A stretch of DNA of 64,000 nt from an uncultured Nitrospiraceae bacterium. GTDB taxonomy: Bacteria > Nitrospirota > Thermodesulfovibrionia > Thermodesulfovibrionales > Dissulfurispiraceae. The notes below the pieces were generated by a model. The model searched no databases. It was not told the origin of the DNA and was given only the letters and a program-made list of their open reading frames with translations. Numbering within the stretch: the stretch's first letter is position 1; each line of letters opens with the position of its first letter. Made by a program: the position numbers and the translations under genes. Of the stretch, positions 1 through 64,000 are shown piece after piece. The DNA lies in contig CAIJNL010000018.1 in assembly GCA_903822005.1 (NCBI GenBank), positions 186,001 through 250,000 on the forward strand, read 5' to 3'.

Positions 1-624
1 GCCACAATAGTAAAGATGTGTTTGGAAGCCGGAGCAAAGAAAGTTAAGGTATTTGATCGTTCTGTCAACGATGCCAGACGCTGCTACGTACAAAGCGGTA
101 TTCAGGCGGCAGCAAAAAATGCCGGAGCTGACGTAAGCTTTGTAGACGAGCGCAGGTTTAAAGACAAACAGATTAACGGCCTTGTCCTCAAGTCCTGGCC
201 GATCTACGAAGATATTCTTACTGCCGACAAGATAATAAATGTTCCCATAGCAAAGCATCACAGCCTGTCACATCTTACAATGGCCATGAAGAACTGGATG
301 GGAATAATGGGCGGGTCGCGCGGCCAGATACATCAGCGCATTGATGAGAGCCTGGTCGATCTTTCGCGTGCGATAAAGCCGACACTTACAGTTCTTGACG
401 CCGTGAAAATCCTGACGCGCAACGGTCCGCAAGGCGGCAATCTGGCTGACGTCAAAAAAACGGACACCGTGATAGCAAGTGTGGATCAGGTGGCGGTTGA
501 TTCATACGGAGCAACTCTTTTCGGCATGAAGGGAAGCGATCTCGGCTATCTGAAGCTGGGAGAAAAGGGCGGCCTGGGCAACATGGACCTTTCTAAAGTA
601 AGGATAAAGAAGGTGACCGCTTAA
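1..624 (+). CDS. DUF362 domain protein, C-terminal part (5' end outside window)
   Basis: The frame is open from base 1, so the gene begins before the window and only about 207 C-terminal residues are seen. The block containing IINVPIAKHHSLSHLTMAMK, followed by NWMGIMGG and later by VDQVAVDSYGA, is typical of DUF362 proteins, iron-sulfur-associated proteins of unsettled biochemical role. The stop codon lies one base before the next gene (start 626), which encodes a membrane polyferredoxin, so the two are almost certainly co-transcribed. This suggests a role in electron transfer or iron-sulfur chemistry; the exact substrate is unknown. The visible part shows no frameshift. Confidence 0.85.
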   Translation, partial: ATIVKMCLEAGAKKVKVFDRSVNDARRCYVQSGIQAAAKNAGADVSFVDERRFKDKQINGLVLKSWPIYEDILTADKIINVPIAKHHSLSHLTMAMKNWMGIMGGSRGQIHQRIDESLVDLSRAIKPTLTVLDAVKILTRNGPQGGNLADVKKTDTVIASVDQVAVDSYGATLFGMKGSDLGYLKLGEKGGLGNMDLSKVRIKKVTA

Positions 625-625
625 G

Positions 626-2182
626 ATGATGAGGCGCTCCCGTATTATTTCGCAGGGCATATTCCTGCTGCTCTTCATTTTTCTCTTCCTTCAGACGGAA
701 TCAAAGGGAGCGGATGAACTCGGCTATCCTGTAAGACTCTTTCTCGATTTTGACCCCTTGATACTAGTGACAACGCTTCTGGCAGCCCATGCGGCATCTA
801 TCGCCTTTTATCTTTCTTTGATCATGATAGTGCTCACTGCCGTCTTTGGCAGGGTATTCTGCGGATGGGCATGTCCCCTCGGTACGCTTCATAACATGAT
901 CGGTGTGATGAAAAAAACTAGGGAAAGGGCCGCCCTTACAAATTGGTACAGGTTCAAATATTTCATACTGGTATTTCTGTTAATCTCGTCACTCTTTACA
1001 CTGCAGCTTGTCGGTATAATGGACCCCCTCTCGCTGCTTATCCGGTCTTTTTCCATCAGCATATATCCGCTCTTTAACAGCGCTATCCGGGCTTCTTTTG
1101 ACACTGCTTATGATCTGGATATATCCGCACTCAGAGACATCACGGAGAGTGTTTATTCTTTTTTTAAAAACACGCTTCTCTCTTTTGAGCAGCCTTATTA
1201 TCAGCAGAGCATATTTATCGGCCTGATCTTCTTTGCAATACTGGCCCTGAATCTTTTCCAGAGGCGTTTCTGGTGCAGATATCTATGCCCGCTCGGCGCG
1301 CTGCTCGGGGTGATTTCGAGATATTCACTCCTTAAGAGATCTGTTAGCGAAGGATGTACATCATGCGGTCTCTGTTCGAGAGAATGCCAGGACGGTGCGA
1401 TCTCCGGCGAACCGGACGGAGACGGCAAGGCCTGGAGGCCGGCTGAATGCATTGCCTGCCGAAATTGCGATGATATCTGTCCTGCCAAGGTAGTCAGCTT
1501 CGGGTTCCGTAAAGACTCTGAGGCAGTACCAATAGACCTTGGCCGCCGCAGGATCATTACATCAGCACTTGCCGGACTTGTTGCCGTACCGCTGATGCGC
1601 TCAACGGCCCTTTCCAAAAAGGGCTATTCAGAACCGACCCTGATACGGCCCCCTGGATCTCTTGAAGAAAGGGATTTCCTTGAGCGCTGCGTGAAATGCG
1701 GCGAATGCATGAGGGTCTGCATAACGAACGGGCTGCAGCCGACCCTTCTTGAAGCGGGTCTTGAGGGAATATGGACACCTATGCTTGTCTCTCGGATAGG
1801 ATATTGCGAATACCGCTGCACTCTCTGCGGCCAGGTCTGTCCGACCGGCGCGATAAAAAGGCTCCCTCTTGAAGAAAAGGTGAAGGTAAAAATCGGCCTC
1901 GCCATGATAGACAAGGGAAGGTGTCTGCCGTATGCTCAGTCGCAGGCATGCATAGTCTGCGAAGAGGTATGCCCCACTGCCAAAAAGGCCATCTGGTTCG
2001 AACAGACTACGGTTACGGACAGGGAAGGCCGCAAGTTGCTGCTAAAGCAGCCCCATGTTGATCTGGACCTCTGCATAGGCTGCGGCATATGCGAAACCAA
2101 ATGCCCTGTGAAGGGTGAGCCTGCTATCTATGTAATCAGTGTGGGTGAGTCGCGTTCTCGCGAGAACCAGGTCCTGCTTTAA
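626..2182 (+). CDS. NapH-NapG-type membrane polyferredoxin fusion
   Basis: A 518-residue iron-sulfur membrane protein. The N-terminal half resembles NapH/MauN: hydrophobic segments near residues 8-24, 55-75, 111-130 and 195-212, two CxxxCP motifs (C79/C83 and C217/C221), then two 4Fe-4S clusters (C244-C254 and C275-C285). At 307-324 an RRR followed by a hydrophobic stretch resembles the signal or anchor that begins NapG proteins. Beyond it lie four more cysteine clusters (355-365, 394-405, 433-449, 483-493), a NapG-like arrangement. NapH and NapG are normally separate proteins moving electrons between quinol and periplasmic acceptors; here they appear as one chain. The gene sits one base after the DUF362 gene and its 3' end overlaps the convergent ATPase gene by 47 bases. 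The physiological partner is not visible. Confidence 0.85.
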   Translation: MMRRSRIISQGIFLLLFIFLFLQTESKGADELGYPVRLFLDFDPLILVTTLLAAHAASIAFYLSLIMIVLTAVFGRVFCGWACPLGTLHNMIGVMKKTRERAALTNWYRFKYFILVFLLISSLFTLQLVGIMDPLSLLIRSFSISIYPLFNSAIRASFDTAYDLDISALRDITESVYSFFKNTLLSFEQPYYQQSIFIGLIFFAILALNLFQRRFWCRYLCPLGALLGVISRYSLLKRSVSEGCTSCGLCSRECQDGAISGEPDGDGKAWRPAECIACRNCDDICPAKVVSFGFRKDSEAVPIDLGRRRIITSALAGLVAVPLMRSTALSKKGYSEPTLIRPPGSLEERDFLERCVKCGECMRVCITNGLQPTLLEAGLEGIWTPMLVSRIGYCEYRCTLCGQVCPTGAIKRLPLEEKVKVKIGLAMIDKGRCLPYAQSQACIVCEEVCPTAKKAIWFEQTTVTDREGRKLLLKQPHVDLDLCIGCGICETKCPVKGEPAIYVISVGESRSRENQVLL

Positions 2183-4706
2183 GCAGTTTGTAACCCTCAA
2201 ACCATAAGACACTCCCCAGCCCGGCGGCAAGACAGAGCGCAATATCGTCCAGATGCAGGATGTCGAAATGGAACAGGGACCTCATGAATGGCATGGTGAG
2301 TACCAGAGCCATGACAGCTGCCGCACCGCTGATTATCCACCAGAAGGCCGGATTCGGGTTCTTCAGTATTTCATTTATCGTGCGCGTCCATGAGCGGTTT
2401 GTGATTATCAGCCCCAGGTTCGCAATAATAAGGGTCGTAAAGCAGAGGGTCCTTGCTTCGAACTCGCCTTTTCCGTTATGCATGGCCACCATAAACACAG
2501 CCGCCACAACGAGCAGAACAACAAATCCCTGAAGCAGGCTGAAAATTATTGTGGTGCTGTCGAACAGCGGGTCTCCAAGCCTGCGCGGAGGACGGTCCAT
2601 TACATTGGCCTCGGACTTTTCGGCCTCAAATACGACCGAACAGGCCGGATCTATTATGAGTTCAAGAAAAACGATATGCACCGGCAGCAGCACGAGCGGC
2701 CAGTTGAATAATACCGGCAGCAGCGACATGCCCGCGATCGGGACATGGATCGCGAATATATAAGCCATGGCTTTTTTCAGGTTGTCGAATATGCGGCGGC
2801 CCATTTTGACGGCCCTGACTATTGACGAAAAGTCATCGTCGAGCAGCACAAGCGCGGCTGATTCGCGGGCCACGTCAGTGCCTCGTCCGCCCATCGCGAT
2901 ACCTATATGCGCGGCCTTTAGTGCTGCCGCGTCATTCACGCCGTCGCCAGTCATGGCAACGATCTCACCATGGGCCTTAAGCGCATTAACTATACGTAGC
3001 TTCTGTTCGGGGACTACACGCGCAAAGATGCAGACATCCGCTATCTGTCTCTGGAGTTCTGCTTCGCTCATCGCGTCGAGTTCGGGACCAGTGATTATTC
3101 CGTTTGCATGTTTCAGGCCGATCTGGTCCGCGATGTTCCGGGCCGTGACAGGATAGTCGCCGGTGATCATGACAACCCTTATTCCGGCAGTGTAACAGTC
3201 CCTTACAGCCTCGGCCACACCAGGCCTGACAGGATCGGCGAGGCCAACCAGCCCGAGAAACTTAAACTTGAAATCGTGCTGTTCACCCGGCAGATCGGCT
3301 TCCATGAAGTCGGCCTTTGCAACGCCGATTATTCGAAGTCCTTCTGCCGCCATCGCGTCGATCTGTTCCAGCAGCAGCCTGATCTCATCATCATTAAGAT
3401 GGCAAATGTCCGCAATGGCCTCGGGCGCGCCTTTGGCTGCGATCACATAATTTTTCGTGTCTGGCGACTTCCATACGCGCGACATGGCGAGCAGTTCCTG
3501 CGAAAGAGGATATTCCTGAACAAGGGTCCAGTCGTCATGCAGGTGGTCGGTATCAGAAAGTTTGGCTGTCCCGAAATCGCTGAAGGCCTTTTCCATGGGA
3601 TCAAATGGATTGGTCTGGCTTGCAAGGATGCTGAATTCAACTACTTCGTGATATAACTCGGGAAAGAGGCCGGGTTCCGTTATTGGATCAAAAATATTTT
3701 TTCCAGCCGCGATCTTTCGAACAGTCATTTTGTTCATGGTGATAGTGCCGGTCTTGTCAACGCAGAGTACGGATGCCGAGCCGAGTGTTTCCACGGCAGG
3801 CACCCTGCGCGTCAGCACCCTGTTCTGAGAGATGCGCCATGCGCCGAGGGCAAGGAAAATTGTGAGCACAACAGGAAACTCTTCTGGCAGCATTGCCATG
3901 GCAAGGGTTATTCCGGCCAGCAGTCCATGAAGCCAGTCATCGTGCATGAGTCCATAGGTGATTACGATCAAAGCAAACATGCCGAGGCCGATCAGGGCCA
4001 GCCTGCGCACCAGCCTTGCAGTCTCTTTCTGCAAAAGAGTCTCTTCGGGTTCAATTGCCTGCAGCGCTTTGCCGATCTTGCCCAGCTCTGTGTAAAGTCC
4101 GGTCGCGGCCACGCGCGCGATGCCAAATCCCTGAACAACCAGCGTGCCAGAGTAGACAGCAGGCAGGTCTTCGCCTCCCGGACGGGGCATCAGAGCTCCT
4201 GCAGCTGCAGCTGTCTTCCGAACGGGAACAGACTCACCAGTGAGCAATGACTCGTCAACCGAAAGGTTTACACATGAAATTAGGAGGGCGTCTGCTGGTA
4301 CGCGGTCACCCTCAGCAATGACTATGATATCGTCTCTTACGACTTCGCGGCCTGCTATCTTCTTTTGCTCACCATCCCGTATGACAGATGCACGGGGACT
4401 CGACAGGTCTCTCAGTGCTTCCAGAGCGCGTTCCGTCTTTCGTTCCTGGTACAGGGTTATACCGATAACTACGAAAACAAAACCGAGGAGCATCAGCGCT
4501 TCCTGAACATCGCCCAGCAGCATGTAAATTGTTCCACCGCCTATCAGGAGAAGGAACATCGGCTCCCTCATTACCTCAAAGGCTATCCTATAAATACTCC
4601 GTTTCTTTGTCGATGGTAATTCATTAAACCCTTCTGTGGTAAGCCTCTGGGCAACCTCGGCTTCTGAAAGTCCTTTTATATTGCTGATGTCCAATTGTTT
4701 TTTCAT
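2136..4706 (-). CDS. P-type cation-transporting ATPase
   Basis: An 856-residue P-type ATPase with all catalytic marks: TGES at 156-159 (actuator), the phosphorylated aspartate in DKTGT at 317-321, and the hinge motif TGDGVNDAA in the C-terminal half. TM4 carries PEEFP (274-278). This suits the P2/P3-like ATPases that move Ca2+, Mn2+ or H+, but it does not identify the ion. The N-terminal cation-ATPase domain and about ten membrane segments are present, so the protein is full length. No Shine-Dalgarno sequence precedes ATG 4706; an extended -10 lies eight bases upstream, suggesting a leaderless message. The 3' end overlaps the convergent polyferredoxin gene by 47 bases. Confidence 0.93.
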   Translation of the reverse strand: MKKQLDISNIKGLSEAEVAQRLTTEGFNELPSTKKRSIYRIAFEVMREPMFLLLIGGGTIYMLLGDVQEALMLLGFVFVVIGITLYQERKTERALEALRDLSSPRASVIRDGEQKKIAGREVVRDDIIVIAEGDRVPADALLISCVNLSVDESLLTGESVPVRKTAAAAGALMPRPGGEDLPAVYSGTLVVQGFGIARVAATGLYTELGKIGKALQAIEPEETLLQKETARLVRRLALIGLGMFALIVITYGLMHDDWLHGLLAGITLAMAMLPEEFPVVLTIFLALGAWRISQNRVLTRRVPAVETLGSASVLCVDKTGTITMNKMTVRKIAAGKNIFDPITEPGLFPELYHEVVEFSILASQTNPFDPMEKAFSDFGTAKLSDTDHLHDDWTLVQEYPLSQELLAMSRVWKSPDTKNYVIAAKGAPEAIADICHLNDDEIRLLLEQIDAMAAEGLRIIGVAKADFMEADLPGEQHDFKFKFLGLVGLADPVRPGVAEAVRDCYTAGIRVVMITGDYPVTARNIADQIGLKHANGIITGPELDAMSEAELQRQIADVCIFARVVPEQKLRIVNALKAHGEIVAMTGDGVNDAAALKAAHIGIAMGGRGTDVARESAALVLLDDDFSSIVRAVKMGRRIFDNLKKAMAYIFAIHVPIAGMSLLPVLFNWPLVLLPVHIVFLELIIDPACSVVFEAEKSEANVMDRPPRRLGDPLFDSTTIIFSLLQGFVVLLVVAAVFMVAMHNGKGEFEARTLCFTTLIIANLGLIITNRSWTRTINEILKNPNPAFWWIISGAAAVMALVLTMPFMRSLFHFDILHLDDIALCLAAGLGSVLWFEGYKLLKAGPGSRENATHPH

Positions 4707-4714
4707 GACGCATT

Positions 4715-4723
4715 ATTATAACA
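4715..4723 (-). promoter_or_regulatory. Extended -10 promoter of the P-type ATPase gene
   Basis: On the minus strand TGT-TATAAT occupies 4723-4715, an extended -10 with a perfect hexamer. Transcription would start about seven bases later, at 4707-4708, essentially at the ATG (4706). No good -35 is visible, as is usual for extended -10 promoters. Confidence 0.5.
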
Positions 4724-4763
4724 GCTGAATGGCTTCACTTTTAATAAATCAACTTAGGGAGCC

Positions 4764-5083
4764 GCCAAGTGCAACCGCCTCTTGTCTCGCTGAATAAGAC
4801 CACTTCACTTTTTCAACCGCATTAGCTGAAAGGCGCACATCATTTTCGTCCGTTTACAATCGCAAGGAAGGTCACACCGAGACATCCAGTCGGATGCCCT
4901 TGCCGTCTTCTCCAAATAACAATGCTTGTAATTAGCTACTGTATTCGGAGGCGATAGGATCGAAGGCTCGCCGCGGCTGTTGAGTAGCTTCTCTGGAAAG
5001 AGATACTAATTATTTTCGAATCTATGTTAGATCAAAGTCACTGAGCTTATTTGGCGAGGCGAGATTCGGAGCCTTCAAAGACA
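4764..5083 (+). repeat. Intergenic element copy A, candidate structured RNA
   Basis: About 320 bp that align with 9709-10019 at roughly 85% identity in two blocks, by hand alignment. The 5' block is closed by TGTCTCG (4783-4789) pairing with CGAGACA (4878-4884). The 3' block is exactly 130 nt, closed by GGAGGC (4947-4952) with GCCTTC (5071-5076), including one G-U pair. Inside the 3' block TCTCT-GGAA-AGAGA (4990-5003) forms a GNRA-capped hairpin. ATCTA/TAGAT (around 5020-5032) can fold locally, and CGAATCT can alternatively pair with AGATTCG downstream. The linker, about 4885-4946, differs from copy B. The loop and wobble pairs favour the plus strand. Flanking genes read the other way, so a cis riboswitch is unlikely. 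I do not recognise a known RNA family. Confidence 0.88.
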
Positions 5084-5103
5084 GTTAAAAGCGAGTGAAA
5101 AGT

Positions 5104-5179
5104 TGGCTCCTGGGGAGGGACTCGAACCCCCGACAAGGTGGTTAACAGCCACCCGCTCTGCCAGCTGAGCTACCCAGGA
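5104..5179 (-). tRNA. tRNA-Asn (anticodon GTT)
   Basis: Read on the minus strand, a 7-bp acceptor stem (TCCTGGG/CCCAGGA), the D-arm sequence AGCTCAGCTGGCAGAGC, an anticodon loop CTGTTAA giving GTT, and a T arm with GGTTCGAGTCC are all present. The 3' CCA is encoded (the TGG at 5104-5106 on the plus strand). Total length is 76 nt with no intron. It lies between element copy A and clpB. Confidence 0.97.
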
Positions 5180-5292
5180 ATCCTTTATGAACCGGCAACC
5201 TGTACCAGCGCTTCGGGCCGATCAGACAACGTGAACCTGCCAGCCTCGAAGCCTGTTATTATTGCAAAAACAAGGTTCTTCTGTCAATGAAA

Positions 5293-5327
5293 CAGCCCGG
5301 CATACCAGATAATCGCGTGCCGGGCTG
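5293..5327 (-). terminator. Hairpin downstream of clpB, probable terminator
   Basis: CAGCCCGGCA (5293-5302) and TGCCGGGCTG (5318-5327) form a perfect 10-bp stem with a 15-nt loop, 45 bases past the clpB stop codon. The tract after the stem is only weakly T-rich on the minus strand, so termination efficiency is uncertain. Confidence 0.6.
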
Positions 5328-5371
5328 CTCCTTTCTATGCGACGATATTCTTTAACTTGCTGCAGGCTGAA

Positions 5372-8011
5372 CTATATGTGGGCCGCAGTGCCAATTTTGT
5401 TGAATACCATCTTTTCATCAGCATAATCGACCTGAATCATGTCGCCTTCCGAGATACCGCGCTCAAGCAGTTTCATGGCTAGAGGGTTCAGTATCTCATT
5501 CTGTATGGCACGCTTCAGCGGCCTGGCCCCATAGACAGGATCAAACCCGGCTGTAGCGACACGCTCCTTTGCCTTGTCGGTAAGGGTTATGTCTATCTTT
5601 TTTTCCATCAGATATTTCTTCATACGCCCGACCTGTATGTCGACGATCTTCTTCAGCAGTTCTGTATTCAGGGCATTGAAGATGACTATTTCGTCGATGC
5701 GGTTAAGAAACTCGGGCCTGAAGAATTTCTTCAGATCATCCATCACCCTGTCTTTGAGTTTCTTGTTGTCATCTCCGCTCCAATGAGCCGGCTTCTTTGC
5801 ACTAGCCTCAAGCAGCTCCTGGATATGCGCGCTCCCTATATTGGATGTCATTATGACAACCGTATTTCTGAAATCAACAGTGCGGCCGTGGCCGTCCGTC
5901 AGACGCCCGTCATCGAGCAGCTGAAGAAGGGTATTAAATACCTCCGGATGCGCCTTCTCGATCTCATCGAAAAGGACCACCGAATACGGCCTCCTGCGAA
6001 CTGCCTCGGTAAGCTGCCCTCCCTCTTCATACCCGACATAGCCCGGAGGCGCTCCTATCAGGCGCGAAACAGTGTGCCGCTCCTGATACTCCGACATATC
6101 GATGCGGATCATCGCGCTTTCGTCGTCAAAGAGAAACTCTGCAACACCCTTGGCGAGTTCAGTCTTTCCCACGCCTGTAGGTCCTAGGAAGATAAAAGAT
6201 CCAATCGGCCTGTTCGGGTCCTGCAGTCCTGACCGGGCCCGCCTTATGGCATTAGCAACCGCGCCCAGGGCCTCTTCCTGGCCCACCACGCGCTGTCTGA
6301 GCCGGTCTTCCATATGAATGAGCTTCTGGACCTCGCTTTCGAGCATGCGTGTTACCGGAACGCCGCTCCATTTCGAGACCACTTCAGCTATGTCTTCGTC
6401 GTCAACTTCTTCCTTCAGCATCTTGCGCACAGACTGAGTCTCTGCCAGATGAGTGCTCTCTTTCTCGAGCTCACGCTGAAGTTCAATCAGCTTGCCATAC
6501 TTCAGTTCAGCGGCCTTTGCGAGATCACCCTCTCTTTCCGCCCGTTCAGACCCGATCTTTGTCTGGTCTATCTGCTCCTTGATGTCCCTGATCTTCCTGA
6601 TGATCTCTTTCTCTCTCATCCACTGCGACTTGAGGATGTCCAGGTTCGACTGCAGCTCAGCTGACTCTTTTGCAAGCTTTTTGAGTTTTTCTTTTGATTC
6701 CTTTGATCCGTCCTTCGTCAGTGCCCGCTTCTCAATCTCTATCTGACGCAGCCTTCTCTCGAGTTCGTCCAGCTCTGTCGGCATGCTGTCGATCTCCATC
6801 CTCAGCTTTGCCGCCGCTTCGTCTATCAGATCGATTGCCTTGTCAGGCAGAAACCTTTCAGTAAGATAGCGGTCAGAAAGCATAACGGCTGCGATGAGCG
6901 CCGAATCCTTGATCTTGACCCCATGATGTATCTCGTAACGCTCTTTCAGGCCGCGGAGTATCGATATCGTATCATCTAACGTCGGCTCCTTCACCAGCAC
7001 CGGCTGAAATCTGCGCTCAAGCGCCGGGTCTTTTTCTATGTATTTGCGGAATTCATTGATCGTTGTGGCCCCAATGCATCTCAGCTCGCCGCGCGCAAGG
7101 GCCGGCTTTAGCATGTTAGATGCGTCTACTGACCCTTCAGCAGCGCCGGCGCCTACTAAGGTATGCAACTCATCTATAAAGGTAATGACCTTGCCCTCTG
7201 CCTGTTCAATCTCCTTAAGAACTGCCTTCAGACGGTCTTCAAATTCGCCGCGGTATTTTGCACCTGCCACAAGACTGCCCATATCCAGGGTAATAAGTCT
7301 TTTATTCTTCAGCGTCTCGGGTACATCGCCTGCGACCATCCTTTGTGCCAGCCCTTCTACAATGGCAGTTTTGCCGACACCCGGATCGCCGATGAGGACA
7401 GGGTTATTTTTGGTCTTGCGGGACAGCACCTGCACCACGCGCCTGATCTCCTCATCCCGGCCTATGACCGGATCGAGTTTCCCCTTTCTTGCGAGCTCGG
7501 TAAGGTCCTTACCATATTTTTTAAGGGCCTGATATTTGTCTTCCGGATTCGGATCAGTTACCCTGTGCGCGCCGCGGATCTCTCTCATCGCTTCCATCAA
7601 ATTCTCGCGAGTAGCCCCGTGGCGCTTCAGCACATCCGTAGCGGGCCCCTTGTCGCTAAAAATGGCTATCAGGATATGCTCTACGCTTATAAACTCGTCG
7701 GTCAGGTGCTGGGCCTCGTCAAAGGCCTTTTCGAGCACTGCCTTTAGTCTGGGCGACATGTATAATTGCCCCATAGGGGTCGCACCTGTAACCTTGGGGA
7801 ACTTCTCGATTTCTTTTTCGAGATCGACCCGGATGGCAGAAATATCCGCGCCTACCCGGCTTAAGAGTTGCGGACCTATGCCTTCATCATCTCCGAGTAT
7901 TGCATAGAGGAGATGTTCAACCTCAACCTGCTGATTGCCTTTTTTTTCGGCCAGCCCCTGAGCTTCCTGCAGGGCCTCCTGGCTTTTTATTGTTAATTTA
8001 TCCATTCTCAT
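5372..8011 (-). CDS. clpB: ATP-dependent disaggregase ClpB
   Basis: An 879-residue Hsp100 chaperone that, with DnaK/DnaJ, extracts polypeptides from aggregates in the cytoplasm. The order is standard: Clp N-terminal repeats (about 1-145), first AAA+ module with GDPGVGKT at 208-215, the long coiled-coil middle domain (about 400-525) that separates ClpB from ClpA/ClpC, then a second AAA+ module with GPTGVGKT, and the C-terminal D2-small domain. Length is normal for ClpB. A good GGAGG lies eight bases before ATG 8011. It follows hspR after a 142-bp gap containing CAAGTT inverted repeats, so HspR control is likely. The hairpin at 5293-5327 probably ends the transcript. Confidence 0.98.
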
Positions 8012-8029
8012 ATAGAAATCCTCCTAATT

Positions 8030-8072
8030 GTGCAAGTTGAGAATTGTCATCTCTATTTGCACATAAACTTGC
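8030..8072. promoter_or_regulatory. Inverted repeats upstream of clpB, candidate HspR operator
   Basis: Two overlapping inverted repeats lie between hspR and clpB: GCAAGTT (8032-8038) with AACTTGC (8066-8072), and GTGCAA (8030-8035) with TTGCAC (8057-8062). The arm CAAGTTGAG resembles the CTTGAG half-site of known HspR boxes (HAIR) but not the full consensus, and the spacing is longer. A related CAAGTT arm occurs at the dnaJ promoter. Confidence 0.4.
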
Positions 8073-8153
8073 GTGGCCTTGTTTAGCATTGGCATTCAAA
8101 CTGTTAACTGATTATATTTTATCCGAATCTGATTGAAAGCAACTTACCGCCGA

Positions 8154-8507
8154 TTACTCTTCGCTGAACAGGGCCGTCAGTCGCCTTTCGAATTCCTTCC
8201 GAATACCCTCATCCAGCAGCCCCATCATAGCGCCCATTTCTCTCTGCATGCCCTCGATCCTGTTTCGCAGCCTCAATATGATGTCGACACCAGCCCTGTT
8301 GACGCCCAGGTCCCGGGTCAACTCAATGATCAGATGCAGCCTCTGGACATCTATGTCCGAATAGAGTCTCTGGCGGTTGATCCTCGTTGGACTGACAAAG
8401 CCTTCCCGTTCATATAGCCGCAATGTCTGGGGATGCACTTCAAGCATCTGCGAAACGACGCTTATCAGATATAGCGGCCTGTCAGCATCTTTCTTTCGCC
8501 TTACCAT
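8154..8507 (-). CDS. hspR: MerR-family heat-shock regulator HspR
   Basis: A 117-residue MerR-type protein. The N-terminal winged helix-turn-helix contains [19 protein letters not shown], closely matching HspR proteins, which repress chaperone genes and use DnaK as co-repressor. A short coiled-coil dimerisation helix follows; no metal-binding cysteines are present, unlike metal-sensing MerR proteins. The start overlaps the dnaJ stop by seven bases, giving translational coupling, and clpB follows. The dnaJ-hspR pairing is known in actinobacteria and some other lineages and supports autoregulation of this block. The likely inducer is unfolded protein titrating DnaK; dnaK itself is not in the window. 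Confidence 0.9.
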
Positions 8508-9601
8508 GACTTTTTCTCCCCCATCTTCTTTCTCGGGTTCTCTTTATACAACTCTTCAATTACGTTTATTGCCTCTTTAGCCTTTTCAGGTATGTCCTTA
8601 GGCACCGCAACCCTTATCTCCACAAATTGGTCGCCGCGCTGGCCTGATTTTGTCGCTATATATCCCTTTCCACTCAGTTTGAAGCGCCGCCCGCCCTGGG
8701 TGCCGGCAGGCAAGGTCATCATAGACGCGCCGTCCAGCGTCGGGACTTCGATCTTTGCTCCGAGAGCCGCCTCGCCGAAGGTGACCGGGATCTGGACATT
8801 AATGTCCTTCCCGTCTTTCTTGAATACCGGATGCGGCCTGAGGCTAATCTCTATCAGAAGGTCTCCTGAATGGCCACCGCGCCCTGCATTCCCCTTGCCT
8901 TTGAGCCTTATCACCGAGCCGTCGTCGGCGCCTGCGGGTATCTTTACCTTTATGGTTTCCGCATGATTCGCAGACCCCTTGCCGTAACACTTTTTGCATG
9001 AAGCCAGGGCCTTTTTGCCCCTGCCACCGCAATCAGGACAGATCTGCGCCATCCTTATGAAGCCTTTACCACCCTGTATATGTCCGGTGCCTTTGCATTT
9101 TGAACATGTCTCGAATGACTCGGCGCCTGTGCCGCCGCATGAACTGCATGACGCGGCCCGCGACAGGGGAATATTCATCGTAGTTCCGGTAAAGGCCTCC
9201 TCGAGCGAAAGATCGAGATGCATAAGAAGGTCTTCACCCCGGCTTTGTTCAGGCTCTTGTGAATATCTACCACCAAAAAGATCACCGAATATGTCGGAAA
9301 AGTCTGCAGTTCCTGCTCCGGCTCTGCCGCCGCCCCCGCCAAAATCGAATCCGCCGTAACCTCCATGATTATCAAAGTTAAACTGGCCGCCCCTGTCATG
9401 CTCAGCGCGTTTCTTCGCGTCGCCCAGGATATCGTAGGCCTCGCTTATCTCCTTGAATTTGTCTTCAGCCTGCTTGTTGCCAGCATTAAGGTCAGGATGA
9501 TGCTTTCTGGCCAGCTTGCGATAGGCCTTTTTTATGTCATCCTGGCTTGCGTCCTTGCTGACACCGAGCACTTTATAGTAGTCCTTTACACCTGCAGTCA
9601 T
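8501..9601 (-). CDS. dnaJ: Chaperone protein DnaJ
   Basis: A type I J-protein of 366 residues from the preferred start. The J domain carries HPD at 35-37; then come a Gly/Phe-rich linker, the zinc-binding region with [24 protein letters not shown] and CKKCYGKG, and the two C-terminal substrate-binding barrels. It stimulates DnaK ATP hydrolysis and hands over unfolded clients. I chose ATG 9601 rather than the upstream ATG 9628 because AGGGGAG precedes 9601 at good spacing, and the -10 at 9633-9638 puts the transcript start near 9626, leaving 9628 outside the message. It is followed directly by hspR. Confidence 0.97.
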
Positions 9602-9632
9602 ATAATTCTCCCCTGTTCTTTTACTCATTTAT

Positions 9633-9661
9633 ATGATAATACTTTATACGAATCATGTCAA
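9633..9661 (-). promoter_or_regulatory. Sigma-70-type promoter of dnaJ-hspR with overlapping palindrome
   Basis: On the minus strand TTGACA (9661-9656), a 17-base spacer and TATCAT (9638-9633) form a near-consensus vegetative promoter. The palindrome GTCAA-GTTAG-TTGAC (9657-9671) overlaps the -35, a natural repressor position; HspR is the obvious candidate. Confidence 0.75.
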
Positions 9662-9708
9662 GTTAGTTGACTTTGCATCATGGAGGCAATATTCGTATAT
9701 TTGACACG

Positions 9709-10019
9709 GCAAGCGCACCTGCCTCTTGTCTCGCTGAATAAGACTACTTCACTTTGACAACCGCATTTTTCTGAAAGACGCAGATCATTATCGTCTGTTT
9801 ATAATCGAAAGGAAGGTCACACCGAGACATCGAGTCGGCCACCCTAGCCTTCTAAGATTGATTTAACTTACCGCTGTCTTGGGAGGCGATAGGATCGAAG
9901 GGGCGCCGCAGTCTTTGAGTTGCTTCTCTGGAAAGAGATTCTGCTTATTTTCGAATCTGTATTAGATTAAGGTACCTGAGCACATTTGGCGAGCCAAGAT
10001 TCAGAGCCTCCAAAGACAG
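9709..10019 (+). repeat. Intergenic element copy B, candidate structured RNA
   Basis: The second copy of the element at 4764-5083, same orientation. The 5' domain is closed by TGTCTCG (9727-9733) with CGAGACA (9823-9829), spanning 103 nt against 102 in copy A. The 3' domain is closed by GGAGGC (9882-9887) with GCCTCC (10006-10011), exactly 130 nt as in copy A but fully Watson-Crick here. The hairpin TCTCT-GGAA-AGAGA (9925-9938) is identical. In the 5' domain AGACG pairs with CGTCT; in copy A the same pairing survives with an A-U changed to G-U. The linker between domains is shorter than in A. It lies between the divergent dnaJ promoter and the end of the DUF3108 gene, with no open reading frame. 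Confidence 0.88.
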
Positions 10020-10036
10020 GTACAAGCTTGAGGAGA

Positions 10037-10777
10037 TTAATATATGCCGCCGGTGAGGGTCGCCATTATCGCGCCGATCTTTACCTTGGTCTTAAGCAGC
10101 ACAGGAAGCCGCTTTCCATCATCCGTGAGCCAGATAAGCACATCGCCTTTTCGCTGGAATATTCCTTCTGTAAGCAATATCGGCTTGATCAGGATCGTAT
10201 TGAACTTGCCCAGCGGGGTCTCAATCTCTTCCTTCTTCAATACTTGAACCTCGACCCTGTAATACTTTTTGTTGTCAAATATCTGGGCATAGACAGACGT
10301 TCCTACTTTTAGCGGAAGATATCTGACATGGAAGAAACAGGTGAGGGCATCCATCGTAGATTCGCCGACATCGTATGACAGCGTCTCATTTTCCAGATGG
10401 TTTATAAATGTGGCCTTGCCCGCTTTCAGATCGAAGATAACCTCTCTGTCTTTTCTGCTCGAACCTTCAGCCATCTTCACCCTGTAATTGTAGGGTATTC
10501 CCGGCAAGGTCTTGTGCGGCACCTTCCTAAGAGAGCTGACCGCAGTATCCTCAACCTTATAGAAAACAGTCACGACCGGAGAAGATATGGCCCGCGAAAT
10601 AAATTGTATGTCCGAACCGGTGTCTTTCACCTCAAGCACGGCTGTTCCGGCCAGTATGCCGGCCCACGTCAGATCATACTCGAGCCTCTCTGGTATTGTT
10701 AAAGCGGTAGCAACAGAACCGCCGATGAGAAATAATGACGCCATACAGACGGCCATCAAGGATTTTTTTGTTATCAA
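10037..10777 (-). CDS. DUF3108 domain protein, exported
   Basis: A periplasmic DUF3108 protein of about 246 residues. I prefer TTG 10777 as start: it follows a GGGGG stretch and gives an N-terminus (ITKKSLMAVCMASLFLIGG, then ATA-LT) that is a clean signal peptide, while the longer reading from 10897 would run through the divergent hisA start. The body has the alternating strand pattern of the family, whose members are outer-envelope-associated and of unknown biochemical role. It is divergent from hisA with 43 bp between starts, and its 3' end lies 17 bp from element copy B. The start choice is moderately certain, the family assignment good. Confidence 0.75.
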   Translation of the reverse strand: MITKKSLMAVCMASLFLIGGSVATALTIPERLEYDLTWAGILAGTAVLEVKDTGSDIQFISRAISSPVVTVFYKVEDTAVSSLRKVPHKTLPGIPYNYRVKMAEGSSRKDREVIFDLKAGKATFINHLENETLSYDVGESTMDALTCFFHVRYLPLKVGTSVYAQIFDNKKYYRVEVQVLKKEEIETPLGKFNTILIKPILLTEGIFQRKGDVLIWLTDDGKRLPVLLKTKVKIGAIMATLTGGIY

Positions 10778-10809
10778 GCTGCCCCCAACATGCTTTGCCC
10801 TCTTTTTGT

Positions 10810-10820
10810 TATAGTATACA
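10810..10820 (+). promoter_or_regulatory. -10 region adjoining the hisA start
   Basis: TATAGT (10810-10815) and the overlapping TATACA (10815-10820) lie immediately before ATG 10821. Using the first hexamer, transcription starts at about 10821-10823, so hisA would be leaderless. No Shine-Dalgarno sequence is present. The -35 is poor. Confidence 0.4.
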
Positions 10821-11546
10821 ATGTTGGTGATTCCCGCAATAGACCTAAAGGATGGACTCTGCGTCAGATTGCTGCAAGGCAAGAAGGATGACTCCACCGT
10901 TTATTCCGACGATCCGGTTGCGACCGCGCTCAAGTGGCAGGCAATGGGAGCGCTGCGATTGCATATCGTTGATCTGGATGGCGCGTTTACCGGCAGCCAG
11001 AAAAACCTCGAAAGCATTATCCGGATCAGAAGGGCAATCGATATAGATATTGAAATCGGCGGAGGCATTCGTACGCTCGCCAGGATCGATCTCCTGCTCT
11101 CAGAAGGTATCAACAGGATTATTCTCGGAACAGTGGCAATAGAAAAACCTGACCTGGTAAAGACGGCCTGCGCAAGGTATCCCGGCAGGGTGCTGGTCGG
11201 CATTGACGCAAAGAACGGCGATGTGGCGGTAAAGGGCTGGGTTGAAGTTACCTCGGTCAAGGCCTTTGATCTTGCGCTAAGGATGCAGGACCTGGGATGC
11301 GCCGGAATTATTTATACTGATATCTCGAAAGACGGGATGATGACCGGACCGAACCTTGAAGCAGTCAGGATAATGGTCTCAGGCCTTAAAATTCCTGTAA
11401 TTGCTTCGGGTGGTATATCGTCTATAGAAGATATAAGAAATCTTGTTGCGATACAGGGCCTCTGGGGCGCCATTACCGGCAAGGCCATTTATTCAGGCGC
11501 GCTCGACCTGCAGGAGGCCATCCGGGTATCGGAGGCCAAGTGTTAG
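10821..11546 (+). CDS. hisA: Phosphoribosylformimino-5-aminoimidazole carboxamide ribotide isomerase
   Basis: HisA isomerises ProFAR to PRFAR in histidine biosynthesis. The 241-residue protein starts with [12 protein letters not shown], containing the catalytic aspartate near residue 8. It shows both halves of the phosphate-binding TIM barrel: GGGIRT around residue 80, the second catalytic aspartate in [10 protein letters not shown], and the ASGGIS phosphate motif. Length is normal. It overlaps hisF by seven bases, so the two consecutive enzymes are translationally coupled. There is no Shine-Dalgarno sequence before the ATG, and a -10 element abuts it. hisH and other his genes are not in the window. 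Confidence 0.97.
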
Positions 11547-12379
11547 CCAAAAGGATCATCCCCTGCCTTGATGTCATGGACGGGAGGGTGGTCAAGGGAG
11601 TCAGCTTCCTGAATCTCAGGGATGCCGGAGACCCGGTAGATAATGCCGTATATTACGACAGAGAAGGCGCCGACGAACTCGTATTCCTTGACATCACCGC
11701 GTCACACGAAAAACGAAAGACCATCATAGATGTTGTCGAAAAAACCGCCAATGACGTATTCATGCCCCTGACAGTCGGCGGGGGGATAAGGACACTCGAA
11801 GACATACGCAACCTGCTTAACGCGGGTTGCGACAAAGTATCGCTCAATACAGCTGCCATTCAGGACCCATATTTTATCAGCCGCGCGGCCGAACGTTTCG
11901 GAACTCAATGCATAGTCGTTGCCATAGACGCCAAGCAGGTCGATGAGGTCCCCGTTGACTCAACCGGAGAAGACTGGTTTTCTGATGCTGATCTCAGAGA
12001 CCTGATACTGACCCCTCCTGTCACGGGTCCGACCTGGGCGCTCTCGACCCATGGCGGTCGAAAGATGAAGCTGATTAATGCGGTAAGATGGGCGAAGAAG
12101 GCGGAGGAGCTTGGTGCCGGGGAAATATTGCTTACCAGCATGGACAGGGACGGCACAAAGAACGGGTATGATATTGCATTGACAAGGACGATCTCTGAAG
12201 CAGTATCAATTCCGGTAATCGCTTCTGGCGGCGTCGGCAACCTGGAGCATCTCTATGAGGGTTTTACAGCCGGCAGGGCAGACGCTGTGCTTGCCGCATC
12301 CATCTTTCATTACCGCGAATACTCGATAATGCAGGCAAAAGAATATCTGAAAGAAAAGGGCGTGCTGATAAGGCTATAG
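11540..12379 (+). CDS. hisF: Imidazole glycerol phosphate synthase cyclase subunit
   Basis: HisF uses ammonia from HisH to convert PRFAR to imidazole glycerol phosphate and AICAR. It starts at GTG 11540 inside the hisA stop region. Catalytic D11 (in IPCLDV) and D130 (in AIDAK) are present, with VGGGIRT and ASGGVG phosphate loops. At 279 residues it is about 25 longer than typical HisF; the extra segment lies at about 135-164, between AIDAK and [10 protein letters not shown], just after the strand bearing D130. The rest aligns normally, so the enzyme should be active. The insertion is the only unusual feature. Confidence 0.96.
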
Positions 12380-12417
12380 AACTGCTGGAAATTGAGAGTA
12401 TAATTCAGTTACTCCGC

Positions 12418-12828
12418 CTAAGCAGGACGTTTTTTCTTGTTGCCTTCAATGCCCCTGGCAAGATCACCATGCAGTCTTTCTGGTGAGGCTACGACTCCCT
12501 GTTGATCTGATATCGGGAAGACCGCAAACAAATATCCGGCCTGGTTTGTTTTTTTAATCCATTTCTCCATGAAGGTTTCAATGTCCACTTTTTCGGGCAG
12601 GCAGTCACTCCAGGTGTCCTTGACAAGCGCGTTTGCGTAGTCGGGATGGGGCCACAGCGGCACACAGACCTTTCCCTCCTCATCACCCAGCGTCACAATG
12701 CCATTGGGTGAATTGAGTGTCCAGATCTCCTGCCAGTCACTTACTTTGGAAATGAAGTAGGAATATCGTTGAGGCCCCGGAAGCGCTACTACCTTATCGA
12801 ACTGGGCCTTGCTGATCTTGTATGACAT
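12418..12828 (-). CDS. DUF2750 domain protein
   Basis: A 136-residue soluble protein whose order of motifs (FDKVVALPGPQRYSYFISKV, EIWTL, then PLWPHPDYA and the region ending FPISDQQGVVASPERL) matches the DUF2750 family. Family members are small cytoplasmic proteins without known function. GGAG lies eight bases before ATG 12828. It is convergent with hisF (38-bp gap) and followed upstream by the PP-loop gene, 65 bp away, in the same direction. No catalytic motif is apparent. Confidence 0.75.
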   Translation of the reverse strand: MSYKISKAQFDKVVALPGPQRYSYFISKVSDWQEIWTLNSPNGIVTLGDEEGKVCVPLWPHPDYANALVKDTWSDCLPEKVDIETFMEKWIKKTNQAGYLFAVFPISDQQGVVASPERLHGDLARGIEGNKKKRPA

Positions 12829-12893
12829 GTTCTTCTCTTCTCCGGCCGGATGATTATCGGCCCAATATGGTTTTATTCATCAGTATAGCATAA

Positions 12894-13913
12894 TCAATCG
12901 CGCACATCCGGCGGCTGTATCATGAATTGTTCGATCTCGCGCTCACCCGCCGGCGAGGCCTGAACGATTTCAGTTGTCTCATTTTGTACAATCTGGACGG
13001 GTACAAGGCGCTCGCGTCTGGCCGAAGAATAGCGAACACAGAGCCCGGCAGCCAGATTGAGTCCTTCTTCCGAAATCCCTGCCTCCGCAACCACAAACGG
13101 GCTCCCGTAATCAACGGTAAGCTGCAGGGCATAATCCTCCGGCATTATCATCTTTTCAATCTCGGCATTTTCTTGTTCATCCCTGCCGACGATAATACTA
13201 AACCCGTCACTCGTCCTGAAGTGCCTGCCGAGCCTGAGGAATTGTATTTCTCTCATTGATGGAGAAGGATTTCGAGCAAGCAGTTCCCTCAGCCTGTAAG
13301 AGTATATCGGGTCCGTAAGCAAACAGCCGCCGGCAGGCTGAGGATATTCGGTAACGCCGAGTTCGGATGCCAGCGCTATCTGCGGTTTTCTGGACCTGCC
13401 CGAAAATGCGTAGAGGTTATCTCTGTCTATAAGGCCTTTTTCTTCGGCCAGCGAAGGTTTAAGCAGTTTCGCGCATAGCGGCCTGACCACCAGCCCAACA
13501 ACTCCGGCCTCTTTCTCTATCTTTGGGAAGGTGTCCCTTCTCTGGCTCATGGGCCGCTGCCCCAGCACTTCGCCTGTGATAATGAAATCAGCGCAGCGCT
13601 CTTCCATTAATTTTCTCGCCTCTTTCAGCATCAGGGCCTTGCAGTCAATGCAGGGATTCATGTTCTTTCCATGTCCGAATTTCGGGTTCTTGACAAGCTT
13701 CAGAAATTCTTCACCGATATAATGCTTCTCGATACTGAAGCCGAGGGGCTCGGTAGCAGGGAAGGTCGGCTTGCCACCGGATCTTCGGGAAACAGAGCAC
13801 CCGAAATCAGTCACAAAGAGAATCGGCATAACATCAACACCGAGTCTTTTCATGATCAGGACTGATAGGGTGCTGTCGAGCCCCCCGGAATATAGAGCGA
13901 TGGCTTTAGGCAT
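12894..13913 (-). CDS. PP-loop ATPase related to MnmA/ThiI tRNA thiolases
   Basis: A 339-residue protein with an N-terminal adenylation domain: SGGLDS at 9-14 is the PP-loop that binds ATP. Then come NPCIDCK and TGEVLGQRPMSQ, also seen in tRNA sulfur-transfer enzymes, and a second conserved cysteine in AGGCLL. It probably adenylates a tRNA base or related substrate for sulfur insertion. The C-terminal ~140 residues look like the accessory domain found in this subfamily, not the MnmA OB-like domain, so I do not assign a specific modification. It follows the heptose kinase gene by eight bases. No obvious Shine-Dalgarno sequence precedes ATG 13913. Confidence 0.75.
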   Translation of the reverse strand: MPKAIALYSGGLDSTLSVLIMKRLGVDVMPILFVTDFGCSVSRRSGGKPTFPATEPLGFSIEKHYIGEEFLKLVKNPKFGHGKNMNPCIDCKALMLKEARKLMEERCADFIITGEVLGQRPMSQRRDTFPKIEKEAGVVGLVVRPLCAKLLKPSLAEEKGLIDRDNLYAFSGRSRKPQIALASELGVTEYPQPAGGCLLTDPIYSYRLRELLARNPSPSMREIQFLRLGRHFRTSDGFSIIVGRDEQENAEIEKMIMPEDYALQLTVDYGSPFVVAEAGISEEGLNLAAGLCVRYSSARRERLVPVQIVQNETTEIVQASPAGEREIEQFMIQPPDVRD

Positions 13914-13921
13914 GAATATAT

Positions 13922-14905
13922 CTAACTATGTTCCCTGAGAGACTGTAGCAATGTTTCTGGTGTGGCAACCGCGGTGCCGACTTCGCCTACAACTATGCCG
14001 GCAGCGTGGTTCGATATTATGGCCGCATCACGAAGCGTGGCCCCTGCAGCATGGGCGAGAGTGAAAGCCGCTATGACAGTGTCTCCGGCGCCGGTGACAT
14101 CGAACACCTTTACTGCAACAGTAGGGATATGCGTAACTTTCACACCTTTGGCAGCATCGCGTTCAAAGAGACTCATGCCTTCTTCACCCCTGGTGATCAG
14201 GACAGACATGCACGAGAGCCTTGTGAGCAAAGTTTTGCCCGCTTTAAGCAGACTGCTTTCATCTTTTATATCTATGCCCGAGCCTTGCGAAGCCTCCATA
14301 AGGTTCGGGGTTATTATCGAAACGTCCCTGTAAAGATGGAAATGGCCCACCTTGGGGTCCACGGCCACAAAGATCTTTTTCTGTTTTGCAAATTTCACTA
14401 CAGCCTTTACCAGGGCGGCGGTGACCACTCCCTTCTTATAGTCTGAAATAATCACCGCATCGAACTGAGGAAGGGCCTTTTTTATATATTCGAGAAATTT
14501 TGTTAACGCCCTGCCGTCCAGCTTCCTGCAGTCTTCGCGGTCGAACCTCACCACCTGCTGATTGTGCGCAATGACGCGCGACTTTACTGTCGTCGGGCGA
14601 TTGTCCTCAACGAGTCCATTGCTGTTTATGCCCGATTCCGTAAGCAGCTCCCTGACAACATCGCCTGCGCGGTCTTTGCCGATTACCCCTGATACAGTGA
14701 CTTTCCCCCCTAACGCGATAATGTTATTGGCCACATTGGCAGCGCCGCCCAGGAGAAAAGTTTCGCGGGACACGTCCACAACAGGCACCGGCGCCTCAGG
14801 AGATATCCTGTTTACTTTGCCGAAGATATAGCGGTCAAGTATAATGTCGCCGATAATCAGGATGTTTTTATCTTTAAAGGAATTGATAGTTTTGCTCAAA
14901 GCCAT
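13922..14905 (-). CDS. rfaE1: D-glycero-beta-D-manno-heptose-7-phosphate kinase
   Basis: A 327-residue PfkB/ribokinase-family enzyme matching the N-terminal (kinase) half of HldE. Signatures are GDIILDRYIFG, the SPEAPVPV stretch, GGAANVANN, and the C-terminal anion-hole motif GAGDT preceded by DVT. It makes heptose-1,7-bisphosphate for LPS inner-core heptose. The nucleotidyltransferase half is absent, so a separate RfaE2 is expected elsewhere, as in many non-enteric bacteria. A plausible promoter (TTGATT, 18 bases, TATTCT) ends only five bases before the ATG. It sits upstream of the PP-loop gene. Confidence 0.92.
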   Translation of the reverse strand: MALSKTINSFKDKNILIIGDIILDRYIFGKVNRISPEAPVPVVDVSRETFLLGGAANVANNIIALGGKVTVSGVIGKDRAGDVVRELLTESGINSNGLVEDNRPTTVKSRVIAHNQQVVRFDREDCRKLDGRALTKFLEYIKKALPQFDAVIISDYKKGVVTAALVKAVVKFAKQKKIFVAVDPKVGHFHLYRDVSIITPNLMEASQGSGIDIKDESSLLKAGKTLLTRLSCMSVLITRGEEGMSLFERDAAKGVKVTHIPTVAVKVFDVTGAGDTVIAAFTLAHAAGATLRDAAIISNHAAGIVVGEVGTAVATPETLLQSLREHS

Positions 14906-14983
14906 TGTTCAGAATACCTGACACATCCGCTAAAAATCAATAACGTCGTAGCGCTGTTCCCATCGCGCAACTCTTCGTAATAT

Positions 14984-15013
14984 TTGACTTTTAACCCTTT
15001 TTTTGGCTACATT
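14984..15013 (+). promoter_or_regulatory. Promoter of the tol operon
   Basis: TTGACT (14984-14989), 18 bases, then TACATT (15008-15013), followed by AAGGAGG and ATG 15035. Spacing is slightly long but the hexamers are good. The 5' leader would be about 15 nt. Confidence 0.55.
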
Positions 15014-15034
15014 TAAACCTTATAAGGAGGCGAA

Positions 15035-15655
15035 ATGGAACAGTCTGTATTGCAAATGATTCTTCAGTCCGGGCTCGTTGTAAAAGGCGTGCTCATAATA
15101 CTCCTGGTCTTCTCGATCGTTTCGTGGACGATCATCTTCTACAAATGGCGCCTCTTCTCAAAGGCCGACAGCGAGAGCCAGATCTTCATGAGGACATACA
15201 ATTCGACCAGAAATCCGAAAGAGCTGTTTACGGCCGCGAAAAGGTTTGAACTGAGCCCAATTGCGAGGCTGTTCAAATCGGTATATGCGGAAAAAGTATA
15301 TTCCGATAAACAGGAACTGCGCAGGATGCTCAAGAGATATGCCACCCTTGAGGCGGCCAGAACCGAGAGATACCTGCATTTTCTTGCTACGACAGGAACT
15401 ACGACGCCGTTTATCGGACTATTTGGAACAGTCTGGGGTATAATGAATGCCTTTACAGGTATTGGCGCGGCAGGCTCGGCATCGCTCGCGGTAGTGGCTC
15501 CCGGCATTGCTGAGGCACTTGTAACGACTGCAATGGGTCTTGTTGCCGCTATACCGGCCGTCATTTTTTACAATTATTATCTCAGTCGGGCCAACACGAT
15601 GATAATAACCATGGAGGACTTTTCTGAGGAACTCGTGGATTATATCCTCAGCTGA
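15035..15655 (+). CDS. tolQ: Tol-Pal system proton channel subunit TolQ
   Basis: A 206-residue ExbB/TolQ/MotA-family inner-membrane protein with three membrane segments: one near 14-36, and two in the C-terminal half around the conserved TTPFIGLFGTVWGIMNAF and the ALVTTAMGLVAAIPAVIFYN segments. With TolR it uses proton-motive force to energise TolA during outer-membrane constriction. AAGGAGG precedes ATG 15035. It heads tolQ-tolR-tolA-tolB with tight spacing; the context distinguishes it from ExbB. Confidence 0.93.
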   Translation: MEQSVLQMILQSGLVVKGVLIILLVFSIVSWTIIFYKWRLFSKADSESQIFMRTYNSTRNPKELFTAAKRFELSPIARLFKSVYAEKVYSDKQELRRMLKRYATLEAARTERYLHFLATTGTTTPFIGLFGTVWGIMNAFTGIGAAGSASLAVVAPGIAEALVTTAMGLVAAIPAVIFYNYYLSRANTMIITMEDFSEELVDYILS

Positions 15656-15657
15656 TC

Positions 15658-16059
15658 ATGAAGATTAAACGGCATAGAACAGCTCTTTCAGAGATCAACG
15701 TAACGCCGCTGGTAGACGTTATGCTGGTTCTGCTTATCATTTTCATGGTAACCGCCCCGCTCATGCAGCAGGGGATCGATGTCAATCTTCCCAGAGCCAA
15801 GGGCAAGGACCTGCCGCCTGAGGAAAGGCTGACAATCGTAATAAAGAAAGGCGGCTCGCTCTTCATGAATGATCAGCCTACTTCAAAGTCCGACATGATG
15901 GGTAAGCTGACGGCTATTAGCAAGCGAAACCCGAATGTTTTCCTCAAGGCCGACAAAGATGTTCCTTATGGCACTGTTATAGAGATTATGAGTGATATCA
16001 AGGAGGCTGGGATAGAAAAACTTGGGATGGTGACAGAGCCGAAGATTTCACTTCGATGA
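15658..16059 (+). CDS. tolR: Tol-Pal system protein TolR (ExbD family)
   Basis: A 133-residue ExbD/TolR protein with one N-terminal membrane helix (VDVMLVLLIIFMVTAPLM, about 19-36) that carries the conserved aspartate (LVDVML) required for proton translocation. The periplasmic domain ends in the usual DKDVPYGTV and mixed alpha/beta fold. It starts two bases after tolQ and overlaps tolA by four bases, so the three are translationally coupled. It acts as stator partner of TolQ. Confidence 0.92.
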   Translation: MKIKRHRTALSEINVTPLVDVMLVLLIIFMVTAPLMQQGIDVNLPRAKGKDLPPEERLTIVIKKGGSLFMNDQPTSKSDMMGKLTAISKRNPNVFLKADKDVPYGTVIEIMSDIKEAGIEKLGMVTEPKISLR

Positions 16060-16694
16060 GAGATGATTTCATAAATAGCTCTTTTTATTATTCTCTAGGG
16101 CTGCATTCGTTTTTTTTTATTGCTGTTGCCATATATATTCTTTTCGGAGCACCGAGCCATAAGAGCGTATCAATGGTCGTATCCCTGGTGGAGTCAACAT
16201 CTAAGGGAAACGTTGAAGCGCCCGAGGAGGAGACCCCGGCGCCGGTAGAAGAAGAGGCCGGTACGACGCTCACACCACCAAAGCCCGAGCCAAAAAAAAG
16301 CATAGCGGATCAGAGGATAGCAGCGCTTGAAGCAAAGAAAAGAGTGGAGCGCATTGCTTCGGCTCGCAGACAGGTCAGCATATCAAAAGGCAGTGCCCGC
16401 ACTGCGACAAATTCAGCCTCCGGCGGCGGTACATATGATGATATAATTACTGGCATAATAAACAGGAACTGGGCAAACGCCGACTTTCTCAACAAAAATC
16501 GGAATTTGGTGGCTATCATAAATATTAGGATTGCACGGAGCGGAGAAATTACCGTACTTGGATGGGAGAAGAAATCGGGCAATCCATTATTTGACAGAGA
16601 AGCCCTGAGGGCAATAACAGCATCTTCACCGCTTCCGCGTTCACCAATCGAGATAGAGCGAAGCGTTTTATTCGATCCTAAGAAAGGCAACTAA
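16056..16694 (+). CDS. tolA: TolA-like energy transducer (TonB C-terminal domain)
   Basis: A 212-residue transducer: an N-terminal membrane anchor (about 8-30), a Pro/Glu/Lys-rich periplasmic linker (about 50-115), then a TonB/TolA C-terminal domain (about 125-205) with NRNWANADFL and the segment NPLFDREALRAI. It is shorter than E. coli TolA, mainly because the helical spacer is reduced, as in many non-enteric bacteria. ATG 16056 overlaps the tolR stop (ATGA) and tolB begins two bases after it. Position in the cluster, not sequence alone, makes TolA more likely than TonB. Confidence 0.85.
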   Translation: MRDDFINSSFYYSLGLHSFFFIAVAIYILFGAPSHKSVSMVVSLVESTSKGNVEAPEEETPAPVEEEAGTTLTPPKPEPKKSIADQRIAALEAKKRVERIASARRQVSISKGSARTATNSASGGGTYDDIITGIINRNWANADFLNKNRNLVAIINIRIARSGEITVLGWEKKSGNPLFDREALRAITASSPLPRSPIEIERSVLFDPKKGN

Positions 16695-16696
16695 AT

Positions 16697-17962
16697 ATGA
16701 TAAAAAGATTTTTGTCGACCATAACTTTTATTTTTTTGATCGCTTTTTTTATAACGCCATCTTCTGCAGAAAAGATTTATTTGAACATCACATCTCCTGG
16801 TGTAAAAAAACTGCCCATAGCCATTCAGCCCTTCATAGGAGCAAAGGACGTTTCAGATATAGTCAAAGCCGACATGATGTTTACCGGACTCTTCGACTGC
16901 CTTGAAGATGCTGCTCAAATAGAGAGGCCGGATCAGCCGTTTACCGTAATGAGCTGGAAGGGACTCGGCGTCGAGATGGTTGTCAAGGGAGTTGTAACTT
17001 CATCGAGTGCGAACTCGATTGATATTTCAATCAGGGCATTTGATGTTACTGACGGCAGGGAGGTACTGAGGAAAGAGTATACCGCAAAGCGCGATATACT
17101 GAGGCAACTTTCTCACATGATTGCCAATGACATTTACAGAATATTGACCGGCCAGCAGGGCATCTTCAGGTCCAAAATTGCTTTTGTCTCGGAAAAGCCG
17201 GGATCGAGACTGCTGTACGTGATGGACTTTGATGGAGATCGCATGAGATCTCTCGGACCCAGGGCCGGCATCATGCTTGCGCCCCGCTGGTCGCCTGACG
17301 GGACAAAGCTGCTTTATTCGTCAGAGAAAAGCCGCAAATGGGGCATCTATGTGTACGATATCAATACCGGTACGGAGCTTAACACAAATGTGCCTTTGTC
17401 GGGTCTCAGCATAGTGGGCAATTTCTTTCCTGACAACAGGCGCTTCGTATACTCTTCCTCAAGGGACGGCAACGCAAATATAGCGATTGGAAACATAGGG
17501 GGCACCGCCCCGCGCAGACTGATTGCGACTCCATGGATAGATGTGTCGCCTGCAGTATCGCCTGACGGAAATTCGATCCTCTTCGTGTCAAACCGCACTG
17601 GTGCTCCACAACTTTATATTTCAGATATCCAGGGATACAATACCAGGAGATTGACCTTCGAAGGAAACTATAACACGTCTCCTGCATGGTCGCCCGCCGG
17701 AGATATGATAGTATTTGCCAGCCAGATTGGTGGCAGGAACCAGCTCTTCACTATCAAGCCTGATGGAACAGGCTTGAACCAGGTTACCAGGGACGGCAAC
17801 AATGAAGACCCCTCTTTTTCTCCGGATGGCCGTTATATAGTCTTTTCTTCTACCCATGACGGCTCAAAGGGAATTTTTGTTATCAGGGCCAACGGTGAAG
17901 GTCTGCGCCGGATAACGCCGCGCGGCTTCAGGTCAGCAAGCCCGGCTTGGTCTCCGTTCTGA
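16697..17962 (+). CDS. tolB: Periplasmic Tol-Pal protein TolB
   Basis: A 421-residue exported protein. Residues 1-24 form a signal peptide ending SSA. An N-terminal TolB domain (about 25-150) is followed by a beta-propeller with PD40/WD40-like repeats such as APRWSPDGTKLLYSS, SPAVSPDGNSILFVS and PSFSPDGRYIVFSS. TolB interacts with Pal, TolA and porins. Pal, which usually follows tolB, is not here; moaC is next after a 48-bp gap. All repeats are intact and length is normal. Confidence 0.96.
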   Translation: MIKRFLSTITFIFLIAFFITPSSAEKIYLNITSPGVKKLPIAIQPFIGAKDVSDIVKADMMFTGLFDCLEDAAQIERPDQPFTVMSWKGLGVEMVVKGVVTSSSANSIDISIRAFDVTDGREVLRKEYTAKRDILRQLSHMIANDIYRILTGQQGIFRSKIAFVSEKPGSRLLYVMDFDGDRMRSLGPRAGIMLAPRWSPDGTKLLYSSEKSRKWGIYVYDINTGTELNTNVPLSGLSIVGNFFPDNRRFVYSSSRDGNANIAIGNIGGTAPRRLIATPWIDVSPAVSPDGNSILFVSNRTGAPQLYISDIQGYNTRRLTFEGNYNTSPAWSPAGDMIVFASQIGGRNQLFTIKPDGTGLNQVTRDGNNEDPSFSPDGRYIVFSSTHDGSKGIFVIRANGEGLRRITPRGFRSASPAWSPF

Positions 17963-18010
17963 TTATATTAATAACCTTTAACCATTCTTGAAGCAGAACG
18001 AGGAGGTCTC

Positions 18011-18493
18011 GTGAAGCTGACCCATTTCGACAAAGAGGGCAAGGCGACGATGGTGGACGTGGGCGATAAGGTTCTGACTCTGCGTGAGGCTGTTGCCTGC
18101 GGATCAGTTCTCATGAAAGCCCAGACCCTTAAGCTTATCAAAAAGGGGATGATGGGCAAGGGGGATGTTCTTGGCGTTGCCAGGGTAGCAGGAATAATGG
18201 CAGCAAAGAAAACCTCTGACCTGATACCGATGTGCCATCCCCTCAATATATCGTCTGTTGTGATAGAGTTCACCTTAAACGCGAAACAGAGCAGAATCAA
18301 CATTAAATCTACTGTCAGACTGACCGGACAGACTGGCGTAGAGATGGAAGCACTTACTGCCACGTCTGTTGCTGCACTTACAATCTATGATATGTGCAAG
18401 GCGGTCGACAAAGAGATGGTCATATCCGATATTATGCTGCTCAAAAAAAGCGGCGGCAAAAGCGGCACTTTTAATAGGGCCGTCGTGGCATGA
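18011..18493 (+). CDS. moaC: Cyclic pyranopterin monophosphate synthase MoaC
   Basis: MoaC converts the MoaA product to cPMP in molybdopterin biosynthesis. The 160-residue protein begins at GTG 18011 after an excellent GAGGAGG. Family marks include MVDVGDK near the N-terminus, [10 protein letters not shown], and [20 protein letters not shown] with the CKAVDK active-site region. Other moa genes are not in the window. It lies between tolB and the YwbE-family gene; co-transcription with the latter (35-bp gap) is possible. Confidence 0.97.
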
Positions 18494-18528
18494 AAATCCG
18501 GGCAGGCTGCGTCTTTAAGCGATAATCT

Positions 18529-18723
18529 ATGGATGGCTCAAGACGTTCAGATATAAAGCCGGGCCTTCTGGTGGAAGTTGTCCAGAAGCAGGACCAGAGG
18601 ACTGGTAAACTCACTGGGGGTGTTGTCAGAGACCTTTTGACTAATTCGGCGACACATCCGCATGGTATAAAAGTACGGCTGGAGAATGGAGTTATTGGAA
18701 GGGTAAAAAAGGTTATCGGCTAA
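18529..18723 (+). CDS. YwbE family protein
   Basis: A 64-residue protein of the YwbE (DUF2196) family: RSDIKPGLLVEVVQKQDQ, a KLTGGVVRDLLTNSATHPHG core and a terminal RVKKVIG. The pattern suggests a small beta-barrel, KOW/SH3-like, that may bind nucleic acid; the function is not established. No strong Shine-Dalgarno sequence precedes ATG 18529. It is 35 bp after moaC and convergent with the unknown four-gene operon. Confidence 0.85.
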   Translation: MDGSRRSDIKPGLLVEVVQKQDQRTGKLTGGVVRDLLTNSATHPHGIKVRLENGVIGRVKKVIG

Positions 18724-18756
18724 AAGCTGTATTCCTCTCAGCAATAAATAACCAAT

Positions 18757-18987
18757 TCATCCGAGACGCTCTATATTTTGCCGCAACAAGAGCGCCTTCT
18801 CTTTGGGTATCAGTAACCCGATCGAGATACTTATCCACCGTGCCAGTTCAGGAAGATGGGCCGCGCTCAGCGCAGCAGGCTCGATATTAAGGTGTGAACG
18901 ACACTGGCGCTCAACAAAACGCCCCACGTCTTCACTGCGCGGAAGAAACGGGCGCACTTCGTTTATCACCTGTTCATAAAGTTCCAT
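18757..18987 (-). CDS. Hypothetical 76-aa soluble protein
   Basis: A 76-residue protein I do not recognise. It is mostly helical by composition, with no membrane segment; a single cysteine lies in ERQCRSHLNIEP. CAGGAGG lies at ideal distance from ATG 18987, which supports translation. It is the last gene of a minus-strand group (20217 to 18757) otherwise encoding membrane proteins, 44 bp after the 119-residue protein. It may be a cytoplasmic partner of those proteins, but this is only positional inference. Confidence 0.6.
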   Translation of the reverse strand: MELYEQVINEVRPFLPRSEDVGRFVERQCRSHLNIEPAALSAAHLPELARWISISIGLLIPKEKALLLRQNIERLG

Positions 18988-19031
18988 TTGAATGCCTCCT
19001 GTTTGAAATGCTCAAACCTCTGCCATCATCC

Positions 19032-19391
19032 TTACGAATGCCGTTTATCAGACTTCTGCTCACGGATTTCAGGCACGATTCCTTTGGATATCAGCCTGAC
19101 AGCCAACACAAACAGAATGGCCTGCACTACATAACCCAGGCTCTGGAACCATTTGAGGGATAATTCCTTGGTAAACCCAAAAGAAGTGCCGTGATCAAAA
19201 TAGCGAAGAAGCGCCGCAAAGGCGCCTACAGTCCCCATCCAGAACAGAAGGGAAAAAATCCGGTAGAGGTCCCCGGTATACATCTGCCGGGCGCGAATAT
19301 ACCCATATGCCATCACCAGGTAGAGCACTACGATAATTATCTTCAATCCCGGATTCAGCCAGCTCGAGTCATAGTCAAAAATTCCGGTCAT
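19032..19391 (-). CDS. Small membrane protein, tandem paralogue 2
   Basis: A 119-residue protein with about three membrane helices (near 15-33, 47-65 and 83-103). It resembles its upstream neighbour over the N-terminal half: both start with an aromatic-rich FxYxxSxLNPxLK motif, then a helix, then a short loop with MYTG / RYTG, then a helix containing VGTxGxxAxLxRY. AGGAG precedes ATG 19391, which overlaps the neighbour's stop by four bases. I do not recognise a family. The pair probably forms a heteromeric membrane complex. Confidence 0.65.
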   Translation of the reverse strand: MTGIFDYDSSWLNPGLKIIIVVLYLVMAYGYIRARQMYTGDLYRIFSLLFWMGTVGAFAALLRYFDHGTSFGFTKELSLKWFQSLGYVVQAILFVLAVRLISKGIVPEIREQKSDKRHS

Positions 19392-19744
19392 CGGTCTCCT
19401 CCTGTTGCTGTTTCTGGGTGCAGCAATTGCTGCATGAACTTAAGCAGCGGTCCGGCAGCATACCAGGCCGCGTAGAGACTTGCAACAACAAACATAAGCA
19501 TCGCCAGGCTTTCGCCCCACTTCCATGAAACAGCCAGAACGTCCGCCATATAACGAAACAGGTTGGCCAGGAAACCTGCCGTCCCAACTATAGTAAGGGC
19601 CTTCATGAGCTTTCGAATCTCGCCGGTATAGCGCCGCATTGCCTTGTCGCTAAAATAGGTCCCCAGCAGAAAAAGGAGCGGAACCAGCAATTTCAGGGCC
19701 GGATTCAAGAAACTCGTGCTGTAGTTAAAAATATCGGGAATCAT
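19388..19744 (-). CDS. Small membrane protein, tandem paralogue 1
   Basis: A 118-residue protein with about three membrane helices, a paralogue of the next gene: DIFNYSTSFLNPALKLL aligns with GIFDYDSSWLNPGLKII, RRYTG with RQMYTG, and VGTAGFLANLFRYMAD with VGTVGAFAALLRYFDH. The start is taken at ATG 19744, six bases downstream of the first ATG (19750), because AAGGAG overlaps the first and is well spaced from the second; this also matches the paralogue's length. The function is unknown. Confidence 0.65.
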   Translation of the reverse strand: MIPDIFNYSTSFLNPALKLLVPLLFLLGTYFSDKAMRRYTGEIRKLMKALTIVGTAGFLANLFRYMADVLAVSWKWGESLAMLMFVVASLYAAWYAAGPLLKFMQQLLHPETATGGDR

Positions 19745-19773
19745 TGGCATCTCCTTCGTTTATGAACTAACTA

Positions 19774-20217
19774 TCAGAACTGTCTGCGACGGCGATCTTT
19801 CCCCGGCTGCTTATATACTTTGTTTGGGTAGAAAATGTAATGACCGGCAGGACTTAACTCCACTTCCATTTCACTTTCGAGTTCCTGCATGTATTTATTT
19901 TTCGCTGCTTTGTTAATTCCGGGAAGTTCTTTCTCTAAAAGCAGGCTCAGGTTTCCACTTTCAAATCCGGCCCTTTTCCTTTCTTTGTCCATTATCCCAC
20001 TCAGCTGTTCTGACAGGGTATCATATGCGACTTCAGTCCTATAAGCAAACAGTAAGCGACTGAGAATAAAAGTCATCGCGAACAGACCCGTATCCCTTAT
20101 GCTTAACATCTTGAATGCTACGCCCAGTAATGAAAGAAGAAAGACGAGAAAACAAAGAATTGAGAGATAATCCCTGTCCCTTATTAGCGAAAAGTATTCT
20201 TTTACGGAAATGATCAT
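19774..20217 (-). CDS. Hypothetical membrane protein, first gene of small operon
   Basis: A 147-residue protein: two membrane helices near 17-35 and 42-58, then a charged, probably helical cytoplasmic region (about 65-125, rich in Glu/Lys with LLLEKELPGINKAAKNKYM) and a basic C-terminus (KDRRRRQF). A G-rich ribosome-binding site precedes ATG 20217. It heads the group that continues with the tandem paralogues 30 bp downstream. No family is recognised; the layout suits a small membrane sensor or assembly factor, but nothing identifies it. Confidence 0.6.
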   Translation of the reverse strand: MIISVKEYFSLIRDRDYLSILCFLVFLLSLLGVAFKMLSIRDTGLFAMTFILSRLLFAYRTEVAYDTLSEQLSGIMDKERKRAGFESGNLSLLLEKELPGINKAAKNKYMQELESEMEVELSPAGHYIFYPNKVYKQPGKDRRRRQF

Positions 20218-20529
20218 ACCCTGCCCCCCCGTTATCGATATATCTTAGACATTAGAATCTGCATGCCCCGTGCAGCATTCGACTTTCCGCTTCTGTAATA
20301 GTAGCACAAATAATCTGCATTTTCCAGCTTTCTTAAGACAGCTTGGCAGAGTGGATAGCAGTAGCACTTTCAATCGGCTTGAGATTGCAACAATCCGATT
20401 AAATCCCGCACGCTGCCAGTAGATTTCACCTGCTGTGCTGGAACTCTCCCCATGAATAGGCTTACAATATCTCATGCTAATGTTGCTTTTATCTTCTGTT
20501 GCCGCGATACTGAATCCCCGGTCAGAAAT
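20218..20529. other. Intergenic region between divergent genes
   Basis: About 310 bp between the unknown membrane operon and the radical SAM gene. It holds a short inverted repeat, AATCGG and CCGATT, separated by about 17 bases near 20375-20403. A weak 76-codon minus-strand frame (20245-20475) has no ribosome-binding site and unnatural composition, so I treat the region as non-coding. Divergent promoters are expected but I see no convincing pair. Confidence 0.5.
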
Positions 20530-22056
20530 ATGATACTCATCTATCCTCCTGTTGCAAAGCCCTGTGAGCCTTCAGGCGGCATCGCTAAACTCTCTGGTGC
20601 CCTGAATTTTCACTCAGTAAAGCATACTGTGCTTGATGCGAACCTTGAAGGACTTCTGTTTCTCATGGAAGCTGCTGTCAATAATCGTAAGGACAATTTC
20701 GATACATGGACCCGAAGGGCCATGCGCAATTTCAATAAGAATCTTTGCGCCCTGAAAGACCGCGGTACCTATCAATCAATCGATCGTTACAGGCGCGCTG
20801 TTATGGACGTTAATCGTGTCCTTGAACGCTCGGTCGATCTGGATTCGATAAAGCTCAGCCTTTCGAACTATCAGGATCAAATGCTTTCACCTTTGCGCAG
20901 CGGAGACCTGTTAAAAGCGGCTGAGATGCCTGAGATGAATGCCTTCTATCCATATTTCAGCAGGCGTCTTCCCTCGCTTGTGGAACAGTCGCAGCCTGCC
21001 ATAGTCGGATTTTCTCTTAGCTACCTCAGTCAGGCATTGACTACTTTTGCCATGCTCGGTTTTCTGAGACGGGAATATCCCTGGATAACACTGGCATGCG
21101 GCGGTGGACTGGTTACTTCATGGTTGCGAAGCCCTTGCTGGAATGATCCCTTTACGGGGCTTATCGACCATTTAGTCGATGGCCCCGGAGAGAATGCGAT
21201 ACTTGCCCTTGGCGGCATTAACGACGGCAGAAATGCGCACTATACGCCTGATTATGGCTCTTTATATAACACTGACTATATGTCGCCCGGCCCAATACTT
21301 CCATATAGCGGTTCGAGCGGATGTTTCTGGAACCGCTGCTCATTCTGTCCTGAAAAGGCCGAGGGTAACTGTTATCTGCCTGTAGGCAGTCAGAGGGCAA
21401 GAGAGGATATTTCTTCTCTTGTGATACGGCATCGGCCCGCATTGGTCCATTTACTCGACAATTCAATCAGTCCGTCACTTATGAAGGCCCTGATTGAAGG
21501 TCCCCCTGGAGCACGCTGGTATGGCTTTGCGAGGATCGATAAGGAATTAACGGACATCGATTTCTGCATGGCTTTGAAAAGGTCCGGGTGCGTAATGCTC
21601 AAACTCGGCATCGAATCAGGTGACCAGAATGTGCTCGACCGCATGCAGAAAGGGATTGATCTCGAGACAGCATCACTTGCGCTCAAGACACTTAAAAAGG
21701 CGGGTATCGCTTCTTATGTTTATCTGTTGTTTGGCACACCTGAGGAAACAGTTTACGGGGCTCGAAAGACACTCGATTTTACAGTTCGGCACAGCGCTGA
21801 AATCAGTTTCCTTAACCTTGCCCTTTTTAATATGCCTGCTGGCTGTAAGGCTGCAGAGTCACTTGAAACAAGCAGCTTCTATGAGGGCGACCTCTCCCTC
21901 TATTGCGATTTCGAGCATCCCGATGGATGGAACAGGAAGAAAGTCCGGCAGTTTATTGAGGGAGAATTCAAACGGCAGTCCGAAATCTCGGCGATACTGA
22001 AAAACGAACCGCCGTTTTTCACCTCTAATCATGCTGCTTTCTTTTCGCCGGAATAG
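20530..22056 (+). CDS. B12-binding-type radical SAM protein
   Basis: A radical SAM enzyme of about 508 residues. The N-terminus MILIYPPVAKPCEPSGG followed by a Rossmann-like region fits a cobalamin-binding-type domain, and the cluster motif is in GCFWNRCSFCPEKAEGNCY (CxxxCxxC plus an additional cysteine). LGIESGDQNVLDRMQKG and FGTPEET are typical downstream SAM-binding and barrel signatures. I place the start at ATG 20530, because the reading from 20452 adds 26 residues unrelated to the fold; neither start has a strong Shine-Dalgarno sequence. The substrate is unknown. The gene is convergent with the AMMECR1 gene. Confidence 0.8.
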   Translation: MILIYPPVAKPCEPSGGIAKLSGALNFHSVKHTVLDANLEGLLFLMEAAVNNRKDNFDTWTRRAMRNFNKNLCALKDRGTYQSIDRYRRAVMDVNRVLERSVDLDSIKLSLSNYQDQMLSPLRSGDLLKAAEMPEMNAFYPYFSRRLPSLVEQSQPAIVGFSLSYLSQALTTFAMLGFLRREYPWITLACGGGLVTSWLRSPCWNDPFTGLIDHLVDGPGENAILALGGINDGRNAHYTPDYGSLYNTDYMSPGPILPYSGSSGCFWNRCSFCPEKAEGNCYLPVGSQRAREDISSLVIRHRPALVHLLDNSISPSLMKALIEGPPGARWYGFARIDKELTDIDFCMALKRSGCVMLKLGIESGDQNVLDRMQKGIDLETASLALKTLKKAGIASYVYLLFGTPEETVYGARKTLDFTVRHSAEISFLNLALFNMPAGCKAAESLETSSFYEGDLSLYCDFEHPDGWNRKKVRQFIEGEFKRQSEISAILKNEPPFFTSNHAAFFSPE

Positions 22057-22089
22057 ACTAGGTCCGCAGGGAAATGTTTCCTTTTCGTT

Positions 22090-22599
22090 TTATACATAAC
22101 GCTCAACCAGGAATTTATGGATAACTATGTCGGATTCAAGGGGATCAATGCCGGCCTTCATCTTTGTTATCTCGATCTGCTGCTCTACCGTATCCACACC
22201 CTCCAGATCGGGTAAAAGCAGGCCCCTCCTGCTGCCTTTTGATACTATAATTCCATATTTCCCGGGGTTCAGTTCGGAAAGGTCCGATATCTTTTCTGGT
22301 TCGGAAAGAATATCGACAGTATACGCCAGATCGTCAAGCTCCCTTGGTGTTACTGGAGAGAAACGCGGGTCTTCGGTTGAAGCGGAGATGGCATTGCGCA
22401 CTATTTCTTCGTACAGGTTATTCCGGCAGGGCTGAAATGTTCCTATGCAGCCCCTGAGTTGACCACCAGATTTCAGGCATATGAAAACACCCGCACGCCT
22501 TTTCATGTCCTGGGAGATATCGGCCGGGACTTTCAGGATCAGTCCGTTCCTTACATATTCCTCAACCGCACTTTTCGCGAGTTTTGCATAGGGGTGCAT
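22090..22599 (-). CDS. AMMECR1 domain protein
   Basis: A 169-residue AMMECR1 protein, recognised from the LRGCIGTFQP motif, then STEDPRFSPVT and DILSEPEKI. This domain is component A of the AmmeMemoRadiSam group, where it accompanies a MEMO-like dioxygenase and a radical SAM protein; the reaction is undefined. Here the MEMO gene is absent and the adjacent radical SAM protein is convergent and of a different subfamily, so membership in that system is not supported. GAGGAGG precedes ATG 22599. The gene follows the polyprenyl synthase by one base. Confidence 0.9.
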   Translation of the reverse strand: MHPYAKLAKSAVEEYVRNGLILKVPADISQDMKRRAGVFICLKSGGQLRGCIGTFQPCRNNLYEEIVRNAISASTEDPRFSPVTPRELDDLAYTVDILSEPEKISDLSELNPGKYGIIVSKGSRRGLLLPDLEGVDTVEQQIEITKMKAGIDPLESDIVIHKFLVERYV

Positions 22600-22600
22600 C

Positions 22601-23605
22601 TCATTTCCTCCTCTGCAATGTATAGTCCGCCATGGCGAGGATGGCCCGTTTGCTGTCGGAATCAGGCAGGAGTGAAAGTTTGGACTTTGCTTCTTCTACA
22701 AGACCGCGTGCAATTTCAAAAGATTCTTCTATGGCGTTATACTTCACGAATAGTGATGTTATCCTCTTGAGATTGGCTTTCCTTTTTGCTGCGGTGATCT
22801 TTGTGCAGCCTGAGCCCGCCGTTTCTTCTATTATTTTAATGACCTCCAGTTTTTCGGCAGATGGCGCAACCTTGAGAAGATGAATCATCGGCATGGTTAT
22901 TTTCCCCTCTTCCAGGTCCTTGCCGAGTTTCTTGCCCAAATCATCCTGCAGGGCTATATAATCGAGTATATCGTCGGCCAGCTGGAAAGCGATGCCGGTT
23001 TTCAGCCCAAACTCCGCAAGCGCCTTTTCAACCTCGTCCGTCTGTCCGGCAAGCACGGCCCCTATCCTGCAGGCCGCAGAGATGAGAATGCCTGTCTTGG
23101 CAGAAATGATCTTGTAATAATCATCCAGGGTTATAGACGGATCGCCGGTTTTGTTCAGCTGAAGTATTTCCCCTTCGGTCATTCGGGTAGTCGCTTCTGA
23201 CAGGGTCTCCATTATTTTCTGGTTCTGCTTTGACACAGCGAGTCTTAGAGAGTTCGAATAGAGATAATCGCCTACCAGCACCACGACGTGGTTGCCCCAT
23301 ATCTTATGGGCAGAAGTCTTGCCTCTTCTTGTTTCGGCCTCATCAATGACATCGTCATGAAGCAGCGACGCAGTATGTATCGCCTCGATAATCGCCCCGA
23401 ACAGTGCGCGGTCTTTGCCCCGATAGCCGCAAAGATCGGAGGCCATGAGCAGGAAAAGCGGCCTGATTCTCTTCCCGCCGCCGTTGATAATATGTTTGCC
23501 TATAATCGGGATAAGTACTGTAGCGCTGTCAAAGATAGCGAGGAGTTCATCTTCTACTGTTTTCAGCTCGGGTGCGTAATAAACGAATATCTCTTCTGCC
23601 TTCAT
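22601..23605 (-). CDS. Trans-polyprenyl diphosphate synthase
   Basis: A 334-residue isoprenyl diphosphate synthase: first aspartate-rich motif DDVIDEAETRRG (about 85-96) and second, LADDILD (about 214-220), with GGGKRIRP at the isopentenyl diphosphate site near residue 43. It condenses isopentenyl diphosphate onto an allylic primer to make the long chain of a respiratory quinone. Chain length (hepta- or octaprenyl) cannot be set by eye. The gene overlaps mtnA by four bases and precedes the AMMECR1 gene by one, so three genes appear translationally linked. Length is normal. Confidence 0.92.
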   Translation of the reverse strand: MKAEEIFVYYAPELKTVEDELLAIFDSATVLIPIIGKHIINGGGKRIRPLFLLMASDLCGYRGKDRALFGAIIEAIHTASLLHDDVIDEAETRRGKTSAHKIWGNHVVVLVGDYLYSNSLRLAVSKQNQKIMETLSEATTRMTEGEILQLNKTGDPSITLDDYYKIISAKTGILISAACRIGAVLAGQTDEVEKALAEFGLKTGIAFQLADDILDYIALQDDLGKKLGKDLEEGKITMPMIHLLKVAPSAEKLEVIKIIEETAGSGCTKITAAKRKANLKRITSLFVKYNAIEESFEIARGLVEEAKSKLSLLPDSDSKRAILAMADYTLQRRK

Positions 23606-24666
23606 ATGTTTTTTAAGCGTATCGACTCGAGATCGATATCCTCCCGCATCAGTTTTTTAAGGTCTCCCGGACGGAAGACGCCTTTTTCAGTAAAGAAGGC
23701 AGTGACATATTTCGCGGGTGTGACATCAAAGGCCAGATTTATGACATGTACGCCTTCAGGGGCGATCCTGCGGCCGCCTATGGTTGTAACCTCATCAGCA
23801 TCGCGTTCTTCGATGGGGATAAGGTCCCCGCTGGACATCTTGAAATCTATGCTGCTCAGTGGGGCTGCCACATAAAAGGGTATCCCGTGTTCCCGGCAGA
23901 GCACTCCAACCGTATAGGTCCCTATTTTATTCGCCACATCGCCATTCCTGGTCGTGCGGTCCGTGCCGACAATGGCGAGATCTATCATGCCCTTTTTCAT
24001 CAGTGCGCCGGCGGTGTTATCTGTGATGAGCGTAACCGGTATGCCCGCCTGCATGAGTTCCCATGCCGTCAGCCTGGCCCCCTGTAGCACAGGCCTTGTT
24101 TCATCCGCGATCACATGTATTCGCTTTCCCTGCTCCTGCGCAACGAGCATAGCTGCTGTAGCAGTGCCATAACCGCCGGTTGCCAGGCTTCCGGCATTGC
24201 AATGGGTCAATATGGTGTCACCGTCCCTGATAAACGCGGCCCCCCATTGACCGATTGCCCTGTTAATCGAAATGTCATCTTCCAGTACCTTATTGGCCTC
24301 CATAATGAGAAGCTTTTTAAGGTGATCGACCGTTTCTTCTTTATTTTGGAAGAGGTATCTTTTGATACGCTCTACGGCCCAATGGATATTTACCGCAGTC
24401 GGGCGTGTGCTGATCATGGCGTCAAAGATTGGCTGTAGCCCCTCGGTAAATTCCTCGAAATTCTCTGCCTTTATTCCCTGGGCGCCAAGAGCTATGCCCA
24501 TGGCTGCAGCGATGCCGATTGCCGGAGCACCCCGGATCTCCAGTCGTTTGATGCCCTCGGCTACTCTGTGATGATCAGTACAGGTTATATAAGCCACTTC
24601 GTTCGGCAGTTTGCTCTGATCGAGCATCACAACCTTGTTATCTTTCCATTCTATTGTCTTAACCAA
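23602..24666 (-). CDS. mtnA: S-methyl-5-thioribose-1-phosphate isomerase
   Basis: MtnA isomerises methylthioribose-1-phosphate in methionine salvage and also acts on 5-deoxyribose-1-phosphate. Diagnostic motifs: RGAPAIGIAAAMG near 45-57, THCNAGSLATGGYGTA with the catalytic cysteine, and GTDRTTRNGDVANKIGTY with the catalytic aspartate. The start is TTG 24666, preceded by an AGGA-type ribosome-binding site at fair distance. The stop overlaps the polyprenyl synthase start. No other salvage gene is adjacent. It is 25 bp downstream of the NRAMP gene, probably in one transcript. Confidence 0.95.
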   Translation of the reverse strand: MVKTIEWKDNKVVMLDQSKLPNEVAYITCTDHHRVAEGIKRLEIRGAPAIGIAAAMGIALGAQGIKAENFEEFTEGLQPIFDAMISTRPTAVNIHWAVERIKRYLFQNKEETVDHLKKLLIMEANKVLEDDISINRAIGQWGAAFIRDGDTILTHCNAGSLATGGYGTATAAMLVAQEQGKRIHVIADETRPVLQGARLTAWELMQAGIPVTLITDNTAGALMKKGMIDLAIVGTDRTTRNGDVANKIGTYTVGVLCREHGIPFYVAAPLSSIDFKMSSGDLIPIEERDADEVTTIGGRRIAPEGVHVINLAFDVTPAKYVTAFFTEKGVFRPGDLKKLMREDIDLESIRLKNI

Positions 24667-24690
24667 TTCCTGCTCCCGCCACTTCAGTAT

Positions 24691-25923
24691 TTATACAATG
24701 GGGAATACAGTCGCAAGTACGAACAGCACCGTAAGCAATGCGACCGCTCCAATAGTTAACCAGGAGATTATATTATAACTTCTGGAGTTTACAAATTCGC
24801 CCATTATCTTTCTGTTATTGATAAGCCTTATAACATAAACCAGCACAAATGGCAGGATAAGTCCGTTGATGACCGCGGACAATACCATCAGGAAGACGAG
24901 CGGCGCATTCGGAATCAGGACAACCAGGGCTCCGGCCGCAATCATTACGGTATAGATGCCCATGAACTGCGGGGCATCCCTGAAGGATTTATTTACTCCG
25001 GCTTCCCATCCCATGGCCTCGCAGATATAATAGGCGGTTGCAAGAGGAACAATAATGGCTCCGAGTATGGAAGCATTTGCGAGGGATAGCGCGAATATGA
25101 ATGACGCGTAATCACCCGCAAAAGGCTTGAGAGCGAGGGCCGCTTCTGCTGCCTCCTCAACCCTGATGCCGTTCGGGTACAAAACAGTAGCACATGTAAC
25201 GATGATAAAGAAGCTGATAATGTCAGTAATCGAGCACCCAATTATTACGTCCATTCTGGATGCCTTATAGTCCTCTGTCTTTATGCCTTTTTCAGCGATA
25301 GACGACTGCAGGTAAAATTGCATCCAGGGCGTGATTGTTGTACCGACGATGCCGATGCTGAGATAGATATACTCTGCATTCCAGTGCAGATTCGGCATCA
25401 CCGTGCTTTTGAATACACCCACCCAGTCCGGCTTCGCCATGATTCCCGAAATAATATATCCCACAAAAATCAGACATGCAAACAGAAGGACCTTTTCAAT
25501 AACCCTGTAGCTGCCTTTTACTACGAGTATCCATATCGCGAGAGCTCCGAAGGGGACGGCAACATATTTGCTGATACCCAGTATTTCCATACTCGCGGCC
25601 CAGCCCGCAAAATCAGCGACTGTATTTCCGAAGTTTGCGATAAAGAGGCCGACCATCATGAAAAACGCTGCCTTTACTCCATAATTCTCTCTGATGAGAT
25701 CCGCCAGCCCCTTGCCTGTGACCACTCCCATGCGGCCGCACATCTCCTGTACTACTACGAGTGCAATCGTTGTCGGAATAAGCGTCCAGAGGAGATCATA
25801 GCCAAAGCGGGCGCCCGCTACAGAATATGTTGTGATTCCGCTTGCATCGTTGTCGATATTCGCCGTGATAATTCCGGGCCCCATAACTGCAAGAAAGACC
25901 AGGAATGTCTTCCAGCGTTTCAT
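24691..25923 (-). CDS. NRAMP-superfamily divalent metal transporter with altered metal site
   Basis: A 410-residue protein with about eleven membrane helices and the NRAMP fold. The TM1 metal motif, usually DPGN, reads DNDA here (24-27): the first aspartate is kept and the asparagine is lost. The TM6 motif, usually A-x-x-M-P-H, reads TTITPW (195-200): the sulfur ligand methionine becomes threonine and the histidine tryptophan. Loss of the soft ligand argues against classic Mn/Fe selectivity and resembles NRAMP-related magnesium transporters. It overlaps by four bases the upstream gene for a MgtE-type magnesium-sensing module, which supports a magnesium role. GGAG precedes ATG 25923. Confidence 0.85.
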   Translation of the reverse strand: MKRWKTFLVFLAVMGPGIITANIDNDASGITTYSVAGARFGYDLLWTLIPTTIALVVVQEMCGRMGVVTGKGLADLIRENYGVKAAFFMMVGLFIANFGNTVADFAGWAASMEILGISKYVAVPFGALAIWILVVKGSYRVIEKVLLFACLIFVGYIISGIMAKPDWVGVFKSTVMPNLHWNAEYIYLSIGIVGTTITPWMQFYLQSSIAEKGIKTEDYKASRMDVIIGCSITDIISFFIIVTCATVLYPNGIRVEEAAEAALALKPFAGDYASFIFALSLANASILGAIIVPLATAYYICEAMGWEAGVNKSFRDAPQFMGIYTVMIAAGALVVLIPNAPLVFLMVLSAVINGLILPFVLVYVIRLINNRKIMGEFVNSRSYNIISWLTIGAVALLTVLFVLATVFPIV

Positions 25924-27182
25924 ACCTTTCTCCTGCCGCGCTTGGCAGCAGGCGGCAGGATAATGTCTATAACATCATCAACGCTCACGATACCGAGCAG
26001 TATATTGTCCGAGTCTACAACAGGCAGGGCCACGACATTATATTTTGAGATGATTTCTGCAGCTACCATATCATCAGTTTCGGGCGATACGGTTTTAAGC
26101 TTGGTCTCCATAATCTCTGACAGTTTCTGGTCCGGACCCGCAATCAGAAGGTCCCTTAGTGACGTCACGCCGATTAGCTTTTCTTTCTCGTCAATGACAT
26201 AAATGTAATAGACCGTCTCTATCTCTTCAGCATCTTTTTTAAACCTGTTAAGCGTCTCGGCCACTGTCAGGTCAGGAGGATAAGCAATGAAGATATTTGT
26301 CATCAGGCCGCCTGCTGTGTCCTCTTCATGGCCAAGAAGTTCCTGTATGTCATCGGCCTCTTCCTTGTCGATGGCTTCGAGAATCTCTTTTGCTTTTTCT
26401 GTCGGCAGATCGCTCAGTACGTCGGCTGCCTCGTCCGGCTGCATCTCTTCGAGAATATCGGCCGCCTTTTCGGTATCTATCGAATTAATGATCTCGGCCT
26501 GCCTTTCAGGCTTCATTTCCGAAAGGGCCTCGGCGGCTGTTTCTATATCAAGGTCTTTAAACAGATTAGCGCCTTCCTCACGGGATACCTGGCTGATTAG
26601 TTCGGCAAGATCTGCGGGATGGAGCTCTGAAAGCATCTGTCTCGGCACTGTCAGCGTGATTGCATTGAGTTCAGGTCTTAAGGGCTGCAGGTAGTTCCAG
26701 CTTATGAGATTATAAGAGAGCTCGGAATTAAAGAACCTCAGAACATCCTCGCTGCTGTTTTCGACGCCAAGCCTCCTGAGAATGCCCCTCATGCCAACGT
26801 CCACAGCTACCAGCAGGGCCGTGCCATTGTAGCCTTCAAGCCTAATATCATTTACCCTGACTACCTTTGCTCCATTGGCATCAACTATCTGCTTGTCGAG
26901 GATGTCGCGGGACGCGAGCAGGTCTTCTTTGGGATACGAGTAATCCTGCAATGCATCGGCATAGAGGAAGCTAGATATGATCCGCTTGTTAAAGATACTG
27001 ATTGCCGACCAGTTAATTAAAAAAGCATGTCCTTTTCTATGAACGATGATTGCAGATATTTCGGGAAGCGGGTCTCCCTTCACCACAATCAGGTCCCTTA
27101 CACGGCCGATTATATCGCCCTTGGGATCAAAGACTCCTTTTTTAATTACATCGCTTAGAAACAGTTCTCCGAACAGTGCCAT
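25920..27182 (-). CDS. PRC-barrel / MgtE_N / CBS-domain protein (no channel domain)
   Basis: A 420-residue cytosolic protein. Residues ~8-80 and ~95-150 look like PRC-barrel-type beta domains; ~185-300 is the MgtE N-terminal superhelix (HPADLAELISQV, KAADILEEMQPDEAADVL); ~285-405 is a CBS pair (AYPPDLTVAETL, VTSLRDLLIA, VVALPVVDSD). In MgtE these domains sense Mg2+ and gate a membrane channel, but the protein ends right after the CBS pair with a basic tail, so no channel is fused. The gene overlaps the NRAMP-type gene by four bases, suggesting a separate sensor for that transporter. Function is inferred. Confidence 0.88.
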   Translation of the reverse strand: MALFGELFLSDVIKKGVFDPKGDIIGRVRDLIVVKGDPLPEISAIIVHRKGHAFLINWSAISIFNKRIISSFLYADALQDYSYPKEDLLASRDILDKQIVDANGAKVVRVNDIRLEGYNGTALLVAVDVGMRGILRRLGVENSSEDVLRFFNSELSYNLISWNYLQPLRPELNAITLTVPRQMLSELHPADLAELISQVSREEGANLFKDLDIETAAEALSEMKPERQAEIINSIDTEKAADILEEMQPDEAADVLSDLPTEKAKEILEAIDKEEADDIQELLGHEEDTAGGLMTNIFIAYPPDLTVAETLNRFKKDAEEIETVYYIYVIDEKEKLIGVTSLRDLLIAGPDQKLSEIMETKLKTVSPETDDMVAAEIISKYNVVALPVVDSDNILLGIVSVDDVIDIILPPAAKRGRRKV

Positions 27183-27300
27183 AACGTTTTAGTATAGCTG
27201 AAAGCAGGTAGCTCGGGCCACTGAAAAATGGCCGGTTTAGTCGTTATTGCAGGCCTGGATCGTCGGTTTTTTGTTTGCCTTATTTCCTTCCGGGCTCGAA

Positions 27301-27576
27301 CTAGAGGAGCGCGCTTGTGTCTTTCTTGGTCATGCGATATACAAAGACAAGGATTTCTGCAACCGCCTTGTATAGTTCCGGCGGAATTTCGCGGTCCAGG
27401 TCTATTGTTGAAAGCACCTCAACAAGCTGGGGGTCTTCCTTCAGCGGGATATTGTGCTCCCTCGCCACCGCAAGGATCTTCTCCGCGATGCTGCCGCTTC
27501 CCTTGGCTACTACCTTCGGAGCAACGGATTCCTTTGGATTATATTTCAGCGCTGCCGCTTTTTTTCGCCTGTCCAT
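27301..27576 (-). CDS. FlhB C-terminal-domain-like protein (FhlB)
   Basis: A 91-residue protein matching only the cytoplasmic C-terminal domain of the flagellar export switch FlhB: AALKYNPKESVAPKVVAKGSG, then AREHNIPLKEDPQLVEVL, IPPELYKAVAEILVFVY. It starts just where the NPTH autocleavage site would be in FlhB, so it mimics the cleaved C-terminal fragment; the NPTH itself is absent and there is no membrane part. Such stand-alone FhlB proteins occur beside FliK-like genes, as here (three bases after). It might modulate the export substrate switch. No other flagellar genes are in the window. Confidence 0.85.
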   Translation of the reverse strand: MDRRKKAAALKYNPKESVAPKVVAKGSGSIAEKILAVAREHNIPLKEDPQLVEVLSTIDLDREIPPELYKAVAEILVFVYRMTKKDTSALL

Positions 27577-27579
27577 AAT

Positions 27580-28887
27580 TCAGGCTTTTATGCTCACGAT
27601 CTGTCTGTACGGTTCGAGGTTTTCGAGCTGCTCCAGAGACTTATCGTCCCTGTCAAGCACCCTGACCGCCTTAAGAGTGAGTCCGCTCGTTTTAAACTGC
27701 TCATTGAGGCTATCTATATTGGACGTGAGCAATGCCTTGAAATCCTCTTTTTCGGGCTTGAATGAGACCAGATATTCATTGTTGTGCGAAAGGACCATAA
27801 CTGTGAGTTTGCCGAATCCGTCAAGTTCCAGATTAAGGCGGCAAGAGTGGGCTGGCGTCTTGCCATCGCCGCTGTTACTCTTGAATGCGACATCACCGTC
27901 TTTAAGTTCCTGCCAGCTTACAGGCAGAAAGGTATAAAAAGAACCGGTAGCTTTTGACATCAGCTGGTATGACTCGATGTCTTTCAGCATCCCGTCAATG
28001 GCCGTGGCTGCGACCCTTACCGAAGCAGCATCTTTTTGGGAAACCGAATCTGCCTGGCTGGTCAGGGTTTCTTTGAACCTGAGGAGATTTGTCTTCAGGT
28101 CGTTTTCAATGGATGCATTATCGGCCTTGGTCATTACCGGCTTCATATCGACAGTCTGCGCCGGCCTATCCAAAGCGGACTGCGCAGGCTCCTTGTCTGT
28201 GCCCTCCTGTGAGGCCTGCTGCTGCAGGTCGGCAACAGCCTTAAGCTTTGCTTCGAGCGCGACTCCTGTATCCCTGAGCAGTCCCTTCAGACCGTCAGAC
28301 AGCAGATTTTCAGCGCTTACGACAACATCCAGTTTAAGTCCCTGAATGGACGGCTGATCCTTTATTGATGCGGGCAGGTCCCTGAAGAGCACATCCAGGC
28401 GGCTCTGAATGTCATTGCCGGTCGACTGCAGGCCCTGCTGGAGTATGCCCTGCAGCTGAAGCCTGAGATCCTTTGGGACCGCGCTTATGTCCGATGGAAG
28501 GGCCTTAAGAAGATTCGCTATCTTTTCCGATGTCAATGTAGCGGAATCAAGTCCGGCTAATTCCTTGACCAGTCCGGCGGCGGCTTCGTTTTGTGCGGCA
28601 GTTCCCAAGTCGTTGTCTGCAAAGCCGAGAAATTGCAGCCTCAATTCGTTTGGTGATGAAGGTGTGCCGAGCACCCTGAGCATTACCTGGGCATCTTTTT
28701 GCATTGGTATGTCAGTGCGGGCCGTAATATAGCTGCCCTTTATCCGGAGCGTTACGCCGCCCGAAGCGAGAAGATCTGTAACGTCGCCCTTTACGATCTC
28801 GCCGATATTCAGCGGAATAGGCTTGCCTGCTGGCTTTTGAACGGTTATGAGACCTTCGCTGATATCTGTAATCTTGAAATTAATCAT
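27580..28887 (-). CDS. FliK-like flagellar hook-length control protein
   Basis: A 435-residue protein: a low-complexity, Ala/Gln/Lys-rich middle region, and a C-terminal domain (about 320-415) with LNLELDGFGKLTVMVLSHNN and FKPEKEDFKALL, matching the Flg_hook domain of FliK. In FliK the C-terminal domain contacts FlhB to stop hook export at the right length; here it is followed by an FhlB gene. The sequence is too long and variable in the middle to place the rest. It is divergent from serS by 66 bp. Possible roles are a second hook-length system or an accessory regulator. Confidence 0.8.
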   Translation of the reverse strand: MINFKITDISEGLITVQKPAGKPIPLNIGEIVKGDVTDLLASGGVTLRIKGSYITARTDIPMQKDAQVMLRVLGTPSSPNELRLQFLGFADNDLGTAAQNEAAAGLVKELAGLDSATLTSEKIANLLKALPSDISAVPKDLRLQLQGILQQGLQSTGNDIQSRLDVLFRDLPASIKDQPSIQGLKLDVVVSAENLLSDGLKGLLRDTGVALEAKLKAVADLQQQASQEGTDKEPAQSALDRPAQTVDMKPVMTKADNASIENDLKTNLLRFKETLTSQADSVSQKDAASVRVAATAIDGMLKDIESYQLMSKATGSFYTFLPVSWQELKDGDVAFKSNSGDGKTPAHSCRLNLELDGFGKLTVMVLSHNNEYLVSFKPEKEDFKALLTSNIDSLNEQFKTSGLTLKAVRVLDRDDKSLEQLENLEPYRQIVSIKA

Positions 28888-28953
28888 CTCTACTCTTATT
28901 ATATCCTAATAAATATCAAAGAATTCATAAACGGCATTTGATTCGGAGGCTAT

Positions 28954-30219
28954 ATGCTTGATCCCAAATTCGTGAGAGAAAATATGGACGCTGTCAAGGC
29001 AGCGCTCGAAAAGAGGGCGGCGGGAATTGATCTCTCAGTTTTCCGCGCACTTGAAGACCAGAGACTCGTTCTACTCAGAGAGTCAGAGGACCTGCGCAAT
29101 AAAAGGAATGTGGTATCGACTGAAATAGGCAGGCTCAAGAGAGAGAAACAAGATGCAGACGGACTGATGAAAGAGATGAAAGGCGTTGCCGACAGGATAG
29201 GCGAGATAGACGAAATACTCAAAGGTATTGAAGATAAGACACGCCTGTTTATGCTTAATGTGCCGAATATTCCCAATGCGGCCGTTCCGGTTGGAAAGGA
29301 CGAGACCTGCAATCTTGAGGTAAGGAAGTGGGGTACGCCCCGCGCGTTTGATTTTGAACCACTGAACCATTGGGACATAGCCGAACCTCTGGGTATTATT
29401 GATTTTGAGACCGGCGCAAAGATTGCGGGGGCGCGCTTTACGCTCATGAAGGGGGCCGGGGCCAGGTTCGAAAGGGCGCTTATGAACTTCATGCTCGATC
29501 TGAACACCTCAAAAGGCTACACAGAGGTCTTTCCGCCGCTTTTGGTGAACAGGGAAAGCATGACAGGCACAGGCCAGCTCCCGAAATTCGAAATGGACCT
29601 CTTCCGGGTAATGGACCCGGAATTGTATCTGATACCGACTGCGGAAGTTCCTGTAACGAATATTCACCGTGGTGAGATTCTGCGCGAGGACCAGCTGCCG
29701 ATATGTTATACCGCATATACACCCTGCTTTAGACGTGAGGCCGGTTCTTACGGGAAGGATGTTCGAGGCCTGATCAGACAGCATCAGTTTAACAAGGTAG
29801 AACTGGTTAAATTCTGCAGGCCTGAAGACTCTGAAAACGAGCTTGAAAAGCTGACGGCCGATGCCGAGGATATTTTGCAGAAACTGGGCCTGCCCTACAG
29901 GGTAGTTTTGCTCTGTACTGGCGATATGGGATTTTCTTCGGCAATGACCTATGATATAGAAGTCTGGCTGCCTGGACAGCAGCTGTACCGTGAAATTTCG
30001 TCCTGTTCGAATTTTGGAGATTTCCAGGCGCGCAGGGCAGATATCAGGTTCAAGCGGGAAGGTAAAAAGGGCACTGAATTTGTCCATACCCTTAATGGAT
30101 CGGCTCTGGCAATCGGAAGGACGCTGGTTGCCGTACTTGAAAACTATCAGATGCAGGACGGATCTGTCATAGTACCTGATGTACTGCAAAAATATATGGG
30201 TTGCGACATAGTCAAATAA
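28954..30219 (+). CDS. serS: Serine-tRNA ligase
   Basis: A 421-residue class II synthetase. The N-terminal coiled-coil tRNA-binding arm spans ~30-105, and the catalytic core holds motif 2 ([15 protein letters not shown]) and motif 3 ([19 protein letters not shown]). It charges tRNA-Ser and tRNA-Sec with serine. CGGAGG precedes ATG 28954. Length is standard and all motifs are intact. Confidence 0.98.
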
Positions 30220-30425
30220 CTGGCATGCAGATTATACTTAAACAGCAGCTTTAGTCTTGCTAGGATCGTTTTTTTGCGTTCTTCTGCTGACTAGAAATAC
30301 AATTCTCAAATTTCATTTTATAGTCCTTATTGGATCGATAATAAAATGTTGTTTTTTGATTTGTCAGAGTAACTAACTGACAACATTACTAATATTGACA
30401 TACAAATACTTGTCACGGAGATCAG

Positions 30426-30791
30426 ATGCCTGGGATGAAGACAAAGAAGTTGTCAAAAAAAGAGCAGTTGTGTATAAAATGCCGAAAGTGCTGCGAAAAG
30501 GTGGGGGTTTATACAGACCCGGCCATATACGAAATCAGCGAGAAAGAAGTTGTTCTTTTTTATCAGGCCCGCGGAGCTACTGTTACCAAGTCGGATGACG
30601 AGCTCTTTATTGTTTTCGATCTGCCTTGCCCCCACCTATCGAAAACTGGATGCGCAATATACAAAAGCAGGCCGACAATATGCAGAATCTATTCAGGCCT
30701 TCACGAATTTGGAGATGACTGCCTGTGGTCGACTCTCACAAAAAAAAGGGTCGCTTCAAAGAAGACAGATGTTAACAGAGCTGCATCATGA
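30426..30791 (+). CDS. YkgJ-family cysteine cluster protein
   Basis: A 121-residue protein with the cysteine pattern of the YkgJ/zinc-iron-chelating family: CIKCRKCCEKVG near the N-terminus, LPCPHLSKTGCAIYKSRPTICR in the middle (P-C-P-H-L, then C and C). The family is thought to bind Zn or Fe-S; its physiological role is not settled. CGGAG lies eight bases before ATG 30426. It stands alone between serS and the AAA/DUF4143 gene. The last twelve residues are lysine/serine-rich and unremarkable. Confidence 0.85.
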   Translation: MPGMKTKKLSKKEQLCIKCRKCCEKVGVYTDPAIYEISEKEVVLFYQARGATVTKSDDELFIVFDLPCPHLSKTGCAIYKSRPTICRIYSGLHEFGDDCLWSTLTKKRVASKKTDVNRAAS

Positions 30792-30941
30792 CTTGTGATC
30801 TTAAATATTCGCCTCAATAATGTACGAACATATGTTGTCATATCGGGTGTCTGCATTATATTGCAGTATTTTAGCTTTTATTAGCCTTGCTAATCTTTTA
30901 TTGGTGAATTTTTAGGCATTATTGTTTTGCTGATAATTAAA

Positions 30942-30970
30942 TTGACAATTTGCAGATAATTTGATAGCAT
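30942..30970 (+). promoter_or_regulatory. Promoter of the AAA/DUF4143 gene
   Basis: TTGACA (30942-30947), a 17-base spacer and TAGCAT (30965-30970) form a strong sigma-70-type promoter. The start is expected seven bases after the -10, at 30977, which is the A of the ATG, so the mRNA is probably leaderless. Confidence 0.7.
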
Positions 30971-30976
30971 TTTAGT

Positions 30977-32176
30977 ATGATTCTGAGGACAGCCCAGGAA
31001 ACTCTGACGCGGTATGCTTCTACGTATCCTGTTATTGTATTGACAGGACCTAGAAAATCTGGCAAAACGGCTTTAGCGCGTGCAGCTTTTCCTGACAAAC
31101 CGTATATATCCCTCGACGCCCCTGATCAGCTTGAATCTGCCCAGAATAATCCCGACCTTTTTATTTCACAATATCCGGGCGGTGCTATTATCGATGATGT
31201 TCACAGATGCCCTGAATTGTTTTCCCGGCTGCCGGCTGTTGCTCAAGCCAGTCCGAGAAATGGCCTGTTTATTTTAATTAGCGCCATACACACCGATATG
31301 CTTCCGTATATCGCCCCGCAAACAACGGGGGGCTTCGGCGTGCTCCGGTTGCTGCCTTTTTCCTATTCCGAGCTTGCGGACATTAAACCTTTGCAGAATA
31401 TGCATGAACTCTTTTTTTCAGGATTTTACCCGCCGGTACACCAGAAACAGCTGAATCCGGAGTCATGGTACGCAGAGTATATCATGAATTTCATTGAACG
31501 CGATCTGCGCAATATAGTTAATGTTAGAAATCTCAGGGCATTCAGGACATTCCTCAAATCATGCGCTTCCCATTCGGGCTATCTTCTTAACCTCTCTGCG
31601 CTCGCCGAGGAATGCGGTATTACGCACAATACTGCAAAAGCCTGGATTGAGGCCCTGGCAGCAAGCCATATCCTTTTTCTGCTCCAGCCGCACGAGCAGT
31701 CCTTCGGCAGGCGCATTGTCAAATCGCCTAAAATTTATTTTTATGATGTAGGCCTTGCCTCTTACCTCCTGGGAATAAAAGATCCCTTACAGTTATCGGG
31801 TCACGCGGCATGGCCATATCTGTTTGAGTCGTTTGTAGTCAGCGAATTGATCAAGACACGCTTTAACGCGGGCTTAAACTCCAACCTCTACTTCTGGTGC
31901 GACAGTTCCGGTAACGAGATATCCATCGTCGCTGAACGCGGCGGTGCACTTATACCTATCAGGATTAAGTCCTCACAATCCGTATCTGACGTCGATGTGG
32001 CTATTCTTTCCAAGTGGCGGAAACTGAATAAACAGCCTTCTCTGCCGGCAGGACTTATCTATTGCGGTCAGGACCAGATGCAGTTAAAAGGCTTCACAGT
32101 CTGCCCCTGGCATGAAATCGGTGAGTTCGGTCCACTCTTCAGCGGTGCGTTAAAAGCTTACATGCGCAAGAGTTAG
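30977..32176 (+). CDS. AAA_14 / DUF4143 ATPase
   Basis: A 399-residue P-loop protein: Walker A GPRKSGKTAL at 24-33, Walker B GGAIIDDVHRCPEL around 68-81, then the C-terminal DUF4143 domain (about 180-345) with a REase-like fold: YFYDVGLASYLLGI and LFESFVVSELIK. The family is widespread and its function obscure, although a link to stress or mobile elements is often suggested. No Shine-Dalgarno sequence precedes ATG 30977, and a promoter ends seven bases before it. A partner is not evident: neighbours are a YkgJ-type gene and a small membrane protein. Confidence 0.9.
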   Translation: MILRTAQETLTRYASTYPVIVLTGPRKSGKTALARAAFPDKPYISLDAPDQLESAQNNPDLFISQYPGGAIIDDVHRCPELFSRLPAVAQASPRNGLFILISAIHTDMLPYIAPQTTGGFGVLRLLPFSYSELADIKPLQNMHELFFSGFYPPVHQKQLNPESWYAEYIMNFIERDLRNIVNVRNLRAFRTFLKSCASHSGYLLNLSALAEECGITHNTAKAWIEALAASHILFLLQPHEQSFGRRIVKSPKIYFYDVGLASYLLGIKDPLQLSGHAAWPYLFESFVVSELIKTRFNAGLNSNLYFWCDSSGNEISIVAERGGALIPIRIKSSQSVSDVDVAILSKWRKLNKQPSLPAGLIYCGQDQMQLKGFTVCPWHEIGEFGPLFSGALKAYMRKS

Positions 32177-32394
32177 TGTCCCATCCATTTCCAGGCTTGG
32201 ATTTGCTGCTCAGGGAGACAGACAAGGGATTTGATTTATGCTGTTTTATCAATGGCAAATCGGGCTATCATGTTAACTGGCAATTTAACTTATAATTTAC
32301 ACCAACATCTCTCTTTGGTGTTGTCCAGTTCCATTTACGTAATGACCGAATATTTCTCTCTGCTTTTTTCTCCAAAATCAGTTATATTTTAGAT

Positions 32395-32679
32395 ATGGGT
32401 ACATTTCGGTCTTTTTTACTACTTGGGCTTTTTATCATACCAATGGCTATGCTCGCCTTTTATGCAGGGCTCGATTTACCGCATGTCGCTCTTTACCTGG
32501 TCTTCCTGATACTTGCGGTCTACGGTATTATATCCTGGTCCAGACGAGCCAGGAACCAGTATGCTGCGGGGGCGAGGTTGAATGCCTTATTCAGTGCCGC
32601 TCTTGTATTATTCATGTTGGCTTTGCTTTTAAGGGCGGTTATGATACCTGTTCAGGATTTGCTCGAAAAGCTGCTTTGA
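32395..32679 (+). CDS. Small hydrophobic membrane protein
   Basis: A 94-residue protein with three predicted membrane helices (about 5-24, 30-47, 61-85), a positively charged loop (SRRARNQ) between helices two and three, and no signature I recognise. No good Shine-Dalgarno sequence precedes ATG 32395, so expression is less certain than for its neighbours; the hydrophobic pattern supports a real gene. It is convergent with the B12-radical SAM gene, whose stop follows by one base. Confidence 0.5.
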   Translation: MGTFRSFLLLGLFIIPMAMLAFYAGLDLPHVALYLVFLILAVYGIISWSRRARNQYAAGARLNALFSAALVLFMLALLLRAVMIPVQDLLEKLL

Positions 32680-34203
32680 TCAGGGTCTGACTGGCCGTTC
32701 CAGTCCAGCCTCAACCATCCTGGCCGGGAGGTTCGGTTTTTGTGTCACTTTCTGTCCGCGGAAAGGGCTCCAGAGCAATTTAACCAGATCAGATATCTTC
32801 ATGTACCTGCTGAACTGCTTCAACAGTTTCCATGTGCGTATTGGGCGTCCAACAATGCGGTAGGCAAAAAGTAATGCATAGCCTTTCATCCGCAGGCGGT
32901 TAATTATATCACTCTGGATTGTCGTGGGGTCTATATCGCAGCATTTAAAAGATTTGTACCAATCGAGACGGTCGTCAATAATCCCTTTGTCGACATATTC
33001 CTTCCACAGGGGAGTGCCCCGGTATACGCTCAGACGGTTGAAACCAAAGGTATCCAGCCGCAGTTTTGCCGCGAAGCGGAAAGTTTCCATTACGTCGGAG
33101 ACTGTTTCGCCCGGCGAGCCAATTACAAAAAATCCATGCACTCTGGCGATGCCATGTTTTTTTGCTTCGGCGACAGCCCGTTCGACCTGGGCGAGGGTCT
33201 GGCACTTTCCAAGCCTGTCGAGTATTTTTTGAGTCCCAGCTTCAATTCCGAATGCCAGCATGTTGCAGTTGGCCTTACTCATTATCGGGAGTTGTTCCAC
33301 ACCCACGGAATCAACCCGGCCCTCGCAGCCCCAGTTAAACTTCAGCTTCCGATCTATCATTCCCTGACATATATCGTTAATGCGCCGGCTGTTGATAAGA
33401 AAATGATCATCAGTGAAATATATCGATCGATAGCCAAGGGCATTCAGCTGTTCCATCTCTCCCAGTACATGCTCTGCCGAACGACTGCGCCACTTGCCCT
33501 GTGAAATGTTTGGGATATCGCAATAAATGCAATGATAGGGACAGCCTCTGGAAGTCTGTATTGTGCAAAACTTGTCCAGAGAGAGCACTGCCGGGACATC
33601 AAGAGGCAATGATTCAACATAGTCAATGGGCAGGCTAGTGCGATCAGGATAAGGATACTGATCTAGATTCTCCAGTAGCGGGCGCGCCACGTTGCGCAAA
33701 ATCTTTCCTGCATCACGCCAGACCAGTCCCGCTACAGCGCCCGGATTGCCGAGGTTGTCCAGGTAATCGCGAAGCAATTCTTCTCCCTCGCCAACCCCGA
33801 CACAGTCTATGTCCTTGCAGTCCTGCAGGATGAGATCGGCATTCATGGACGCAAAGGCCCCGCCTACTATCACTGGTATATGCGGCGCCGCCTCTTTGAG
33901 CCGGCCCGCAACCGCCTTGAGTGCAGGATACGCTGTCACGGAAAGAAAAGATAGAGCGATAACATCCGGCGGTTCTTCCCTGGCAGCATGCGCAATGTGC
34001 TCTGTGCGCATCTGCGGGTGACATGTGTCAAACATGTGCACCTTATGCCCTCTCTCGCGAAGTACCGGTGCCAAGGTCTGGATACCCAGTGGAGGGAAAG
34101 CCATGACCTTGACCCTCTCAGGGTCCGGCCTTATTTTAATAAGCTTCTCATCAATGAGCTTAAAATATGTTTCATCCCTGACATATACCAAAAATACTTT
34201 CAC
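32680..34203 (-). CDS. B12-binding radical SAM protein
   Basis: A 507-residue enzyme. Residues 1-150 form a cobalamin-binding-type Rossmann domain (PPLGIQTLAPVLRERGH, then VIVGGAFASMNADLIL, VGVGEGEELL). The radical SAM core follows at ~200-400 with CPYHCIYCD (CxxxCxxC), preceded by QTSRG, and FGIEAGTQKILDRLGK. The C-terminal ~100 residues are of the type seen in methylthio- and methyl-transferring enzymes and hopanoid/tetrapyrrole-associated members. The substrate is unknown. It is a single gene on the minus strand with no partner in the same operon. Confidence 0.88.
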   Translation of the reverse strand: MKVFLVYVRDETYFKLIDEKLIKIRPDPERVKVMAFPPLGIQTLAPVLRERGHKVHMFDTCHPQMRTEHIAHAAREEPPDVIALSFLSVTAYPALKAVAGRLKEAAPHIPVIVGGAFASMNADLILQDCKDIDCVGVGEGEELLRDYLDNLGNPGAVAGLVWRDAGKILRNVARPLLENLDQYPYPDRTSLPIDYVESLPLDVPAVLSLDKFCTIQTSRGCPYHCIYCDIPNISQGKWRSRSAEHVLGEMEQLNALGYRSIYFTDDHFLINSRRINDICQGMIDRKLKFNWGCEGRVDSVGVEQLPIMSKANCNMLAFGIEAGTQKILDRLGKCQTLAQVERAVAEAKKHGIARVHGFFVIGSPGETVSDVMETFRFAAKLRLDTFGFNRLSVYRGTPLWKEYVDKGIIDDRLDWYKSFKCCDIDPTTIQSDIINRLRMKGYALLFAYRIVGRPIRTWKLLKQFSRYMKISDLVKLLWSPFRGQKVTQKPNLPARMVEAGLERPVRP

Positions 34204-34576
34204 TAACTATCCTCCGTACAGATCTGTAATCATGGGGTCTGGCGTAAACGCAGGAGTGAAGAGAGCAGTAATTGGGCTCAGACACCTATCCAAGCGCCTT
34301 TTTGAACCACTCTGCGCGCCTGACAACAAATAAATCGTGTCGACTGAAATAGGCGTTTAACAGCTGACCGGGCTATTTACCCGTCTATTATAGCTTGAAT
34401 TTCTCTTTTTCTCAAATCTGACATGCCGCATATTGCTGACAAGCGGGCGAAAGCCGCCTTTATTGTCATTCCCCCCCCGGCCCTATTGATTATTCCCTTC
34501 AAAATAACTATCATACGCAGGCGGAGCAAGAGAGCCGGATAAATATTTCGCCCGAAGTGCGGGGAGGGGTAGGGCC
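34204..34576. other. Intergenic region with a C8 run
   Basis: About 370 bp without a convincing gene. It contains a homopolymer of eight C (about 34470-34477) inside a GC-rich tract and the G-rich leader of the next gene. A minus-strand frame at 34377-34643 runs into the start of the hypothetical gene and lacks recognisable similarity; I do not call it. Confidence 0.45.
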
Positions 34577-34999
34577 GTGCCAAAAATAGGCCATATTTAT
34601 ATAAATCAAATCCCGTTCTACGAAATGGAGAACGGGTCGACATTTAATATTGTATTTGTCAAAATCGGAGACACATTAAAAGTCGCCATCGGCCCGGCAG
34701 GCAGCAACCCTCATCCCACTATAGTAGAACAATTATTGCAGTTCGAAAAAATGTTTTCGGTCCCCAGACAGACAGGCAAAAATGGAAAGGAGATACCTAG
34801 GGCGGATTTCTTCGACGCCAACTCAAAAAAACACGGCAAAATACTTGCCTGCGGACAGATAAAGATAAATCCGGGTACAAAACAGATTAAATTTTACGGC
34901 AACAGTCCTGAATATGGCATAGGGATGAAACTTCTTGAAGTGCGCGATTTCATGGACAATTATTATTCGGATTCGGGATTCAGCTACGAGGTAGAGTAA
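34577..34999 (+). CDS. Hypothetical 140-aa protein
   Basis: A 140-residue soluble protein I do not recognise. It starts at GTG 34577, preceded by a G-rich leader (GGGGAGGGG). Composition looks natural, with strands (GHIYINQIPFYEM) and a central helix; the C-terminal half has a glycine-rich ...KFYGNSPEYGIGMKLLEV stretch. An internal ATG (34625, MENG...) could be an alternative start. It lies between the B12-radical SAM gene and the convergent M24 peptidase. No catalytic or metal-binding pattern is apparent. Confidence 0.55.
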   Translation: MPKIGHIYINQIPFYEMENGSTFNIVFVKIGDTLKVAIGPAGSNPHPTIVEQLLQFEKMFSVPRQTGKNGKEIPRADFFDANSKKHGKILACGQIKINPGTKQIKFYGNSPEYGIGMKLLEVRDFMDNYYSDSGFSYEVE

Positions 35000-35026
35000 T
35001 AAGCATGGTCAGCCTGCCCGGATAAT

Positions 35027-36193
35027 TTACAGATATACGATCTCGTCGGAAAGATCGGTCAATTTTTCGCATTGTCCGCTGGTCACAAGCCATGTATTCT
35101 CAATGCCGACCGAGCCCTTGTCAGGGAAGACAAACTTCGGTTCTATGGCAATAACATGCCCTTCCTGCAGAGGGTATTTGAACCCTCTTGCAAGTACTGG
35201 CAGCTCATCAAGCTCAAGCCCTACTCCATGCCCTATAAACTTTGCCTGCTCGCCGGGAACACCCATAAAATTGGCACCGAAACCTGATTCCTCTGCGATC
35301 CTGAGAGCGCCCAGATGCAGCTCTTCGCTGATAATTCCGGGGAGCAGGTTTGCAGTCACCCAGTCCTGTATCCTGAGAGCAGCATCAAACGCTTCCTTAA
35401 ACATGGGGTCGAGCGTGCCATATACAAACATTCGGGTCATATCTACAATGTATCCGCTGAATATTCCGGGATAATCAATCAAAATAGGGGTCCCGGACCT
35501 GATTAATTCTGTTGATGATCCGAAAGGCATATTTTTTAGAATACCCTTTCCAACAACCGGCCCATCAAAGCATCCCGGCACGCCGGCAGAAACACCGGCC
35601 ACTGCCAGCCCTATGATGTCCTGGCCAAACGCACGCATGCGTACCGTGCTTGCATTGCCTGCTTTACGAAGCAGGTATTCGAATTCAGCAGCCAGATCAA
35701 CCTCACGCATGCCGGGCTTGAATATAGCGGGCACCTGACTGAATATTTCTGAGAAAATGCGGCCGCTTTGACGCAGTTGTTCCTGTTCAACAGGGGATTT
35801 GATTGAACGGAGTTCCCTGTTGATCTGCGAGATATCTATAAAATCCAGGCCCTGCAGCAGGCCGGCATAATACTGATAGTACTGAACCGGAAGGACATCA
35901 AATGTCAAACCTATGCGCCTTATATTTTTGTCGAAAAGGGCTGGGAATTCCCTGCTGCCTGGAAATGGTCTTGTATCCGGTATCAGACTTTCTTCCCGGG
36001 CCCGCTCAAGGCTCTTGCGCACAAAAAGTATGGAAGCTCCATCAGCGGGTATCCAGAGAGTGGCATTCTGCCTGGTGCCTGAAAAGTAGAATACATCTGT
36101 CGGGTATACGAAAATAGCGCCGTCAACGGCCTGCTCGCGCAGTCTCTCCTGTAAACGAGCAATACGCTGTTTGCTGTCCGTGGCATTTACCAT
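35027..36193 (-). CDS. M24-family aminopeptidase (Xaa-Pro type)
   Basis: A 388-residue creatinase/aminopeptidase-fold protein. Residues 1-130 form the N-terminal creatinase-like domain, and the C-terminal pita-bread domain holds metal ligands: D in LIDYPG and VDMTRMF, H in FIGHGVGLELDE, E in IAIEPKF, and E in SVGIENTWLV. It likely releases N-terminal residues next to proline from peptides, in the cytoplasm. It reads GTG at the start. The upstream 355 bp holds no other gene; the hypothetical 140-residue gene is convergent with it. Substrate specificity is not settled. Confidence 0.9.
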   Translation of the reverse strand: MVNATDSKQRIARLQERLREQAVDGAIFVYPTDVFYFSGTRQNATLWIPADGASILFVRKSLERAREESLIPDTRPFPGSREFPALFDKNIRRIGLTFDVLPVQYYQYYAGLLQGLDFIDISQINRELRSIKSPVEQEQLRQSGRIFSEIFSQVPAIFKPGMREVDLAAEFEYLLRKAGNASTVRMRAFGQDIIGLAVAGVSAGVPGCFDGPVVGKGILKNMPFGSSTELIRSGTPILIDYPGIFSGYIVDMTRMFVYGTLDPMFKEAFDAALRIQDWVTANLLPGIISEELHLGALRIAEESGFGANFMGVPGEQAKFIGHGVGLELDELPVLARGFKYPLQEGHVIAIEPKFVFPDKGSVGIENTWLVTSGQCEKLTDLSDEIVYL

Positions 36194-36548
36194 AAGATGC
36201 TATTTTACAACACACCACAGTGCATGTAAATATGACTCTGCAGCGCTGCGATCAAAAACCTTCAAAAAGCAGGGGGTTCCCGGCAGTTTTCCATATTTAT
36301 CTGAAGCAGAAAGAAATCTGAAAATGATACATTATCCGCGGGCCGCAGGATCATTACGACTATGTCTATTGCAAATTGTGATACTGCACGAAGCGTAAAG
36401 AGTTATAATAGGAACGATATAGAAGCGGGTATTGAATTTACGCGAATTTGGGGAGACGATTTACACTCATAAATATTGATGGATACATATATTTTGGAGT
36501 TTGAGACTTAAGTATATTATGTGCAGCTGATATGAATGGGGGTATGCG
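36194..36548. other. Intergenic region upstream of the chemoreceptor gene
   Basis: About 355 bp between divergent genes. I see no RNA gene. A TATAAT occurs at 36404-36409 without a matching -35, and a flagellar-type motif overlaps it (see the separate entry). Confidence 0.5.
36396..36420 (+). promoter_or_regulatory. Possible FliA-type promoter of the MCP gene
   Basis: TAAAG (36396-36400) and ACGATAT (36414-36420) resemble the sigma-28 pattern TAAA...CCGATAT, but the spacing is about two bases short of the optimum. It lies about 130 bp before the MCP start, a plausible place. Confidence 0.28.
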
Positions 36549-38189
36549 ATGAATTTATCATTAAACCGGATGACCTTAAGGGTCAAGCTCTGGCTGCTGG
36601 CAGCCACTGCTTTTATCGGAGTCGCCGTGATAATTGGATACTCGCTCATGTCTCTCAAGGCCGGCCTTATTGAAGAAAAACAGCTCAAGACAAAAAGCGT
36701 TGTCGAGACTGCCCATGGCATAATCACGCATTATCACACGCTCTCCACTGAAGGCAAAATGTCCGTGAGTGAAGCGAAGGCCTCAGCGATTGCTGTTATA
36801 AACGGGTTGCGGTACGAAAAGAAGGAATATTTCTTTTTGAGCGACCTCGAACCGAAACTCCTGGTCAATCCTTTGCGCCCTGAATCCGTTGGGAAGAATG
36901 CATCCGAAGTGAGGGATGCCAACGGCCGGCAGATATATATAGCCTTTGCTGAAACGGCAAAGAAAAATGCCGACGGAGGATTTGTTAATTATCTGCAGAA
37001 GCTGGCGGACAGGCCGCCTCTTCCAAAGATATCCTTTGTGAAATATTTTGAGCCGTGGCAGTGGGTGCTGGGTTCTGGAATCTATATAGAAGATGTTAAT
37101 GCTGTTTTCTGGGCAATGGCCTGGCGGATGAGTCTAATAGGCGGCCTTGTAATGATTTTTATTCTTGGTCTCGGCTATTTCATCAACAACAGCATTCAGC
37201 GGCAGCTTGGCGCTGAACCGGCCCGCGTGGCAGAAGTGGTCAAGTCGGTCGCCCGTGGCGATTTGCGAGTAACTGTCGAGACAAAGGCCGGCGACAGCAC
37301 AAGCCTGCTGGCCGACATTAAAGATATGGTATCAAAATTGAGAGAAATTGTTGAAAGCATCAAAATTGCGTCAGATGGCATTACAGCCGGAAGCAGCGAT
37401 CTCCGCGGACATTCCGCCGAAATTTCGCTCAGCATGACAGGACAGTCTGAACGAGCATCCCAAATAGCGACTTCAGCAGAAGAGATGGCACAGACTGTAG
37501 TGGATATTGCAAGGAACGCGTCGAATATGGCCGCATCAGCCATAAGTTCTTCAGAAATTGCCAAAGAGGGTGAAAAAATAGTCATTAAATCTGTATCTGA
37601 AGTCAAAGCGATTGCATCTACGGTAAGTGAATCGGCCCAAATCATGAAGGACCTTGGGACGCGATCGAAACAGATTGGTGAAATTGTAAACGTTATTAAT
37701 GATATAGCTGATCAGACGAATCTGCTTGCGCTCAATGCCGCAATAGAGGCAGCGCGCGCAGGTGAGCAGGGGAGAGGGTTTGCTGTTGTTGCTGACGAAG
37801 TCCGGAAGCTTGCTGAAAGAACTGCCAAGGCTACTTCGGAAATCGGTTCCATGATAAAGGGTATTCAAAAAGACGTCGACGGCGCGGTCGTTTCCATGGA
37901 TGGAGCGACTAAGCAGGTAGATGCAGGTGTTGCGTTTTCCTCCATGGCAGGAGAGTCTCTGCACAAAATAGTCAGAAGCGTTGATGACTTGCATGCAATT
38001 GTGCAGCAGATAGCTGCTGCTACAGAGGAAATGTCCTCGGTCTCTGAACATATAAGCGGCGACATACAGTCTATTGCCCTGACGTCCCAGGATATCAATA
38101 CCGGGTCGGGCCAAATATCTCAGGCGTCAACAAACCTGGCCGGCGTCGCGAGTAACCTAAAGGGAGTTGTAAGCAGGTTTCGGATGTGA
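36549..38189 (+). CDS. Methyl-accepting chemotaxis protein with Cache sensor
   Basis: A 546-residue chemoreceptor. TM1 is at ~13-33, the periplasmic sensor resembles a single Cache domain ([18 protein letters not shown] and [14 protein letters not shown]), TM2 is at ~186-210, a HAMP linker follows, and the signalling tip is standard: [20 protein letters not shown], then [20 protein letters not shown]. It clusters at the pole and controls CheA kinase. The ligand is unknown; single Cache domains of this type often sense small organic acids. GGGGGTATGCG gives a G-rich site before ATG 36549. No other chemotaxis gene is in the window. Confidence 0.95.
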
Positions 38190-38214
38190 GAAGCGTCTAT
38201 CCTGTTTAAAAACA

Positions 38215-40128
38215 ATGGATACTCGCAACAGCTCCATGTCTTGGCTGCCCATGACCATCGATGAAATGCGCGGCCGCGGCTGGAAAGAACTGGATGTAAT
38301 TTTCGTCAGCGGAGATGCCTACATAGATCACCCGGCCTTCGGTGTACCGCTTTTGGCGCGCTGGCTTGAGAAACATGGTTTGCGGGTCGGGATCATCGCC
38401 CAACCGGATTGGCGCTCCAAAGAGCCTTTCATGGTGCTTGGGAAGCCAAGACTCTTCTTCGCTGTTTCAGCCGGGGCCATGGACTCCATGGTTGCTCATT
38501 ATACTCCTGCCCGCAAGCTGCGCCACGATGATGCCTACACCCCTGGTAACATGCATGGGGCCCGCCCTAATCGCACCACCCTTGTCTACACCACCCGGCT
38601 GAAGGAAGCCTTTCGCGATGTGCCGGTGATCATAGGCGGCATCGAAGCCTCTTTGCGCCGGTTTGCCCATTATGATTTTTGGGAAGATAAAGTCCGGCGG
38701 TCTATTATTTTCGATGCCAAGGCCGACCTGTTGATCTACGGTATGGCTGAAAACCCCCTCCTGGATGTTGCTCAGCGGATGCAAAAGGGCGAATCTCTGT
38801 CTTCAATAAAGGATGTTCTCGGTACTGCTTATATCAGCCGGGAGCTGCCAGTTTCGGACTCGAAGGCTCTTACCGGGCCGGAACAAAGCGTTTTTTTGGA
38901 AATTCCTTCGTTCGAAGATGTTGCAGCTGAACCGAAAAAATTTGCCGAGGCCTTTCGCCTGGAAAGCAATGAGCAAAATCCTTTCTGTGGCCGGATAATA
39001 ATTCAACGCCACGGTGACCGTTTGTTGATCTGCAACCCTCCGGCGCTGCCGCTCTCAGAGGCCGAGATAGACAGTGTTTATGCCCTGCCGTTCACCAGGT
39101 CGCCGCACCAGTCGTACGATAAGCCGATACCAGCCTGGGAGCAGATCAAGACATCTATTACCAGCCACCGCGGTTGCTTCGGCGGATGCTCCTTCTGCGC
39201 TATAACCATGCATCAGGGCAAGACAATACAGTCTCGCAGCGAGACCTCTGTGCTAAACGAAATCGATGCGCTTTCCGGCAAGCCCTGGTTTCGCGGCAGC
39301 ATCAGCGATGTAGGTGGTCCCACCGCCAACATGTACGGTCTTTATTGCGGCCATCGCGAATCAGAGCGATCATGCAAAAAAAATAGCTGCATCTTTCCTG
39401 TAGTCTGCAAAAACCTCGGGACAGACGACACCCGGTTGGTCTCATTGCTGCGTAAAGCGCGCGACAGGCGGGGAGTCAGGCATGTTGCAGTATCGTCAGG
39501 GGTACGCTATGATCTGCTGGAGCGCCAGCCTTCCTATTTCGGTGATCTGGTTGAGCATTATGTCGGCGGACTGCTCAAGATAGCGCCGGAACATCTCGCC
39601 GAACATATCACAACTCTTATGCATAAACCCGGGAAAAAATCTTTTGAAATTTTTCTCAGGCGTTTCCGCAATGAAAATGAACGCCTTGGGAAGCGGCAAC
39701 AGATTGTTCCCTATCTGATCTCGGGTCATCCCGGCTGCACCCTTGCCGATATGCTGGAACTTGCTCTTCAACTTAAAAAGCTGGGACTGAAGGTGGAGCA
39801 AGTGCAGGATTTTACGCCGACGCCCGGGACGCTTTCGACTTGCATGTTTTATACTGGGATCAACCCCGAGACAGGAAAGCCGGTGTATGTTCCTCGCAGT
39901 GATCGGGAAAAAGGCTTACAGAAAGCTTTGCTGCTATGGCACCAGCCCGAGGAGCAAAAGAAGATAGTGGAAGCGCTTAGAGAGCTCGGCAAGGAAGAGA
40001 TGGCGTCAATATTGTTAGCGGGAGGCGACAGCGGAGGTGGGCGTTTGGGGAAGCATTCGCAAACGCTGCCCGCAAGACGATCACGCGCGCCTCACGGGCG
40101 TAGTCGGGACAGCAAAAAATTGAGGTGA
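38215..40128 (+). CDS. YgiQ-family radical SAM protein
   Basis: A 637-residue protein of the YgiQ family: WLPMTIDEM and [17 protein letters not shown] at the N-terminus, [19 protein letters not shown], and the radical SAM cluster motif in [13 protein letters not shown] (CxxxCxxC). The N-terminal half is a B12-like Rossmann module without a known cobalamin histidine motif. The substrate is unknown even in well-studied organisms. The C-terminal ~40 residues are basic and low-complexity. It lies 25 bp after the MCP gene and could be read from the same transcript. Confidence 0.93.
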
Positions 40129-40233
40129 GTGTTATTGGAGGGATTCTTATAGCCCGGATCTGTTAAAATTCAACACACTTAATTATGGACATGTGTAACA
40201 GCGTCAATCAAAGAGAGGAAGCTCATAAATACT

Positions 40234-40494
40234 ATGGATAGTGTGACTTTTTTAGGGTATGCGGCGGGTGCTCTGACGACTGTATCACTGCTGCCCCAGG
40301 TAATAAAAATCTGGAGGTCACGTTCGGCCGGGGACATTTCTCTGGTAATGTTTATTGTCTTCAGCATCGGGATTACACTCTGGATAATATACGGGTTTGC
40401 TATTGACTCCATGCCGGTCATTGTAGCGAATTTTGTCTCGCTCTTTCTTGGCCTAGTTATCCTGTGGCTCAAATTTAAATTTCGGCATCATTGA
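40234..40494 (+). CDS. SemiSWEET-type transporter
   Basis: An 86-residue protein of three membrane helices with the PQ-loop motif: LLPQVIKIWRSRSAGDIS, at about 20-37. This matches bacterial SemiSWEETs, which dimerise to make a sugar-type transporter and lack the other four helices of SWEETs. The substrate cannot be told. A GAGGAAG precedes the ATG. It follows ygiQ by about 105 bp and precedes the DUF3842 gene by 33 bp. Confidence 0.85.
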   Translation: MDSVTFLGYAAGALTTVSLLPQVIKIWRSRSAGDISLVMFIVFSIGITLWIIYGFAIDSMPVIVANFVSLFLGLVILWLKFKFRHH

Positions 40495-40527
40495 CACTCT
40501 CATCTGCCTGTTTCTATACTTAAATCC

Positions 40528-40944
40528 ATGAAAACTATTGCAGTTATAGACGGCCAGGGCGGCGGCATTGGCAGTTTCATCATAAAGTCGCTGCGCGAAC
40601 ATTTTGGAGAGAGTATAGAAATTATAGCGCTCGGCACTAATTCTACCGCCACCTCGGCCATGCTTAAGGCCCGCGCCAATAAAGGTGCAACAGGAGAGAA
40701 CGCAATAATATGGAACGCACCGAGAGTAGACATTATTACGGGACCGCTTAGTATTGTGCTGGCCAACAGCATGCTGGGCGAGCTGACTGCTAGGATGTCT
40801 GAAGCCATATCATCATCTCCTGCAAAAAGAATTCTCCTTTCACTGAACCAGGAGCATGTAGATATCGTGGGGGCCGAAAAAGAGCCATTGCCCCATTTGA
40901 TAGAAAAGCTCGTTTCAAAAATAAGGGAGGAATGCAATGTGTGA
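40528..40944 (+). CDS. DUF3842 family protein
   Basis: A 138-residue protein beginning MKTIAVIDGQGGGIGSFIIK, an N-terminal nucleotide-binding-like glycine loop, with NSTATSAMLKARANKGATGE further on. This is the DUF3842 pattern; its function is unknown. The gene overlaps the downstream nickel-binding CooT gene by eight bases, so the two are probably translationally coupled, which points to nickel handling or carbon monoxide dehydrogenase maturation. That link is inference. Confidence 0.85.
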   Translation: MKTIAVIDGQGGGIGSFIIKSLREHFGESIEIIALGTNSTATSAMLKARANKGATGENAIIWNAPRVDIITGPLSIVLANSMLGELTARMSEAISSSPAKRILLSLNQEHVDIVGAEKEPLPHLIEKLVSKIREECNV

Positions 40945-41128
40945 AGCCAACGCATATGTACTAAAGAACGGACAGGAAGAGCTGTACCTCGATAACGTGG
41001 ATATACTTTTGCCTGAGGGCGGAAAGCTCTATCTCAAAAACCTCTTTGGTGTGCAAAAGACTTTTGAGGGACATGTGAAAGAGATATCGCTTCTTAAGCA
41101 CAAGATCATCCTGGAGGAAAACAAGTAA
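40937..41128 (+). CDS. CooT-family nickel-binding protein
   Basis: A 63-residue protein starting MCEANAYV. The CooT family has this N-terminus, and cysteine 2 is a nickel ligand in characterised CooT, which serves as a metallochaperone in carbon monoxide dehydrogenase maturation. The rest (beta-rich, DVDILLPEGGKLYLKN-like pattern) fits the small SH3-like fold. GGGAGG occurs six bases before ATG 40937, inside DUF3842. No CODH or Ni-enzyme gene is present in the window. Confidence 0.85.
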   Translation: MCEANAYVLKNGQEELYLDNVDILLPEGGKLYLKNLFGVQKTFEGHVKEISLLKHKIILEENK

Positions 41129-41208
41129 CAGAATTGATCTGACGCTACTAGACACACATATCCACTATGCCTTTGCGAAGGTCTTTAGCGTAACCCAGTT
41201 TGATTCTT

Positions 41209-42207
41209 TTACTCCTTCGTAAGAACTGCTGCTTGCCGCTCGCCTGGTTTCTGAATGGTGTCCTGATCGGACCTGGACGATGGGAGAGAAGACAGATAAC
41301 CGGTCCTGTAATAAAACAGGAGGAGTGACGCAATTATGATAACCATCGCGTACCATAGAGCCGCCTGTGACGCAAAATTCAGCGGCAATGTCAGCAGCGT
41401 GCCGATGACGGGTATGGATGCTGAAAAAATGGAGACCAGTGATATCACAAACAAAACTGCTAAAAAAACAGCGATCATAATAGATGTCAGCAGCAATGCC
41501 TTCGGGTTCCTGTACATATAGAGCACCGTCTGCTTTAACCCTCTGAAAGGCCTGGGACGGTTAAATGCGAGATATCCGAACCCGTACAGGGTGGTACCCA
41601 AAATAAAAAGAAAGATCAGCAGGCCTGTGGTGCCCAGAAGCAGCCCGAAGAATATCCTCAGGAACTCGCTGAATGCCGCCTCACTGGTCTCTGCCAGAAT
41701 AACGAGCTGATTTGCGCTTTCGCCCAGCACACCCATAATCATGGTGAACAGTGTGAACCCCAGACCAGCAATATTTGCATATATGAATACCGGGAAGAAA
41801 AGCCTCCTGGCCTCTGACCAGAATACCTGCAATGAGAAGCTTTGGCCATTCTGAATAGTCCTTGCCAGCAGACCTATAGTGCCCGCCCAGACAAATATGG
41901 ACATGCAGACGAGAGACGCGGCATACAATATAAAACTGAGAACGACGAATATGACGATAAGAAGGGACTTACTCACCATCTCTCCCGCTATCCTGAAGAC
42001 ACCGGCCAGATCAGGCTGGCGCAGCATCTCCGTCAGGTCAACGCCAAAGATGATGAATGCAATTGCAAGGGGAATGCCTACAATAATAAGCATAAAGAGA
42101 AACCCGAGGAACATGAACAGAAACTGGATCAGGATGAGCTGCCAGTTTTTGTTTGCGACCTGAAGGCCCTCTTTGATAATCTCAATGTATCCCATAACTG
42201 CGCTCAC
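41209..42207 (-). CDS. Six-helix membrane protein at the end of the LPS operon
   Basis: A 332-residue protein with about six membrane helices (near 22-50, 84-110, 135-160, 190-215, 238-258, 265-300) and a short polar C-terminal tail. I do not recognise a family beyond general similarity to multi-pass proteins annotated as glycerophosphoryl diester phosphodiesterase membrane domains. It overlaps lpxI by four bases, so it is co-translated with the lipid A genes. That suggests a role in lipid or envelope assembly; it is not LpxB, which is a soluble glycosyltransferase. Confidence 0.7.
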   Translation of the reverse strand: MSAVMGYIEIIKEGLQVANKNWQLILIQFLFMFLGFLFMLIIVGIPLAIAFIIFGVDLTEMLRQPDLAGVFRIAGEMVSKSLLIVIFVVLSFILYAASLVCMSIFVWAGTIGLLARTIQNGQSFSLQVFWSEARRLFFPVFIYANIAGLGFTLFTMIMGVLGESANQLVILAETSEAAFSEFLRIFFGLLLGTTGLLIFLFILGTTLYGFGYLAFNRPRPFRGLKQTVLYMYRNPKALLLTSIMIAVFLAVLFVISLVSIFSASIPVIGTLLTLPLNFASQAALWYAMVIIIASLLLFYYRTGYLSSLPSSRSDQDTIQKPGERQAAVLTKE

Positions 42208-43043
42208 TTCCCGTCTGAGGATTGCTCCGCATACCTGCTATCAGAGATGCCTACAATCTTAATGCCGGCTGCCTCCGCCTCTTTTATGACAACGTCTTTG
42301 TTGACTATTATACTCTTATGGGCTTCAATTGCCAAAACGCCGGCCTTTGCGCTGCACATGGCCTTGATGGTATCGGAGCCTACCGTCGGGACATCAAGCC
42401 GCATGTCCTGCTGCGGTTTGCTTATCTTCACGACTACAGCCCCTTCCTCAGCCCAGTAGCCCCCCCTGAGAATCGCTTCATCAGTGCCTTCAATGGCCTC
42501 GACCGCCATAATTGCACGCCCTTTTACTACGACCGTCTGGCCTATGTCCAGCCGCCCTATCTCCTTAGCCAGACGCCAGCCATATTCGATATCTTTCCAT
42601 TCTTCCTCGTCAGGCTGTTTATTTGTCAAACAGCCTTCAGGAGTAAGCAGATGAGGACTAAACGCAGGCGTCTCGATAATCTCAATGCCTTCGTCCGCAA
42701 GTTCTTTTTTTATAGCCTTGAGGATAACGTCGTCGCCCTTGTTTATGATAGAAAAAAGCAGCTTCAACCCTCTCAGGTCGGGGGTTATTTTGGACTTGTA
42801 AAGAAGAGACTTCGGCACCTTGCCGGCCATAAGGGCCTCTTTTACATTATTTTTTTTCAGGATATCGATCAATTCTCCGAACTTGCCGGGGTTTATCCAT
42901 TTGATGACATCTGATACTTCATTAAGTTCATCAGATGCGAGATTTTCAAGTGCGACTGTGACTACAGTGTACCCGCGCGCCCTGGCATCATTCGCAATAA
43001 TGATAGGCAGCGCTCCGGCGCCGGCAATAAGACCTATCTGCAT
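42204..43043 (-). CDS. lpxI: UDP-2,3-diacylglucosamine pyrophosphatase LpxI
   Basis: A 279-residue LpxI (DUF1009-type): IGLIAGAGALPIIIANDARAR at the N-terminus, the central ADEGIEIIETPAFSPHLL, and VPTVGSDTIKAM plus GVLAIEAHKSII near the end. LpxI hydrolyses UDP-2,3-diacylglucosamine to lipid X and is the alternative to LpxH. It overlaps lpxA by ten bases and the six-helix protein by four, an operon with tight coupling. Length is normal. Confidence 0.95.
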   Translation of the reverse strand: MQIGLIAGAGALPIIIANDARARGYTVVTVALENLASDELNEVSDVIKWINPGKFGELIDILKKNNVKEALMAGKVPKSLLYKSKITPDLRGLKLLFSIINKGDDVILKAIKKELADEGIEIIETPAFSPHLLTPEGCLTNKQPDEEEWKDIEYGWRLAKEIGRLDIGQTVVVKGRAIMAVEAIEGTDEAILRGGYWAEEGAVVVKISKPQQDMRLDVPTVGSDTIKAMCSAKAGVLAIEAHKSIIVNKDVVIKEAEAAGIKIVGISDSRYAEQSSDGK

Positions 43044-43813
43044 ATGCCTCTTTTGTTCGCCTCGATAAATTCCACCAGATGCAGAATTTCGGGTATCTGG
43101 GGAAGAGTCGTCCTTATCCTCTCAAGGGCCTCGGACATGGGGGCTTTGTCCCTGAATAATATCTTGTAGGCCTTTTTCAGGGTATTGATGGTTTCGTCTG
43201 AAAAACCTCTCCTTTTAAGACCAATGACATTTAGCCCATAGAGTTTTGCCCTGTGGTCTGACGCCATGGTATATGGCGGAATGTCCTGTGTAATGCCGGT
43301 GCATCCCCCGACCATTGCGTAAGATCCAACGCGATTGTTCTGGTGTATCGCTACAAGACCGCCTATAAAAACAAAGTCCTCGACCATCACATGTCCGGCA
43401 AGCGTTGATGCGTTTGCAAGAATATTGGACGTGCCGATCACACAGTCATGCGCGATATGCACGTATGCCATGATAAAGTTCGAGTCGCCCACCGTTGTCA
43501 CACCGCTGCCGCTTATCGATGCCCTGTGAATAGACGCATATTCCCTTATGATATTATTTTTGCCGATTTTTACCGCGGTCTTCTCGCCCTTGTATTTAAA
43601 GTCCTGGGGAGGCAGCCCGATTGTAGCAAACTGGTGTATAACAGAGTCCTCTCCGATCTCTGCATCCCCTTCAATTACAACATGAGAGATCAGCTTTGTG
43701 CCTCTTCCAAGTGATACTCCGTCCCCGATAATGCAGTAAGGGCCGATGAACACATCCTCTCCAATTTCGGCCTTTTTACTTACAATCGCGGATTTATGAA
43801 TTTCGGTAGACAT
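43034..43813 (-). CDS. lpxA: Acyl-ACP--UDP-N-acetylglucosamine O-acyltransferase LpxA
   Basis: LpxA adds the first acyl chain to UDP-GlcNAc in lipid A synthesis. The 259-residue protein shows left-handed beta-helix hexapeptide repeats (IGEDVFIGPYCIIGDG and so on), the catalytic histidine region in NIIREYASIHRAS, and HIAHDCVIGT, then a helical C-terminal domain with GLKRRGFS. GGGGG precedes ATG 43813. It follows fabZ by eight bases. Confidence 0.97.
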   Translation of the reverse strand: MSTEIHKSAIVSKKAEIGEDVFIGPYCIIGDGVSLGRGTKLISHVVIEGDAEIGEDSVIHQFATIGLPPQDFKYKGEKTAVKIGKNNIIREYASIHRASISGSGVTTVGDSNFIMAYVHIAHDCVIGTSNILANASTLAGHVMVEDFVFIGGLVAIHQNNRVGSYAMVGGCTGITQDIPPYTMASDHRAKLYGLNVIGLKRRGFSDETINTLKKAYKILFRDKAPMSEALERIRTTLPQIPEILHLVEFIEANKRGICR

Positions 43814-43821
43814 GTGCCCCC

Positions 43822-44253
43822 CTAAATTTGCTTGTCGGTGACCATTGCCGTGAAATCGGCTTCAGCGGCCAGCTTGTCGCCTATAAAGGCCTCTCCGCTG
43901 AATTTCCAGACGTTGCCTCTTATCTGGACTGCCTTGACCTCAAACCTCAACTGGTCGCCGGGCATAACAGGCTTTCTGAATTTAACCTTGTCTATGCTCA
44001 TAAAATATACCGAACTGCCCTGCATGCCCGACTTGAACGCGAGTATGCCTGATACCTGGGCCATAGCCTCGATTATGAGCACCCCAGGCATAACAGGATT
44101 GCCGGGGAAATGCCCTTGGAAAAAAGGCTCATTTATGGTAACATTCTTTATTCCCGTCACGCTAACTGATGGCTCTAAATGTGTTACCTTGTCTACCAGC
44201 AAAAAAGGATATCTATGCGGCAGAATTGAAAGTATCTCTTTTATCTCGATCAT
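43822..44253 (-). CDS. fabZ: 3-hydroxyacyl-[ACP] dehydratase FabZ
   Basis: A 143-residue hot-dog-fold dehydratase: LPHRYPFLLVDKV with the catalytic histidine, and GHFPGNPVMPGVLIIEAMAQ with the second catalytic region (glutamate). It dehydrates 3-hydroxyacyl-ACP in fatty-acid elongation and shares the 3-hydroxyacyl pool with LpxA/LpxD. TTGGAGG precedes ATG 44253. It lies between lpxD and lpxA, a standard arrangement. Confidence 0.97.
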   Translation of the reverse strand: MIEIKEILSILPHRYPFLLVDKVTHLEPSVSVTGIKNVTINEPFFQGHFPGNPVMPGVLIIEAMAQVSGILAFKSGMQGSSVYFMSIDKVKFRKPVMPGDQLRFEVKAVQIRGNVWKFSGEAFIGDKLAAEADFTAMVTDKQI

Positions 44254-44315
44254 ATTTCTTCCTCCAAAATTGAGAATGAGATTTCCGGCAAAGCTCTAAA
44301 CAGGCGACTGATTAT

Positions 44316-45353
44316 CTAACCCGTTTTGCGGCCGCTGTTTTCGGCTTCCCGGAGTGATTTTACCTGTTCTTCAAGTTCTGATATCTTCTTTTTCAACTCG
44401 GGCAACTGCGCGAATATAACGGACGACTTAAAGAAATCGCGATACGATATGGCCGGAGAACCCAGATAAACCCCTCGCTTCAAATCACCTACAACCCCTG
44501 CCTGGGCTCCAACCATGGTGCCTGCCTCAATATTCACATGGTCGGGAATTCCCGCCTGACCGCCCATGGCCACCCCGTCTCCTATATTGCAGCTCCCGGC
44601 AATGCCTACTTGTGATACCAGGATCACGTGACGTCCGATTTTGACATTATGGCCTATCTGCACCAGATTATCTATCTTTGTCCCTTTGCCTATAACAGTA
44701 GTGCCTGTGGTGGCGCGATCTATAGTGGTATTGGCGCCTATTTCAACATCATCCTCAATCAACACAGAACCCACCTGCGGTATCTTGCGGTGTGCCTGCC
44801 CGTCAAAAACATATCCGAAACCGTCAGAGCCAATCACTGCACCGGCATGAATTATTACCCTGTGTCCGACCGTGACTCCTTCCCGAATGGTCACGTTAGG
44901 ATAAATCAGGCATGCTTCACCAACGACGCTTTTGTCGCCGATGAATACTCCCGGATAGATAATACTGTCTTTGCCTATCACAACTCCCCTGCCCACATAT
45001 GCATAGGGATGTATCGTCACATTCTCGCCTATCAAAGCCTCATCAGAGACAGCGGCATTTTGGCTCACACCCTGGCATGGAGCCGGCGTTAAATAAAAAT
45101 GACCCAGAAGTTGCGCAAATGCAAGCTCCGGATTGGGAACGATTATCTGGGGTTTATCCAGATCTTCAGCTGAGGCTTTAACGAGAACGGCTGAGGCAGA
45201 ACTGTCCTTGGCCTGTTTCAGATATTTTGCGCCGGTGAGATAGGTGATATGCCCCGGTATTGTTTCGGAAAGCCCCGAAACCCCGGTTATCTCGATATCT
45301 CCGTCTCCGGCAACGACCCCGTTTATTAGTCCGGCAATCTCTTTTAGTTTCAT
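44316..45353 (-). CDS. lpxD: UDP-3-O-acylglucosamine N-acyltransferase LpxD
   Basis: A 345-residue hexapeptide-repeat transferase. The N-terminal UDP-binding domain (about 1-100) is followed by the parallel beta-helix with [20 protein letters not shown] and the catalytic histidine region QIGHNVKIG, and then a C-terminal helix rich in Lys/Glu. LpxD adds the second (N-linked) acyl chain. No obvious Shine-Dalgarno sequence precedes ATG 45353. It follows the Skp-like gene by 73 bp and precedes fabZ by 62. Confidence 0.97.
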
Positions 45354-45368
45354 ATCTTAATAGACAGG

Positions 45369-45413
45369 CCGCCAGATCTCGGGGCTTTGTAATGATCCCG
45401 GACCAGACGGCCT
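45369..45413. other. Hairpin between lpxD and the Skp-like gene
   Basis: In the 73-bp gap AGGCCG and CGGCCT can pair, six bases each, with a loop of about 33 nt that contains a weaker inner stem. It is not followed by a T tract; it could be an mRNA processing or attenuation structure. Confidence 0.35.
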
Positions 45414-45426
45414 ACCTAATAAATTC

Positions 45427-45993
45427 CTATTTCTTTTTCTTGGGTTTAGAGGAACTGGAGGCGCCGGAGGAGTCAAGCTGGCTGATCACAGTATCTGTAA
45501 TGTCAAGACTCGGATCAACTGATAAAACCAGACCTTCCGCTCTCTCGAGGATAAGAGAATATTTTCCCTGCTGAGCTATTTGAAGCACTATATCCCTGAT
45601 CGTCTTTATAATACGACCGGTCAGTTCAGCCTCTTTCTTCCTCACTTCGTTCTGCGAATCAGCCATATTGCGCTGATATTCCCTTGTCAATCTCTCATAC
45701 TCTTCTGCCTTGTTCTTCTTCGCGTCCGCAGAAAGCACATCGCCCTGCTTTTCGAGATCAGACCTCAATTTCTCAATGGCCCGCCCTTTTGACTCAAGCG
45801 CCTCCTGCTTGCTCTTTATCATCCCCTCAAGATCAGCCTTGGCCTTTTTGCCCTGCTCGGACTCGTTAACTGCCTTATAGAGATCAACAACCCCTATCTT
45901 AAGTGCAGACGACGTTTCTTGTGCAAACACTACCGACATCGATCCGCAAAGCACTAGTAATACTAAAACTGCTGCCAAAAACATTTTTTTCAT
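45427..45993 (-). CDS. OmpH/Skp-family periplasmic chaperone
   Basis: A 188-residue exported protein: signal peptide of ~20 residues ending VFAQ, then a long coiled coil (about 45-130) with KLRSDLEKQGDVLSADAKK. It escorts outer-membrane proteins to BamA. Start: ATG 45993 (MKKMFLAAV), because GGAGG is five bases upstream; an ATG at 46005 lies before the GGAGG and is unlikely. The C-terminal tail is Lys/Ser-rich. It is between bamA and lpxD, the usual place for skp. Confidence 0.85.
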   Translation of the reverse strand: MKKMFLAAVLVLLVLCGSMSVVFAQETSSALKIGVVDLYKAVNESEQGKKAKADLEGMIKSKQEALESKGRAIEKLRSDLEKQGDVLSADAKKNKAEEYERLTREYQRNMADSQNEVRKKEAELTGRIIKTIRDIVLQIAQQGKYSLILERAEGLVLSVDPSLDITDTVISQLDSSGASSSSKPKKKK

Positions 45994-46070
45994 CATAGCC
46001 TCCATCCTGTTACAGTATATGTACGTAAACTCAATAAACTTCTTGCGGGCATATTGAATAAATATACCCC

Positions 46071-48326
46071 TTAAAAAGCAGTACCAAAACCAAATTCGAT
46101 CCTGCCGAAACCTTCGTTCTGTCTGCGGAAGAGATTAACGCCGTACTCAATCCTTACCGGACCAAACGGTGACATCCAGCGCAGTCCGCCGCCCGCGGTG
46201 CTCCGAATGTCCCCGGCAAAAGTCTCATGGTTATCGTATGCATTTCCAGCATCATAAAAGATCACTCCCTTTACTTTGAGGTCCTTCAGGATCGGGAATA
46301 TGAATTCGGCATTCATTATCAATTCCTTGTCGCCTCCGATGGGCTGTCCGCTCGCCAGGTCCTTTGGCCCAGGGACTCCCATGCCAAAACCTCGTAGCGT
46401 ATCAATGCCTCCTAAATAGAACCTTTCATAAAGAGGAACGTCCTTGCCTAAAATACCCACGATCCAGCCAGCTCGACCTCTCAGGTGAAGCGTGCTGTCC
46501 CATACGATTGGGAAATACCAGCTTGAATCCCCGGTCACCCTGACAAATCTGTTGTCGCCCCCAAGACCTGCGAAATTGACAGTTATCACATTCCTGGAAC
46601 CTTTTGACGGATCCAGGAAGTTGTCCCTGTCATCACGTGCAATTGATGGACTGATCGCGCTTGTCAGTCGTTTGCCGGCCTGGTCTTTAATAAGAATAGA
46701 TGCGTTGCCGTCTATATCATACATTTTTGCGCGCTCAAGGTTGTATGCGATAGAGGTACTCCAGTACTCCCAGAAGCGCTTGCCCAGGCTGACTTCCAAT
46801 CCTATAGCGTCTCTCTTGAAGATGGGGTAATACCTGACGTTTTTATATATGGTCGCGCCGAACATGATCTCCTGGTCCAGGAACCAGGGGTCCCTGAACT
46901 TGAGAGACGCGTCCTTAACGCGCGTGCCGATCTGGCCGCTTGCAGATACGTACTGGCCGGTTCCCAACAGATTGTTCTGCGATAATTCTACCATGGCGAG
47001 TGGTCCGTCACTGCCCCAGCCACCGCCGATCGTAAAGGCGCCTGTCTGCTTCTCTTTAACCTTGACATCGAGGTCTACCACCTTTTCAGCAGCCCTCGGC
47101 TTGGGTGCCATATCGATGGTCTCGAAGAAGTTCAGATTTTTCAGCCGCTCATAACTCCGTTTGACAGCCGCGCTGTTGAAAGTTGCGCCCTCATCAACCC
47201 TGACCTCTCTGCGTATTACCTTGTCCTTGGTCTTGATGTTGCCAGAAATATCTATCTTGCCCATCTTATACTTTTGGCCTTCGCTGATCCTGTATACAAC
47301 AGTGACCAGCTTTTTCGCCTTGTCAGGCACAATGTCCGGATTCACAGCAACCAGTGCGTAGCCATTGTTAGAATATTTGTCGGAGAGAGCGGTAATATCC
47401 GACCTTAATACTGATTTGTCAAAAGTCTGTTTCGATTTCATCTTTACAAGCTTCATAAGTTCTGCTTCAGGGTAGACCGCATTGCCTGCCACTCCAACGG
47501 AATTGACTTTATACTGGTCGCCTTCCGATATGGCAATCGTGATGACCATCCCCTTCTGATCTTCCGTCAATTTTATCCTGGGCTCACCTATTGTAACCGC
47601 GATGTAGCCGTTTTCATGATACAGGTCCCTGATAAGCTCCACGCTGGCAAGCATCTCCGGCTTCTTGTAAAATCCTGTGCCGAAAATGAAGGAGAGAATA
47701 CCCCTCTCCTTGGTCTTCATGACGCCCCTGATCTTGCTTGCAGAGATCGCCTTGTTATTCTCTATCCTGATTTCTCTGATCTTTACCTTGTCGTTCTCTT
47801 TGATCTGGTATGTGACGACTACCTCGCCCTCGTCAGTCTTGTTTATAACAGGCACGACCTTGGCCAGATAATATCCTTCGTCCTCATAGAAGACTCTTAA
47901 TTTGATGGCGTTGTCATTGATAAGGGTGATGTCAGCTATTGCCCCGGGAGCTATAGCTATCTTCTCTTTAAGCTCTGTTGACTTGAATTCTTCATTGCCC
48001 TGGAAATCGACCTTGATTATGGTCGGCTTCTCCTTGACCGTGTAAATGACCTTGATGCCGCCCTCAAAAGGCTGCAACGCAACATTTACATCATCAAAAT
48101 AGCCCATCTTGTAAATTATTTTGATGTCTTCAGTCGTCTTTTCCTGGGACAGAGGCATCCCGGTCTTTTGAGTCAGCTTGGATTTGACAGCACCTTCCTC
48201 TATGCGCCGCAATCCTTTCACCTCAGTAGCAGTTACAATCGGGAGTTCCTCGGCAATAACGGACAGCGCTAAAAAAAACAGGAGAAAAAGACATAAAAAT
48301 GAATGGATAACAATTTTTTTATTCAT
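46071..48326 (-). CDS. bamA: Outer membrane protein assembly factor BamA
   Basis: A 751-residue Omp85 protein: signal peptide 1-25, five POTRA domains (about 27-420) with GLRRIEEGAVKSKL and EGGIKVIYTVKEKPTI, then the C-terminal 16-strand barrel (about 430-751) ending in an aromatic-terminated strand with GRIEFGFGTAF. The VRGF-type motif appears as TLRGFGMG in the barrel. BamA folds and inserts outer-membrane proteins. AAGGAAT lies before ATG 48326. It heads bamA-skp-lpxD-fabZ-lpxA-lpxI. Confidence 0.98.
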   Translation of the reverse strand: MNKKIVIHSFLCLFLLFFLALSVIAEELPIVTATEVKGLRRIEEGAVKSKLTQKTGMPLSQEKTTEDIKIIYKMGYFDDVNVALQPFEGGIKVIYTVKEKPTIIKVDFQGNEEFKSTELKEKIAIAPGAIADITLINDNAIKLRVFYEDEGYYLAKVVPVINKTDEGEVVVTYQIKENDKVKIREIRIENNKAISASKIRGVMKTKERGILSFIFGTGFYKKPEMLASVELIRDLYHENGYIAVTIGEPRIKLTEDQKGMVITIAISEGDQYKVNSVGVAGNAVYPEAELMKLVKMKSKQTFDKSVLRSDITALSDKYSNNGYALVAVNPDIVPDKAKKLVTVVYRISEGQKYKMGKIDISGNIKTKDKVIRREVRVDEGATFNSAAVKRSYERLKNLNFFETIDMAPKPRAAEKVVDLDVKVKEKQTGAFTIGGGWGSDGPLAMVELSQNNLLGTGQYVSASGQIGTRVKDASLKFRDPWFLDQEIMFGATIYKNVRYYPIFKRDAIGLEVSLGKRFWEYWSTSIAYNLERAKMYDIDGNASILIKDQAGKRLTSAISPSIARDDRDNFLDPSKGSRNVITVNFAGLGGDNRFVRVTGDSSWYFPIVWDSTLHLRGRAGWIVGILGKDVPLYERFYLGGIDTLRGFGMGVPGPKDLASGQPIGGDKELIMNAEFIFPILKDLKVKGVIFYDAGNAYDNHETFAGDIRSTAGGGLRWMSPFGPVRIEYGVNLFRRQNEGFGRIEFGFGTAF

Positions 48327-48482
48327 CAGATTCCTTCCCTATGACAGCTTTTTTTTAGGTCCGCCCCGCGGTTCGCTAAATTTTCGTGCTGGTGACTATT
48401 ATACCACAATATATTTATACGTTGCATATATGGCAAAGGCAATCGAAAACTTAACTGATTAGTCCAGAACTGCGCAATCTGA

Positions 48483-48488
48483 TATAAT
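48483..48488 (+). promoter_or_regulatory. -10 box of the ROK kinase gene
   Basis: A perfect TATAAT lies 38 bases before TTG 48526, giving a leader of about 31 nt. The corresponding -35 (around 48460-48465) is poor. This also argues against the TTG at 48490 as the start codon, since it falls within the -10/start region. Confidence 0.4.
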
Positions 48489-48525
48489 ATTGATTACGCT
48501 TTTTTTGCTCGGAGGAACTTTATCG

Positions 48526-49485
48526 TTGATTAGACATTGTTGTATTGCTGGAGATATAGGCGGTTCGAATATTAGGGTCTCTCTTGTAGCGGAGGACTTC
48601 CGGATCTTGTCTAAACTCAAGGAACCCTCTGGCGGAGAACCGCTTGTTGTGCTTATCAGACTGATTCAGGAGCTTCTCAATAATCTGCCACCAGCTATGA
48701 GCTGTTGTGGTATAGGCCTTGCCGTTGCAGGCATTATAGATAAGTCATCCGGTACTGTCCTAAGGTCTCCAAACATACAGAGCCTTTCGGGCCTTGGGCT
48801 GGGCAGTGCGATAAAGGACAAATTCGGCCTTCCGGTCATCATAGAGAATGATGCCAATGCTGCGGCATACGGGGAGCGGGTAGCCGGGGCAGGCAGGGAT
48901 TTTGAGGACTTTGTCATGCTTACACTCGGTACCGGAATTGGCGGCGGAATAGTCATCGCGGGCCGGCTTTTAGCGGTGTCTGCCGAAATCGGTCATGCGA
49001 CGATAAATATGACCGGACCTCAGTGCGGCTGCGGAAATTCGGGCTGCCTGGAATCATACGCTTCGGCAACAGCGATCATCGGCAATGCCGTGGCTGCCCT
49101 TAAGAACGATTCGGAAAGCATGCTGAAAGACCTTCATAACGGCAATATTTACAAGATTAGCGCTGAAGACATTTACAATGCCGCCCTTGAAGGAGACCCT
49201 CTGGCAAGAACTCTCCTTAGGGATGCGGGCAGGGCTCTCGGCATCGGTATTGCGAACATAATTAATTATTTTTCACCCCAGGCCGTAATCCTGACCGGTG
49301 GTCTGCTTGGTGCCTGGAATATTTACGTTGAAGCGGCAATGGCTGAGGCATCCAAAAGGGCTTTCCCCGAACTTTATGAGCGTACTCGGATAATAGCTTC
49401 ATCGCTCGGCGACGATGCCGGTACAGTAGGTATGGCTGCACTCGTATTGAACAGGCCCAAAGGCCTGAAACTAAAAAAAAATTAA
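48526..49485 (+). CDS. ROK-family sugar kinase (glucokinase-like)
   Basis: A 319-residue ROK protein: nucleotide loop GDIGGSNIRVSLV, ENDANAAAYGE, GTGIGGGIVIAG, and the zinc-binding CGCGNSGCLESYAS. It lacks the N-terminal helix-turn-helix of ROK regulators, so it is a kinase, probably of glucose or an amino sugar. TTG 48526 is preferred as the start: GGAGGA precedes it at 10 bases; the reading from TTG 48490 adds a short hydrophobic stretch inside the promoter. It is divergent from bamA and 19 bp upstream of lepA. Confidence 0.88.
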   Translation: MIRHCCIAGDIGGSNIRVSLVAEDFRILSKLKEPSGGEPLVVLIRLIQELLNNLPPAMSCCGIGLAVAGIIDKSSGTVLRSPNIQSLSGLGLGSAIKDKFGLPVIIENDANAAAYGERVAGAGRDFEDFVMLTLGTGIGGGIVIAGRLLAVSAEIGHATINMTGPQCGCGNSGCLESYASATAIIGNAVAALKNDSESMLKDLHNGNIYKISAEDIYNAALEGDPLARTLLRDAGRALGIGIANIINYFSPQAVILTGGLLGAWNIYVEAAMAEASKRAFPELYERTRIIASSLGDDAGTVGMAALVLNRPKGLKLKKN

Positions 49486-49503
49486 TGATTCGGACGGGAA
49501 AAA

Positions 49504-51294
49504 ATGTCTAAAGATATACGAAATTTTTCGATTATTGCCCATATCGATCACGGCAAATCTACCCTTGCCGACCGCATTCTGGAATTTACAGGGGCGTTGA
49601 GCAAGAGGGAAATGCAGGAGCAGGTTCTTGATACCATGGACCTGGAAAGAGAGCGCGGCATAACCATAAAGGCCCATGCCGTAAAGCTCAATTACAGGGA
49701 TTCTGACGGAAATGACTACATCCTGAACCTTATTGATACCCCCGGCCATGTCGATTTCTCCTATGAGGTTTCGAGGAGCCTGGCTTCATGCGAAGGCAGT
49801 CTCCTTGTGGTTGACGCGACCCAGGGGGTGGAAGCACAGACCCTTGCCAACGCATATCTGGCCATCGACCATAACCATGTGATAATCCCGGTCATTAATA
49901 AAATCGACCTGCCTGGCGCAGAGATTGATCGCGTTAAGGAACAGATAGAAGATATCATCGGCATAGATTGTGCTGATGCCATCCTCGCCAGCGCAAAGGA
50001 AGGCGTTGGCATAAAGGAGATCCTCGATGCTATCGTGAGCCGGATACCACCACCGGACCGCATGGTAGATGCGCCGCCAAGGGCACTGATATTTGATTCA
50101 TGGTTCGATAATTACCAGGGCGTAATAGTTCTGGTCAGGGTCTTTGAGGGCAGTATAAAGCCCGGCATGAAGATCAGGTTCATGGCAACGGAAAAAGAAT
50201 ATGAGGTGGCAAAAACAGGAGTGCTGACCCCGAAACTGCTGGAAGTGCCGGAACTGTCTGCGGGTGAAGTCGGCTATATAATCGCGGGCATCAAGAGCAT
50301 TGCCGATACCAAGATTGGCGATACTATAACTGATGCCGCCAACCCGGCTGCCGAACAGCTTGAGGGCTATAAGGAAATAAAGCCGATGGTCTTTTGCGGT
50401 CTTTATCCGGTCGAGACCAACCAGTATGAAGAGCTTAAGGCTGCCCTCGAAAAATTAAGACTGAATGACTCGTCTTTCAATTATGAGCCCGAGACATCGA
50501 CCGCCCTTGGCTTTGGCTTCCGCTGTGGTTTTCTCGGTCTCCTTCATATGGAGATAGTCAAGGAGAGACTCGAAAGAGAGTTCGAACTCTCGCTTATCAG
50601 CACCGCTCCCACCGTTATTTACAAGATAAAAGATAAAAGCGGCAATGAAATATCGGTCGATAATCCGAGCAGCCTGCCTGACCAGTTTGAGAGTATTGCC
50701 GAACCTTACGTGAAGGTGTCGATCTTTGTACCCAAGGAGTTCGTCGGTCAGATGCTCGAGCTCTGCCAGTCAAAACGCGGCATCCAGAAGGAATTCAGCT
50801 ATGTCGGCAAAGAGCGGATAACTATAGTTTATGAAATGCCGCTCAACGAAATCCTCTGGGACTTTTATGACAGCCTTAAATCGCTTTCCAAAGGATACGC
50901 GTCGATGGATTACGAATTTGCCGGATACAAGGAATCCAGTCTGGTCAAGCTTGACATGATGCTAAATGGAGAGCCCGTTGACGCGCTCTCCTTGATAGTC
51001 CACAAGGACAGCGCTTATTATAAAGGCAGGCAGATAGCAGAAAGGCTCAGGCAGGTCATTCCCAGGCAGATGTTCGAGATCGCCATCCAGGCATCGATAG
51101 GCAACAAGGTCATAGCCCGGGAGAGCGTAAAGGCGCTCCGAAAAAATGTTTTGGCCAAGTGCTATGGCGGAGATATCACAAGGAAGAGAAAGCTGTTAGA
51201 AAAACAGAAGGAAGGGAAAAAGAGGATGAAACAGATCGGAAGGGTAGAGATACCCCAGGAGGCGTTTCTTTCGGTCTTAAAGGTGAAGGAATAG
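49504..51294 (+). CDS. lepA: Elongation factor 4 (LepA)
   Basis: A 596-residue translational GTPase: P-loop [14 protein letters not shown] switch II, NKIDLP, then EF-G-like domains II, III and V and the LepA-specific C-terminal domain ending with [20 protein letters not shown], which is characteristic of LepA. It back-translocates or aids ribosome biogenesis under stress. It starts with ATG 49504 after CGGACGGG. lepB follows with no intervening base. Confidence 0.98.
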
Positions 51295-51939
51295 ATGGAA
51301 GGCAAAAAAATGGTCGTTATCGGCCACAGCAAGATATGGGAGTATGCAAAAGCTATTCTGACGGCCATACTCCTGGCCCTGATTATCAGGACATTCTGCA
51401 TACAGGCATTCAAGATACCCTCCGGTTCGATGATCCCGACCATGCTTATCGGCGATCATCTGCTGGTCAACAAGATAATCTACGGCACTCCCGTTGACAT
51501 ACCTTTCACCGACATTACGGTGTTCCATATGCCCGGGCTCCGGAAGCCCCAGCGGGGCGAGATAATAGTTTTCAAGTACCCTGAAGACCCTACCAGGGAT
51601 TTCATAAAACGTGTGGTAGCTGTTGAAGGCAACACGGTACAGATGATCGACGGCAAGCTTTATGTTAACGGGGCCTTTGTTAAAGAGCCGTACACACAGC
51701 ATACGGACACTACCATAAGAATGGGACGGCTTGAGCCCAGGGACAACTTCGGGCCTTTTTTGGTGCCGAAAAACAAGCTCTTCATGATGGGTGACAACAG
51801 GGACCAGAGCTACGACAGCAGATGGTGGGGTTATGTGGATGTAAAACAGGTCAAGGGCAAGGCGCTGATCATGTATTGGTCGTGGGACAGCGACAAATCT
51901 TTTCCTCGCTTTGAGAGGATCGGAAAGCTGATAGACTAA
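51295..51939 (+). CDS. lepB: Signal peptidase I
   Basis: A 214-residue type I signal peptidase: one N-terminal membrane helix (about 18-36), catalytic serine 45 in IPSGSMIPTM, catalytic lysine 105 in FIKRVV, and the conserved GDNRDQSYDSRWWG box near the C-terminus. It cleaves signal peptides of exported proteins in the inner membrane. The gene starts immediately after lepA; the lepA-lepB pairing is common. It is shorter than E. coli LepB, which has a second transmembrane helix. Confidence 0.97.
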   Translation: MEGKKMVVIGHSKIWEYAKAILTAILLALIIRTFCIQAFKIPSGSMIPTMLIGDHLLVNKIIYGTPVDIPFTDITVFHMPGLRKPQRGEIIVFKYPEDPTRDFIKRVVAVEGNTVQMIDGKLYVNGAFVKEPYTQHTDTTIRMGRLEPRDNFGPFLVPKNKLFMMGDNRDQSYDSRWWGYVDVKQVKGKALIMYWSWDSDKSFPRFERIGKLID

Positions 51940-52037
51940 ATATATCCAGGACCGAAAAATGCTGATCGACGTTTTTAGGGGTGCCATAGTCTTTATTATT
52001 AATCTGCAATAGTAAGTCTTAAATCATGGGTTGAACT

Positions 52038-52706
52038 ATGTTTACCGGATTGATTATAGAACTCGGGGAGGTCTGGGCGCTCGAAAGACGCGGCCCCGGC
52101 GCACGACTCACCCTGAAGGGGCATAAGATATTTAATGATCTCGCTCTTGGCGACAGCATTGCCATTAACGGCGTCTGCCTTACAGTAACCTCTGCTGAAA
52201 GAGATATGGCATCTTTCGATGTCTCGAGCGAGACACTCAAAAACACCAATCTCGGCGGGCTTAGACGCGGCGACAGGGTAAATCTCGAACCTTCGCTCAG
52301 GCCGGACTCAAAACTGGGCGGACATTTTGTCACCGGTCATGCTGAGGCGTCGGGCACAATCAGGTCGAGAAGGGCTGAAGGGAATGCAGAACGTATTGAG
52401 ATAGGGGCGCCCGCGTCTGTCCTGAAATATCTTGTTCCAAAAGGTTCGGTTGCAGTTGACGGAATCAGTCTTACAGTTGTTGATATTTGGAAGGATGCCT
52501 TTAGCCTTGTGATAATACCTCATACCGCCGCGCAAACAACTATCGGCTTTAAAAAAGCTGGTGATTCTGTCAATCTTGAGCCGGACATACTCGCAAAATA
52601 TGTCGAACGGATGCTGCAAAATAAGGTTGCGGGGGAAAACTCTCCTGATGCTGATGCTTCAAATGAACGGTTTATCTCCAAGCTCAAAGACTCCGGTTTT
52701 ATTTAG
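52038..52706 (+). CDS. ribE: Riboflavin synthase alpha chain
   Basis: A 222-residue enzyme with two tandem lumazine-binding barrels: the first opens MFTGLIIELGEVWALE, with SIAINGVCLTV; the second has GHFVTGHAEASGTI, SVAVDGISLTVV. It converts two 6,7-dimethyl-8-ribityllumazine molecules to riboflavin. There is no FMN riboswitch in the 98 bp upstream. ribBA follows after 142 bp. ribD and ribH are not in the window. Confidence 0.96.
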   Translation: MFTGLIIELGEVWALERRGPGARLTLKGHKIFNDLALGDSIAINGVCLTVTSAERDMASFDVSSETLKNTNLGGLRRGDRVNLEPSLRPDSKLGGHFVTGHAEASGTIRSRRAEGNAERIEIGAPASVLKYLVPKGSVAVDGISLTVVDIWKDAFSLVIIPHTAAQTTIGFKKAGDSVNLEPDILAKYVERMLQNKVAGENSPDADASNERFISKLKDSGFI

Positions 52707-52848
52707 CGTTTCACCTGCTTCTCCTTTCTGGAATACCTTTTTTTATTTCTGCTATACTGAGTTAGGACAATCGGTCGATAAATTAAAACTTTAGTTCACT
52801 TTGTTAACGGTATCGTTTGTTATTCAACCTTATCACTGGAGGACTGTA

Positions 52849-54063
52849 ATGGATAAATATAAATTGAACGCTGTCGCGGAAGCCATCGAGGATATCGCTA
52901 AAGGCAAAATGGTCATCCTTGTTGATGACGAAGACAGGGAAAACGAGGGCGATCTCTGCATGGCAGCCGAAAAGATTACGGCTGATGACATTAACTTCAT
53001 GGCAAAATATGGCAGGGGCCTAATATGCCTTTCTCTGACTCCACAGCGCGTTGATGAATTGAAACTGCCGATGATGTCCGAAGAGAACACATCCTCTTTT
53101 GGCACGCCTTTTACTGTCTCGATAGAAGCCAAGAAAGGCGTTACCACGGGCATATCTGCCCAGGACAGGGCCGTCACAATTAAAACGGCGATCGATCCTA
53201 AAACAAGGCCTGAAGACATCGCTCGTCCCGGACATACTTTCCCCCTGAAATCCAAGACTGGAGGCGTTTTACAGCGGGCGGGCCAGACCGAGGGATCTGT
53301 TGACCTGGCAAGATTGGCGGGGCTTTATCCGGCCGGTGTCATATGCGAGATAATGAATGATGACGGCACTATGGCCAGGATGCCGCAGCTTATCGAGTTT
53401 GCAAAGCTTCATTCACTCAAGATCGTAGCTATAAAAGATCTTATCCAGTATCGCACGCGCACCGAATGTTTCGTTAAGCGCGTAGCTACGGCTAAAATGC
53501 CTACCAGGTACGGAGGCGACTTCACTGCAATTGCCTATTCGAATATTGTTGATGACAATATTCATGTGGCGCTGGTCAAGGGCAGCATTTCACCTGAAGA
53601 CAGGGTGCTTGTAAGGGTGCATTCAGAATGTCTGACCGGAGATGTTTTTGGATCAAAGCGCTGCGACTGCGGTGATCAGCTGCACCACGCGATGGAAATG
53701 ATCGGCAGGGAAGGCAAGGGCGTAATACTCTATATGCGCCAGGAAGGCAGGGGCATAGGTCTGCCGAGCAAACTCCAGGCTTATGAACTGCAGGACAAGG
53801 GACTCGATACGGTTGAGGCTAATATTCAGCTTGGTTTCAAGCCTGATCTGAGGGATTACGGTATTGGCGCCCAGATACTCGTAGACCTTGGTATTAAAAG
53901 AATGCGGTTGATTACTAACAATCCAAAGAAAATAATAGGACTTGATGGTTATCATCTTAAGGTAGTGGAAAGGGTAGCCCTTGAAACGAAGCCGAATGAC
54001 AAGAACCTGCTTTATTTAAAGACGAAAAAGAAAAAGATGGGACATCTGCTCGAAAACGTTTAA
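52849..54063 (+). CDS. ribBA: Bifunctional DHBP synthase / GTP cyclohydrolase II
   Basis: A 404-residue fusion. The N-terminal half is DHBP synthase ([12 protein letters not shown], with the metal/catalytic acid cluster); the C-terminal half is GTP cyclohydrolase II, with zinc ligands C-x10-C-x-C in [16 protein letters not shown] and [10 protein letters not shown]. It makes DHBP and the pyrimidine precursor for riboflavin. ATG 52849 is the start, with GGAGG six bases before; the reading from 52801 adds 16 residues absent from homologues. It belongs with ribE. Confidence 0.96.
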
Positions 54064-54101
54064 CCGGACCTGTGGAGCATGGTTGAGTGCTGCTTTAGAA
54101 A

Positions 54102-54175
54102 CGCGCCTGAAGGGATTCGAACCCCCGACCCTCAGCTCCGGAGGCTGATGCTCTAATCCACTGAGCTACAGGCGC
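54102..54175 (-). tRNA. tRNA-Arg (anticodon CCG)
   Basis: On the minus strand: acceptor GCGCCTG/CAGGCGC, D arm with TAGCTCAGTGG, anticodon loop CTCCGGA giving CCG, T arm with GGTTCGAATCC. The length is 74 nt including the discriminator; CCA is not encoded. It reads arginine codon CGG. Confidence 0.96.
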
Positions 54176-54381
54176 GGCATGAATATTCTACCACAGTGCG
54201 CCATTAAATCAAAAAAATACCGGATTGTGCATTTTCCTTGTTTTTACCGGCGCGGATAATTTCGTACAATATAACAGGTAATGTTTTCTGATATCGTAAT
54301 GCTGATGGCTTACGAAATAGCCTGCACAACTATGCGTTAATTTATTAATTGTCATTAATAAGGCATGAACGGAGGACAGTC
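54176..54381. other. Intergenic region between tRNA-Arg and the flavin reductase gene
   Basis: About 200 bp of AT-rich sequence. I see no gene, no strong hairpin and no convincing promoter pair; the downstream gene's GGAGG (about 54371-54375) is the only clear signal. Confidence 0.5.
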
Positions 54382-54948
54382 ATGAAAGTATCTTTAGGAC
54401 CAAGGACTACAGCTTATCCCTCACCGGTATGGATTATCGGCTCGTATGACTCAAAGGGCAAACCCAACATGATGTCTGTAGCCTGGGGAGGAATATGCTG
54501 CTCCCAGCCGCCATGTGCTACTATTTCGCTGCGCAAGGCAACTTATACTTATGCATGCATCCTTGAGCGCAAGGCTTACACAATCAGCATTCCCTCTGAA
54601 AAATATGTGACGCAGGCTGATTATGTCGGAATTGCTTCAGGCAGGGATGCAGACAAGTTCGGCGTGACCGGCCTTACGCCTGTCAGGAGTTCGCTGGTTG
54701 ATGCGCCTTATGTTGCAGAGTTCCCGGTAGTCCTTGAATGCAGGGTGATCCATACCTTTGAGATCGGCCTCCATACCCAGTTTATCGGTGAAATAGTGGA
54801 TGTAAAGGCCGATGAGTCGGTGATCGGAGACAAGGGCATGCCGGATATCTCCAAAGTCAGGCCTTTTATTTTCGAGCATGGCAACGCCGGATATTATGGC
54901 ATAGGCTCATATATAGGCAAGGCATTTTCAATCGGAAAGTCTTTATAG
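54382..54948 (+). CDS. Flavin reductase family (flavoredoxin-like) protein
   Basis: A 188-residue FMN-binding split-barrel protein. SLGPRTTAYPSPVWIIGSYD near the N-terminus and the PNMMSVAWGG segment are typical of flavoredoxin-like members, which carry FMN for low-potential electron transfer. ATG 54382 is chosen, with GGAGG six bases before; the reading from 54349 adds eleven residues (MSLIRHERRTV). It is 19 bp upstream of a nitroreductase, so the two flavoproteins are probably co-transcribed. Confidence 0.9.
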   Translation: MKVSLGPRTTAYPSPVWIIGSYDSKGKPNMMSVAWGGICCSQPPCATISLRKATYTYACILERKAYTISIPSEKYVTQADYVGIASGRDADKFGVTGLTPVRSSLVDAPYVAEFPVVLECRVIHTFEIGLHTQFIGEIVDVKADESVIGDKGMPDISKVRPFIFEHGNAGYYGIGSYIGKAFSIGKSL

Positions 54949-54967
54949 TTATGTTGGGAGGCGACTA

Positions 54968-55480
54968 ATGGATATTTTCACGGCTATCAGAGAGCGGAAA
55001 AGTGTCAGGGAATTCCGTGACGCGGATATAGAAAACGCCAAGCTCCTGAGCATCCTGGAAGCAGCGCGGCTTTCGCCCTCAGCAAAAAATATGCAGGCCT
55101 GGAAGTTCGTCGTTGTCAGGGATGCTGCGACCAGAAAGAAGCTGGCAGAGGCCGCCAATGGGCAGATTTTCGCCGGCACGGCCCCTGTGATTATTGTGGC
55201 GTGCGGCACTGCCCCCGAATATATAATGCCCTGCGGCCAGCATGCGTATGCCATTGACCTTTCGATAGCATGCACTCATATGGTCCTCGAGGCATGGGAA
55301 CTCGGGATAGGCAGCTGCTGGCTTGGGGCCTTTAACGAAACAGAGGTGAAGAATATCCTGAATATACCAAAATCCGTGCGTGTAGTCGCGATGATTCCGT
55401 TTGGTTATGCTGCCGGGCCCGTTCCGTCAACGTCGAGAAAGCGGCTTGATGAAATCATGTCGTACGACAAATACAGTTAG
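54968..55480 (+). CDS. Nitroreductase-family flavoprotein
   Basis: A 170-residue member of the nitroreductase fold: RERKSVREF (FMN phosphate contacts) and AARLSPSAKNMQAWKFVV at the N-terminus, and a C-terminal region with GSCWLGAF and PFGYAAGPV. It uses FMN and NAD(P)H, substrate unknown; short members of this type are often NADH-dependent reductases in anaerobes. A good GGGAGG precedes ATG 54968. The upstream flavin reductase is probably its operon partner. Confidence 0.92.
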   Translation: MDIFTAIRERKSVREFRDADIENAKLLSILEAARLSPSAKNMQAWKFVVVRDAATRKKLAEAANGQIFAGTAPVIIVACGTAPEYIMPCGQHAYAIDLSIACTHMVLEAWELGIGSCWLGAFNETEVKNILNIPKSVRVVAMIPFGYAAGPVPSTSRKRLDEIMSYDKYS

Positions 55481-55541
55481 CAGACGCCAGCTGTTCAAAG
55501 AGTCGTCAGGGACATGTTTTTTTTGCGGCCCGAAAGATGTT

Positions 55542-55706
55542 TTATGAATAACTGGATAAAACAAGCATAAGCGCCGTCAGGGTCACTACGAAAAGCAGTG
55601 TTATCCCCATTTTTCTCAGGATACCTGTCCGCCTGATACTGGCCGAAACAAATCCGTATCTGGTATGAAGCATCAGCTGGTTATCTTCTCTTGCTATTGT
55701 ATTCAT
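55542..55706 (-). CDS. 54-aa membrane peptide coupled to a receiver-like protein
   Basis: A 54-residue frame that starts at ATG 55706, immediately after the TAG of the upstream receiver-like gene, and ends at 55542. It has a polar N-terminal half with three Arg (SIRRTGILRKMG) and a hydrophobic helix at about 34-50 (ITLLFVVTLTALMLVLS). Such abutting stop-start pairs usually mean translational coupling. No homologue is recognised. It is shorter than usual gene-calling thresholds; the coding case rests on the coupling and the membrane helix. Confidence 0.5.
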   Translation of the reverse strand: MNTIAREDNQLMLHTRYGFVSASIRRTGILRKMGITLLFVVTLTALMLVLSSYS

Positions 55707-56120
55707 CTATCTATAAGGCCCTGTGAAGCTCGACAGGAATGATCTGCGATCATTAGGGATACCCGGAAACAGTGTATCAATAGTGACGTTTTTTTTAACG
55801 GTCTCTGAAACAAATGCCGATTCCGGTTTTTCTTCCGCCTTAACGGAAGCATCCGCGGACATCCGAAATACCTGGGTCGCGGCTAACCCTATTTTCTGGC
55901 CGCTCACACCTTCCGGATCAGACATATCTGGCATACGGGTGTCTGTCAACAGCACATCAATCGGTCTCTCCCTGAGAATTTTTTCAGCCTGTTCACTGTC
56001 CTCTGCCGTCAAGACTTCATAATCGCCTGCATGTTTGCCTATGGCAGCTGAGAGCATATCAAGCAGTTTGTTATCATCCCCTACAATCAGGATATTCTTC
56101 ATTTTTTTCTTAAATCGCAT
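55707..56120 (-). CDS. Truncated receiver-like protein
   Basis: A 137-residue protein. Residues ~7-66 resemble the first half of a response-regulator receiver domain: KNILIVGDDNKLLDML (acid pair at the strand end) and LLTDTRMPDM with the phosphorylatable aspartate. Instead of strand 4, strand 5 and the KP motif, the sequence then turns into a polar, Ser/Glu-rich tail (SDPEGVSGQKIGLAATQVF...). Either the receiver was truncated and fused to unrelated sequence, or this is a degenerate domain used as a docking partner. GAGG precedes ATG 56120. The 54-residue peptide follows with no gap. There is no histidine kinase nearby. Confidence 0.6.
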   Translation of the reverse strand: MRFKKKMKNILIVGDDNKLLDMLSAAIGKHAGDYEVLTAEDSEQAEKILRERPIDVLLTDTRMPDMSDPEGVSGQKIGLAATQVFRMSADASVKAEEKPESAFVSETVKKNVTIDTLFPGIPNDRRSFLSSFTGPYR

Positions 56121-56254
56121 CTTTCCTCGCTATGGCATCTTTATGGCATTAAAGCTGCCTGATTTACAAATTTTATTTGGTACGCAGTCCAGGCAGACAA
56201 ATCCTCTTGCCGGACCTTTGCGTCTTTTATTAATGTTCCGTTGCTCTCGTATAA

Positions 56255-56425
56255 TTAAGCGGGCATTTCGCTGTCGTCGATCACAGCTGCATCCGCATAT
56301 TCTTCCGGCGCTTTGTCAAAGACCTGCTTGCACTGCAATGAGCAGAAACAGAAATTTGCGCCGCGGTAATAAGTCTGATATTCGTTGCCTTCTACTTCAA
56401 CGTCACATACCGGATCTTTCACCAT
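56255..56425 (-). CDS. YHS-domain protein
   Basis: A 56-residue protein starting MVKDPVCDVEVEGNEYQTYY, then CFCSLQCKQVFDKAPEEY. This is the YHS domain pattern (DPVC...F-C-S-x-x-C...F...PE-Y), a small metal-binding domain common near heavy-metal ATPases. GGGAGG precedes ATG 56425 at good spacing, so it is a real gene despite its size. It stands alone; no metal ATPase is adjacent. Confidence 0.85.
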   Translation of the reverse strand: MVKDPVCDVEVEGNEYQTYYRGANFCFCSLQCKQVFDKAPEEYADAAVIDDSEMPA

Positions 56426-56906
56426 GATAAACCTCCCTGAGATAAAAATGCTCTATATAAAGTAAACCAAAAAACAGGGCCAAAGGAAATAGGGAAATGT
56501 CTGAAATCTGTGTGGGGTTAAAGACTCCGATTTGTGGTGAATTGTCCTACAATCTGCCCTGTTACTTTGTCTATAATTAGTGCATCCGGCCCGAAGTTGT
56601 ATGTTATTACTAGTGCTTTAGTTTGTTGCCTCCTGCTGCTCTTCGTAATAAAAGTACGGCCCATGCAATGACCGCTTATCTAATTATCGGGATTTTGGCC
56701 TGGGAATTGAGTATCGAAAAGCTGGTTTTTTAACTAAATGATGTTTTAGTGTAACATTTTCCGCATTTTCTAGTCCATTCCTGCTGGCCCAAACCTGGCA
56801 AATTGCATTATCCATGTTGGCGTACATATAATAGACAAGCGTTCAAAATCTTTACCATTTGATAATATATTGAACACTCGCAATAAATTACTGGGAGAAG
56901 AAATCT
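56426..56906. other. Intergenic region upstream of the sigma-54 activator
   Basis: About 480 bp without a gene. It is AT-rich and contains a sigma-54-like sequence (listed separately). A possible -10 occurs in ATTTGATAATATATTG about 40 bases before the gene. No RNA gene is recognised. Confidence 0.45.
56785..56800 (+). promoter_or_regulatory. Possible sigma-54-type promoter
   Basis: TGGCCC (56785-56790), five bases, then TGGCA (56796-56800) keeps the essential GG-N10-GC spacing and most of the -24/-12 consensus (TGGCAC-N5-TTGCA). It lies 107 bp before the activator's start, so autoregulation is possible. Matches of this quality occur by chance. Confidence 0.3.
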
Positions 56907-58838
56907 GTGCAACCCCGCATACTGTTTATCTCAATCTGCCCCGAAATTACTTTGCTGGCGCAGCAGCTTTCCAGAGAGCTTGAGGCGCCTCTTAAAATAG
57001 TTGAGGGAGGCGTCACCAAAGGCGGTCACCTTTATGCGAAGCAGATGGAAAATGAATACGATGTTGTTATCAGCCATGGGGGTACTGCCGCGCATATAGA
57101 AGATATTGTAAAAAGGATCCCGGTCATAACGATAAAACTTACTGTCAGTGATTTTCTTAAAGCATTTGACAAGGCCATAAGATTTGGAAAACCCCTGGCA
57201 CTGCTTTGCGTTAAAAGTGAAGTATTGTCAGAGCTGGAGCAAATTGCCGAGTTGTCTGGTCATATTAAATATAAGGTTTTTTCGTATTCCAACCGGGATG
57301 AATATTTCAGCCAATTTAACGCTGCCGTTGATCTTGATGGGCACACCCTTATTGGACTGGGAGGATACAGTCTGGACCGATTAAAGGCCCGGGTGAAAGA
57401 AAAAGAGATAAACTATGTTCTTATCAGGCCCACCCTGAAAAACGTCAGACAGGCTATTCTGTCGGCAAAGAGCATTGTGGAACTGAAAAGAAAAGAAGAG
57501 CTCAAGGCGGAAAGGATGAAGAGCATAGTCGACTATTCAAGAGAAGGCATTATCTCTCTTGATAGAAAAGGCCTTGTTATGTCTTTCAACACTGCCGCTG
57601 AAAAAATTCTCGGCATAAAAGCAGATTCTGTCCTGTTTAAGGCAATAACGGAAGATTCTATGCCGCAACCGGTCAGGCATCTCTATGGTAATGGCAGCTT
57701 CGAAGTCAATAAACTGATAAAGCTGAATAAAGTCGCAATCCTTGTCAACAGAATTCCTGTAACGGTCAATGACGAGTGTGAGGAAGCGATACTTACTTTT
57801 CAGCCGGTATCCGACATTCAGAAACTCGAGATCAACGCCAGGATGCAATTGTATGCCAAGGGCCTGGTAGCAAAGCATGCCTTTGACAATATTATTGGCA
57901 GCAGTCAGGCATTAAAGGCGTCTATTAACAAGGCAAAGCGCTTCAGCAACACGGCGGCATCAGTATTGATCGAAGGAGAGACGGGCACCGGGAAAGAGCT
58001 CTTTGTGCAGAGCATTCACAACGCCAGTCCGAGGCGGGAAGGTCCTTTTGTTGCTGTTAATTGCGCCGCCTTGCCTGAACACTTACTCGAAAGCGAACTG
58101 TTCGGATATGACGAAGGTGCATTCACCGGGGCAAAAAAAGGCGGCAAGGCCGGGCTGTTTGAACTCGCCCATAATGGCACGATCTTTCTGGATGAAATAG
58201 GAGAGGTGGCCCCTTCGATTCAGAGCCGTCTCTTGAGGGTCCTTCAGGAAAAAGAGATACTGAGAGTCGGAGGTGATCGCATAATCAATGTCGATGTCAG
58301 GCTGGTCGCCGCAACAAATAAAAATCTGTATAAAATGGTATCAGAAGGTCATTTCCGGAATGATCTCTATTTCAGGATCAATGTGTTAAATGTCCGCATA
58401 GCCCCTCTTCGCGAAAGAGTAGAGGACATTCTTCTGCTGGTCGAACACTTTTTAAAGATGAAAAATGCTAAATACGGCGCTTCTGTCGAGATGCTTGGCA
58501 AGGCCGGCATTGATCTGCTTCAGGAATATTCCTGGCCCGGCAATGTCCGCGAACTCGAATATTTTATTGAAAAACTGGTTATTCTTGCCGATGATGATGT
58601 GGTAAGCGAGGGGCTTGTTAAATCGCTTCTCAGCGAACACTGGGAAACCCAGATGGAGTCCGGAGATGCCGGGGCATCCGGTACCATAACGATTAATGTC
58701 AGCTCGATGAAGGAAATGCAGAATCAGATAGTCGCAAAACTGCTGGAAAAGTCGGGTGGGAACAAACAAATGGTTGCCAGGGAACTCGGGATAAGCCGGG
58801 TGACAATATGGAACAGACTTAATGAAATGAATAAATAA
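56907..58838 (+). CDS. Sigma-54-dependent regulator with PrpR_N sensor
   Basis: A 643-residue activator in four parts. A PrpR_N sensor domain (about 1-190) shows SHGGTAAHIEDIVKRIPVI. A PAS domain (about 205-305) follows, with SREGIISLDRKGLVMSFN. Then comes the AAA+ ATPase that remodels sigma-54 polymerase (GETGTGKE at 357-364 and GAFTGA, the sigma-54 contact loop, at 404-409). A Fis-type helix-turn-helix at the end contains GGNKQMVARELGISRVTIWN. PrpR_N domains bind organic acids such as methylcitrate. The start (GTG 56907) follows a weak GGGAGAAG. The gene is convergent with the 2-oxoacid-oxidation operon, the likeliest target. Confidence 0.93.
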   Translation: MQPRILFISICPEITLLAQQLSRELEAPLKIVEGGVTKGGHLYAKQMENEYDVVISHGGTAAHIEDIVKRIPVITIKLTVSDFLKAFDKAIRFGKPLALLCVKSEVLSELEQIAELSGHIKYKVFSYSNRDEYFSQFNAAVDLDGHTLIGLGGYSLDRLKARVKEKEINYVLIRPTLKNVRQAILSAKSIVELKRKEELKAERMKSIVDYSREGIISLDRKGLVMSFNTAAEKILGIKADSVLFKAITEDSMPQPVRHLYGNGSFEVNKLIKLNKVAILVNRIPVTVNDECEEAILTFQPVSDIQKLEINARMQLYAKGLVAKHAFDNIIGSSQALKASINKAKRFSNTAASVLIEGETGTGKELFVQSIHNASPRREGPFVAVNCAALPEHLLESELFGYDEGAFTGAKKGGKAGLFELAHNGTIFLDEIGEVAPSIQSRLLRVLQEKEILRVGGDRIINVDVRLVAATNKNLYKMVSEGHFRNDLYFRINVLNVRIAPLRERVEDILLLVEHFLKMKNAKYGASVEMLGKAGIDLLQEYSWPGNVRELEYFIEKLVILADDDVVSEGLVKSLLSEHWETQMESGDAGASGTITINVSSMKEMQNQIVAKLLEKSGGNKQMVARELGISRVTIWNRLNEMNK

Positions 58839-58885
58839 ATCTTCGCTGTTGAAGAAATGGTACGTTTTCTTTTTTTAGCGCTGGG

Positions 58886-59677
58886 TCATTTTTCTTTGCC
58901 GCGGATATCAATATCTCGCATATCGAACAGGAACGGAAACCTTTCGCGTGTCCGGTTGACCATATTCGGATCAATATCGCATGTGATAATTCCTTCCTTG
59001 TCCCGGCCCGAGCATATTTCGTACCCCCAGGGATCATATGCGAGCGACAGGCCCGGATATGGAATATTATTTCCGTCAACGCCCACCCGGTTGATGCCTA
59101 TAACAAAACACTGGTTTTCTATGGCGCGGGCCTTGAGAAGCGCCGCCCAGTGATCGATGCGTTTTGTAAGCCAGTTAGCAATGACGAATATACACTGTAC
59201 AGATGGGGCAACGGTCCTGAAGATCTCGGGGAATCGTATGTCGTAGCAAATAAAGATGGTTGAAGCGACTCCGTCCAGCGAAAAAACAGCTGGCTGTTCT
59301 CCGGCCCTGATCATATCGGCCTCATTAATTACCGAGAACATATACATTTTTGAGTAATACCCGGCAGTCAGCCCATGGCGGTCGATCGCTACCGCTATGT
59401 TGCGGCCTTTTTTTTCTCCTGAAACAGATGTGAGATATCCCGCTATAATATTGATGCCAAGCTCGCGGGCCAGAGACGAGAGAAAAGGAGTGGTGCTGTC
59501 CGGGGAATTTTCGGAGAACATGGTGGCCTGCATAGGGAAACCCGTAGTGAAGGCTTCCGGCAGGACAACAAGATCGCATTCCTCTGCTGCCGCCTTTCTT
59601 ATAAAGAATTCGGCTTTTGCATGGTTGGCTTCCGGATCAAGCCATTTGATATCGAGCTGCAGCAGCGCTATTTTCAT
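58886..59677 (-). CDS. Carbon-nitrogen hydrolase (omega-amidase-like)
   Basis: A 263-residue nitrilase-superfamily protein with the catalytic triad E41 (VVLPEAFTTGF), K110 (YYSKMYMF) and C144 (IFICYDIRFPE). Overall layout resembles omega-amidases and YafV-type enzymes, which hydrolyse 2-oxoglutaramate and 2-oxosuccinamate to 2-oxo acids, although substrate choice cannot be read from sequence. It is the last gene in the operon, 53 bp after buk. An omega-amidase would feed 2-oxo acids from amide transamination into the same pathway. Confidence 0.85.
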   Translation of the reverse strand: MKIALLQLDIKWLDPEANHAKAEFFIRKAAAEECDLVVLPEAFTTGFPMQATMFSENSPDSTTPFLSSLARELGINIIAGYLTSVSGEKKGRNIAVAIDRHGLTAGYYSKMYMFSVINEADMIRAGEQPAVFSLDGVASTIFICYDIRFPEIFRTVAPSVQCIFVIANWLTKRIDHWAALLKARAIENQCFVIGINRVGVDGNNIPYPGLSLAYDPWGYEICSGRDKEGIITCDIDPNMVNRTRERFPFLFDMRDIDIRGKEK

Positions 59678-59730
59678 GATTGTCCGTATTCAATTTAACA
59701 CAAATTATCGATTTTTTTGTTCCTCGTTGT

Positions 59731-60813
59731 CTATGACGGAGCGATAAATTCATGCGCTGTTTCTTCGCCTTTCAGTACGCGCAAAACCCCGAAGGCGAGT
59801 GCCTCCAGTTCATTTTCGCCGGCCACGATTGTAACCGGGGCAATGAACTTCACCCTCTCGGTGATCCAGTCTGTCATCATTTTGGAATGGGCAACCGCGC
59901 CCGTAAGAATAATTACGTCAACATTCCCGTTGACAACGGTGGCCAGTTCTCCTATGCCCTTTGCGGTCTGATAGGCCATGGCCTTGTAAATTATTTCGGC
60001 ATTCTTGTCGCCGTTCTTTATTTTTTCCTCAACATCGAGGGCCTTGTTCGTGCCCAGGTAAGCTACAAGGCCTCCTTTGCCTCTCATAAGTTTGGTGGCC
60101 GAATTGCGGTCGTACTTTCCGGAGAAACAGAGGTCGACCAGCTGCCGGCATGGCACACGTCCTGCCCGCTCCGGGGAAAAGGCGCCTTCTTCGTCTGTCA
60201 GTACATCTATCATTCTTCCGCCGCTGATAACCGTCGCGGTGATTCCGCCTCCCAGGTGACTTACGACGATGTTCAGTTCCTGCAGTTTCCTGTTCATATC
60301 CTTCGCGGTTTTTATGGCAACAGCACGCATATTCAGAACATGGCAGGATGCCCTTCTTGTCATCTGGGGCACACCGGGGAACCTCGCGATTTCTTCGAGT
60401 TCATCGACGACCACGGCGTCATATATATAGGATGGAATATTCAGTGCGTTTGCAATCTCATAAGATATCAGGGCACCAAGATTGGAGGCATGGTCGTCAA
60501 TCGGGCGGTAGGTAAGAAAATCGATCATGTCCCGGTTGACCAGGTATGCCCCTTGCTTTAACGGGGGAAGCTTGCCGCCGCGGCCCGCGACCGCCGAAAG
60601 GTCCGTGAGCGCAAATTTTTCTTCTTCCAGGCATGCCATGATAGCCTGTTTCCTCATCTGAAACTGGTCTACCATAGTTTGGTAATGTGATAATTCAGCG
60701 GCGTCATGCTCCACTTTTTTCTGGAAGAGCTCTTTTTCATTTTCATATACAGCTATCTTGGTCGAGGTAGATCCCGGATTAACCGATAATATCTTATATG
60801 TCTGTTTTGCCAT
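59731..60813 (-). CDS. buk: Butyrate kinase
   Basis: A 360-residue acetate/butyrate kinase-family enzyme: NPGSTSTKIAVYEN at the phosphate-binding strand near the N-terminus, VSHLGGGITATVISGGRMID, and GALISYEIA. The ASKHA fold and length match Buk. It transfers phosphate from acyl phosphate to ADP. It follows ptb by 42 bp, which distinguishes it from acetate kinase by context. ATG 60813 has GAGGAG upstream. The neighbouring ferredoxin oxidoreductase suggests short or branched-chain acyl substrates. Confidence 0.95.
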   Translation of the reverse strand: MAKQTYKILSVNPGSTSTKIAVYENEKELFQKKVEHDAAELSHYQTMVDQFQMRKQAIMACLEEEKFALTDLSAVAGRGGKLPPLKQGAYLVNRDMIDFLTYRPIDDHASNLGALISYEIANALNIPSYIYDAVVVDELEEIARFPGVPQMTRRASCHVLNMRAVAIKTAKDMNRKLQELNIVVSHLGGGITATVISGGRMIDVLTDEEGAFSPERAGRVPCRQLVDLCFSGKYDRNSATKLMRGKGGLVAYLGTNKALDVEEKIKNGDKNAEIIYKAMAYQTAKGIGELATVVNGNVDVIILTGAVAHSKMMTDWITERVKFIAPVTIVAGENELEALAFGVLRVLKGEETAHEFIAPS

Positions 60814-60855
60814 AAACGAATGATTCTCCTCTTTTATTTAATTCGCAGCTTTCCT

Positions 60856-61764
60856 TCACAGTGTAGCTGAGGCCGCAAGCGCCAAAGGAAGAAACTTGTC
60901 CTGTGTTTCGACTGCCCTCGATGTCAGTACTATAGGCACTTTGCCTCCTATAACTATACCGGCGCTGCCCGCTCCGGCTGAATATCTGAGGGCTTTCAGC
61001 AATATGTTGCCTGCGGTCATATTCGGCACAACCATCAAATCGACCTCGCCGCAGACCGGGCTCTCAAATCCCTTGATCTCGGCCGACTCCCGGCTGATTG
61101 CCAGGTCATATGAGAGGGGCCCTTCAATTATGCAGCCGCTTAGAATACCCTCCAGATTCATCTTCTTCAATTCCCCTGCATCGACCGAATCCTGCATCTT
61201 GGGGTTAACCTGTTCACTCGAAGCCAGTATGGCGACTTTCGGGGGCTCAAAGCCCATGCGGGTCATTGTGACTACGGCATTCTCGACAATAGCCTTTTTT
61301 TGCGACAGATCAGGGGAGATGTTTACAGCCACATCCGTCAACCCTATAAGTTTGTGATAGTTGGGAATCTGGACTATGCTCAGATGGGACATCAGGTTCC
61401 CGGTGCGCAGACCGCCTTCACTGCTCAGCAGGATTCGCAGCAGATCCCCTGTCTGAATCAGGCCTTTCATCAGAAAATCGGCTTCTCCTGCCCGTACAAG
61501 TTCGGCTGCCCTTGTTGCCGCGTCCGCCGATGTTTCAGCATGGACGATATTATAATCCTGCGGATTCTCCCCAAGCAGAAGAAGCTGGTCTTTTATTTTT
61601 TTTTCGGGGCCTATTAAAATCGCGGCCACAATATTGTCCTTTACAGCCTGGCTAACGGCCTCAAGCGTATGGCTGTCCTGCGCCGCCACCACTGCAACGA
61701 CCCTTTTTGATTTACCGCTTTCCCTTGCCCTGTTAATGAGCTGATCAAGACTGGTATATGTCAT
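60856..61764 (-). CDS. ptb: Phosphate butyryltransferase
   Basis: A 302-residue member of the phosphate acetyl/butyryltransferase family. The N-terminal region has VVAVVAAQDSHTLEAVSQAV, and the C-terminal half carries NMTAGNILLKALRYSAGAGS and AGIVIGGKVPIVLTSRA, both family signatures. It exchanges CoA of an acyl-CoA for phosphate. It lies between the ferredoxin subunit gene (4 bp gap) and buk. Confidence 0.94.
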   Translation of the reverse strand: MTYTSLDQLINRARESGKSKRVVAVVAAQDSHTLEAVSQAVKDNIVAAILIGPEKKIKDQLLLLGENPQDYNIVHAETSADAATRAAELVRAGEADFLMKGLIQTGDLLRILLSSEGGLRTGNLMSHLSIVQIPNYHKLIGLTDVAVNISPDLSQKKAIVENAVVTMTRMGFEPPKVAILASSEQVNPKMQDSVDAGELKKMNLEGILSGCIIEGPLSYDLAISRESAEIKGFESPVCGEVDLMVVPNMTAGNILLKALRYSAGAGSAGIVIGGKVPIVLTSRAVETQDKFLPLALAASATL

Positions 61765-61768
61765 TTAG

Positions 61769-61996
61769 CTATTCCTCCTTAATGCTTATTGCCAGATCAG
61801 GACATATCATCACGCACTGCAGGCAGCCTGTGCAAGTGTCGCCATTCACCACGGTGATATATTGGTAGCCCTGCGCGTTGAATTTATCTGATGGCTCGAA
61901 TATTTTTTTTGGGCAGCATTCCTGGCAATATCCGCATGCCTTGCAATTGGTTTCGTTGACTGACGGTCTGAATTTTATCCTGTTTTTTTTATCCAT
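61769..61996 (-). CDS. 2-oxoacid:ferredoxin oxidoreductase, delta (ferredoxin) subunit
   Basis: A 75-residue protein with two 4Fe-4S clusters (C18-C21-C24-C28 and C55-C58-C61-C65). It is the small ferredoxin-like subunit of a four-subunit pyruvate/2-oxoacid:ferredoxin oxidoreductase. It is encoded after alpha, beta and gamma, at the end of the oxidoreductase part. The gap to gamma is five bases. Confidence 0.9.
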   Translation of the reverse strand: MDKKNRIKFRPSVNETNCKACGYCQECCPKKIFEPSDKFNAQGYQYITVVNGDTCTGCLQCVMICPDLAISIKEE

Positions 61997-62001
61997 GGTA
62001 T

Positions 62002-62538
62002 CTATCCAGTCCTCTTAATTAACGTTTCGGCGGCCTTCATTCCGCTATTTATAGCAGCAACATTCTTTTCTGCAACGGCCGCTGAAAACTTTCTGCGGAT
62101 TGCGGATACGATGCTGTCGTAACTGACTACCTTCGACATATATATCATCGCGCCGACTGCCACAAGGTTTGCTACCTTGCCGTCACCGATTTCAGCGGCT
62201 ATTTTAGCAAAAGGCAGGCCATGCCAGTTATTTCCTTTTCCATCCTTTATCAGGCTGTTGTCATAAAGAACTGTTGCAACGGTATTTGAATATCTGCCCA
62301 CTGCGCTTTCATTAAGAACTATGATCATATCAGGTTTCTCCACCTGGTGAAAAAGTATATCATCTTTGTCCATTATGACTTCTGCCGAGCTGAAACCTCC
62401 CCGCTGGGCAATCCCGTATGTTTGTGTCTGGACAACGTTTTTCCCTTCGAGGATAGCGGCATCTGCCAGGACGGTTGCGGCGAAAATCTGTCCTTGTCCC
62501 CCGCTGCCGGCAATGATAATTTCGCTTTTATGGTTCAA
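62002..62538 (-). CDS. 2-oxoacid:ferredoxin oxidoreductase, gamma subunit
   Basis: A 178-residue gamma-type subunit with EIIIAGSGGQGQIFAA at the N-terminus and QTYGIAQRGGFSSAEV. I choose TTG 62538 as start, with GGAGG eight bases before; it begins one base after the beta stop codon. The ATG at 62562 would create a 23-base overlap with beta and place this GGAGG inside the coding sequence. Confidence 0.85.
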   Translation of the reverse strand: MNHKSEIIIAGSGGQGQIFAATVLADAAILEGKNVVQTQTYGIAQRGGFSSAEVIMDKDDILFHQVEKPDMIIVLNESAVGRYSNTVATVLYDNSLIKDGKGNNWHGLPFAKIAAEIGDGKVANLVAVGAMIYMSKVVSYDSIVSAIRRKFSAAVAEKNVAAINSGMKAAETLIKRTG

Positions 62539-62539
62539 T

Positions 62540-63370
62540 TTATTTTCCTCCTGCCCTGACATTTATGCGGGACCTCATGGATTCATAGCTGGCGCAGAAG
62601 TCTGGATAGTCTTTGTCCACTAATTTGCCTGTAACAAAGTATCCATCTGCCTCTGCATTGGCAAGCTGCTCATATTTAGCGCGCGGAACGCCTTTTTCCT
62701 TCATCCAGCGAATCATATCAATAGGCTGCTTCATCTTGTTCCGCGGGCCGAAAAGAGTGGTGCAAGGGCTGATAACTTCCACAAGCGAAAACCCTTTTTT
62801 CCCCAGGGCTTCGACTATGCGCTTCTTCAGCATGGCACCATTGGCAACAGTTTCCCTGGCAACGTAATTGGCCCCTGCTGCTTCAGCGAGCCCGCAAATG
62901 TCGAAACCTCTCTCCGGATTTCCCGCAATAGAGGTGCTTGTGATGCTGGCGGCCGGAGTCGTGGCCGAGAATTGTCCGCCGGTCATACCATAGTTGAAGT
63001 TGTTGACTATTATCGCGGTTAGATCCATATTGCGCCGCGCGGCATGGATAAGATGATTCCCGCCTATGGTTGCCCCGTCGCCGTCGCCCATTAGGACGAC
63101 TACATGCAGTTCTGGATTCGCGGCCTTGACCCCTGTTGCGTATGTCAATGCCCTGCCATGAGTGGTATGTAATGCATTGGTCATTATATAATCATCGGCC
63201 TTTCCCCAGCAGCCGATCCCGCTGACTACAACAACTTCATTTTTTTTGTACCGCAGTTCTTCAAAAGCCCGCAACATGGCCCCTAATGTTATCCCGTTGC
63301 CGCAGCCGGAACACCACATGAGCGGCAGGGCTTCTTTTCTCAAATATTCTAAACCAGTAGCATGTGACAT
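62540..63370 (-). CDS. 2-oxoacid:ferredoxin oxidoreductase, beta subunit (TPP)
   Basis: A 276-residue thiamine-diphosphate subunit: WCSGCGNGITLGAML, then VMGDGDGATIGGNH with the GDG metal-TPP motif and NNFNYGMTGGQ. It carries the active site where the 2-oxoacid is decarboxylated. It follows alpha by 18 bp. The C-terminal region PEDxx-free tail is normal for beta subunits of this class. Confidence 0.94.
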   Translation of the reverse strand: MSHATGLEYLRKEALPLMWCSGCGNGITLGAMLRAFEELRYKKNEVVVVSGIGCWGKADDYIMTNALHTTHGRALTYATGVKAANPELHVVVLMGDGDGATIGGNHLIHAARRNMDLTAIIVNNFNYGMTGGQFSATTPAASITSTSIAGNPERGFDICGLAEAAGANYVARETVANGAMLKKRIVEALGKKGFSLVEVISPCTTLFGPRNKMKQPIDMIRWMKEKGVPRAKYEQLANAEADGYFVTGKLVDKDYPDFCASYESMRSRINVRAGGK

Positions 63371-63388
63371 CAGAAATGCCTCCTTGGA

Positions 63389-64000
63389 TTAATCAAACTC
63401 TTTTAAAATGTCTGCCGGCGTAATGATCTGTCCGTTAAAGCTGTTGACCTTTTTCAGGTTCACCTGCGGTCCCAATGCCTTTACTACTTCTCCGGCAAGC
63501 TGACCACTGTAATTCATTTCGGCGACGACAACTTTTCGCGCGCCTTCGACGGCCTTTATTATCTCGACATCCGGGAAGGGCCATATAGTTATAAGCTGCA
63601 GCACTCCGACCTTGAGGCCCTTCTTTCGTGCTTCCGCAGCGGCTGCCCGTGCAGTTCTGGCAACCGCACCGGTAGCCACGACCAGGATATCGCAATCTTC
63701 GACATCATAACTTTTAGTCATTACTATATCGCCGCGGTGTTCCTCAATTTTTTTATGCAGTTGTGCCACCCTTCTGGCAGCGTTTTGGGGATCGTTGTTG
63801 CTGAACCCGTCCTCTCCATGCATCGAGCTGGTTATGTGGAAAATATATTCGCTTCCGTATGAGGCGAGCGGCGCCACCTTGTCGCCCTCAAAATTAAAAG
63901 GCTTATAGCCGTCAGCTGGTCCGGATGGTTTGATTCTGTCGCAGACAGGTAATTCACCAGGCGCAGGCACAGCATAATTCTCGCGCATGTGACCGACAAT
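63389..64000 (-). CDS. 2-oxoacid:ferredoxin oxidoreductase, alpha subunit (5' part outside window)
   Basis: The frame stays open to the window end; the ~203 C-terminal residues are visible. SYDVEDCDILVVATGAVART and KVGVLQLITIWPFPDVEII are typical of the alpha subunit C-terminal transketolase-like domain. The subfamily (2-oxoisovalerate, 2-oxoglutarate or other) cannot be set from this part; the ptb-buk context favours branched- or short-chain 2-oxo acids. The ATG at 63988 is internal or incidental. Confidence 0.92.
   Translation of the reverse strand: MVGHMRENYAVPAPGELPVCDRIKPSGPADGYKPFNFEGDKVAPLASYGSEYIFHITSSMHGEDGFSNNDPQNAARRVAQLHKKIEEHRGDIVMTKSYDVEDCDILVVATGAVARTARAAAAEARKKGLKVGVLQLITIWPFPDVEIIKAVEGARKVVVAEMNYSGQLAGEVVKALGPQVNLKKVNSFNGQIITPADILKEFD

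Follow-up and report, generated by a model that had tools for sequence, protein, structure and literature searches.

Intergenic hairpins of one family are dispersed through the genome that supplied the window, the 64-kb stretch of DNA analysed here. The host bacterium is a relative of Thermodesulfovibrio. We count about 70 modules at about 50 intergenic loci of this genome (3.23 Mb, 48 contigs); each is a hairpin-forming unit of about 145 nt that lies between genes and is often joined to another as an inverted pair. We show that the modules are a homologous, covarying family of hairpins constrained on one strand. They are best read as an undescribed family of hairpin elements that are kept folded on one strand and probably recognised by a protein. 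Two copies, A (4760-5083) and B (9706-10018), are the only ones inside the window.

Modules, pairs, and common layout

A blastn search of the window's own 3.23-Mb genome with positions 4775-5090 returned 48 matches. Many cover the first 136 bases alone, and the element is therefore modular. A covariance model gave 84 matches in the same genome, about 70 of them strong. Three subfamilies were aligned: m1 (39 copies, alignment A1), m2 (11 copies, A2), and m3 (12 copies, A3). m1 is found alone, joined to m2, or joined to m3, the last of which has no copy in the window. At about half of the loci, including A and B, two homologous but distinct modules are joined 5' end to 5' end. These head-to-head pairs consist of m1 and a module of the m2 or m3 type, and the sequence and length of the spacer differ among composites. 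Across all neighbouring modules, 20 arrangements are head-to-head, 4 are tail-to-tail, and 0 are tandem.

In A, m1 lies at 4760..4908 with the minus strand as its sense strand (116 bits, E 4.7e-27; C18:190760-190908) and m2 at 4940..5083 with the plus strand as its sense strand (103 bits, E 1.3e-23; C18:190940-191083); a 31-nt spacer (4909..4939) lies between their facing 5' ends. B repeats the arrangement across 21 nt (9854..9874), with m1 at 9706..9853 on the minus strand (115 bits, E 8.4e-27; C18:195706-195853) and m2 at 9875..10018 on the plus strand (110 bits, E 2.4e-25; C18:195875-196018).

All three subfamilies share a layout: an outer helix P1 of about 14-17 bp, a short P2, a small internal loop, and an inner helix P3, beyond which follow a second conserved internal loop with CTNATT and a variable top. 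Once m1 is reverse-complemented, its layout matches that of m2 and m3, and the joint alignment A4 holds all three in a single pairing register. There, P1 pairs columns 4-16 with 142-154 and runs on into P2 (columns 18-24 with 134-140), and P3 pairs columns 28-36 with 123-131. The sequence of P1 is free to vary provided that pairing is kept. The modules have in common a 3' core: CTTATTCAGCGAGACAAGAG in m1, CTTATTTGGCGAGCCGAGAT in m2, and TGATTCAGCAAGCCGAGAT in m3. In the m1 module of A, this near-invariant core occupies 4777..4799 on the minus strand and reads CTTATTCAGCGAGACAAGAGGC in the sense direction, comprising the CTNATT strand of the internal loop, the 3' strand of P3, and the P2/P3 loop. 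Its homologue in the m2 module of A (5047..5067, plus strand, TTATTTGGCGAGGCGAGATTC) was found by motif match, and A4 aligns it with the cores of m1 and m3.

An earlier note on this DNA had placed one element at 4783-5076. The element stands, but its extent does not: the closing stems reach further out, and A comprises 4760-4908 plus 4940-5083. The complementary ends that the note listed are exact. TGTCTCG and CGAGACA lie at 4783-4789 and 4878-4884 in A (102 nt) and at 9727-9733 and 9823-9829 in B (103 nt); GGAGGC pairs with GCCTTC in A (4947-4952 with 5071-5076) and with GCCTCC in B (9882-9887 with 10006-10011), spanning 130 nt in both. The first of these had been taken as the closure of a 5' domain and is really P3, the inner helix within a longer hairpin, the arm at 4783..4789 reading TGTCTCG on the plus strand of a module whose sense strand is minus. 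GGAGGC at 4947..4952 is, on the plus strand, the inner P1 arm of m2. The sequence TCTCTGGAAAGAGA is found at 4990-5003 and 9925-9938 as described. It is not conserved as had been claimed: it is altered or absent in the other nine copies of the 3' type, and the TCTCT-GGAA-AGAGA hairpin is intact in A and B only, so that a GNRA (GGAA) loop is not a feature of the family.

Some copies depart from the common layout. A few are decayed or truncated (L042, L043, L095, and L097), and two are hairpin-only derivatives of about 42-52 nt, made of P1 arms and a short loop (L099, C20:7398-7449; L100, C41:16968-17009). One chimera places the m1 outer stem around a reversed m3 core (L042/L103, C16:82052-82159).

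Covariation, sense strand, and age of the copies

The earlier note had proposed a structured element and had made covariation among homologues one test of it; such covariation is found and strongly supports the proposal. In A4, 84% of cells are paired, two-sided changes occur in 20 of 29 pairs, and the covariation score is 0.405 versus 0.182 in shuffled alignments; 0 of 500 shuffles reach the observed value, and slid controls stay at or below 0.115. For m1 alone, the score is 0.233 versus 0.134 shuffled. Adding the copies of two other genomes, in an alignment of the two arms of each copy joined with the loop omitted, gives 0.499 versus 0.212 shuffled. When pairing is compared between a copy's own 3' arm and that of its nearest relative, the values are 0.896 versus 0.861 for m1, 0.922 versus 0.857 for m2, and 0.936 versus 0.882 for m3. 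Single-sequence folding gives weak z-scores for m1 (-0.4 to -1.0) and moderate ones for m2 (-1.5 and -2.5). Folding energies are thus only mildly better than those of shuffles, and the case for structure rests on covariation.

The pairs that are not Watson-Crick indicate which strand is folded. G-T pairs outnumber A-C mismatches by 70:12 for m1 on the minus strand, by 27:4 for m2 on the plus strand, and by 33:3 for m3 on the plus strand. Pooled over the assigned strands, the ratio is 130:19; with one count per pair and type, it is 47:16 (p = 1e-4). A constraint on double-stranded DNA alone would leave G-T and A-C equal on either strand, so the observed skew means that one folded strand matters. 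That strand is minus for the 5' module and plus for the 3' module. A single plus-strand RNA, as the earlier note had it, does not fit these counts. Folding energies in A run the same way (-47.0 on minus versus -33.5 on plus for the 5' module, -44.2 on plus versus -32.6 on minus for the 3' module), and RNA folding energies in B show the same strand preference. G-T is also better tolerated than A-C in single-stranded DNA, and the wobble bias by itself is therefore no proof of RNA.

Copies within the genome are old and well diverged from one another. The m1 copies have a mean identity of 74% (best 0.857); the closest sibling of any copy is only 81-88% identical, and there are no near-identical copies. 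The tree of the 39 m1 copies is star-like, with terminal branches making up 84% of its length. On these branches, 23 double stem changes remain paired and 1 does not, against 6.8 expected, and Watson-Crick pairs give way to G-T in 41 cases and to A-C in 11. The 15 core columns of m1 (585 cells) have 3 terminal-branch changes in total, as against 4.13 per column elsewhere. Terminal branches thus show purifying selection. Detection used the whole module and would not have failed over a few core changes, so ascertainment probably does not explain the conserved core. The lack of close siblings, the compensation on terminal branches, and the near-static core together make the copies look individually maintained. 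The simplest reading is that most copies have been maintained one by one; terminal branches may include time before insertion.

Relatives and genomic setting

Across 31 genomes of the family, the covariance model found clear copies in 3: the window's own genome, a congener (G001, one copy), and a member of another genus (G011, 9 copies). The two relatives carry sister subfamilies, and a DNA search with the G001 copy raised the count in that genome to at least 8. In the MAG Thermodesulfovibrio sp. SW.3.61 (order Thermodesulfovibrionales), which we take to be G011 itself, a pattern derived from the G011 copies matched nine contigs. Blastn with m1 in 59 relatives, and a strict two-part pattern over genome contigs, found nothing beyond the own genome, and three viral-contig patterns had no match, nor did plasmids and phages. 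Rfam gave no match at either the gathering or a relaxed threshold. An arms-only model, R2, cannot bridge the loop and so overlooked known copies; its negative survey was excluded.

The G001 copies separate arms from core most clearly. Their arms are 42% identical, which is near chance, and their core is 86% identical; own arms fold at -31 versus -12 kcal/mol for swapped arms, the own combination being best in 7 of 7. Most of them, folded one at a time, give a long hairpin in which AATT faces TCTG across a conserved internal loop. For G001 only, the core may alternatively have been inserted into pre-existing hairpins; this does not explain m1, since P1 is common to all 39 m1 copies. In two G011 copies (L108 and L115), the hairpin is prolonged beyond P1 by inverted ends that are longer and imperfect, CTAACCCTAATAATTCATAAATTT ... 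AAGTTTGTGAATAATCAGGGTTAG. At G000:C20:29503-29526 (L089/L141), a short stretch matching the G001-type core adjoins a divergent own-genome module and is perhaps a relic of the other subfamily.

A crude ORF call puts the modules examined between genes, often only tens of bases from the gene on either side. Beside A and B are genes read from their translations as a P-type ATPase, tRNA-Asn, and dnaJ, together with a gene at 10037-10897. Lone modules between co-directional genes are sense in 4 cases and antisense in 10 (p = 0.18); this lack of a preference for the sense orientation does not favour a simple cis-acting mRNA element. Gene-specific cis-regulation was rejected, as the neighbours of A and B are unrelated and orientation is unbiased. 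A built-in terminator or promoter was also set aside: the module flanks have no fixed promoter-like signal, T-run, or base-composition signal.

In G001, the neighbouring genes of A and B are present and the element is absent at the corresponding sites. Comparison of 4760-10018 with G001:C211:2800-10826 (L127) shows a rearrangement of the genes around A and B: in G001, the tRNA-Asn-clpB-dnaJ block is found inverted on the far side of hisF, and the breakpoints adjoin elements A and B. The own genome has three Y1_Tnp (PF01797) genes, and the locus of about 3.3 kb around each contains no module; a Y1 transposase was accordingly rejected as a partner for lack of adjacency. One Y1_Tnp (RAYT-like) gene, at L105 (C26), is flanked by short repeats of its own (TAGGG.GCGCTGTCCC type, about 1170-1210 and 1900-1925), which are unrelated to the hairpin family.

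Known repeats, rival explanations, and meaning

By layout, the nearest known kinds are the BIME, ERIC, and YPAL repeats. The REP units of BIMEs are extragenic, multi-copy, genome-specific, and alternating, with pairing preserved by complementary changes (PMC2817692); their unit size is 30-40 nt (PMC2267715). The modules resemble them as extragenic, high-copy, genome-specific palindromic units that alternate in orientation within clusters. They differ in size (about 145 nt rather than about 20-40 nt), in pairing a free stem sequence with conserved internal loops where REPs have a conserved stem, in flanking no cognate RAYT (Y1_Tnp) gene, and in being much more diverged from one another. ERIC and YPAL repeats measure about 127-169 nt and lie between genes; ERIC has a predicted fold of one long stem-loop and is reported to act in yersiniae as RNA hairpins on neighbouring genes (PMC2267715). 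The modules are likewise intergenic single long stem-loops in the range of about 130-170 nt. Set against the description of ERIC and YPAL, they differ in their variable stem, conserved loop core, and biased sense strand, and also form head-to-head heterotypic pairs in a host of another phylum.

Other known systems are more distant. Integron attC sites are imperfect hairpins of about 60-140 nt that are recognised as one folded strand; the modules, by contrast, are dispersed rather than set in cassette arrays, their conserved part lies inside with the ends free to vary, and no attC-type terminal boxes were noticed at module ends in alignments A1-A3. HEARO and IscB-associated RNAs are structured and can be multi-copy and mobile, and the modules differ from them in having no Rfam match at either threshold. 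MITEs differ in that P1 of the modules is conserved neither between subfamilies nor between G001 copies, and visual inspection of the ends of 21 composites showed no MITE-type target-site duplication.

The main rival, possible though we would not put it foremost, is that the modules are non-autonomous mobile DNA, a giant kind of REP or BIME. An enzyme acting in trans would recognise the folded single-stranded DNA of one strand, selection would act on mobility, and the mobile unit would be a single module or a head-to-head pair. Much fits: the modules are multi-copy, intergenic, genome-specific, and patchy (3 of 31 genomes), are unbiased relative to gene direction, and include chimeras and hairpin-only derivatives; the G001 sites of A and B lack the element; and, as with REPs in BIMEs (PMC2817692), neighbouring modules switch orientation (20 head-to-head and 4 tail-to-tail, none in tandem). 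Against it, young or near-identical copies are absent although selection acts on terminal branches, no module lies near any of the three Y1_Tnp genes, no target duplication was seen, and a module is roughly four times as large as a REP.

Three further rivals carry little weight. In bacteria, one arm of a palindrome can be rewritten from the other, and such template switching in imperfect palindromes (quasipalindrome correction) would make paired changes without selection. It predicts perfect pairs and no strand bias, however, where G-T exceeds A-C by 130:19 on the sense strands, and it leaves the invariant, asymmetric internal loops unexplained; we consider it very unlikely. Neutral MITE-like relics, whose complementarity would be left over from terminal inverted repeats, would account for inverted ends and for dispersed copies, some of them truncated. 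Neutral arms would lose their pairing, but each copy keeps its own by compensatory changes, the G001 arms differ almost completely yet pair, and conservation sits in the interior core rather than at the ends, which makes this highly improbable. The least probable is the earlier note's single plus-strand RNA with two domains. The fixed order of modules in A and B speaks for it, but the 5' and 3' modules are homologues in reverse orientation that share one A4 register, the two have opposite sense strands, and modules occur separately, m1 also joining the third type, m3.

We give about an even chance to the reading in which each copy is a folded single strand recognised by a host protein, most likely as RNA. 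The copies would have spread long ago by some copying process and have since been held in place by selection. Each would act as a folded single strand, RNA being preferred since it typically tolerates wobble pairs and has conserved internal loops, and a host protein may recognise the fold through the two conserved internal loops. The long helix would serve as a stabilising or processing hairpin, the role proposed for ERIC repeats.

Whether bacterial intergenic hairpin repeats are individually useful or merely mobile is still argued, decades after they became known. Here, stem upkeep on one strand along single-copy branches, a nearly static core, and no visible recent copying make the question of use in place testable, and the recognisable core offers a bait for a binding protein. 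The family adds an undescribed structured group that is missing from Rfam and is represented by separate subfamilies in three genomes or more. More tentatively, and on balance doubtfully, it might be an undescribed class of multi-copy structured noncoding RNA in Thermodesulfovibrionales. Each genome would then contain dozens of RNA genes or RNA-level sites, each under selection of its own and set in divergent heterotypic pairs; their closing stems would covary freely, and a dedicated protein would bind their conserved two-loop core.
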